Shown piece after piece: positions 1 through 31,193 of a stretch of 31,193 nucleotides of DNA (position 1 is its first letter; each line of letters begins with the position of its first letter). Both the position numbers and the translations under genes were made by a program. The DNA comes from a virus. The notes beneath the pieces were generated by a model that saw nothing but the letters and a program-made list of their open reading frames with translations, had not been told where the DNA came from and searched no databases. Location of the stretch: the IMG/VR virus record IMGVR_UViG_3300020020_000123, positions 1 to 31,193 of that record; one strand, written 5' to 3'.

Positions 1-3000
1 GATCAGCGCCTTGCTAAAGATCGTGCTTGGGCTCGCGATGTCGGCCGGGAATGAGATATAGCCATTTGTCGAGTTATAGCCAATGGCGCGCCGACTGCCG
101 CCAAACTCAAAGGCGATCACCTCTTTTTCGCCGGTCGTTGACGGCCACGTCATGGTTAAAAGGGAAGAATTGACGCCGCCCGTAATGATGCGCGCCGGGC
201 TAAAGGTGCTTGGTGTACCCAATACGCCGGCATTATCAAAGGTCAAAGCGCTAACGGCGCCACCGTTGTTACTCGTAAAGTCAAAGACTTTGCTCAAAAT
301 TGATGCTTTGATATTGATCGGCACGATGGTTTGGATGAGTAGCTCATCGCCATCCCACTTTAACCAATTGTTGGCGTTGCCGATATTGAATTTATAGCCC
401 ACTGGCGATACGCCATCATAGCCAAGGAAAAAGCCGGCGGTACCGTTGCCATAGCTCGACTTTCCGGCCGAAAAGATGGCGCCATTGTTATTGACGATCA
501 GCACGCCCGTACTCGATTGGATGGCCGAAAGGGTCGTCGCCGCGATGGCATCGGCGCTGACGGTGCCGGCGATGATCTTGTCGCCTTGCAACGTATTAAA
601 GGCTATACGGTCGCCGTTGATGGTGTTGGCCGTCATGTTGCCGGTGGTGATGGTGCCGGCGACAATCTTGTCGCCTTGTAGCGTATTAAAGGTGATGCGG
701 TCGCCGTTGATGGTGTTGGCCGTCATTCGGTCGGTGGTGATGCTGCCGGCGACAATACGGTCGGCGTTGATCGAGTTCGTGAAGATGTTGCCACCAGATA
801 TATAGGTGCCGCCGGCCACTACGTTGACGCTGGCTTTGGGGGTGCCGGGATCGCAAACGGCGATCAGCACATAGTTAACATTGTTGATAAGCGGACTGGT
901 TGACTCGATGAGATCCAAATTGCCAACGGTGTCGCCGAGGTCAATAAATAGATAGGTGCGCACGCTCATCGTCGAGGCCAATTGGCCATTGGTGACGACG
1001 CGCGAGGTGTTATTCGAGAAATGGATAGCCACCGACGCCCAGGCGATCATATTGGCGGCCGGGCTGCTCCAGGTGCCGCCCACTTTGTTCACGCGCCGCG
1101 CCTCAAAATAGGCTTGTGATTGGGTCTTGGCCAGGCCTGCATAGCCGGTGGCGGAAAGGTCGGCCTTGGCGTCGTAAATTTTATCTTGGTCGTCCACGTA
1201 CTTTTGGGTGACGGTGGTGCCGGGGTCTTGAACCAAAAGAGATCCAGCGACGGTAAGGGTGCCGTTGGCCTGCGACCAGCGCAGATAATTTCCCTTGGCC
1301 TCGTCGCCAATAATGACGTTGCCCCCTTGGCTGCCGGTGGTGATCACGCGCAGGCCGGTCGTCGTCGGTTGCTCATCGCCATTGTAGGGATCGCCGACAT
1401 TCTTGCCCACGTATAAATTGCCATCGGGCGCCCAATAGCCGGTGTTGCTTATGCCGTTATTAAGAATGATCGGCACTTTGACCAGGCGAATACCTTTGTT
1501 AGAGGCCACCAAATAGCCACTATTGGCATCGGTCAAGTCGCTGCCGGCGATCATGCCATATTGAGGGATTCCACTTACGCCCGGCATCCCCACGCCATCG
1601 AGGCGCCCCATGCGCATACGCGGGATAATGTCACCCGGGCCGCCGGCCCAAGGATTCTCGCCGGTGGTAAAAACATCGATATAGGGCGCGTAATTGAGAT
1701 CAGAGGTCATCAAAATACGGCCATCGCCGCGCTGGCCATAGCTCACGACGGCGGTGCCGGCCGGGATGGTACAGTCGCTGCCGCTGCGCTTGGTGACGCT
1801 GTAAATGCTGTATCCGTCCGCCTGCGTCGCGCTCATTACCTCAAGCCATAGGCTCGCCAGGCGCAAATCGCTATTAGAGTTCTTTTGGTCGATCTCGGTT
1901 TTGACGCGGATAATTTCGCCCGGCGAGAAATAAAAGCCCGGGCCACTGGCGGGATCGTCGATCTCGATTCTATTGCCGACGCCGGCAGTAAAGAGGGTGG
2001 TACCTTCAAAGGTGGCGCTTGTGGTGACAATGGTTAATGGATCGGTGGTCGCGCTCGGAAAGCCGGCGGCGCTACTATAAACTTGTAATTCCTCATTGTC
2101 GGTAACGGCCGCGTTGATGATGGCGTCGGCGTGCAATTTGCCGGCCGTTGCCACGATCAGGGTGCCGCCCGAGGCGTGGATCTCGTCTTTGACGAATACC
2201 GACGCGTGCAATTCACCTCGGGCCCAAATGTCGTTAAATTCGGCGTTACCTGTATGTGAGATCTGCCATCCCATGAGGCCCGAGTAAAAGCCCGGGTTGC
2301 CACTCTGCAAATTGCCTTGACTATCCAAAACGATTAGCTCGGCGCCGGCGCTATCTTCAATCCGCCATAGCCGACTAGTTTGGCCGGCCTTTTGCTTGAT
2401 TCTTTGCGTTATGTCGGTGGTCTTGGCCGCAATAATGTCGAGGGCGGCGCCGTTGGGCGCCCGGTTAATGCCCACCCACTTATTGACGGTGGCATCGGCG
2501 ACCATGAGGCCGGCGCCGATCGTTACTTGGTCGGTTTGCCCATCCACAACAAAGAGGGTGGTATCTAAGGCCAGGCCGCCAAAGCCATCGGTTTTGAGGA
2601 TTCTAGCGGCAGCGCCCGGCGTGTGCGTTGGCGTCAAGAGGCCGAGCGTATTGGTGGCGACGGCGCCCACCAGATCAAAGGCGGCGCCGGCGATGGTGTG
2701 GTCAGGGCCGGTGATATTGTGCAATTGGGCGTGATGCTGGTTTGCGCCGATGCCACCCAGGTCGTCATGCTGCAACTGCGCCCAGGCGAAAGTGGTGGGC
2801 GAAGTGGCGCGTAGGGTATAGCCAGGGGTCAAGCCAGTGGCGGTATGCTGGGCGACACCCACACCATCCGTCCCCACCAGGGGGTGGACGTGGGGGTGAT
2901 GCTGGTCAGGAGAGATGCCCGATAGCGAACCATGAGCGTGGTCAGTCAAGTCGGCAAGCGACGATCCCGACTTGTTGACGGTCGCCCAGTTGAGCAAGCC

Positions 3001-3462
3001 CGTATGGTGGCTGCTCTCATGGGCATGCGGCGAGGGTGCACCGCCAGCCCCGCCCGCCGGAATGACGTTGACCCACTTTGTGCCGTTGTATTGGAGCGCA
3101 TTGCCACTGGCCGGCGAGGTAAGCTGCACGTCGCTGAGGCCTGCCAGCGTGTCACTGCCACCGCCGCCACCACTGCCGCCGGCGGTGGCAGCCGCCTCAC
3201 GGATGACCAACTCGCCGTTCTCCCGCCGCATCTTAATGGCCTGGAAGTTGGAGCGCAGCGCACCCACGCGGTCAATGGCAATGCCGACGCCCAGGTTGCC
3301 CGCAGCCCCCAGCGAGACGACCACATAGCCGGGTCTGCCGGCGACATCAATGTCCTCGTTTGCGCCGGTTTCTGTTCCCAAGCGACCCAGAATCCAGTTG
3401 CGCTCGTTGCCCTTTTCCCAGATGCGGTCTAACGCCTGGGCAAGTTCGGCTTCATGCGTCAT
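1..3462 (-). CDS. Tail tip/tail fibre protein, partial (C-terminus beyond left edge)
   Basis: The reading frame from the ATG at 3462 stays open for 1154 codons to base 1 with no stop, so the 3' end lies outside the window. The start overlaps the stop of the upstream tail gene (ATGA, 3459-3462). Visible parts in order: a globular N-terminus (residues 1-90), a Gly/Ser linker (95-103), a 'GLSDVQLTSPASG' segment (108-120) of the kind common in phage fibres, a His-rich stretch (146-260) with HAH, HHPHVH and HH clusters typical of fibre shafts, a long beta-rich middle, and near residues 890-975 two 30-residue repeats containing 'TANTINGDRI' and 'FNTLQGDKI', like the C-terminal repeats of siphovirus tip attachment proteins. 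It should sit at the tail tip and contact the host. The position downstream of the tape-measure gene supports this. The exact receptor domain cannot be seen. Confidence 0.85.
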   Translation of the reverse strand, partial: MTHEAELAQALDRIWEKGNERNWILGRLGTETGANEDIDVAGRPGYVVVSLGAAGNLGVGIAIDRVGALRSNFQAIKMRRENGELVIREAAATAGGSGGGGGSDTLAGLSDVQLTSPASGNALQYNGTKWVNVIPAGGAGGAPSPHAHESSHHTGLLNWATVNKSGSSLADLTDHAHGSLSGISPDQHHPHVHPLVGTDGVGVAQHTATGLTPGYTLRATSPTTFAWAQLQHDDLGGIGANQHHAQLHNITGPDHTIAGAAFDLVGAVATNTLGLLTPTHTPGAAARILKTDGFGGLALDTTLFVVDGQTDQVTIGAGLMVADATVNKWVGINRAPNGAALDIIAAKTTDITQRIKQKAGQTSRLWRIEDSAGAELIVLDSQGNLQSGNPGFYSGLMGWQISHTGNAEFNDIWARGELHASVFVKDEIHASGGTLIVATAGKLHADAIINAAVTDNEELQVYSSAAGFPSATTDPLTIVTTSATFEGTTLFTAGVGNRIEIDDPASGPGFYFSPGEIIRVKTEIDQKNSNSDLRLASLWLEVMSATQADGYSIYSVTKRSGSDCTIPAGTAVVSYGQRGDGRILMTSDLNYAPYIDVFTTGENPWAGGPGDIIPRMRMGRLDGVGMPGVSGIPQYGMIAGSDLTDANSGYLVASNKGIRLVKVPIILNNGISNTGYWAPDGNLYVGKNVGDPYNGDEQPTTTGLRVITTGSQGGNVIIGDEAKGNYLRWSQANGTLTVAGSLLVQDPGTTVTQKYVDDQDKIYDAKADLSATGYAGLAKTQSQAYFEARRVNKVGGTWSSPAANMIAWASVAIHFSNNTSRVVTNGQLASTMSVRTYLFIDLGDTVGNLDLIESTSPLINNVNYVLIAVCDPGTPKASVNVVAGGTYISGGNIFTNSINADRIVAGSITTDRMTANTINGDRITFNTLQGDKIVAGTITTGNMTANTINGDRIAFNTLQGDKIIAGTVSADAIAATTLSAIQSSTGVLIVNNNGAIFSAGKSSYGNGTAGFFLGYDGVSPVGYKFNIGNANNWLKWDGDELLIQTIVPINIKASILSKVFDFTSNNGGAVSALTFDNAGVLGTPSTFSPARIITGGVNSSLLTMTWPSTTGEKEVIAFEFGGSRRAIGYNSTNGYISFPADIASPSTIFSKALI
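571..750 (-). repeat. Two 90-bp direct repeats inside the tail fibre gene
   Basis: Bases 571-660 and 661-750 are near-identical 90-bp units, in frame, each encoding 30 residues of the form D-K-I-x-A-G-T...T-A-N-T-I-N-G-D-R-I-x-F-N-T-L-Q-G. A third, partial unit extends to about 795. The repeats keep the protein repeat as well as the DNA sequence, so they read as recent duplication of a structural (beta-type) fibre repeat. Confidence 0.85.
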
Positions 3463-5399
3463 GACCTCGCCTCCCTCGCCGCTGCCGCCAACGCCGGTTC
3501 GGCTTCCGGCACATCCGGCCACAAAACGTGGGTCTGCGCCGGCTTGCCGCTCGTTTCCATCTCCCAACTAAAGCTGACGGTACGAATTAGGCCCGTGGGC
3601 TGATAGTCGTAGGCGATGTTCATTTCCTGTACCAGCCCACGCTGGGCGGTAAAGGTGGCGGGCAGTTCGCGCTCGCTCTTGTTGGCATCGCTGATGGTCA
3701 GCAGCACCCAGTTGGGGATGGAGAGGTCAAGCCCGCTGTACATCTTTTCCAGCGGCACAGAGATGTTGAAGAGGCCTACGCGGGCGTTGAGGCGCGCATA
3801 GCGGTTGCCCTCGACGACGTTGAGCGAGAATTGCGAGACGGTGATCTTGTGGCTGTTCTCTAACTCCTGCTCGCCCTGGCCACGGCTGTCACCAGGCGCA
3901 TCACAGGCAATGACGGGAATCGTGGGCACGCCGCCCACGTCCACCTTGTTGCGGCCCGCCAACATCGCCATCGTGCGAATCTGCCCCATCCTCGGCGGGC
4001 GTGCGTAGGTGTAGCTAATCTCTGTCCACTTAGAATCGTCGAAGTGATCCCACACGGTTGTGCCGCGGTCGGAGGCGTTCTGCACCTGCGGGTCAACGAC
4101 CAGGCGCAGCTCACCCTGGCGGCTGCAAGTAAAGTGATGATCGGGATTACAAAACATAGCGATGGCTTCGACCTGGGCATAAAGGTTGGCGCGGTCGCTG
4201 CCCACCTCCACAAATTCCATCGTCGCCAGCATCTGCGCCCTATCGACCAGGAAGTCGGCCACCTCACAGGCGGTCGAGTGCCAGTAGAGCAGATACCAGC
4301 AATAATAGAGAAGGTTGGGGAGCTTGGTCTGCGTCCACTGCACCGGCGCAGCGTCATACTTCACCGCCTGCGTGAAGCCGGGCAGCGACTCCAAGCGTTT
4401 GTTGACATCGTAGAAGGTCATGGTTGCGCTGTGCAGCGTAGCCGTATCCTCGGCGCGCGTGGACGCGGCGTCGCTCTGGTGCCAGCCGATAAATTGCATG
4501 TGCCAACGCATGGTGGGGTCATAGAAGATGGCGTCATCCCACAGCATCATCAGCGTACCGTCCGGGTATTGGTCACGCGGCAGCGGCGTGAAGAACTCGA
4601 TGCTCATCTCCTGCCCTACAAAAGTGTGGGTGTGGTTGGTGACGTGAAAGGCGGTAATGCCCGCATTGGCGGGGTCGCTGGGGTCACAGGCGAAAACGGG
4701 AACCTGGCACGTATGCGACTGCACAGGCGAACCCCCTGTCACCGTCAAATATACTTGGTGAAAACCCTTCTTAAAGCGCAGCGTGACGATGGCAGTGGTC
4801 AAGGAGCCGGAGACGACTTCCCAGGTGCCGGCAGTGGAGGTGCATGCCCACAGGAAAGAGGCTGCCCCCACGACCGGCGGTGACGATGCGGTAGAGAAGG
4901 CCCAGGAGTTATTGCCGTTAAAAGTGACCGTCAGCCAGCCGGCGGCATCGACCTGGCCCGCAGTCCCTGGCCCACCGTTGGCGACGGGACGCGGGCGGTC
5001 TACATTGTTGAAGGAAGCGACTTCGCTGTCCTTCCAAATGGCGCCGCCGTGAAACCAGGGAATCTTGGCCCACACGCGGTAATCTTCCAGCACCGTGATA
5101 TAGGAGTTCTCGACCAGCGTGCCCTCGCCATCGCCGATGCCCTGCGAGAAACGGCCCACGTGCATGACATTGGTGGGGTAGAGGTCGTCCATCTCCCGAT
5201 AGCGCAGCCTGCCGTAGTCGTCTTTGCCGGGCGCCGTTCCCAAGAGAACGGTCATGCCTGAGCGCAGAGCCGTATACGCCCCCACTGTTACATTCTTGAA
5301 GGCGATCACGTACTGCGGATAGACAGCCGCATTGCCACCCAGGTCGACCTGGGCCGTAAAGACCACTTTGGGCTTATGCAAGTAAAGGCGCAGGGCCAT
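3459..5399 (-). CDS. Tail protein (baseplate/tip hub-like, with PKD/Ig-like domain)
   Basis: This 646-residue protein lies between a small tail protein and the tail fibre, where siphoviruses encode distal-tail and tip hub proteins. The N-terminal ~135 residues are beta-rich with many aromatics ('GGAIWKDSEVASFNN'). Residues ~150-230 look like a PKD/Ig-like beta sandwich ('FLWACTSTAGTWEV', then 'GFHQVYLTVTGG'). The central and C-terminal parts ('FVGQEMSIEFFTPL', 'LVVDPQVQNASD', 'RELPATFTAQRG') resemble hub proteins that form a ring at the tail end. No enzymatic motif is visible. Start: ATG at 5399 with an AGGA-like ribosome site about 6 bases upstream. Its stop overlaps the fibre start by four bases. 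The hub assignment is from position and general character, not from a recognised family. Confidence 0.7.
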   Translation of the reverse strand: MALRLYLHKPKVVFTAQVDLGGNAAVYPQYVIAFKNVTVGAYTALRSGMTVLLGTAPGKDDYGRLRYREMDDLYPTNVMHVGRFSQGIGDGEGTLVENSYITVLEDYRVWAKIPWFHGGAIWKDSEVASFNNVDRPRPVANGGPGTAGQVDAAGWLTVTFNGNNSWAFSTASSPPVVGAASFLWACTSTAGTWEVVSGSLTTAIVTLRFKKGFHQVYLTVTGGSPVQSHTCQVPVFACDPSDPANAGITAFHVTNHTHTFVGQEMSIEFFTPLPRDQYPDGTLMMLWDDAIFYDPTMRWHMQFIGWHQSDAASTRAEDTATLHSATMTFYDVNKRLESLPGFTQAVKYDAAPVQWTQTKLPNLLYYCWYLLYWHSTACEVADFLVDRAQMLATMEFVEVGSDRANLYAQVEAIAMFCNPDHHFTCSRQGELRLVVDPQVQNASDRGTTVWDHFDDSKWTEISYTYARPPRMGQIRTMAMLAGRNKVDVGGVPTIPVIACDAPGDSRGQGEQELENSHKITVSQFSLNVVEGNRYARLNARVGLFNISVPLEKMYSGLDLSIPNWVLLTISDANKSERELPATFTAQRGLVQEMNIAYDYQPTGLIRTVSFSWEMETSGKPAQTHVLWPDVPEAEPALAAAAREARS

Positions 5400-5407
5400 A
5401 TGATTTC

Positions 5408-5785
5408 CTAAGTTGAAAGCTCAAGATTGCGAATCATGATCACCACGTTGCGCGGGAAGTAGTTCTGCCAACTCGGCGCAGGGCGCACAGCGACCCCGTT
5501 ATATCTTTTATAGGCATAGAGGTCGTCGCGCGTATAAATGGTGACGGCGGCAGACTTGGCCGTGTGCAGGCCCAGCGGCGTCAGGATGGCCAATAGCTGT
5601 GTCGCATCCTCGATGACGTTGTAGACCCACTCCACGTACAGCCCCTGGTCCAGGACGGAGCCATCGCCCATCGCTACGCGCCGCGTAGCGACCACGCCCA
5701 TGCTGGTCGGCTGTGTCGGCAGTCTGGTCAGGCTGACCAGCGTCTGATTGATGCCCGTCTTGGCCCGATAGTCGCTTGTGGTCAT
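5408..5785 (-). CDS. Small tail protein (possible distal tail component)
   Basis: A 125-residue protein directly after the tape measure gene, its ATG overlapping the tape measure stop (ATGA, 5782-5785). It contains 'GINQTLVSLTRLPTQPT' near the N-terminus and mixed beta/alpha character, with no signal peptide or membrane segment. In siphoviruses this slot normally encodes the distal tail protein or a small adaptor between tube and tip. The size is short for a Dit protein (usually over 200 residues), so it may be only the N-terminal ring domain or a different tip adaptor. The role is inferred from synteny. Confidence 0.65.
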   Translation of the reverse strand: MTTSDYRAKTGINQTLVSLTRLPTQPTSMGVVATRRVAMGDGSVLDQGLYVEWVYNVIEDATQLLAILTPLGLHTAKSAAVTIYTRDDLYAYKRYNGVAVRPAPSWQNYFPRNVVIMIRNLELST

Positions 5786-8376
5786 CTGACGCCTACCTTC
5801 CCGACCCTCTTGAGCACGTCGAGCAGGCGCCGCTCAAATTCGTCGCCCATGCCCGCCACCGATGCCCCCGCCGCCGCATTGATGACAATGGCGCCTGGGG
5901 CGATTGTGACAGCTGTGCCGCCGGCGCCGCTTATCCTGCCAGTTGTGCCTGCTGCGGGTACGATAGAGCTCCCGCCGATAACGCTCGACGTAATGACCTC
6001 CCCCGGATAGGTTGGCACCGGCGCTATGCGCGGGTCGACGTGCGTGGCGGCATCGCCCACCTTGCCCAGGGCAATACCTAAGTCGGTGATGGCTGCGTCA
6101 ATCTCGGCGATTTCCGCTGGCGTCAGTCCAGGCGTCTCTGCGAGCAGGCGCAGCATGCGGATTTGATGCTTGATTTGCTCCTTCTCCATGTCATCCAGAT
6201 AATCCTGGTAGCCGCCCAGCATGCGATCCTGGTGCTTGAAGGCTTCGAGTTCCAGGTCGAATTCGTGGCCGGTCAACTGCGTCATGCGCTTCTCAAATTC
6301 AGTGTCCAACTTGCCGCGCTCCTCGGCGGCGTGCGTGCCGATTTGCGTAAGCCGTTCGCCGTGCTCGGTGTCGAGTTCGGTCAGGTCTTCCTGATGGTCG
6401 ATTTTCATCTCGCCGATGCGGGCGATCTGGTCGTTGTCGCGCTGCGTCATCTCTTCCGTAAAATCGCCCGCCATGTCGGTCAGGCGCTGCTGGTGCTGCG
6501 TCTCGAAGTCAATGGCCTGCTGCTTGTACGATGCGATGGCGTCTAGCTCACGCTGACCAAACGCCGCGTTAGCATCGGCAACCTGCTTGTCATAGGCGGT
6601 CTGCGCCTGGTCAATCGACTTCTGCAAAGCCTCATTCTCATCGGCGACCTTTTTATCGTAGGCCTCGTTGAGGTTCTTAATCGACTCGTCGAGCTTCTTT
6701 TGCTCGTCGCTGACCTTTTCCGTGTGCGCCTCTTCCGCGTCGGCGTTCTCACGCGCAAAGCGGCGCTGCTCGTTGTAGACGGCCTTGGCGTCCAGGTTGG
6801 CGGCGGCCTCGTCCAGCGTATCGCCATGCTGGCGGGCGGCACGCGCACGGTCACGTGTGTAGTCCTCTTCAATCTCCAGCAGGCGGCCGGCGCTCTTCTC
6901 CCGCGCTTCGGCAATGCCCTCGTCACGATCTTCGGCAAAGTCGGCCAGGCGCTCAGCCGACTCGGCGCGGCGCTCGCTGTTCCTGGTGTCTAAATCTTCT
7001 TGCAGGTCAGCCAGGCGGCGGTCGTGATCTTCACGCATACGCGCCATATTGCGCTCATGATCTTCGGCCATGCGTAAGCGCTGCGCCTGGGCGTCACGCT
7101 CGAAGCGCGCCACGCCTTTTTCATAATCCTCGATACTCCGGGCGCGCTGCTTGGCATAGTTGGCGGCAGAGCGTGTCAGGTTCTTTTCGTAATCCGCGAT
7201 CATGTCGGCGCGCTGCCGCTGGTAGCTGTTGTTCTCGTCGAGGATGTCGGCGTTGGCCTGGCTCTCGATTTCGGTGCGCTCGGCGGCCCATTCCAGCATG
7301 GCCTCATTGGCTTCGGCACTGAAACCGGGTGCGGCGGCCGGGGCAAGCGGGGTATTGCTGGAGGTCATCCAGGAAGGGGTTTTGTAATTCTCAAAGGTCG
7401 GCCCAAAACGCTTTTCGGATTGGCGTAACCAATCCCCCAAGGGGTCAGCCGTCATAAAGTCTTGAACGCCTTTGCCAAAGGACGTGCTGCCGATTTCGGT
7501 ATCCCACTCCTGGCGCGTGCGGCGAATGTCCTCTTGCACCAGGAAGAGCATGTGGCGCAAGCCCTCCAGTTCACCCGTGGCGCCTTCTGCCCACGAATTG
7601 ACGGCGCCGCCTCCCTCCCCCTGGCCCAGTGCCAGTTGGAAGTCCTTCCAGGCTTTGGCGAGCTTTTCAATGCCGGTCGCTGCGCCTGCACTACTGGTCG
7701 CCAGGGCGCCAAAACGTTCGTTTGCCTGCTCCAGAACGGCTTGCTGGTACGCCATCTGTGCCGTTAAAGAGCCGTCTGCTTTCGCCAGTTCATCGGCGCG
7801 TGCTTTGATCAGGTCATATTGCAAACCAAGCTGGTCGAGGCGTGCCCCGCGCTGGGTGAACAATTCCAGGACTAATTGCTGCGTGACGGCTTCCTGGTTT
7901 TGTCCCATCGCTAGCGAGATGCCACGAATGGCCGTAGCAAATTGCTCCAGCTCCGCGGCGTTGTCACCAAAGCCGACTGCCATCAGTTTGGTGACGTTTT
8001 GCAGGGCGGTCGCTTGGTCAACGGCCCCGCCCGTCGACTGCTCATAGACGGCTAAGAGCTCATTGAGTTTTTCTTGGCTGCCCGCTAGATTCTCAGCCGC
8101 GATGAGTTGGCGCTCATAAGAAGTCGCCAATTCGGCAGAGGCGACGACGGCTTTGCCGAGCTGGGCAACGCCCTGCACGCCCAGACTAATACCAAAGGCG
8201 CCGGCGAGGGCGCCGAGCGCCTGTTCGGTGCGCCGCGTAGCCGCGTCAATCTTAGCGAATTGCTTTTCGCTCTGGCTGCTGAACTGGTTGATCTGCGCGG
8301 CCGCAGCGTCCAGCTCAGCATCAATGCGAACTTTTCCCGTGGCAGTTCCTAGACCTACGCCGCTACCCTCTGGCAT
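5782..8376 (-). CDS. Tail tape measure protein
   Basis: An 864-residue protein, the longest complete protein in the window, placed between tail chaperones and tip genes as tape measures are. The N-terminal ~270 residues are helical and Ala/Gln-rich with 'QSTGGAVDQATALQNVTKLM', typical of tape-measure heads. Residues ~365-740 are an extremely charged coiled coil in which D-H-E/R, A-E-D-H-E-R and Y-D-K-x-V-A-D-E/A-N elements recur. The C-terminal ~110 residues are Gly/Ala-rich and end 'LLDVLKRVGKVGVR'. At the usual ~1.5 Å per residue a tail near 130 nm would follow. Start ATG at 8376 is preceded by AAGGTG. There is no lysozyme or peptidase domain. The gene is separated from its usual upstream neighbours by the plus-strand island at 8445-10333. 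Confidence 0.92.
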   Translation of the reverse strand: MPEGSGVGLGTATGKVRIDAELDAAAAQINQFSSQSEKQFAKIDAATRRTEQALGALAGAFGISLGVQGVAQLGKAVVASAELATSYERQLIAAENLAGSQEKLNELLAVYEQSTGGAVDQATALQNVTKLMAVGFGDNAAELEQFATAIRGISLAMGQNQEAVTQQLVLELFTQRGARLDQLGLQYDLIKARADELAKADGSLTAQMAYQQAVLEQANERFGALATSSAGAATGIEKLAKAWKDFQLALGQGEGGGAVNSWAEGATGELEGLRHMLFLVQEDIRRTRQEWDTEIGSTSFGKGVQDFMTADPLGDWLRQSEKRFGPTFENYKTPSWMTSSNTPLAPAAAPGFSAEANEAMLEWAAERTEIESQANADILDENNSYQRQRADMIADYEKNLTRSAANYAKQRARSIEDYEKGVARFERDAQAQRLRMAEDHERNMARMREDHDRRLADLQEDLDTRNSERRAESAERLADFAEDRDEGIAEAREKSAGRLLEIEEDYTRDRARAARQHGDTLDEAAANLDAKAVYNEQRRFARENADAEEAHTEKVSDEQKKLDESIKNLNEAYDKKVADENEALQKSIDQAQTAYDKQVADANAAFGQRELDAIASYKQQAIDFETQHQQRLTDMAGDFTEEMTQRDNDQIARIGEMKIDHQEDLTELDTEHGERLTQIGTHAAEERGKLDTEFEKRMTQLTGHEFDLELEAFKHQDRMLGGYQDYLDDMEKEQIKHQIRMLRLLAETPGLTPAEIAEIDAAITDLGIALGKVGDAATHVDPRIAPVPTYPGEVITSSVIGGSSIVPAAGTTGRISGAGGTAVTIAPGAIVINAAAGASVAGMGDEFERRLLDVLKRVGKVGVR

Positions 8377-8444
8377 GGCTGCACCTTAATCTGTCAACTA
8401 TCTGAAAGAACTAGTCACCCGTTTGCGTGCTAATCTGTCCATCT

Positions 8445-8795
8445 ATGAAAACAAAGAGCCTGATTTTTACCGTCCTACTGAGTTCGCTTGTCCTCTTCAA
8501 TGTCGGCTCTGCCATCCTGCATCCAGGGCAAGGCTCCACGCGCGCTTCCGCTCCCACTCAGGGCCGTTACGCCCTTACCCTTGTCGCCAAAGAATGGAAC
8601 AATGGCAAGGTGCATATCTGGAACAACCTGAGCGAAGATGCCACTACCACCTTCACCGACGTTGCCGGCCAGGACGTATGCCAACGACTTGACAATGAAC
8701 TTCACAAGTCACGCTACGCGCCCTACATCTACTATTACAAGGTGGATTGCGGGAATGGCGTGGTCGGCTATGTCGAGCAAGATCAGGCCCGTTAA
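8445..8795 (+). CDS. Small exported protein of unknown function
   Basis: A 116-residue protein on the plus strand, opposite to the tail genes around it. It begins with a clear signal peptide: K-T-K, a hydrophobic core (SLIFTVLLSSLVLFNV) and a likely cut after 'GSA' (about residue 23). The mature part is ~93 residues, rich in Trp/Tyr/Asn ('EWNNGKVHIWNN', 'APYIYYYKVDCGNG'), with two cysteines ('DVCQRL' and 'VDCGNG') that could form a disulphide outside the cell. I chose ATG 8445 rather than the in-frame GTG at 8427 because the signal peptide starts there. No convincing ribosome binding site is seen. I do not recognise the family. Its setting beside a homing endonuclease and against the late operon suggests lysogen-expressed cargo. 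Confidence 0.65.
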   Translation: MKTKSLIFTVLLSSLVLFNVGSAILHPGQGSTRASAPTQGRYALTLVAKEWNNGKVHIWNNLSEDATTTFTDVAGQDVCQRLDNELHKSRYAPYIYYYKVDCGNGVVGYVEQDQAR

Positions 8796-8841
8796 TCCCC
8801 TCGTACCTTACCGAATTGAAAGCCATCTGCCGCTCCAAATA

Positions 8842-8850
8842 TGATATAAT
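8842..8850 (+). promoter_or_regulatory. Extended -10 promoter for the homing endonuclease
   Basis: TGATATAAT is a perfect extended -10 element (TG-n-TATAAT). No good -35 lies at 17 bp. TTGAAA at 8816-8821 is 23 bp away, too far. Start of transcription would be about 8857, the first base of the structured leader. Confidence 0.6.
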
Positions 8851-8856
8851 TACACC

Positions 8857-8974
8857 TGTCGAGGGCGAGTTTGTTGACCGAAAACAGGTAACCTGATATT
8901 GTTCATGCTGCCTTCTGTTAGCGACCTATGCCCTCGACAAGCAACGGTCAATCGTTAACAGAAGGCGTTTTTTT
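8857..8974 (+). ncRNA. Structured 5' leader RNA of the homing endonuclease gene (candidate)
   Basis: Three perfect or near-perfect helices interlock. A: TGTCGAGGGC (8857-8866) pairs with GCCCTCGACA (8930-8939), 10 bp. C: TTGACCG (8874-8880) pairs with CGGTCAA (8945-8951), 7 bp. B: 8910-8924 (GCCTTCTGTTA...) pairs with 8952-8966, 15 bp including one G-U. The order is A, C, B, A', C', B', so no two helices nest. Helix B is followed by seven T residues (8968-8974) directly before the ATG, so it looks like a terminator. Its 3' arm contains the only ribosome binding site (AGAAGG, 8960-8965). ACCTGT (8854-8859) can also pair with ACAGGT (8884-8889). It matches no RNA family I know. Switching function is inferred. 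Confidence 0.55.
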
Positions 8975-10333
8975 ATGGCTCAGATGTTTGTATGCAAGAA
9001 CTGTGGTATCACTTTTCGCGGTAAAGCCTCTAAGAAACCCCAGTGTTGCAGTATCGCTTGTCGCCGTGAGGCTGCAATCAATGCCCGCCAGAAAACTTGT
9101 CCGCAGTGCGGTAAAGAATTCCTGATAGACAGCGTTGCGCGGGATGCCGTTCATTGCAGTCGCCAATGCGCGGGCAAGGCGCAACGCATCATTCTTACCT
9201 GTATCTGCGAATATTGTGGCAAGACATTTGAAAAGCGTCCGAGTGGCCAACAAAGACATTGCAGCCACAAATGTGGACTTGCCGCGCAGAAGGGCAAGGA
9301 TCGCCCAAGCATGAAAGGCCGCACGCCCTGGAACGCTAAAGAGCGTCCGCCAAAAAACGTACTGTGCGAGTTGTACAAAGTGCAACATCTTTCGCCCGTC
9401 GAAATAGGAAGTCGATTTGAAGTGCAGGCTCAAACAATTCGCGGATGGTTGCATGATTACGGTATTCCTGTTCGGCCCGATCATATAGCGGCTCGTTTTC
9501 AGCCTGGCATGGAAGTTGCTCATAAGAAACCGGTACCAGACAAGGAAACCCTTTCTTACTTATATCTCGACTGGAAAATGACAACTGCTCAAATTGGCGA
9601 ACACTATCAAGCCAGCGGTAACACGGTTGGCAAGTGGCTCAAGCATCATGGAATTTCCGTGCGGCCCGCTGGAATTGGTTTGAATGCTCGCGGCATTGAG
9701 CTTCCTTCTGATGCCGAACTTCAACACATGATCCATACCGAACGTCTTACCTATCGCGAGGTAGGCGAGCGTTATGGCGTTGATTTGACGGCTGTTACGT
9801 ACTGGTTGGATCGTGCTGGCGTCGCGCGTCATAAGACTTGGCACGAACGGCATAACAACCCGCATGATTTGGCCGCCATGCAAGCGCTTTATGATGACGG
9901 CTTGTCGATGGAGCAAATCGGTCAACTGTATGGAGCAACGGCTACGCCGGTAAAGACTCTGTTTCAAGAACACAATATTGCCGCTCGTAATAGTGGGTGG
10001 TCTGGCGGTATTCGCTTCGAGACAAAGGATGGCAATCTGGTTCGCTCTACCTACGAGCGACGGGTAGCGAATTGGCTTTGCGATCAAGGTGTTGAGTATC
10101 TCTATGAACCTGTCCTGCCATTTCGAGGGCTTTGCGATTTTCTTGCCAATGGCTGGTACATAGAAGTCTGGGGTGTTGACTCGGCCAGCTATAAAGAACG
10201 CAAAGCAATCAAGCAAGCTCAATACAAAGCGCACCACGTGCCGCTGATCGAGCTGCCCTTTTACGCCTTCGATAGCCAACGCAAAGGCATGTGGGAGCGC
10301 CGGCTTGCGCGCTGTTTGATTGCACCAGATTAG
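8975..10333 (+). CDS. Modular homing endonuclease: 3 zinc ribbons, 4 HTH repeats, PD-(D/E)XK-like nuclease
   Basis: A 452-residue protein with three modules. Residues 7-29, 42-65 and 78-100 are C-x2-C...C-x3-C (or CC) zinc ribbons (C7/C10/C25/C29, C42/C45/C61/C65, C78/C81/C96/C100). Residues ~130-168, 193-231, 248-286 and 301-339 are four helix-turn-helix repeats of pattern L-x-x-L/M-Y...S/T-x-x-E/Q-I/V-G-x-x-Y...V/I-x-x-W-L. Residues ~355-445 form a Vsr/restriction-like nuclease with 'STYERRVANWL' (E361), 'GLCDFL' (D388) and 'WYIEVWG' (E397), so the usual Lys after the last acid is Trp, as in EDxHD-type phage nucleases. Its role would be cutting a target site to spread the element. It lies antisense inside the tail operon, ending 5 bp before the stop of a convergent tail gene. 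Codon use looks more A/T-rich than its neighbours. The ribosome site AGAAGG lies inside a leader hairpin. Confidence 0.8.
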   Translation: MAQMFVCKNCGITFRGKASKKPQCCSIACRREAAINARQKTCPQCGKEFLIDSVARDAVHCSRQCAGKAQRIILTCICEYCGKTFEKRPSGQQRHCSHKCGLAAQKGKDRPSMKGRTPWNAKERPPKNVLCELYKVQHLSPVEIGSRFEVQAQTIRGWLHDYGIPVRPDHIAARFQPGMEVAHKKPVPDKETLSYLYLDWKMTTAQIGEHYQASGNTVGKWLKHHGISVRPAGIGLNARGIELPSDAELQHMIHTERLTYREVGERYGVDLTAVTYWLDRAGVARHKTWHERHNNPHDLAAMQALYDDGLSMEQIGQLYGATATPVKTLFQEHNIAARNSGWSGGIRFETKDGNLVRSTYERRVANWLCDQGVEYLYEPVLPFRGLCDFLANGWYIEVWGVDSASYKERKAIKQAQYKAHHVPLIELPFYAFDSQRKGMWERRLARCLIAPD

Positions 10334-10338
10334 TTCGA

Positions 10339-10713
10339 TCACTTAGCCGCCAATTGCAGATTTATGATCCTTTGGCAATCTTGCATGAGCTTAGGCCCCC
10401 AATAATCTACGCTTTTGGAAATTACTCCAAAAGATCCTTGATGGGCAAGCTCGAGCCATATGGAGTACGGGACGTCATCGCCGTGGGCAAAGGTAAGCTC
10501 GGCAAAGACCGCCGGCGCTTGCGTCACGTCAACGTGCAGACCGGCCCGCGCCTTGCCGGTGATGTCATTCCAGGGAGCCGAGGCCTTCATCCACGCCTCG
10601 GCCTCTTGCGCCCGCGCTTCCGCCACGCGCCGCCCTGTCACAAATAGAGCCTGTGTATAGTTCTTATAGCCCTGGGGAAATACTTCTGTGGGTGGAACCG
10701 TCCACTTGAACAT
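10339..10713 (-). CDS. HK97 gp10-like tail/neck protein
   Basis: A 124-residue protein with the pattern 'EAWMKASAPWNDITGKARAG' followed by 'YSIWLELAHQG' and 'DYWGPKLMQDC', which is the signature of HK97 gp10-like head-tail joining or tail completion proteins (W-M-K...A-P-W-x-D-x-T-G-x-A-R...H...W-L-E). The start ATG at 10713 follows AAGGGGTG at good spacing. It lies after the tail chaperones rather than in the usual place before the tail tube, which is unusual. It is now separated from the tape measure gene by the plus-strand island. It would act in virion assembly at the head-tail junction. Confidence 0.75.
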   Translation of the reverse strand: MFKWTVPPTEVFPQGYKNYTQALFVTGRRVAEARAQEAEAWMKASAPWNDITGKARAGLHVDVTQAPAVFAELTFAHGDDVPYSIWLELAHQGSFGVISKSVDYWGPKLMQDCQRIINLQLAAK

Positions 10714-10716
10714 TCG

Positions 10717-11091
10717 TCACCCCTTTACCTCGTCAAAGTTTAAGCCCTGCACGCCGATGATGCCGTTTAAGTTGATAGCCTCGGCCTTACTGGTCACAAG
10801 TGCCTGCTCATCCCAGCTCGACTCGTCCCAGCCGCCGCCATCCTCTTCAGCGTCGTCATCCCGGGGGAATACAAATGCCGGATCAAGCAGTTGGCTAATC
10901 GAATAGCGCGGCTTTGACTGTTTGCGCTCTCCCACCTCAACCTCGACGGTTTCATGCAACATGTTCTCGACCAGCGTGCCGAAGGTGAGGACGGCGTTGT
11001 CGAGCATCCACGCCGCCAGTGCGTTATCTTCCCCGAATACTTCACTCGGCAGCCGGTGAAACTGGTTCGCCTTCCTCCACAATCGCCACAT
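10717..11091 (-). CDS. Tail assembly chaperone, second frame (gpT-like)
   Basis: A 124-residue frame overlapping the 3' end of the first chaperone by 50 bases. Position between tail tube and tape measure, small size and overlap are those of the G/GT chaperone pair of siphoviruses. It contains 'WMLDNAVLTFGTLVENML' and an acidic stretch (DDDAEEDGGG) at about residues 77-86. It may be translated alone from ATG 11091 (weak site AGG six bases upstream) or as a frameshifted extension of the upstream frame. The frame is open back to 11115. Reaching it from the first frame needs +1 or -2, not the common -1. No clear slippery sequence was found. Confidence 0.7.
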   Translation of the reverse strand: MWRLWRKANQFHRLPSEVFGEDNALAAWMLDNAVLTFGTLVENMLHETVEVEVGERKQSKPRYSISQLLDPAFVFPRDDDAEEDGGGWDESSWDEQALVTSKAEAINLNGIIGVQGLNFDEVKG

Positions 11092-11518
11092 CTCTCGCCT
11101 GTTCGAGACGAAAGGTTAAAAGCAGCTCGGCACCGCCCAAGGCCAGGCGAAAAATCCATTTTTTCTCGCCAATCGTCAGCTCCGAGACATCCGTGCCGTC
11201 GGCGATGCTCTTGGCCACAATGCGGTCGATGGCATCCACAAAGGCCAGCGCCTCTTCTGTGCCGGGCAGCTCGGTCGTCAAAAACGCACGCGCCGCCGCA
11301 TCCTGCCCTTCATACAGAGACCTCAGCAGCGTCGGCGTCAGGATGTCGGGGCAGTCGCCATCACGCAGCAGCATGTGCGGCTCTAGGGCACGCACGCGGA
11401 TGGTGCGCCCGCTGGGCAGCGTCTGCTCCCAGCCGTCGCGGCGCATGATCTTCATTTTGTCGCCGAATGGCTGTTCGCTGCCGCTACCGTTGCCGTTGCT
11501 TGGGCTGTGTCCGTTCAT
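11042..11518 (-). CDS. Tail assembly chaperone, first frame (gpG-like)
   Basis: A 158-residue protein immediately after the tail tube gene, its ATG overlapping the tube stop (TAATG). The core reads 'PSGRTIRVRALEPHMLLRDGD' and 'GEKKWIFRLALGGAELLL', of the type seen in tail assembly chaperones that resemble Gly-Asn-rich gpG proteins. The N-terminus is a Ser/Gly/Asn tail. It should bind the tape measure protein during tail building and not end up in the virion. The second frame overlaps its last ~16 codons, as in most long-tailed phages. Confidence 0.78.
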   Translation of the reverse strand: MNGHSPSNGNGSGSEQPFGDKMKIMRRDGWEQTLPSGRTIRVRALEPHMLLRDGDCPDILTPTLLRSLYEGQDAAARAFLTTELPGTEEALAFVDAIDRIVAKSIADGTDVSELTIGEKKWIFRLALGGAELLLTFRLEQARDVAIVEEGEPVSPAAE

Positions 11519-12060
11519 TAGGTCGTCGCCAGTGGCAAGGCCAGCGGGTGATAGGCGTTGTAGTGGCGCAGGCGTAACATGCCGTTAATCGGCCCTTCCT
11601 GCACGCCCTGGAAATCAGCCTGCGGAATCATGTACGAATCGACGGCGGCGTTGAGCTGCAGGTTGCCGGCCAGCTTGGCTTTGGGCAATAGGAAGTGCAG
11701 GTCGCCCACGCCGCCGCTGCCGACGATGTGGCCGACAATGGCGATATAGGGCACATTGTCGGCGTCAGAGACTTTTAGATCGTAGTAATTTGCATTAGAC
11801 ACCAAAGTCCCGCCCAGCCACATGTCGAGCACGTTGAGGTCAATCGACGCCTCCTGAATCGACAAGGTAGCCGATACCATCGTGGTGTAGCGGTCTAAGA
11901 CCACATCGTCGCCGCGCAGCTCGTCGCTTTCGACGACCCATTGCAAGTTAGCTCCGCGCGCACCCGTGATGGGGTAGAGCGTGCCGTAGCTGTTCTCGGC
12001 CGTCCAAGTGGCCATCGCCAGGCCTCGGATTCCTCTATGATAGGTAATAAGATTGGCCAT
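11518..12060 (-). CDS. Major tail tube protein
   Basis: A 180-residue protein with the strongest ribosome site in this segment (AAGGATG, 8 bases before ATG 12060), as expected of an abundant virion component. Sequence is beta-rich: 'LDRYTTMVSATLSIQEASID', 'IVGHIVGSGGVGDLHFLLPK', 'MLRLRHYNAYHPLALPLATT'. The pattern of a sensitising strand pair then a hydrophobic 'NVLDMWLGG' segment fits tail tube proteins of the gpV/Hcp fold. It is followed directly by the two tail chaperones. The call rests on synteny, size and beta character. Confidence 0.8.
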   Translation of the reverse strand: MANLITYHRGIRGLAMATWTAENSYGTLYPITGARGANLQWVVESDELRGDDVVLDRYTTMVSATLSIQEASIDLNVLDMWLGGTLVSNANYYDLKVSDADNVPYIAIVGHIVGSGGVGDLHFLLPKAKLAGNLQLNAAVDSYMIPQADFQGVQEGPINGMLRLRHYNAYHPLALPLATT

Positions 12061-12080
12061 ATTGTTTCCATCCTTCTTTG

Positions 12081-12536
12081 CTAAATTGGCATCATGACAA
12101 ACGGCACCACATAATCGACGCGCTCCATACTGGCATCCTGCAACGCGCCCGTATCCCGTTGGCGGGACAACGTATTGGACAGGTAAATCTCAAAGCTGTC
12201 AGGCAGCACGGCTCCTTGCAGGAGGCGATAGATGTTCGGCTTGGCGGCATCGATGGCCGTATAGGTCGTATCTTGATAGAGCCAAAGCTCGATGACCTGG
12301 TTGGCGCTGGTGACTTTGCCCGCCACGTCGCCGGCCTCAAAGGTGGGGATGTCGCCACGCTGCTTGACGATGGCGCAGGGCAAAAGATAGCCGTCGGCGT
12401 CAAAGCAATCAGGGCAGGAATCACGCGTAATGCCCGCCGGGCCTAAGTCGCCAGAGACAAAAATGCCGCCGCTAAGGATGGCGGTCAGGCTGCTGTCGGC
12501 TTGCAGGATAGTGGCGATTTGTTCTTCTCGGCTCAC
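12081..12536 (-). CDS. Tail completion/tail terminator-like protein
   Basis: A 151-residue protein starting at GTG 12536, whose GTGA overlaps the stop of the glycosyltransferase. The GAGGG seven bases upstream supports this start over an in-frame ATG at 12569. Sequence 'REEQIATILQADSSLTAILSGGIF' then 'ANQVIELWLYQDTTYTAID' and 'RVDYVVPFVMMPI' is the layout of tail terminator or connector proteins that cap the tube (alpha helix, then paired beta strands). It sits just before the tail tube gene, the usual slot. The segment 'CPDCFDADGYLLPC' gives three cysteines, which is unusual but not obviously functional. Confidence 0.65.
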   Translation of the reverse strand: MSREEQIATILQADSSLTAILSGGIFVSGDLGPAGITRDSCPDCFDADGYLLPCAIVKQRGDIPTFEAGDVAGKVTSANQVIELWLYQDTTYTAIDAAKPNIYRLLQGAVLPDSFEIYLSNTLSRQRDTGALQDASMERVDYVVPFVMMPI

Positions 12537-13582
12537 GCGTGCACCCTCACCCTCTCGACATCTTTCCAAATCTCCAGCACACCCTTGGCAAATTCAGGCC
12601 ACGAGTAGAGCTCACGCACCGCCGCGGCCTTAGCGGGCAACGTCAAACGCTGGCTCTCCCAATCTTCGGCAATGGCGCGTAGGGTGGCAGCCAACTCGTT
12701 GACATCCACCTGCGCCCACTCGCCTAGTTCCTTGCCGGCGTACTTGGGCGTATCACGCCAACCCGCCTTGACCAGCCGGTAAGGCAGCGCAACGCCCCAG
12801 GCTTCCAGATCGTCGGCGGTGCCACTCCAGCCGGTCGTTAAGGCGAGGCCGCCTGTGGCCGCGTACTCTCTGGGAATCAGCCCAAATCCCTCGCCACAGT
12901 GAGCGTTAATCAGGACATCGCTGCGAGAATACAAGGCGTACAACTCGGCTTCGCTCAAATCCGCCTGGATCGTCTCGATGTTTGGATTGGTAAAGTTCAG
13001 GCCGGTTCTGGGTCTACGGCTTTTGAGGATGAGCCGGTAATTGGGGTCATCGCCAAAAGCGCGTAGGAAAGCTTGCAGCGCCATGTGACCGCCCTTGCGC
13101 TCCCCTCGGTCGATAAAGGCCAGAAATGTCAGGCGTGCGCCTTGATGCGCACGCTCCTGGTAACGGTAGATGTCGCCGATGCCCAAGGGCACCACGTGAA
13201 TCGGCGACCGCACACCGCTATCGGCAAAGACCTCGGCACAAAAGCGGCTTGGCACGATCACGGCGTCGCACGCATTGAGCGGCGTCACCCAATCATCTTC
13301 GCTGCCAAGCGCGTCGGCGGGCAGGCGCGTACTCTCAAACATCGTGATGGCCACATGCGGCCCCTGGCGCAAGCGTTCGCCGTGATAGGCAAAGGTGTCC
13401 ACCGGCCCCAGCACGATGCCTCCGGGGGCCGTGTGCGCATGGGCACGCGGTAGGTCGGGCGCTGGCCCATAGAGATCTACTTCGACACCCATGCGTTCGA
13501 GATGGCGTACCAGTTGCAAGCCAATCAGCCCGTAGGATTCCCAGGGGTCAAGCAGCACCGGCACGTAGAAGGGGATCCTCAC
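12533..13582 (-). CDS. Glycosyltransferase family 4-like (GT-B fold)
   Basis: A 349-residue GT-B protein. The N-terminal half carries 'GLIGLQLVRHLERMGVEVDLYG' type Rossmann features and 'DAVIVPSRFCAEVF'. The C-terminal half has 'FLAFIDRGERKGGHMALQAF' and the E-x7-E motif EGFGLIPRE (E231, E239) that binds the nucleotide sugar in GT4 enzymes. It starts at GTG 13582, overlapping the preceding small gene by GTGA, and its stop overlaps the GTG of the tail completion gene, so it is translated with the structural genes. It has no signal peptide or membrane segment and should act in the cytoplasm. A likely but unproven target is a virion protein. DNA or a host surface sugar are alternatives. Confidence 0.85.
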   Translation of the reverse strand: MRIPFYVPVLLDPWESYGLIGLQLVRHLERMGVEVDLYGPAPDLPRAHAHTAPGGIVLGPVDTFAYHGERLRQGPHVAITMFESTRLPADALGSEDDWVTPLNACDAVIVPSRFCAEVFADSGVRSPIHVVPLGIGDIYRYQERAHQGARLTFLAFIDRGERKGGHMALQAFLRAFGDDPNYRLILKSRRPRTGLNFTNPNIETIQADLSEAELYALYSRSDVLINAHCGEGFGLIPREYAATGGLALTTGWSGTADDLEAWGVALPYRLVKAGWRDTPKYAGKELGEWAQVDVNELAATLRAIAEDWESQRLTLPAKAAAVRELYSWPEFAKGVLEIWKDVERVRVHA

Positions 13583-13842
13583 GCATCCTCTTCCTCATCA
13601 TCAAATACTTCGGTCTCAACGGTTTCGGTGGTGGCGCTGACAGCATCTTCCGGCAACCCCGCGTCTTTGACCTGTACCAGGTTGCCGTCCAGGATTGCCT
13701 GCTCGACCGCCGGCGTCCTGGCGACCTTGACTACCTCGCCGTCACCGATCACAGTTGCCTCGCCATCGGGGTGCGCTTCGTTTTGCTCGGCAAAGGCGAT
13801 CTTGCCGTCATCTTTAGCCGCTTTGACATGGATGGATTCCAT
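13579..13842 (-). CDS. Small acidic head-tail region protein of unknown function
   Basis: An 87-residue acidic protein with 'DGKIAFAEQNEAHPDGEATV' and an extreme tail (FDDEEEDA). ATG 13842 has TAAGGA at 8 bases, so I prefer it to the TTG at 13860. It lies between a connector gene and the glycosyltransferase and overlaps the latter by four bases. I do not recognise a family. Similar small acidic proteins sit among connector genes in many siphoviruses. Confidence 0.65.
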   Translation of the reverse strand: MESIHVKAAKDDGKIAFAEQNEAHPDGEATVIGDGEVVKVARTPAVEQAILDGNLVQVKDAGLPEDAVSATTETVETEVFDDEEEDA

Positions 13843-13862
13843 CTGATAGTCCTTACTCAAAA

Positions 13863-14216
13863 CTAGCCCTGGGCGACCGCAATGCCCTGAATCTCGCCAA
13901 GTTGCAGGATGACGTCTATCACCGTATAAGCGTCGCCCCCAAAGTTAAAGCGATAGCCCTCGCTGATGACCGAATCAACAAGGCTTGGATGCCCGCGCAC
14001 GCCGTAGATAATCAGGTTCATGCGCGGCGCCGCCCCCGCTGCGCTGCTGGCCAGGGAGGCGCGGTTGTCATACTCCAATCGCAGACTTTGCGCCGGCAGC
14101 GTCGCCCCAGCCGCCGTCTTGAAAACGACCGACGTGGGTTTTTCCCCGATACGCTTGGCGGCATCCTGCGCCCGCTGAGTGATGCGTTTGGCCTGGATGG
14201 GTGAAGTGGGGATCAT
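13863..14216 (-). CDS. Head-tail connector/stopper-like protein
   Basis: A 117-residue protein directly following the adaptor-like gene (one base between stop and ATG 14216). N-terminal helix 'AKRITQRAQDAAKRIGEKPTS', then beta strands 'LRLEYDNRASL', 'RMNLIIYGVRGHPSL', 'GYRFNFGGDAYTVIDVILQL'. The last segment, with a residue pattern for a small SH3-like barrel, resembles stopper proteins that close the portal channel. The assignment rests on position between adaptor and tail completion genes plus this layout. Confidence 0.6.
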   Translation of the reverse strand: MIPTSPIQAKRITQRAQDAAKRIGEKPTSVVFKTAAGATLPAQSLRLEYDNRASLASSAAGAAPRMNLIIYGVRGHPSLVDSVISEGYRFNFGGDAYTVIDVILQLGEIQGIAVAQG

Positions 14217-14217
14217 T

Positions 14218-14571
14218 TCAAATCACCTGGAAGATGGCAACGCCACCGCCCGCCCCGCCCATCGCCGCCTTATCAAGCTTGCGGTTCCACAGGTCGAGCA
14301 ATTTGCCGTAGTGGTCAAACAACTGGCTGGCCTTCTCCGTCGAGTTGTTCTGCGTGTAATCGGTCGATGTGACAGATGAGGCGTACAGTTGCTCCAGGGT
14401 CAGCACGCGCGTAGAGGCAAACTGGGCGCCGGCGGGATTGGTGGGGTCAGGATAGATGAGCGCGGCGCGGTCGAAGTTATCTTCGGCCTGTGCATCGGGC
14501 AGCGTTACCGTGTCGGTGGCCGCCAAGCCGCAATCTAGGCGCAAGCGCTCATAATCCTGTGGGGTGGCCAT
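14218..14571 (-). CDS. Head-tail adaptor-like protein
   Basis: A 117-residue mostly helical protein ('TPQDYERLRLDCGL', 'AEDNFDRAALIYPDP', 'TEKASQLFDHYGKLLDLWNRKLDKA'). It follows the capsid and a small protein and precedes the stopper-like gene, which is where siphoviruses encode the helical adaptor ring (gp6/gp15 type) that docks on the portal. It ends with a Gly-rich tail. The stop lies one base from the next ATG, so the two are translated together. Confidence 0.6.
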   Translation of the reverse strand: MATPQDYERLRLDCGLAATDTVTLPDAQAEDNFDRAALIYPDPTNPAGAQFASTRVLTLEQLYASSVTSTDYTQNNSTEKASQLFDHYGKLLDLWNRKLDKAAMGGAGGGVAIFQVI

Positions 14572-14573
14572 GG

Positions 14574-14927
14574 TTAGCTCGGTCGCTTGGGCACAGCCGG
14601 GCCGCTGGGTGACGACGTAGTGCCATCCGCGGGCGCATCCTGGTCACGCTTGGCAGCGGCGTCCGCCGGCTCCAGCTTATCCTCAAAGCCGGCGGCTTCG
14701 GCCTCGGTCAACTCGACCGTATCGCCGGCCTCTAGGGGCGGATTGCTGCCCCACGTCTGCCCTTCTTTGACGACGTAGGTTTGCGTCTCCCCTGCTTTGC
14801 GCTTAGCTTCGGCGTCACGCTGTTCTGTCGTGCCGCGCTGACCTGCTGTGCGGCGTTGCTCTTCGGTGCGGCGCTGTTGTTCATCGGCGCGGCGTTGTTC
14901 CTCTGGGCTCTTCTGTTGTTCGGACAT
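14574..14927 (-). CDS. Small head-region protein with Gln/Arg-rich N-terminus
   Basis: A 117-residue protein whose first ~45 residues are low complexity (E-Q-Q-R-R-T-E-E-Q-R-R type). They are followed by a small domain 'YVVKEGQTWGSNPPLEAGDTV' and 'ELTEAEAAGFEDKLEP', the form seen in short phage head proteins where a strand is followed by G-D-x-V/I-E-L-T-x-x-E-A. The C-terminal 25 residues are disordered. It lies between the major capsid and adaptor genes. Ribosome site GAGGAG is 8 bases before ATG 14927. The role is unknown. Confidence 0.7.
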   Translation of the reverse strand: MSEQQKSPEEQRRADEQQRRTEEQRRTAGQRGTTEQRDAEAKRKAGETQTYVVKEGQTWGSNPPLEAGDTVELTEAEAAGFEDKLEPADAAAKRDQDAPADGTTSSPSGPAVPKRPS

Positions 14928-14978
14928 TTTCTAAGCTCCTCGTATCTTCGTTGCAAAAGTTAATTCATATTCAATGAG

Positions 14979-16007
14979 CTACGCCCCAGTTGCATGGACT
15001 ACGCCGCTTCTGGCGCCGGCCGAACCCTTGACAATCGGCGTGGTCACGGCCATCACCTTGAATGAATTGAGCATACGGTCGCCACTGACCCACTCCCGCG
15101 TGGTGCTGGGGAAGTAGCCGGGCACATAGGCAATCTGCACGACATCAGCGGTTAACTGCACCAATAACACGGTGCCGTCAGCCAACTGCGGAATCTGCTC
15201 ATAGGCCACGACGCCCTGCATACGCAGGATGCGGTCACGCGGCGTGTCACCGCTGCCGTCGGTGGTGTAGATGAAGGCGGCTTCGTTGAACTGCGTGCCG
15301 GAGACAAAGACGCCGTAAGGCCCATAATAGCCGTCGGCTTGCGCAGCCCCGATCATGCCGGCGATGGTCTTGGTGGCATTGCCGTCGGTGGCCCAATCGC
15401 CGCCGCCAAAGCTGGTAGCGGTGCCGGTGTTGCGGTTGGGATGGGTGGTCAGGCCGTAGATAGTTTGGCCGAGGATATTGATGCTGGTGTCACCGAGGAT
15501 GAGCATGTCCTCAATCTTCTCGGCCACCACGCGGGCGGCAGCGGCAGCGTTGGCCACATCGAGACCGTCACCCAACATGCGGCTGGATTGGAGCAAGCGC
15601 TCGTCGAGCTCAAACTCCTTGGCCACAACGGGCACCGGCACGCCGGCAATCGTAAAGTCAGCCAGGTCTTTTTCCACCGAGGCATGGCCGCGGATGGTAG
15701 CGCTGGCGGCCGTCATCTCACCAATTTGGTTGTACTGGGCGATGATGGTGCCGAGGCTGCCCAGGCGGCGCGTCAAGCCGCGGCTGACCAGTAGATTGGT
15801 CAAGCGCAGCGGTGGCACGGCGGCGGCGATAATCTGGCTGTCAAGCTCCGCCCATTCCGTGCTGCGCAGCGCCGAGTTGACGCGTAAGCCGCGTGAGCTG
15901 GTGATGGTGACCTCGCCGGTACGTTTGTTGACCGTCGGTCGCCCGCCGAGAATGGCCTGTTGCCCTGCACTCGAATTGAGATCGAGTATCTGTAAATTTG
16001 AGTTCAT
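14979..16007 (-). CDS. Major capsid protein, encapsulin-like HK97 fold
   Basis: A 342-residue protein. ATG 16007 is preceded by AGGAG at good spacing, a strong site, so I reject the longer frame up to 16100. 'REWVSGDRMLNSFKVM' near the C-terminus and 'RGLTRRLGSLGTIIAQYNQ', 'VPVPVVAKEFELDERLLQSS', 'VAEKIEDMLILGDTS' match the pattern of HK97-fold capsids of the type related to family 1 encapsulins (P-V-P-V-x-x-K-x-F-x-L-D-x-R-x-L-x-x-S-R). There is no N-terminal delta domain, which fits with scaffold being supplied by the DUF2213 gene two genes upstream. It should be the most abundant head protein. Confidence 0.9.
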   Translation of the reverse strand: MNSNLQILDLNSSAGQQAILGGRPTVNKRTGEVTITSSRGLRVNSALRSTEWAELDSQIIAAAVPPLRLTNLLVSRGLTRRLGSLGTIIAQYNQIGEMTAASATIRGHASVEKDLADFTIAGVPVPVVAKEFELDERLLQSSRMLGDGLDVANAAAAARVVAEKIEDMLILGDTSINILGQTIYGLTTHPNRNTGTATSFGGGDWATDGNATKTIAGMIGAAQADGYYGPYGVFVSGTQFNEAAFIYTTDGSGDTPRDRILRMQGVVAYEQIPQLADGTVLLVQLTADVVQIAYVPGYFPSTTREWVSGDRMLNSFKVMAVTTPIVKGSAGARSGVVHATGA

Positions 16008-16017
16008 GTTTAGTCTC

Positions 16018-16491
16018 CTATGCCATGCGGACGCGGATGCGTCCGTCTGAGCCGGTAGCATTGTTGACGGCTTCTTCGGCATAGCCGACCAGCGAATCAA
16101 CGGCGGTGCCGGCGGCCGCTTGCAGGGCGCCGGTGCCGGCTGATTCTAAGGCGGCGCCTTTGGCGACGTTGGAGCCGGTCTTGATCCACATATACAAGAC
16201 ATCGCCGGGAACGCCGTGGACATAGCCGGCTGTCTGCCCGGCGGTGTAGCTGGCATCAATCGCCGCTACGGTGGTATCGGTCGCCCAGGGATTGTCAATG
16301 GCGACCTTGTTGCCGTTGCGGTTGCCGCCGGCGGTAGCGTGCGGCTTGACCGTGTTGGTGGTGCCGAAGTCCAGCAGCATACCGGGCTTGACGGTGGCGG
16401 CGGCCTGGACGGGCGCCTCCATCGGGCGCTGCATACCGTTGTCACGATTGTTGGAACGCAGCACAATGGTGTGCGGAGTAGTACTTGCCAT
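16018..16491 (-). CDS. Capsid decoration-like protein
   Basis: A 157-residue small beta-rich protein just before the major capsid gene. It shows 'VKPGMLLDFGTTNTVKPHAT', 'GQTAGYVHGVPGDVLYMWIK' and 'DSLVGYAEEAVNN', the layout of phage head decoration/cement proteins with small beta-barrel folds (P-G-D...M-W-I-K...G...L-x-G-Y-A). It lies between the protease/scaffold and capsid genes, which is the expected slot. Eleven bases separate its stop from the capsid ATG. The identity is inferred from synteny and pattern. Confidence 0.75.
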   Translation of the reverse strand: MASTTPHTIVLRSNNRDNGMQRPMEAPVQAAATVKPGMLLDFGTTNTVKPHATAGGNRNGNKVAIDNPWATDTTVAAIDASYTAGQTAGYVHGVPGDVLYMWIKTGSNVAKGAALESAGTGALQAAAGTAVDSLVGYAEEAVNNATGSDGRIRVRMA

Positions 16492-16496
16492 GATAA

Positions 16497-17699
16497 TTAG
16501 GCCCCCATCTTCTTGAATTCATCCGGCCACGGCATCAGCAGCTCTTCTTCTTCGACGCTGTTGGTGCGCACATAGCCACCATTGCCCGAATAGTCACGCG
16601 GCTGATAGCTGCCATGAATCTGGTTCAGTTTCGGCAGGTCATAGCGCATCAACTCTGCTTCGCTCCAGGCGCCACGCGCATTGGCGACAATCGCCGCCAC
16701 CACGCCGGCCTTTTCGCGGTCACTGTTGGCGGTCAAGCCCTTGATCAGGCTGCGCAGCTCAGCAAGCTCCGCGGCAACTTCCGGCGACATGGCCGTTACA
16801 GTTTCGGGGCGGCTGATGCGGTGCGGCGCTTCTGCTTCAGGTGCGGGAGCCGGTTCCGGCGCTGCCTCTTCCTCGTTGGCCGCAAAACTCGCTGCCAATG
16901 TCGTCAGGTCGGCGACATCCCAGCTTTCCAACTTCTCTTTGCTAAACTTGCACTTGCAATTGGTGACAAGCCCAGCAACTAACTGCTCTTTGGTCATTTC
17001 GACCTCCTGTTGGATTTCTTCCGCACGGAGAGGTGCGGACTCGTTACCGATAATTTCATCTTCCTTGCGCTGGCGGAACCAGCCTAGGAATCGCTCGAAT
17101 AGCCCTGTTTCATCAACCATAGGCTCCCCCTGCTCTCCTTCTTCGCTATTGACTCTGGGCGTGCCGCACCCGTACGCCCAACTACAGGCGCCCACCTCAT
17201 CGGGCAAAAGGGCCAGATGGTCGGGGCGGATATTGCGGGCAACTCCCAGATACGGCTGCCCCTTCCAAGTGCCGCTGACACTATCGTGGTCGGCAAAGTA
17301 GCCGGTGCTGACCTCGACCGGCTGGTTGGCGCGCAGGCGGTTGACGATGCTGAGCGCGCGCTCACCCATCAGTTCGGCTTTGGCCAGGTCAATCCAGATT
17401 TCACCCCTCAGCTTGTCGCCGTCGGCTTCCACGTTCCACAAATGGCCCGGCACATCGTTGGCCCAAACATCGGGCGAGTTGGCCGAAATGTAGCCGCCCT
17501 CGTTTTTGGGATGGCCGAGCGGAACGGGTCTACCGCTCCAGCTTTGCACATGCTTGCCAAACTCGATGGCGCTGACATAGACGCCGTTGAGGATGCCCTC
17601 GCGCAGCGCCACCACCGGCGACACCAAATAGCGGCGGCCGCCGTGTGTGATTTCTTTGGTGCTGGATATGGCATGGGTGGAGAATTGCAGTGCGTTCAT
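16497..17699 (-). CDS. DUF2213 protein, probable prohead protease/scaffold fusion
   Basis: A 400-residue protein starting at ATG 17699 (GGAAA seven to eight bases upstream). A TTG at 17714 is an alternative. Residues ~1-190 are the DUF2213 domain: 'RPVPLGHPKNEGG' (H63), 'QPVEVSTGYFAD' (S131) and 'IRPDHLALLPDEVGACSW' (H161), which would form a Ser-His-His site as in herpes/S78-type prohead proteases. Residues ~190-400 are acidic, helical and Pro/Ala/Glu-rich ('EEEAAPEPAPAPEAEAPH'), fitting a scaffold that is cleaved during head assembly. It precedes the decoration and capsid genes. A terminator-like hairpin lies directly upstream. The catalytic residues are proposed by pattern, not tested. Confidence 0.8.
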   Translation of the reverse strand: MNALQFSTHAISSTKEITHGGRRYLVSPVVALREGILNGVYVSAIEFGKHVQSWSGRPVPLGHPKNEGGYISANSPDVWANDVPGHLWNVEADGDKLRGEIWIDLAKAELMGERALSIVNRLRANQPVEVSTGYFADHDSVSGTWKGQPYLGVARNIRPDHLALLPDEVGACSWAYGCGTPRVNSEEGEQGEPMVDETGLFERFLGWFRQRKEDEIIGNESAPLRAEEIQQEVEMTKEQLVAGLVTNCKCKFSKEKLESWDVADLTTLAASFAANEEEAAPEPAPAPEAEAPHRISRPETVTAMSPEVAAELAELRSLIKGLTANSDREKAGVVAAIVANARGAWSEAELMRYDLPKLNQIHGSYQPRDYSGNGGYVRTNSVEEEELLMPWPDEFKKMGA

Positions 17700-17716
17700 G
17701 TGGGAAATTTCCAAAC

Positions 17717-17756
17717 AAAAAAAGGGCGCATCTTGGTTGATACCAAGTTGCGCCCT
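17717..17756 (-). terminator. Strong intrinsic terminator inside the late operon
   Basis: On the minus strand AGGGCGCA pairs with TGCGCCCT (8 bp), then, after a single mismatch, CTTGG pairs with CCAAG (5 bp) around a 6-base loop, followed by seven T residues (17717-17723 of the plus strand are A). It sits between the MuF/64-residue genes and the DUF2213 gene, with no new clear promoter after it. Confidence 0.85.
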
Positions 17757-17795
17757 GTGATTTCCTCTTGAGGCGAGATTATTTAGTTTGTCTTG

Positions 17796-17990
17796 CTACT
17801 TTTGGCGGCGTTCTTCTTTTTGCGTCAGCGGTTGGTAGCCGAGTTGCTTGCGCAGCAAGTGCAGGCGAGCAATCAGTAAGCTGTGCTCCTTCTCCAGGTC
17901 TGCGCGGTTGACGATAATCGTATCACACCTTTTGTCGTTTTGCGCAACAGCTTTCGGCTGCGCTAAGTAGGGCGTGCGTGATTCGCTCAT
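17796..17990 (-). CDS. Small charged protein of unknown function
   Basis: A 64-residue protein whose ATG overlaps the stop of the MuF-like gene (ATGA, 17987-17990). It contains 'NRADLEKEHSLLIARLHLLR', a helical, possibly coiled-coil segment, and a basic end (KEERRQK). It is the last gene before the internal terminator. I do not recognise the family. It could be a head assembly factor. Confidence 0.6.
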   Translation of the reverse strand: MSESRTPYLAQPKAVAQNDKRCDTIIVNRADLEKEHSLLIARLHLLRKQLGYQPLTQKEERRQK

Positions 17991-18718
17991 TTTTTAGTGC
18001 CGATCCACTCGCCCTCCGTCCCCGCCTCAATCTCTTGCCGGATCATGCTGCATTTACAGTTGCCCCCGCATACGCTGTCACTCGCCGGCGGCGGCAGCAG
18101 GCCGAAAGGTTGCCAGCCGGCATCGTAGAAGCTCACGCAGTCTTTGCAAGTCTTGCCACCACCACCCAACATCCGCCGCTCGATAAAGACCTTGTTGGGC
18201 GCCGACGGCTGTACCTTTTCACGTTCGGCGCTGTAAAAGTGGCTGCGTCCATGCCCCGCGTACTCATTCGCCCGTGCCTGTGCCTGCGCCATGCTAATCT
18301 TGCCGTCGGCAATGTCGGCAGCCGTGCCGCTGATTTTGGCGTAAAGTTGGCGTAGATCTGCCCCAGCTCGTCCATAGGATTGCTGGCTGATTCGGTCAAA
18401 ACCGCCGCTGCCCAGAGCCGCCTGCTGGATCACTTGGCGCTTGACTTCGGTGCGCATTTGCTCCTGCCAAACGATGGGAGAGATGCGCCCTTCCATCACC
18501 ACGTTGGTCAGCGACGCGATCTGCTTTTCAGCGGCGGCAGCCGACGAGTCAAGCAGGCCCAGAATATCCCGTCTCGAAACGAAGCGCCCAGTGTCGTTTG
18601 AGCGATAGCGCCCAATATCGCCCGCCCAGGTATAGCCAGGCAGCGGACTAGCGTGCGTCCAGAAGTCGTTTGTATTTTTTTGGAATCTCGTCGGCAGAAT
18701 ACCAATCCGCTCGCGCAT
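17987..18718 (-). CDS. MuF-like minor head/head morphogenesis protein
   Basis: A 243-residue protein in the usual MuF slot after portal. A central helical region ('LTNVVMEGRISPIVWQEQM') precedes a C-terminal cysteine cluster: C191-x2-C194 in 'CKDCVSFYDAG' and C217, C221, C223 in 'CGGNCKCSM', which is the metal-binding pattern at the end of MuF-type head proteins. It has no fused toxin domain after this cluster. The ATG at 18718 overlaps the previous small gene by 71 bases and is preceded by GAGG. It should enter the head with the DNA or link to the portal. Confidence 0.78.
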   Translation of the reverse strand: MRERIGILPTRFQKNTNDFWTHASPLPGYTWAGDIGRYRSNDTGRFVSRRDILGLLDSSAAAAEKQIASLTNVVMEGRISPIVWQEQMRTEVKRQVIQQAALGSGGFDRISQQSYGRAGADLRQLYAKISGTAADIADGKISMAQAQARANEYAGHGRSHFYSAEREKVQPSAPNKVFIERRMLGGGGKTCKDCVSFYDAGWQPFGLLPPPASDSVCGGNCKCSMIRQEIEAGTEGEWIGTKK

Positions 18719-18911
18719 CCGTCACCGCCTCTTCGTCCAATGGTTCGTACAGCGTTTCAGCCGGAAAGACATAGGTGTGCGGGTCGGCGCCAGGCGGCAA
18801 GTGCTGAAGCACCCAGTTGACGCTGCGCTCGGCCTCGATGGCGTCGATGCCGATGCTGATCAACGCCTGGATTTGGGACTCAGCCCACTTCTGGAGTTCT
18901 TCAGGCGTCAT
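18648..18911 (-). CDS. Small protein between portal and MuF genes
   Basis: An 87-residue protein from ATG 18911, 6 bases after GAGGA. A further ATG at 18917 is too close to that site. The start lies inside the last codons of the portal gene (overlap of 11 bases). Sequence 'TPEELQKWAESQIQALISIG' plus 'ERSVNWVLQHLPPGADPHTY' and 'DARADWYSADEIPKKYKRLL'. Short helical proteins in this place accompany portals in related phages, but I do not know a function. Confidence 0.7.
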   Translation of the reverse strand: MTPEELQKWAESQIQALISIGIDAIEAERSVNWVLQHLPPGADPHTYVFPAETLYEPLDEEAVTDARADWYSADEIPKKYKRLLDAR

Positions 18912-20406
18912 GACCATTCCTCGCAATGAGCCGCGCCGCCGCCTGCACCAAGGCAATGGCTTCCGGCCCACGATAGCCGGCGTTGCCGACCAGCTCGCCA
19001 ACCTGTTCGAGTACGTCCTGTCCCGGCATGGATGCGGGCTGCACGGGCGGCACAGGTTCCAGCGCGCTCTCAGGCAATTCGCCGGGGAAGGGCGTAAAGT
19101 CGCCGCGCCACTCTTCGAGCGAGATCGGCGGCATACCATAGACCGCGCTGAGCTTCTGGATGGCATCGGCCCAGGTGGCGCCAATCAGGGCCCGCTCCTG
19201 GTCGTTGAGTTCGAAGAGCGCATCCCACACAACCGAGTAGCGCCCTTGCGTCGGCGCCGGCAAGGCGCCCCAGGTCAGCAGGCGGTCAATCAGCGGGCGC
19301 AGGATAGTCGGTTCGGCAAAGTTGAGCTGGCGATTGGCAATCGCCCCCGCCCAGTGCGAGGCATCCTGTGACGAGGCCAGCTCGCCGCGTTCGCTGCCCA
19401 GCAGGATGCGCTGCGGAATGCCGGTAGCGGCCGAAATCAGGCCGATGATGACGCCAAAGGGGCCGGCCGGGTCAACCACATCACTGCCGAGGTCGCTGAC
19501 GGTGACGCCGCGTGTTTTCATAAAGCGGCGCAGGCCATGCTCGTACTCAGCAAACTCCTCCTCGATGGCAGCGGCTGATTCGGTGCTCAGCTCGGTGTCA
19601 GGGTCGATATTGAGCACAAAGCCTTTACGCATCAGCAGCCAACTGGCTTCGGCCGAGCCGCCTACCAGCTTGAGAATGTCATCCAGGAGGTTATAGACGC
19701 GTTGCAGGCGCGGCAGGCCGTAGACATCGTTTTCCAGCAGCCCTTCCGCCACATGAATCACGCGGCTGGCATGGACGCGGCGCTGGACGGTGCCAACATT
19801 GCCCGGCGTGCTGGTATCGGCAAAGGTCACGGTGTAAATGCGCGGCAGGCCAAAGCGCGGGCTCTGCGGGTCGTTCTCGTATTCCGCCACCTCGACCGAC
19901 TGTTCGCCGTAGGGGCGCAGGTAGAGCAGCTGGTCGAGGCTGGCTACGCGCGTGACTTCTGTTTCGAGTGATTCGCCGCCGGCGACGCCAATCAGGAGGA
20001 TGCTAAAGCGCCCGATTCCACACAGCGTATCGGCACGCTGACAGTAGTGATAGACGCGCAGCCGCTCGGCAAAGTCGCTCCAGGTGCGGGCGAAGGCGGT
20101 ATCGTCGAGGGCGTTCTTGTCGCGCCCATCCTTGACCGTCGGCGTATCTCGCCACGTCTCATGGGGCGGAAACTCGACGATGCGCCCTCCCAAGGGATCG
20201 CGCTCGAATTTGATGAGATAGTCATTGATGCCCAATTGCCTGGGATAGCCGAGCACCTCGAAATAGTCACGCGTGCCGTTGTGGCTACTGCCATAGCTGC
20301 CCAGCGCTAGGCGGTCGCTGAGGATGCTGCGGGCGTTAACGGTGGGGCGCTGGATGCCGCCGATGGGTCGCCCGTCTTTGTTGGCAACTAAGATGATGTC
20401 TTGCAT
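18901..20406 (-). CDS. Portal protein (DUF1073/SPP1 gp6-like)
   Basis: A 501-residue protein directly after the large terminase. It has the DUF1073 portal character: 'VHASRVIHVAEGLLENDVYG', 'GLPRLQRVYNLLDDILKLVG', 'SAATGIPQRILLGSERGEL' and 'SQDASHWAGAIANRQ', where phage portals bring a Pro-x-x-x-L-x-G motif and a helix that lines the tunnel. C-terminal residues ~430-501 are Pro-rich ('PVPPVQPASMPG') and end in a helix. Start ATG 20406 follows AAAGGAGCAATTC, an ideal site. It forms the dodecameric DNA gate of the head. Confidence 0.9.
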   Translation of the reverse strand: MQDIILVANKDGRPIGGIQRPTVNARSILSDRLALGSYGSSHNGTRDYFEVLGYPRQLGINDYLIKFERDPLGGRIVEFPPHETWRDTPTVKDGRDKNALDDTAFARTWSDFAERLRVYHYCQRADTLCGIGRFSILLIGVAGGESLETEVTRVASLDQLLYLRPYGEQSVEVAEYENDPQSPRFGLPRIYTVTFADTSTPGNVGTVQRRVHASRVIHVAEGLLENDVYGLPRLQRVYNLLDDILKLVGGSAEASWLLMRKGFVLNIDPDTELSTESAAAIEEEFAEYEHGLRRFMKTRGVTVSDLGSDVVDPAGPFGVIIGLISAATGIPQRILLGSERGELASSQDASHWAGAIANRQLNFAEPTILRPLIDRLLTWGALPAPTQGRYSVVWDALFELNDQERALIGATWADAIQKLSAVYGMPPISLEEWRGDFTPFPGELPESALEPVPPVQPASMPGQDVLEQVGELVGNAGYRGPEAIALVQAAARLIARNGHDA

Positions 20407-20421
20407 GAATTGCTCCTTTTA

Positions 20422-21693
20422 CTACCAGGTTCCGGCTTGTTTTTTGTCGGCCAGCATCAATTCCGTAAAGGCCCAGACGGCGGCGTCGAGGCGGTCGGGG
20501 CTGGTGTCGCCGGGCAGCCAAGTGCATAACTGATCCTCTAATTCGGCAAACGCACCCACATGCTTGACACGCCCATTCTCATAGAGGGTAGACACCGGCT
20601 CGGCGCGCGTATGCTTGCCGCGGCTGGCGTGGAGCTGCTTGTAAGGGACGCGATCGCTGCGGCGCTCCTCCTGGCGATACAATTCTTTGGCCGCCGCCTC
20701 CACCACAAATTTTACCATGTCGCCGCCGTTGTTGGTTTCGGCCACAATGCGGTCGGCGTCCCAGCGGTCAAAGGCGCGCACAACGGCACTCCCCCACTCA
20801 GCAGGAGATCCGCGCAGTGTGCAATCTTCCAGCAGGTAGCCGATCTCGTTTTCATCCACGCCGGCCACAATGATGCCAGTCTCGGCGCTGGTGGCCGTCG
20901 CCGTTGCTTCTGGGTCTACTGCCACCACGATGCGGTAGAGCGAAGGAGCAACCTTGATGCGGTTCTTTTCTAAGATCGCTCGCGTCCACAGTGCTCCCGG
21001 AACTTCGTCGATGTCCTCGGCCAAAATTTCCTGGCGGTAGGCCAAATTGCTCATGTCGCTGGCGATCTCGTTAAGCGCTTCATGGCTCAGATGCGGGTTA
21101 TCATGGCTGCTAAAGGTAAAGGCGGCCCAGCGTCCAGTAGTATCTGCCTGCGCAGCCGCAAAGAGCTTGGCCGCATGCTTCTTGTCATGGGCCTTGCTCA
21201 CGCCTGCTGTGCGCGAAGAGGGTGGCGTATAGATAAAGACCGCATCGCCATCGTTATCGAGCAGCATCGGCGCGCCGACCACACCCCAGGCATCCTCATT
21301 CATCATTTGCCATTCATCCAGAATAAGGAGGTCAGCGTAATCGCCGCGAAGCGTGTCGGAGTTCCAGGCTGTTTTTGCCTTAATGCGCTGTTCCGTTCCA
21401 CGCAGTTCAATGGTCTTTTCCGTCTCATTCTTGTAGTATAGCCCGGCATCGATGCAAGGTTGCAAGGCGTCGCGAACATGTCGCCAAAAGGTGTTGATTT
21501 GGTCAGCCGTGGGCGCGGCATAGAGGACCCGACGACCCTTTAAGAAACACTCGACCGCCTTGATCGCCATGCCAACCGTCTTGCCGCCACGCCGGCCTGC
21601 GCGCACGACAATGCGCTTGGCCGGGCAGCGCAAAAATTCGCGCTGCTTCGGATGTGGTTTACTTAGGCGTACTATCAGTTCCTTCGGTGCCAT
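20422..21693 (-). CDS. terL: Terminase large subunit
   Basis: A 423-residue ATPase-nuclease. The Walker A-like motif is AGRRGGKT (residues 32-39), Walker B is LLILDE (122-127), and the nuclease acids are D260 in 'IVVAVDPEAT', D325 in 'ETNNGGD' and D403 in 'DRLDAAVWA'. Both ATPase and RNase H-like nuclease look intact. The start at ATG 21693 lies 35 bases inside the small terminase gene and is preceded by GAGG. It docks to the portal and pumps and cuts DNA. Only 15 bases separate it from the portal start. Confidence 0.95.
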   Translation of the reverse strand: MAPKELIVRLSKPHPKQREFLRCPAKRIVVRAGRRGGKTVGMAIKAVECFLKGRRVLYAAPTADQINTFWRHVRDALQPCIDAGLYYKNETEKTIELRGTEQRIKAKTAWNSDTLRGDYADLLILDEWQMMNEDAWGVVGAPMLLDNDGDAVFIYTPPSSRTAGVSKAHDKKHAAKLFAAAQADTTGRWAAFTFSSHDNPHLSHEALNEIASDMSNLAYRQEILAEDIDEVPGALWTRAILEKNRIKVAPSLYRIVVAVDPEATATATSAETGIIVAGVDENEIGYLLEDCTLRGSPAEWGSAVVRAFDRWDADRIVAETNNGGDMVKFVVEAAAKELYRQEERRSDRVPYKQLHASRGKHTRAEPVSTLYENGRVKHVGAFAELEDQLCTWLPGDTSPDRLDAAVWAFTELMLADKKQAGTW

Positions 21694-22183
21694 ACTGCAC
21701 CCTCACGATAACCTCGCCCGATTGCTGCACCTGGTCCGTAAACAACTTGTGATGCTTGCCGAGCTGCACCAGCGCGGCCTGGGCGTCGTGCAGCTCTAAG
21801 GTCAGGGAAGTCTCATCAATTTCGGCATCTTTCAGCCTCCGCACCGTGCGCTTCTGCGTTACCCGCCTGATGAGATGCGTCTTGCCTTCGGCCTTGGCCA
21901 TGTCGAGCGCAATGTCGCCGTTTGGGGCCACGACCAGGAAATCTTTGTAGTCCGCCCGCGCTTGCTCGGCGAGGCGATCCAATACTTCATTGGCGGACAT
22001 TGCGCGCTCGTCTATGCGGCGCTGGAGTTCTTCAGAAATGCTATCATTTGCTATCAATCGCGCAGCGTTCGCTCTGGCGGCATCCCGACTCGACTTTGGA
22101 TAAATGGCTTGATAAGCGTCGGTTGCATTCCAGCAGCGTAAATATTCCTCGATAAATGCCTTCTGTTTGGCTGAAAGCGCCAT
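21659..22183 (-). CDS. terS: Terminase small subunit
   Basis: A 174-residue protein starting with 'ALSAKQKAFIEEYLRCWNAT' and 'YQAIYPKSSRDAARANAARL', the N-terminal helix-turn-helix of small terminases of the Terminase_2 type (K-Q-x-x-F-x-x-E-Y-L...N-A-T-x-A...). A coiled-coil follows ('SEELQRRIDERAMSANEVLDRL'). It binds the packaging start site. ATG 22183 is preferred; TTG at 22192 is a possible alternative. It overlaps terL by 35 bases. The packaging site was not identified. Confidence 0.9.
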   Translation of the reverse strand: MALSAKQKAFIEEYLRCWNATDAYQAIYPKSSRDAARANAARLIANDSISEELQRRIDERAMSANEVLDRLAEQARADYKDFLVVAPNGDIALDMAKAEGKTHLIRRVTQKRTVRRLKDAEIDETSLTLELHDAQAALVQLGKHHKLFTDQVQQSGEVIVRVQYGTEGTDSTPK

Positions 22184-22256
22184 ACCTACCAACTTCCCAA
22201 CTTGATATTACCTAACTAACCTTGCCCGTACCTGTCAAAAATGTATGCTCGTCATC

Positions 22257-22285
22257 TTGATCGCATAGCACATCCATGCTATATT
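22257..22285 (+). promoter_or_regulatory. Sigma-70-like promoter of the ribbon-helix-helix gene
   Basis: TTGATC (22257-22262) and TATATT (22280-22285) are separated by exactly 17 bases. The -10 box lies at the left edge of a 16-bp perfect palindrome, so binding there would block RNA polymerase. Confidence 0.75.
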
Positions 22286-22296
22286 ACGCGTAATAT
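22281..22296. promoter_or_regulatory. Palindromic operator, ATATTACG/CGTAATAT
   Basis: A perfect 16-bp palindrome covering most of the -10 box of the following gene, flanked by outer arms CGCATA (22262-22267) and TATGCG (22294-22299). The ATG it controls is 16 bases downstream, with AGGAG at 22302-22306. Autoregulation by the encoded protein is inferred. Confidence 0.65.
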
Positions 22297-22311
22297 GCGA
22301 AAGGAGCACAC

Positions 22312-22629
22312 ATGCCTACCCTATACGAACAACGCAACCTGTCAATGACACCCGACCTGTGGGCGGCCTTAGAAGCGCTCGCCGTCCAAACCAACTCTCG
22401 CTCAACGCGTGGCCCGCAGGCTCGGCAGCACTCTTGGCGCACTTTGATTGAGCGCATTGCCGCCGGTGACTTCCACCTGGTCGAAAAAGAGCCGTACCAA
22501 ATGCCGCCTGGCCTGGAAGAAGCGGTGCAGAAAGTAGTGCACCGCCAGCGGGTGGTAGAACATCCGAAAAATGCACATAGGCAGCCGCTAAAGCTTACTC
22601 AATTGCAGATGGAATTAGAACCGGCTTAG
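22312..22629 (+). CDS. Ribbon-helix-helix-like DNA-binding protein (putative)
   Basis: A 105-residue protein on the plus strand between the lysis and packaging genes, which run the other way. N-terminus 'YEQRNLSMTPDLWAALEALA' can form the strand and first helix of a ribbon-helix-helix domain, and 'SWRTLIERIAAGDFHL' the second helix. A longer than usual loop (S-R-S-T-R-G-P-Q) lies between them. The C-terminal half is helical and basic. It has its own strong promoter, a palindrome over the -10 box, an AGGAG ribosome site at six bases and a terminator at its stop codon. It is thus a self-contained unit (a moron). Regulator or antitoxin-like activity are both possible. There is no toxin partner next to it. 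Confidence 0.7.
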   Translation: MPTLYEQRNLSMTPDLWAALEALAVQTNSRSTRGPQARQHSWRTLIERIAAGDFHLVEKEPYQMPPGLEEAVQKVVHRQRVVEHPKNAHRQPLKLTQLQMELEPA

Positions 22630-22640
22630 GCCGGTTTTTC
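22619..22640 (+). terminator. Intrinsic terminator overlapping the stop codons of two convergent genes
   Basis: AACCGGC (22619-22625) and GCCGGTT (22630-22636) form a 7-bp stem around TTAG, followed by TTTC. The loop contains the TAG of the plus-strand gene and the TAA of the minus-strand gene, so the two genes overlap by four bases. The T-run serves the plus strand. The minus strand lacks one. Confidence 0.8.
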
Positions 22641-22913
22641 TTTGTTGGCTGTGACCGTTGGCGTTCTATCCATAATTTCAATCATGCGGTCAGCCTCAAG
22701 GCGGTCACTTTCCTTTTCCTCTTCAGGCAGCTCGGCGTAGGGCGTATTCGCTTGCCGCTGCCAGCGCATGACTGCCCAGGCTGGCATTGTGTATGTGCCA
22801 TCCTCATTCAGCGTCCCCTTCTCAAACATGTACTTCATCCAACCGGCCCACGCATCGTGCGCGTATTCGGCCAAACCTTCGCGCAATGCGGCATACTCTT
22901 TTTGTTCGTCCAT
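22626..22913 (-). CDS. Conserved small phage protein, Trp-rich
   Basis: A 95-residue protein: 'EYAHDAWAGWMKYMFEKG', 'YTMPAWAVMRWQRQANTPY' and 'ELPEEEKESDRLEADRMIEI'. This H-D-x-W-x-x-W-M-x-Y...W-x-R-Q-x-N-T-P-Y-x-E-L-P-E-x-E-K-x-S-D-R pattern is a widespread small phage and prophage protein family without a proven role. ATG 22913 has AAGGA upstream. An in-frame GTG at 22937 overlaps the upstream gene but lacks a site. It is the last gene of the lysis segment before the plus-strand unit. Confidence 0.75.
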   Translation of the reverse strand: MDEQKEYAALREGLAEYAHDAWAGWMKYMFEKGTLNEDGTYTMPAWAVMRWQRQANTPYAELPEEEKESDRLEADRMIEIMDRTPTVTANKEKPA

Positions 22914-22929
22914 AAGCGGGTTTTCCTTT

Positions 22930-23088
22930 TCAGCCACTTGCCACGGCGAGCAGCAGCGCCGTCAGAACCGTCCACAGGACAGCAAGCAGGAACCAGCGGA
23001 TCGTGGCCGTCTGCCTGGTTTGGACTTCGGCAAAGATCAACGCTACCCCGATGACTATCATGAAGGCAACAATATCTCCCCTCGGCAT
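22930..23088 (-). CDS. 52-residue membrane protein, possible holin/antiholin
   Basis: ATG 23088 to TGA 22930, a 52-residue protein. Two hydrophobic segments, 'DIVAFMIVIGVALIFA' and 'WFLLAVLWTVLTALLLAVAS', are joined by a short polar link (EVQTRQTATIR). It lies two bases after the 48-residue membrane protein gene and close to the lysin, so a holin or antiholin role fits. The GAGGGG-like stretch lies inside the gene, and the ribosome site is weak (GGGCG), so translation may be coupled. Confidence 0.6.
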   Translation of the reverse strand: MPRGDIVAFMIVIGVALIFAEVQTRQTATIRWFLLAVLWTVLTALLLAVASG

Positions 23089-23089
23089 G

Positions 23090-23236
23090 TCAACGCCCGG
23101 TGATTACGCCGATTCCCACCAGGATGATGGCGGCCGGCTCCATCAGGTTGACGAAGGTGGAGCCTAGCCCCGCTAGGATCAACACGACATATAAGACCGC
23201 TACGATGATTCCCAGAAGCGTCCAAATCCTATCCAC
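23090..23236 (-). CDS. 48-residue membrane protein, holin candidate
   Basis: A GTG at 23236 with an ideal ribosome site (AAGGAGG, six bases upstream) starts a 48-residue protein with two membrane segments, 'LLGIIVAVLYVVLILAGLG' and 'PAAIILVGIGVIT', separated by 'STFVNLME'. A longer frame to 23278 would lack such a site. It follows the lysin stop by 11 bases. Very small two-helix proteins beside a lysin are commonly holins, which form the lesion that frees or activates the enzyme. Confidence 0.7.
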   Translation of the reverse strand: MDRIWTLLGIIVAVLYVVLILAGLGSTFVNLMEPAAIILVGIGVITGR

Positions 23237-23247
23237 GATGAACCTCC

Positions 23248-25167
23248 TTAAATCTTCAATCCGTACATCGCCGCCCACGTGCGAATGTCTATGCGGCCTT
23301 TACTCATAGGCGTATCTTCGCGGTAGGTGCCGTCTTTGTTCTGCAAACGGGCTTCAAGGTGCAGATGCGCTCCCGTACTATTGCCGCTTGACCCCAACAG
23401 ACCCACCATGTCGCCCGCTTGCAGCCGCGTGCCCGCCGTTGCCCCTGGCTCATCCAAATGGCAGTACATGACGTAAGCGTCCAAGTCCCTATAGTCCATC
23501 CTCACATAGTGACCATAGCCGGCGTCAAAGTCGGCAAAGGCGACAATGCCGCTGGCCATGCTGCGAACCGGCGTGCGCAGTGGACGGCCGCCGAGGTCAG
23601 TTCCGTTATGTGCCCTAAAGCCATATTGCTCGTAAGCGTCGCTCTCCTCATAGAAGTTTTGCGTGATAACGGCCCCTGGCAACGGATGCACCAGCTCACG
23701 CTCCACTGGCGGCTTGATAGGCGGCTCGATGGGCGGGATGGGCGGCACTGGTCGCTCTGCTCTGACGCGCTGAAAAACAAAAGCATACGAAGTGTGAATC
23801 TTGTAATCAGGTTGCGCGATGCTGCCTAGACCCATACCCCAAAGCACATCGGTCGGGTTGCCGTCGGCTATCCTGATGCCATAGGAAGGAGCCACATTGT
23901 ACATGCCGAAGTCTTTGCTGTACGGATGCCCAAGCCACGGGTCGTGCTTGACCTCGCTGGGCTGGGTATCTTCGCCCGATTGCCAATACCACGTAATCGG
24001 CACGCCGGTCAGCAGCTGCTCGTTCTCATCCAGCACCGTCACAAAAGTGTTGATGCGATTTTGCGCCTGCTCCTGGTTAAACCACTCTCCGCTGACGCAG
24101 CGCCAGACCGTCTGGCCGGCGGCGGCTTCGGCGACCGTCAGCTCACAGCCGCGTAGGGACAGGCGCGGATCCCACTCGATGTCTGGTTCTGGTGTTGGCA
24201 TGGGCGGCTCCGGCTGTGGGTCTGGTGGCCACGGCTGAGGCGGCTCTGGGATGGGCGAGGGAGCCGGCGCTTGGTAGCCGCGCCTGACCGCCGCCTTAAA
24301 GTCGTCAATGACGCCGTTCTTGGTGCTGATCACCCACTGGTCATGATTCTCCCAGCGGTAGAGACACAGGCAGCTAATCTTCTGATTGCTGGCGGCATGG
24401 TTCCAGGCGTCTATCTCCTGATAGGCATTGCGCACCCAGCCGCTGTTGGCATCTTTCCAGCGCACGTTCTGGTCAGTTTCGGTGATGTAGACGGGCAGCC
24501 CACGCATCGATGCCGGCACCAGGCCGAGGAAATCCTTGTAGGCGCGGAAGCCGTTGCGCCACTGGTCGTAGGGGTAGTCCATCTTATCTTCCGAATAGAT
24601 GCTCTCCGGGTTGGCGCCTCTCGAATAGGTATGAATGGTTAGGCCATCGGCGCCAGCATCGCCGCTCTGATTGAGCGCCAGCAGAGAGAGCATTTCGTGC
24701 CAGTAGTCCATGCACCAGCCTGTATCTACGTTGTAAGGCGCCACGGCCGCGGGATAGACAAGATGCTGCAGGCCACGCTGCTTAATCATATTGCGGCAGC
24801 GTTTGTAGCAGTCAACATACTGCCGCGCGGTAATGGGCACGCCCTGACAACGCTCGCCGGCCAGGTTTGGCTCATTGCCGATGATCCAATGCGTGCAGCC
24901 GCTGGAGGCCGTGACAAAGTTGGCACAGCGCACGGCAAAGGCATCGTAGCGGTCGGGCAGCGGGATGGTTCCTTCCCCGTGGTGCGAGTAGTTGAGGCGC
25001 ACAATCGGCGTCACCCCGTAGGCGGCCAGCCAGGTATAGTTGCCGCCGCTGCGGTCGCCTGGGTCGGCGCCGATGCTCTCGCTATGCACGGCCCAGCCGC
25101 TCATGCCGGCGTCGCGGATGAGACTCGCCCAATCTGCGCTGGCGTCGTGCATACCATAGAGGTTCAA
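23248..25167 (-). CDS. Bifunctional lysin: glycoside hydrolase plus M23 peptidase
   Basis: A 639-residue protein. Residues ~1-300 are a (beta/alpha)8 glycosidase-like domain with acid/base Glu99 in 'HWIIGNEPNLAG' and nucleophile Glu230 in 'PVYITETDQN' (clan A spacing). Residues 301-330 are a Pro-rich linker. Residues ~331-470 are a beta-sandwich domain. A second Pro linker (473-488) leads to an M23/LytM peptidase with HNGTD (H520, D524), catalytic H570 in 'VMYCHLD' and HLH (H601, H603). It would cut both glycan strands and peptide bridges of peptidoglycan. There is no signal peptide, so release needs a holin. It starts at TTG 25167, overlapping the previous gene (TTGA). ATG 25152 is an alternative that would lose the first beta strand. 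Confidence 0.88.
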   Translation of the reverse strand: MNLYGMHDASADWASLIRDAGMSGWAVHSESIGADPGDRSGGNYTWLAAYGVTPIVRLNYSHHGEGTIPLPDRYDAFAVRCANFVTASSGCTHWIIGNEPNLAGERCQGVPITARQYVDCYKRCRNMIKQRGLQHLVYPAAVAPYNVDTGWCMDYWHEMLSLLALNQSGDAGADGLTIHTYSRGANPESIYSEDKMDYPYDQWRNGFRAYKDFLGLVPASMRGLPVYITETDQNVRWKDANSGWVRNAYQEIDAWNHAASNQKISCLCLYRWENHDQWVISTKNGVIDDFKAAVRRGYQAPAPSPIPEPPQPWPPDPQPEPPMPTPEPDIEWDPRLSLRGCELTVAEAAAGQTVWRCVSGEWFNQEQAQNRINTFVTVLDENEQLLTGVPITWYWQSGEDTQPSEVKHDPWLGHPYSKDFGMYNVAPSYGIRIADGNPTDVLWGMGLGSIAQPDYKIHTSYAFVFQRVRAERPVPPIPPIEPPIKPPVERELVHPLPGAVITQNFYEESDAYEQYGFRAHNGTDLGGRPLRTPVRSMASGIVAFADFDAGYGHYVRMDYRDLDAYVMYCHLDEPGATAGTRLQAGDMVGLLGSSGNSTGAHLHLEARLQNKDGTYREDTPMSKGRIDIRTWAAMYGLKI

Positions 25168-25361
25168 TCCTGCACCGCTTCCATCTCTTGCGTTTCGTCC
25201 TTCCTCATGGCCAGCGCCAAGACCAGCGCCCGCGCTTCCTGCGGTGTATCACGCGGCGCATAGTCCACCCACGTGCGCCCGTAACTGGGCTGCACTTGCA
25301 CCATGCGCGGATTGCTGGGCGACTGCCGGTACTTCTTGGCTCCGGCGATGCTTTCGATCAC
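25164..25361 (-). CDS. Small protein with NPR-V-V...W-x-x-Y motif
   Basis: A 65-residue protein from GTG 25361 (GTGA overlap with the preceding gene), its stop overlapping the lysin start (TTGA). It contains 'SNPRMVQVQPSYGRTWVDY', the same N-P/N-R-x-V-x-V...W-x-x-Y pattern as the gene at 25358-25612 and at 27475-27678, followed by a helix 'TPQEARALVLALA'. It may be a small beta-alpha fold that has duplicated. The family was not recognised. Confidence 0.65.
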   Translation of the reverse strand: MIESIAGAKKYRQSPSNPRMVQVQPSYGRTWVDYAPRDTPQEARALVLALAMRKDETQEMEAVQD

Positions 25362-25612
25362 GGCGTCACCTCCTCGGCCACTTCCTTTTGGTGTTTGCCA
25401 CTTTGTTCAGACGTTCCATCGCTCCCGTCCCTGTGGCAAAGCACCAAAACCAACGGCTCTTGCAACAACCCCAGCATGCGCTCAGCATCGTCCTCGGAAA
25501 CGCATAGTTGGTATAAGCGCCACAGCGTTGGGCGGCCGGCGTGCGCTTGCTTGTATCTCACCTCGACGGCGCGGGGATTGCGTTCGGAAATTTGATATTG
25601 GTAGCCGGTCAT
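25358..25612 (-). CDS. Small protein, paralogue of the 25164-25361 gene
   Basis: An 84-residue protein from ATG 25612 (ATGA overlap). 'ISERNPRAVEVRYKQ' then 'TLWRLYQLCVSEDDAERMLG' repeats the N-P-R-A/M-V-x-V...W-x-x-Y and helix arrangement of its neighbour. The C-terminal 25 residues are polar and probably disordered. All four small genes 25164-26084 are coupled by stop/start overlaps, so they form one expression unit with the lysin. The function is unknown. Confidence 0.65.
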   Translation of the reverse strand: MTGYQYQISERNPRAVEVRYKQAHAGRPTLWRLYQLCVSEDDAERMLGLLQEPLVLVLCHRDGSDGTSEQSGKHQKEVAEEVTP

Positions 25613-25833
25613 AGGTCTAACTCCGCATGGGTGACTCTGTTGGGCCGTGGCGTTTCTTGTCCCTGCATGATCATGAGTTGCAAGACTTCAATCATCATGC
25701 GTAAATCTGCTGTATGCCGCTCATGCTCTGCGCTTAAGCGATCCAGGCTCAGGCGAAAGCTCAGATATTGCAGATAGAGCGCAATGCTGCCAATGGCCAA
25801 ATATCCACCGATGACAATCGGCCACTCAATCAC
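25609..25833 (-). CDS. Small membrane-anchored coiled-coil protein (lysis region)
   Basis: A 74-residue protein from GTG 25833 (GTGA overlap with the gene before it). One N-terminal membrane segment, 'VIGGYLAIGSIALYLQYL', is followed by a helix 'FRLSLDRLSAEHERHTADL' and a short polar tail. It resembles its upstream neighbour in plan: one anchor then a coiled coil. Position and shape fit a lysis accessory (antiholin or spanin-like), but no conserved lysis motif is visible. Confidence 0.6.
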   Translation of the reverse strand: MIEWPIVIGGYLAIGSIALYLQYLSFRLSLDRLSAEHERHTADLRMMIEVLQLMIMQGQETPRPNRVTHAELDL

Positions 25834-26084
25834 GCTTCCACATCCTGGTAGACGCTCAAATCCATTGCCGCCAGGGCGCGGCGCTGGTCGGCCAGTTCCG
25901 CCTTCAAATCCTGGTTTTCGACGTAGAGATCGCAGACGCGTTCATGCAACGTGGCGAGCGCGTCCTCGTAGCATCGACGCTGCTCTTTGGCAGCGCGTGC
26001 TGCCCGCGCATCCACCATCCATAGGGCGACAATGGCGACCAGGGCATAGCCGATAACATAAAAGAGCGGCGTCCAGTCTTGCAT
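25830..26084 (-). CDS. Small membrane-anchored coiled-coil protein, first gene of the lysis region
   Basis: An 84-residue protein from ATG 26084. A longer frame up to 26198 would run through a terminator, so I reject it. Membrane segment 'PLFYVIGYALVAIVALWMV' (residues ~5-23) leads to a coiled coil 'HERVCDLYVENQDLKAELAD' with heptad leucines. It is the first gene after the tandem terminators, so it opens the late transcript. An upstream ribosome site is not obvious. An i-spanin-like protein is one possibility, only if the host has an outer membrane. Confidence 0.6.
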   Translation of the reverse strand: MQDWTPLFYVIGYALVAIVALWMVDARAARAAKEQRRCYEDALATLHERVCDLYVENQDLKAELADQRRALAAMDLSVYQDVEA

Positions 26085-26101
26085 GGCGTTTTGGGAGGAA
26101 A

Positions 26102-26134
26102 TAAAAAAAGGGCCGGCGAGATAGCTCGCCAGCC
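26102..26134 (-). terminator. Intrinsic terminator T2, directly before the lysis genes
   Basis: On the minus strand GGCTGGCGAG pairs with CTCGCCGGCC (10 bp, one G-U) around CTAT, followed by CTTTTTTTATTT. It is just upstream of ATG 26084 and about 10 bases after the expected start site of the TATAAT box at 26148-26153. Confidence 0.85.
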
Positions 26135-26147
26135 GCTTCGACTGTGC

Positions 26148-26153
26148 ATTATA
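26148..26153 (-). promoter_or_regulatory. TATAAT box between two terminators (candidate late promoter)
   Basis: A perfect TATAAT on the minus strand, with no good -35 and no TG extension. Position, after the early operon terminator and just before T2, is that of a late promoter whose transcript is stopped unless antiterminated. The -10 match alone is weak evidence. Confidence 0.4.
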
Positions 26154-26177
26154 GGTGGCTGTGATGAGACGGCCATG

Positions 26178-26222
26178 AAAAACAGAAGGCTCGCGCACAG
26201 CCTAGCGGCTGACGGGCCTTCT
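26178..26222 (-). terminator. Intrinsic terminator T1, end of early operon
   Basis: On the minus strand AGAAGGC pairs with GCCTTCT (7 bp) and contains a nested CAGCC/GGCTG hairpin, followed by GTTTTTC. It lies about 60 bases after the stop of the nucleotidyltransferase gene. Confidence 0.7.
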
Positions 26223-26285
26223 ACGCGTTAGGATAACACTAGCCGCGCGCCGCGTCAACCAAAAGGGTATGTATCGTCTTGATGT

Positions 26286-26825
26286 CTAGCGTTTCTCCGG
26301 GGAAATGAAGTCCATTTCCCATAACTCAAAAATGTCCTGCTCCTCTGGTGTCAGCATCTTTCCGCCGCCACTCCATACCCGCGCATCTTCTACCCGGTAC
26401 TCATTCGGCATATAGCCGCCCTGCCACTTGGGCGTCACCATCTTCTGACTGAAGAGAGCACTGCCGGTGCGGATCAAAAAATTCACGCCCCATGTGGCTG
26501 GGTCAGGCTGCAAGAACAAATCCACCGTGTAGGTGTTGCCGACCGTAGTGGTAAAGCTGAACTGCTTGAACTTCGGCCCATTCTTGAGCAACTGAATGGG
26601 CCATGATGCCAGCAAATGATCCACTTGGCTGACGCTGGTTGGATTGCCGAAGAGGTCAACATCCAACTTAGGCACGGCCACGATCTCAATGTCGCCGACC
26701 ATCGACGCGCAACGGCGCAGGCTGCCGGCGATTGCGATGCGATGGCAGGCGTCGGCAAGGCGATCCACGACCGCGCTGGCGACGGGGCGCATCTGGGCGT
26801 AGGGCAGCTTGGTGGTGGCGCTCAT
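26286..26825 (-). CDS. DNA polymerase X/beta-like nucleotidyltransferase
   Basis: A 179-residue protein from ATG 26825, overlapping the previous stop (ATGA). A longer frame to 27092 is out of context. The motif 'AIAGSLRRCASMVGDIEIVAV' is that of the X family (G34-S35 with D45 and E47), the third acid is D102 in 'YTVDLFLQ', and 'IRTGSALFSQKM' plus the C-terminal 'TPEEQDIFELWEMDFISPEK' match the thumb and end of family-X enzymes (T-E-E-E-x-F-E-x-L...I-P-P-E-x-R). The helix-hairpin-helix and 8-kDa parts of full PolX are missing. It may be a phage gap-filling polymerase or another nucleotidyltransferase. It is the last early gene. Confidence 0.8.
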   Translation of the reverse strand: MSATTKLPYAQMRPVASAVVDRLADACHRIAIAGSLRRCASMVGDIEIVAVPKLDVDLFGNPTSVSQVDHLLASWPIQLLKNGPKFKQFSFTTTVGNTYTVDLFLQPDPATWGVNFLIRTGSALFSQKMVTPKWQGGYMPNEYRVEDARVWSGGGKMLTPEEQDIFELWEMDFISPEKR

Positions 26826-27478
26826 CTCTCCTCCTTCGCCGCTTCTCCTGCGCGCTGGCGCGGGCGCAGCTCCGCCTCTTGCGCCAGATCGATCCAGCTC
26901 ATGTTGAGACGCTGCATGTGTGCGCCGGCCGTCGCCCAGTTGCCAGGCCGCGCCGCATCGAAGGTGGCAATGCTGGGCATGACACCCGTGCCCAGCGAAA
27001 GCCGCTGCAGCTCGGCGACAATTTGCTCTAGGGACGGCAGCACGTTGCCCTTGCGTCCTGTGCTGGCCGGCAGCTGGTAATCCATCTTGCACCGGCGCTG
27101 GTGCTTGAGCTTGTCCAGCTGCCGGCGGCGAGCATCGGTGATCTTGGGCTTGGGTGCTTCGTCGTCAATCTCGTCGAGGTCGTCAATTTCGTCCAGGTCA
27201 GTTAGCTCGTCAATCTCAACTTCGTCCAACGCATCCCCCTTCGTGAGCAGCGGCAGCGTGCCGTTGGTATGTTGTGGAACAACCTCAAGCGCGGCCTGGC
27301 GGTTGAGCGCATCATAAAAGGCGCGCTCTGAATCCTCCTGCCACTCGACAAAGACCTCGCACGTCAAACGCACCACGCCAACGCTTAGGCTGCCCAGCGT
27401 ATTAGGCCCAAACTCCGCCAGGCGCTCATTAACCGATTTGGTTAGTGCAGCCAGCTCCTCTGCTGTTAGACTGCTCAC
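26822..27478 (-). CDS. Early protein with acidic linker and C-terminal DNA-binding-like domain
   Basis: A 218-residue protein from GTG 27478 (GTGA overlap). The N-terminal ~70 residues are helical ('LTAEELAALTKSVNERLAEF'). Residues 80-107 form an acidic linker made of D-E-I-D-D-L repeats. Then comes a basic segment ('TDARRRQLDKLKHQRRCK') and a C-terminal region 'VAELQRLSLGTGVMPSIATF' and 'RPGNWATAGAHMQRLNMSW', which looks like a small helix-turn-helix of the P-S-x-x-x-W/F-D...P-x-W-x-T...R-L-x-x-S-W type. It could be a transcription regulator, and its place right before the late control region would suit one, but this is conjecture. Confidence 0.6.
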   Translation of the reverse strand: MSSLTAEELAALTKSVNERLAEFGPNTLGSLSVGVVRLTCEVFVEWQEDSERAFYDALNRQAALEVVPQHTNGTLPLLTKGDALDEVEIDELTDLDEIDDLDEIDDEAPKPKITDARRRQLDKLKHQRRCKMDYQLPASTGRKGNVLPSLEQIVAELQRLSLGTGVMPSIATFDAARPGNWATAGAHMQRLNMSWIDLAQEAELRPRQRAGEAAKEER

Positions 27479-27678
27479 GGTTGCACCTCCTCCTCATCCA
27501 ATGGCGGTGTTAAGCCCTGACAGGCCAGCACAACCTCCAGCGCGATGGCAGGACAATCATAGGTTTCATAGTCTTTCCAGCGAGCGCCATGCTGGTTGGG
27601 CTTGACCTGCACCGCGCGATTATTCCTGGGGTTGATGCGCCAGCGCCACCCTGCTTTGGCGTCTGAGTTTTCAATCAC
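27475..27678 (-). CDS. Small protein with NR-V-V...W-x-x-Y motif
   Basis: A 67-residue protein. GTG 27678 has an ideal site AAGGAGG five bases upstream, so I choose it over the start at 27732. 'RINPRNNRAVQVKPNQHGAR' then 'WKDYETYDCPAIALEVVLAC' repeats the N-P/N-R-x-V-x-V...W-x-x-Y plan of the two small genes at 25164-25612. It ends in an acidic tail. Function unknown. Confidence 0.65.
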   Translation of the reverse strand: MIENSDAKAGWRWRINPRNNRAVQVKPNQHGARWKDYETYDCPAIALEVVLACQGLTPPLDEEEVQP

Positions 27679-27819
27679 AAATTCCTCCTTTAACAGTATG
27701 ATCGCGTAGGCATTATGATTACGGCCCAGCACCGCCTGGCCCTCGTCTCGGTCCCGCCGCCGCCGCCGAATAGGGACGGGAATGGGGCAGCATGGGCAGC
27801 CAAAGCACGACCGGCATGG

Positions 27820-28563
27820 CTACGCGAGGGGATGGGATTCTCGTCCCTCCAGCGCCCGCGTCAGCGCAATGAACAGCTCATCATGCTCGTCACGGGTCAA
27901 GAATGGCATGAATACTTTGTGTGCTGCACCGTCGATCATCTTCAGTCGAAGCTCATGCCGCAGCCTCACCAAATCCCCCGCTGGCGCCGATGGCATGACC
28001 GTGTATTCGGCGTCTATGGTGTCCTCCTCACGCGTTGGGCTGGTCAGTTGTTTTGGCTTGGGCGGCCTGTGGTAGCCGATGATCTCCCTCGTCTTTGCCA
28101 GGGTGATTTTACCCTCTGTTTCGGCAAGCTCAATCGCCTCCACAATCGCCGCGTCAGGCACGGATGGAGGCGACAAAAGGCGGGCGCTGCTGATTCCCAA
28201 ATTTCCAAACTTTGGAAATTTGGAATACCGGATCGCCATGTTCATAAAGTCGTGGGCGCTGCCGTTGCTGTAGCCAAACTCCTCGTCAATCCACTCCGTA
28301 AACCTGTCGGGCAAGAGCGCTTTGACGGCGATCAACTCCTGCCCAATCGTGATCAAGTCTTGCACCGCCCGCCGTTCGCAAGTATGAATTTTGAGCGCCG
28401 CCTCTTGCATCTGTTGGCGCTTTGCCTCATCCTCAATGAGGGCGTACTTATACTTGAGCGTCTTGTACTTTTGGAGCTCATAATAGTTCTTGGCCGGCTT
28501 CTCTTTGGCCTTGCGCCGCCGCTCTTGGCGCTGTTCAAACGTCAAGGTGTTGCGTGCTCTCAT
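27820..28563 (-). CDS. DUF3102/ParB-like DNA-binding protein
   Basis: A 247-residue protein from ATG 28563 (ATGA overlap with the preceding gene). A basic N-terminus ('QRQERRRKAKEKPAKNYYEL') is followed by 'DLITIGQELIAVKALLPDRF' and 'WIDEEFGYSNGSAHDFMNMA', the pattern of DUF3102-type or KorB/ParB helix-turn-helix proteins (I-G-x-x-L-x-x-x-K-x-L-L...W-x-x-x-x-F-G-x-S...A-x-x-F-M). 'AIELAETEGKITLAKTREII' follows. Likely DNA-binding, possibly in replication or partition. The C-terminal ~70 residues are helical and end 'ALEGRESHPLA'. A 141-base gap follows, with no gene that I can support. Confidence 0.72.
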   Translation of the reverse strand: MRARNTLTFEQRQERRRKAKEKPAKNYYELQKYKTLKYKYALIEDEAKRQQMQEAALKIHTCERRAVQDLITIGQELIAVKALLPDRFTEWIDEEFGYSNGSAHDFMNMAIRYSKFPKFGNLGISSARLLSPPSVPDAAIVEAIELAETEGKITLAKTREIIGYHRPPKPKQLTSPTREEDTIDAEYTVMPSAPAGDLVRLRHELRLKMIDGAAHKVFMPFLTRDEHDELFIALTRALEGRESHPLA

Positions 28564-28775
28564 GGTGTCGGCTCCAGTTCCAACCGCTGCCACTCCCCAC
28601 AGAACGCATCAAGTCTTATAGCTTGCTGCCGCCCAATCAGCTTGACCGCCAACTCACGCCCGCGCCGGTTCCACACATAGACGATTTCGACCGGCGCGTG
28701 AATGTGGCGGTACTGGTTATTCTGGACGGCTCTAATGCCGTTGAATATCCAAAAGCCAGGCTCGGTAGGATTCAT
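28560..28775 (-). CDS. Small early protein of unknown function
   Basis: A 71-residue protein from ATG 28775 (ATGA overlap), with stop overlapping the next gene. 'GFWIFNGIRAVQNNQYRH' and 'YVWNRRGRELAVKLIGRQQA' suggest a small beta-rich fold. It is part of the tightly coupled early operon. I do not recognise the family. Confidence 0.6.
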   Translation of the reverse strand: MNPTEPGFWIFNGIRAVQNNQYRHIHAPVEIVYVWNRRGRELAVKLIGRQQAIRLDAFCGEWQRLELEPTP

Positions 28776-28975
28776 AGCGGGTCGCTCCATGCTCTCAAAT
28801 TTCCACAGGGCACCGCGTACATCCTGCCCTCCACTAGCACGCCGTGATTACGACATTTGCGCGCCTTGCAGACGATGACCACCGTGCCAATCTTGCCGTG
28901 CAGCGGAAACCAATCGGCCAGGCTCTTTTTGTACCAAATCTGCACGGTCTGTCCCAATCTTGGGTTTGCCATCAT
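28772..28975 (-). CDS. Small early protein, KOW/SH3-like
   Basis: A 67-residue protein starting at one of two adjacent ATG codons, overlapping the upstream stop. 'RLGQTVQIWYKKSLADWFPL' and 'GKIGTVVIVCKARKCRNHGV' with 'EGRMYAVPCGNLR' have the strand order of small SH3/KOW barrels (G-x-x-G-x-V...G-V-L-V...V-P-x-x-x-L-R). It may bind nucleic acid. The fold is inferred from pattern. Confidence 0.6.
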   Translation of the reverse strand: MMANPRLGQTVQIWYKKSLADWFPLHGKIGTVVIVCKARKCRNHGVLVEGRMYAVPCGNLRAWSDPL

Positions 28976-29292
28976 AGCGGATCTATCCCGATGCTGCTGC
29001 AGCCCCACAGCCAAGTCGCCAGCTCGTGCGCCGTCTTGACGTGCTCAATCGAAGCACGCAACATGCCCAGCTCGTGCTTGGGCCACTTCCAGCACGGTGC
29101 ATTGATAAAATAGGCACAGTATTCCACAACGAGGCGCAACTCGTCCGCTGTCGGCTCGGGCTCGAATCTGGGGTCTGCCATGTGGCGCACATAGACCAGG
29201 ATGGCAGCCCGCGTTGCGCCGTCACGGTGGCCCCAGTAGTGCAAGGGTAAGCCCAGCTCGCCGTAGGTGTCAGTAAAGAGGGTGGCGCTCAT
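28972..29292 (-). CDS. Early protein of unknown function
   Basis: A 106-residue protein from ATG 29292 (ATGA overlap with the replication gene). Helical, with 'LGLPLHYWGHRDGATRAAIL', 'LRLVVEYCAYFINAPCWKW' and 'IEHVKTAHELATWLWGC'. Trp- and Cys-rich for its size. It follows the replication initiator directly, so it might take the place of a helicase loader (lambda P position), but no P-like or DnaC-like motif is visible. Confidence 0.62.
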   Translation of the reverse strand: MSATLFTDTYGELGLPLHYWGHRDGATRAAILVYVRHMADPRFEPEPTADELRLVVEYCAYFINAPCWKWPKHELGMLRASIEHVKTAHELATWLWGCSSIGIDPL

Positions 29293-30200
29293 GGCGCGGC
29301 CTCCCTGCTGTAACGCTTGTTCGGCGTATTGTTTTGGTAATCGTCGAGGTTGTAGCTACGCTTGCCATCTGCCACCAGCTCATCCGGCAGCCTGTGGCGG
29401 TGGAAGAGCTCACTGTCACGGAAGGCGGCGGATAGCTTCACCGTCTGGGCGCTGGATGGCTTGAGCTTTTCCAGGCGATGCTTAAGCACGCCAGCCGTCA
29501 CCTTGCCCACTTGGGCATCCGGCAGCCATTTGTCCACGGCGCGGTAAATGTCCTGTGGTGGCAGTTTGCGCGCCAGATCATCCGCCACGCTGTGGATCAC
29601 GCCAACCTCGCTATCAACTAGCAGCTCAAACGCAAGTTGCTGATCGCCCCGTAACGGCGGCGGTTTGTTTTTGGTTTGGGAGGTAGGTGGGTAGGTAGGT
29701 TTATTCCTCTTACTAGTATTGGTAGTAGATAAAGACCTACCTAACCTACCTAAAACGCGCGTATGACTGGAACGCGCAGCTACTGCCTGTTTTCCGACAC
29801 TATCTGCCTGTTTTCCGACTCCTACTGCGCGTTTTCCGACAGTAGCTGCCTGTTCTTCGTTATTGTCAACGCGCAGTAGGAGTCTGTTTTCAGACACTAG
29901 CTGCGCGTTTTCCGACAGTAGCTGCCTGTTTTCTGCCAACAAATCGGCGTCAATCTTCCAAGTAATGACGGTTATTGCGCCGCCGCGCCAGTCAATCAGT
30001 CCCCTTGCTCCCATCGTGCGAAGGTGGCGGCGCGCGGCGTCGGCATGGTGGCAGCCGGTCAACGTCTGGTATTCTTCCCAGCTCATAATCGCTTGCCCGT
30101 TGTCGTCCAGAAGGCGGGCAATTCTCACCGCCGTGCGATAGACTGCGATCGGCAAGTCCGCGTCCTCGATTCTGTCAAGGATCAAAGGCAATAGGCTCAT
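29289..30200 (-). CDS. Replication initiator with winged-helix N-terminus and internal origin (lambda O-like plan)
   Basis: A 303-residue protein from ATG 30200 (GGAGGG site). Residues ~15-85 are a winged-helix domain ('AVYRTAVRIARLLDDNG', 'SWEEYQTLTGCHHADAARRH', 'ARGLIDWRGGAITVITW'). Residues ~86-180 are a low-complexity linker that encodes 7-residue repeats in two forms, S-E-N-x-Q-L-L and V-G-K-Q-A-x-S, both translated from a 21-bp DNA repeat. The C-terminal ~120 residues are helical ('LPPQDIYRAVDKWLPDAQVG'). The plan (DNA-binding domain, linker carrying iterons, partner-binding C-terminus) is that of lambdoid initiators. The early operon position supports this. I cannot prove homology to lambda O. 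Confidence 0.75.
   Translation of the reverse strand: MSLLPLILDRIEDADLPIAVYRTAVRIARLLDDNGQAIMSWEEYQTLTGCHHADAARRHLRTMGARGLIDWRGGAITVITWKIDADLLAENRQLLSENAQLVSENRLLLRVDNNEEQAATVGKRAVGVGKQADSVGKQAVAARSSHTRVLGRLGRSLSTTNTSKRNKPTYPPTSQTKNKPPPLRGDQQLAFELLVDSEVGVIHSVADDLARKLPPQDIYRAVDKWLPDAQVGKVTAGVLKHRLEKLKPSSAQTVKLSAAFRDSELFHRHRLPDELVADGKRSYNLDDYQNNTPNKRYSREAAP
29681..29751. repeat. Imperfect inverted repeat around an A/T-rich segment next to the iterons
   Basis: The left arm (29681-29700) is built from AGGTAGGT units and the right arm (29735-29751) from ACCTACCT units, about 17 bp of pairing. Between them is an A/T-rich stretch (TTATTCCTCTTACTAG and GTAGTAGATAAA). It lies 32 bp from the iteron array, within the same gene. 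It could be a DNA unwinding or hairpin part of the origin. Confidence 0.65.
29783..29942. repeat. Iteron array, 21-bp units (candidate replication origin)
   Basis: Units of 21 bp, core CTGCSYGTTTTCCGACA, start at 29783, 29804, 29825, 29846 (degenerate), 29880 (degenerate), 29901 and 29922, so the period is two helical turns. One gap of 34 bp between 29846 and 29880 shifts the phase by one base relative to codons. The same DNA repeat thus encodes SEN-type peptides on one side and VGK-type peptides on the other, which shows the DNA, not the protein, is under selection. Binding by the encoded initiator is inferred. Confidence 0.82.
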
Positions 30201-30277
30201 AACGCACCCTCCCCCAAACCTGTACCCTTCTCTCTATCCTTTTTCGCTCCCCACCCGCTTGAATCCTGACTATCCAT
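30197..30277 (-). CDS. Possible 26-residue leader peptide
   Basis: ATG 30277 to TGA 30197, overlapping the initiator ATG by four bases (ATGA). GAGGGG lies ten bases upstream. The peptide, 'MDSQDSSGWGAKKDREKG' and on, is polar with many Gly and no recognisable domain. It could translationally couple the initiator to genes upstream or be chance. Confidence 0.4.
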   Translation of the reverse strand: MDSQDSSGWGAKKDREKGTGLGEGAL

Positions 30278-30352
30278 TTGCTAGAATCCCCTCGTTCTTG
30301 TTTGGCCCCACGTGCTGCGCTGCCCTGCGATCAGCCGTGGGGTTGTTGTTTG

Positions 30353-30454
30353 TTACCAGTTGCGCCGCGCCCAGATCGCGGCAAGCCACAGCAGGATCAC
30401 CATCCAACAGGCGATGGATAGGGTGACCCACCATTCGCCCGGGTATGCGATCAT
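30353..30454 (-). CDS. 33-residue single-pass membrane microprotein
   Basis: ATG 30454 overlaps the stop of the 117-residue gene (ATGA, 30451-30454) and the frame ends at TAA 30353. The peptide is 'MIAYPGEWWVTLSIA', then 'CWMVILLWLAAIWARRNW', one hydrophobic helix with a basic end, so N-out/C-in by the positive-inside rule. The overlap and the clean membrane profile support it as a real gene. Function unknown. Confidence 0.6.
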   Translation of the reverse strand: MIAYPGEWWVTLSIACWMVILLWLAAIWARRNW

Positions 30455-30804
30455 TTGGCGCGCTTGCTCTCGGCGAGGATGGCAGCCATATACTCTTTGG
30501 CTTTCGACACATCCAGCGCCAGTCCAAATAGCTCGCGCTCCAACTTGCCCAAATGCGCCCGCCCGCGATCATCGATGTCGGCTGCGTAGGTTTCGGTGGT
30601 TTCGTTCAGCCACGCCAAGACCCTCTCCATCTTTTCTTCTGCCGCAAGTAGCCGTTTCATACTGTCCTCCACTCCCCAACGCACTTTGGTCGCCATGTGC
30701 GGCTTGTATACTTTCTTGCCGCCCGGCCTCCGCCTCTTTGTCTCAGCCGCGCCATACTCCAACGCGGCGTTTTCGTGGGTCACTTTCTCCAAAACTGTTG
30801 ACAT
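30451..30804 (-). CDS. First early-operon gene, basic/helical protein of unknown function
   Basis: A 117-residue protein from ATG 30804 with GAGGAG about ten bases upstream. The N-terminal 40 residues are basic ('ETKRRRPGGKKVYKPHMATK') and the rest is helical ('DSMKRLLAAEEKMERVLAWL', 'LERELFGLALDVSKAKEYMA'). It is the first gene of the leftward early operon, so it is probably made first. The fold suggests a small nucleic-acid-binding or antagonist protein, but no family is recognised. Confidence 0.62.
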   Translation of the reverse strand: MSTVLEKVTHENAALEYGAAETKRRRPGGKKVYKPHMATKVRWGVEDSMKRLLAAEEKMERVLAWLNETTETYAADIDDRGRAHLGKLERELFGLALDVSKAKEYMAAILAESKRAK

Positions 30805-31031
30805 GATCGTAATTCTCCTCTAGTCTGTGAGGGCGACTATGCGTTAAACCTCCAAGCGTAACGCTCCGAAATTTTTATATTTGACGAACGCGACACTGCC
30901 CTTGCCTCCTGAATCGGCGATGGGTCGGGCCGCGTTTCTCTTTGTGCTGCAAATCGTCCGTGCTGTTAAGCGCTGCCATCTCCCACTCCCGGATGATCTC
31001 AGCGCCACTCCAGATGCGGAAGGACTTGAAT
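30805..31031. other. Divergent intergenic region between early operon and integrase
   Basis: 227 bases with no supported gene. It contains GCGTTA (30841-30846) and TAACGC (30859-30864), an inverted repeat that could be an operator, and an A/T-rich patch (ATTTTTATAT, 30871-30880). I found no convincing -35/-10 pair for either direction. An attachment site may lie here or beyond the edge, but none can be identified from one end. Confidence 0.5.
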
Positions 31032-31193
31032 ATGGCGACTGATGAACAAATCGCTTTGTGGTCGGCCTGGCTGGATCGTTTTCTCCAGACGAAGCAGGCG
31101 ACCAACAAATCGCCGAACACCCTCATCTCGTACCGGCAGCACCTCAACCGCTACATCGCCTGGCTGCACCAGCAAAACGGACTTGACCTGAGT
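31032..31193 (+). CDS. int: Tyrosine recombinase (phage integrase), N-terminal part only
   Basis: ATG 31032 (AGGA seven bases upstream) opens a frame that runs off the right edge, 54 codons. The peptide 'WSAWLDRFLQTKQATNKSPN' and 'TLISYRQHLNRYIAWL' is the SAM-like core-binding domain of XerC/D-type and phage integrases (F-L...S-x-x-T-L-x-S-Y-x-x-x-L-x-x-Y). An in-frame ATG at 31014 is another possible start. The catalytic R-H-R-Y residues lie outside. It is the only gene with its start at this edge, divergent from the early operon, which fits a temperate phage and prophage. Confidence 0.85.
   Translation, partial: MATDEQIALWSAWLDRFLQTKQATNKSPNTLISYRQHLNRYIAWLHQQNGLDLS

Follow-up and report, generated by a model that had tools for sequence, protein, structure and literature searches.

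What does an RNA with three interlocking helices do in front of a viral endonuclease gene, and is it a property of this gene? The locus lies in a virus record of 31,193 bases, which we analysed at full length and call the window. An initial annotation had placed the helices A, C and B between a promoter and the start codon in an order that forbids nesting. Reading the window sequence directly, we found all arms complementary and following each other as A, C, B, A', C' and B', so that all pairs of helices cross (Table 1), a topology (ABCABC) that has been named 'pseudotrefoil' (PMC3390330). Helix A comprises 10 perfect pairs and an additional G8867.U8929, helix C comprises 7 perfect pairs, and the core of helix B with 15 pairs, one of them G.U, is extended by U8909.G8967 to 16 pairs (14 Watson-Crick and two G.U). 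All arms are contained in the RNA that is predicted to start from the -10 box ahead of A, as the annotation had claimed; within the leader itself only a weak promoter match at chance level was present (8874-8902), and the clear -10 box precedes A. The sequence from 8952 to 8975 also agrees with the earlier description, with the Shine-Dalgarno sequence (SD) inside helix B and the ATG of the nuclease at 8975, immediately 3' of the T-run. Helix B, a G+C-containing stem of 16 pairs followed by TTTTTTT, has the stem and T-run of an intrinsic terminator; with its loop of 27 nt it is not called by a standard terminator scan, which covers loops of 3-8 nt.

Table 1. Position of the leader elements and of the following gene in the window; L126 and L131 are the phage loci compared in the text.
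Feature	Position	Strand	Remark
Extended -10 element TGATATAAT	8842-8850	+	Consensus match; start predicted at the first base of A (about 8857)
Helix A, 5' arm TGTCGAGGGC	8857-8866 (8867 including G.U)	+	Pairs with 8929-8939
Helix A, 3' arm A' GCCCTCGACA	8930-8939 (8929 including G.U)	+	Re-complemented in L131
Helix C, 5' arm TTGACCG	8874-8880	+	Pairs with 8945-8951
Helix C, 3' arm C' CGGTCAA	8945-8951	+	Adjoins B' directly; re-complemented in L126
Helix B, 5' arm GCCTTCTGTTAGCGA	8910-8924 (8909 including G.U)	+	Pairs with 8952-8967
Helix B, 3' arm B' TCGTTAACAGAAGGC	8952-8966 (8967 including G.U)	+	SD inside
Shine-Dalgarno sequence AGAAGG	8960-8965	+	Wholly within B'; ATG 9 nt after the SD
T-run after B', 7 T	8968-8974	+	Intrinsic-terminator-like in sequence
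Rod of the A-closed fold (predicted)	8871-8924	+	8871-8878 with 8917-8924; 8886-8890 with about 8911-8915
Small hairpin AACG/CGTT (C':B', predicted)	8943-8956 (8943-8946/8953-8956)	+	From prefix folding; accompanies the A-closed fold
Homing-type endonuclease, 452 aa	8975-10333	+	N-terminal Cys pairs (zinc-knuckle-like), HTH repeats, PD-(D/E)XK-like C-terminus

Shuffled controls supported the interlock. The best A+B combination scored -52.9 compared to a shuffle mean of -20.8 (sd 2.9, best -33.5) and was reached by none of 2000 dinucleotide-preserving shuffles, and A, B and C together scored -60.2 compared to -40.1 for the best of 2000 shuffles; these scores are stacking energies without loop or pseudoknot penalties and serve as ranking values, not as free energies. 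A helix C whose 3' arm abuts B' was found at P = 0.0021 in the window by shuffling, and the nested folding energy of the leader had a z-score of -3.76 (0/200 shuffles). The sole comparable interlock elsewhere in the window, at 29776-29882, was discarded as a second element as it is made of coding tandem repeats. Each repeat is about 21 bp long (CTACTGCCTGTTTTCCGACA and variants); the array extends over 29776-29933 in the minus-strand ORF 29289-30200, gives strong crossing inverted repeats on both strands and probably encodes a repetitive protein linker. Another tandem repeat, of 90 bp in 2.2 copies, is located at 558-756 inside the long minus-strand ORF 1-3567.

Pseudoknot-free folding of the window leader gave alternative folds, as had been proposed. 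The minimum free energy fold (MFE, -40.1 kcal/mol) has A closed around a predicted rod that engages the 5' arms of both C and B, and the best fold containing B reaches -36.3 kcal/mol. In prefix folding of the growing chain A and the rod are complete before B' exists, and the spacer of the window favours the rod (2/300 in a spacer-shuffle test). The claim that the start signals of the nuclease are buried holds for one of these folds: the mean unpaired probability of the SD (8959-8964) is 0.00 in the B fold, whereas the more stable A-closed fold leaves it mostly open (0.83). With the SD fully within B' and the ATG 9 nt further on, these values would fit a translational lock in which B hides the SD, A or a trans-acting factor keeps B open and the T-run has no role in termination, a reading that we regard as possible, if rather unlikely. 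It has precedents in I-TevI, I-TevII, I-TevIII and segB of T4 and in mobE of Aeh1, where the SD of a homing endonuclease is hidden in a single hairpin that is bypassed by an internal late promoter (PMC2988022). Common to both is a stable 5' stem that contains the SD of a phage homing endonuclease. The T4 bypass promoter, however, sits within the hairpin, whereas the promoter of the window precedes the whole structure, and the leader described here differs further in having three interlocking helices after the promoter, a T-run at its end and, as described below, a counterpart in front of an ORF that does not encode a nuclease.

This counterpart is present in the sister phages L131 and L132, which were located via the gp10-like neighbour of the nuclease (74% identity) and not via the leader sequence. 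Their element occupies the orthologous site between the gp10-like gene and the tape measure gene, in the same antisense orientation as in the window, with the tape measure proteins being 38% identical. In L131 the -10 box TGCTATGAT shows a similar spacing to A as in the window, helix A (TTGCTTAGGATGC/GCATCCTAAGCAA) is re-complemented relative to the window, helix B (TGGCCTTCTTTCGCCG/CGGCGAAAGAAGGCTG) is re-complemented in its upper part, and the T-rich tract TTTTTATTT follows B' at the same place as the T-run of the window. None of 1000 shuffles gave an A+B interlock as strong. For helix C there was no convincing candidate in L131 (best 5 pairs, P 0.23). The SD of L131 lies downstream of the T-run and outside helix B, and the ORF following the L131/L132 element codes for a protein of 274 aa with an N-terminal hydrophobic stretch, which is no nuclease, is unrelated to that of the window and gave no match in a family search.

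A third locus was obtained with the A arms alone: this pattern matched 112 viral contigs, and a scan for B and a T-run identified one with the full layout, L126. As only helix A was used as query, C, B, the T-run, the promoter and the downstream endonuclease of L126 were outside the query. Its promoter is TTGACT-17-TATTCT with a similar spacing from the -10 box to A as in the window. Helix A (GTCGAGGGCACA/TGTGCCCTCGAC) is identical to that of the window in GTCGAGGGC...GCCCTCGACAAGCA while B and C differ, although L126 was selected on the GTCGAGGGC/GCCCTCGAC part. Helix C (GTCGCC/GGCGAC) is re-complemented relative to the window, with C' again abutting B' without a gap (P = 0.0038, shuffling), and helix B (AGCAGTTGTCAGGCG/CGCCTGACAACTGCT) has different arms that are likewise re-complemented. 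B' is followed by the interrupted T-tract TTTTTGG, no clear SD was found, and the A+B interlock was as strong in 0/1000 shuffles. The small C':B'-type hairpin also has a counterpart in the MFE fold of L126. The downstream ORF encodes a DUF1064-like endonuclease without detectable similarity to the nuclease of the window, and the element is collinear with its neighbours, whereas those of the window and L131 are antisense. Both phages, that of the window and that of L126, have distant terminase and PolX-like proteins in common.

The three loci have in common the -10 box, A at the predicted start of the RNA, B, A', B', the T-rich tract and the ORF; an SD within B', the type of ORF and the orientation to the neighbours are not shared. 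As MAFFT aligned the leaders with the arms out of register, pairs were compared by hand-set arms. In helix B the comparison of window and L126 shows changes on both sides, with pairing kept, in 8 of 14 aligned pairs and a one-sided change in a further pair; window and L131 differ in this two-sided way in 4 of 14. Homologous leaders lacking compensatory changes had been named beforehand as the result that would speak against the structure; A, B and C are all re-complemented, C in one comparison only. The A+B interlock is present in all three loci and C is supported in two of them, window and L126 (P about 0.002-0.004 each). The linkers are similar in the three loci and (window/L126/L131: 41/27/37 nt between A and B, 4/10/6 nt from B to A' and 12/18/13 nt from A' to B') compatible with an H-type pseudoknot of A and B. 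In the other two loci the A-closed and the B fold have -55.2/-55.1 and -35.4/-35.3 kcal/mol, so that the gap over all three is 0.1-3.8 kcal/mol, a balance that may be coincidence since nested energies take no account of pseudoknots and have an error of several kcal/mol. The rod test is clear in the window only, as L126 shows a signal in energy and not in occupancy of the B arm, and L131 in occupancy and not in energy.

Chance repeats without function, to which three loci only and the weak C of L131 might point, are hardly credible given that none of the 2000 shuffles reached the interlock and that the layout recurs in a third phage as well as at the orthologous site of L131/L132, which already speaks against chance for A and B. 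The layout is also rare: in an architecture-filtered scan of 3.57 Mb of phage DNA, consisting of loci gathered for other reasons and thus a background and no census, only the three elements and one intergenic case in L016/L017 scored below -39. This case (4632-4725) was left out: A+B is strong, but the T-run is weak and no ORF of that orientation suits the layout. It consists of interlocked inverted repeats in the gap that separates the major capsid gene from the gene of a probable decoration protein, and a structured RNA may be encoded here on the minus strand. The presence of A and C also weighs on the idea of an insulator, a strong terminator for plus-strand transcripts from an ORF at 8445-8795 or its equivalents, in which case A and C would be incidental repeats. 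The position of this ORF just upstream of the leader and the T-run after B would suit such a function. Nevertheless we consider it highly improbable, because an insulator needs no A or C complementarity, yet A keeps pairing in three loci and C in two, all three loci carry a -10 box at the 5' end of A, and L131 has no co-oriented gene upstream of its element, the tape measure gene being divergent. Burial of the start signals as a common property did not survive the comparison, with the SD of L131 beyond the T-run and no clear SD in L126, and this lack of conservation also counts against the translational lock.

Searches beyond these loci were largely negative. None of 4227 Rfam families, including riboswitches and the alpha-operon leader, matched at the gathering threshold (best sub-threshold hit 12.8 bits, E 2.4), in line with the earlier statement that the leader fits no known family. 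No homolog was found by BLASTN when all three leaders were compared with phage records and two of them also with plasmids, the B-arm pattern had no match across viral contigs, two broader A-helix patterns gave no member beyond L126 among the matches listed, and whole contigs of related phages together with most of Methanosarcina virus MetMV contained no further element. The large terminase of the window (20422-21693) is 57% identical to that of MetMV, its closest GenBank phage match. Two other leads were discarded: MT836657 (L143) matched in coding sequence without the arms, and L061 has a long perfect inverted repeat of different layout.

The annotation as homing endonuclease is a fair label for the window protein, with homing itself remaining putative. 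The predicted structure of its C-terminal domain matches the catalytic domain of I-Bth0305I (3r3p) with a Foldseek probability of 1.00 (TM-score 0.70 when scaled to the target, 3.3 A, E 0.039), which is evidence at the level of the fold. An RNA-guide reading (HEARO/IscB-like) was dropped, as Rfam gave no match and the nuclease is similar to homing enzymes of the protein-guided type. The idea that the leader is a trait of this nuclease could not be maintained. Relatives of the nuclease with 23-45% identity (L001, L002, L006-L018) lack an interlocked leader; their leaders are short or missing, and in most of them a promoter-like box is separated from the start codon by between a few bases and some tens of bases. 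The element itself is found ahead of an unrelated nuclease in L126 and ahead of an ORF that encodes no nuclease in L131. The leader is thus not a trait of the nuclease family. A scan of genome contigs for the nuclease found none. In L009, L011, L012 and L015 the -10-like boxes are so near to the nuclease start codon that the transcripts may lack a leader, and in L008 the leader of a family member contains a plain stem (CGTAAA..CGTG/CACG..TTTACG, about 1980-2020).

In L001, L002 and the window the nuclease gene lies antisense directly behind the gp10-like gene with the 3' ends touching or overlapping, and this might be a preferred insertion site of the nuclease family. A second antisense accessory ORF on the plus strand adjoins the window leader (8445-8795, 116 aa, signal-peptide-like start, no family match). 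As this ORF in the window and the 274-aa ORF in L131 occupy the same gap, the region between the gp10-like gene and the tape measure gene looks like a pocket of exchangeable accessory genes.

The order of the elements also allows another view, namely a stand-alone trans-acting sRNA of about 115 nt with its own terminator, whose target might be the nuclease, the late operon or the host, and with the ORF expressed by read-through similar to a type III toxin-antitoxin system. Promoter, pseudoknotted or pseudoknot-capable RNA, terminator and ORF follow each other as in ToxIN (PMC8860590), here at the level of consensus sequences, and the identity of A in window and L126 despite differing B and C would suit this view, but L126 was selected on part of A. 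Unlike ToxIN the leader has no tandem array at 8857-8974 and no Rfam match, no toxin family was found for the ORFs, which do not resemble ToxN or AbiQ-type endoribonucleases, and the downstream ORFs of the three loci are mutually unrelated. Moreover, the ORFs start 0 nt (window), about 10 nt and 17 nt after the T-tract, and since they hug the T-run in this way a leader fits better than a free-standing sRNA gene, which we consider quite unlikely.

We therefore favour, with moderate confidence, a leader RNA that acts in cis, spans about 115 nt (8857-8974), represents an undescribed phage RNA family and works as a conditional terminator (attenuator) before accessory genes. Expression of the following gene would probably depend on this device. 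The predicted start, the A+B interlock, the T-rich tract and the nearby ORF are common to all three loci, which SD burial is not, and this points to transcriptional control. In this attenuator model transcription would begin at the 5' end of A, as predicted from the promoter consensus, and A would pair with A' ahead of the synthesis of B'. With the A domain closed, the rod would tie up the 5' arm of C as well as that of B and keep the terminator off, with the ribosome site of the window also open. The emerging C' could then reclaim the C arm and B' the B arm, and as C' and B' are contiguous C might stack on B, giving a long stem right before the T-run and switching the terminator on, a state that in the window would also close the ribosome site. 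A may persist alongside B, as both fit the loop lengths of an H-type pseudoknot, and all three helices might form together with C stacked on B and A alongside. A translational lock on top of the terminator is plausible for the window only. Several points disfavour the attenuator: the loop of helix B is long for an intrinsic terminator (27-40 nt across the loci), the T-tract of L126 is interrupted, and there are only three independent loci, one of them (L126) chosen by its A helix, with C not seen in L131 and the rod clear only in the window. No ligand, protein or trans-acting RNA that sets the switch was found.

As in terminator/antiterminator riboswitches and attenuators, an upstream strand would compete for the 5' arm of the terminator; here, however, no aptamer was recognised, there is no leader peptide and the helix closing the antiterminator domain crosses the terminator. 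For a knotted switch at a ribosome site the nearest functional analogue is the E. coli alpha-operon pseudoknot, a complex pseudoknot over the ribosome site that mediates S4 repression by entrapment (PMC10931766). In contrast to the phage accessory genes considered here its control is translational only and concerns ribosomal proteins, and there is no sequence or Rfam match between the two.

In summary we class the leader as a new RNA family that would work by a mechanism of known type. Should the triple knot be the working fold, it would deserve more than this status, and a more tentative reading, which we think improbable at present, is a new class of phage RNA with a native ABCABC pseudotrefoil as sensor, in which the order of A and C sets termination at B and the cassette is swapped between unrelated accessory genes. 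In the same improbable reading A would lie beside C with C stacked on B, and the cassette would consist of promoter, knot and terminator. Three-way interlocked (ABCABC) folds are rare among the RNA structures known, with 51 sequences in one survey (PMC3390330), and a compact natural example with covarying arms, a built-in read-out through terminator and ribosome site and mutually unrelated genes downstream would provide a clean system for the co-transcriptional folding of topologically demanding RNAs. It would also suggest a portable phage RNA switch that restrains potentially costly accessory genes, homing nucleases included.
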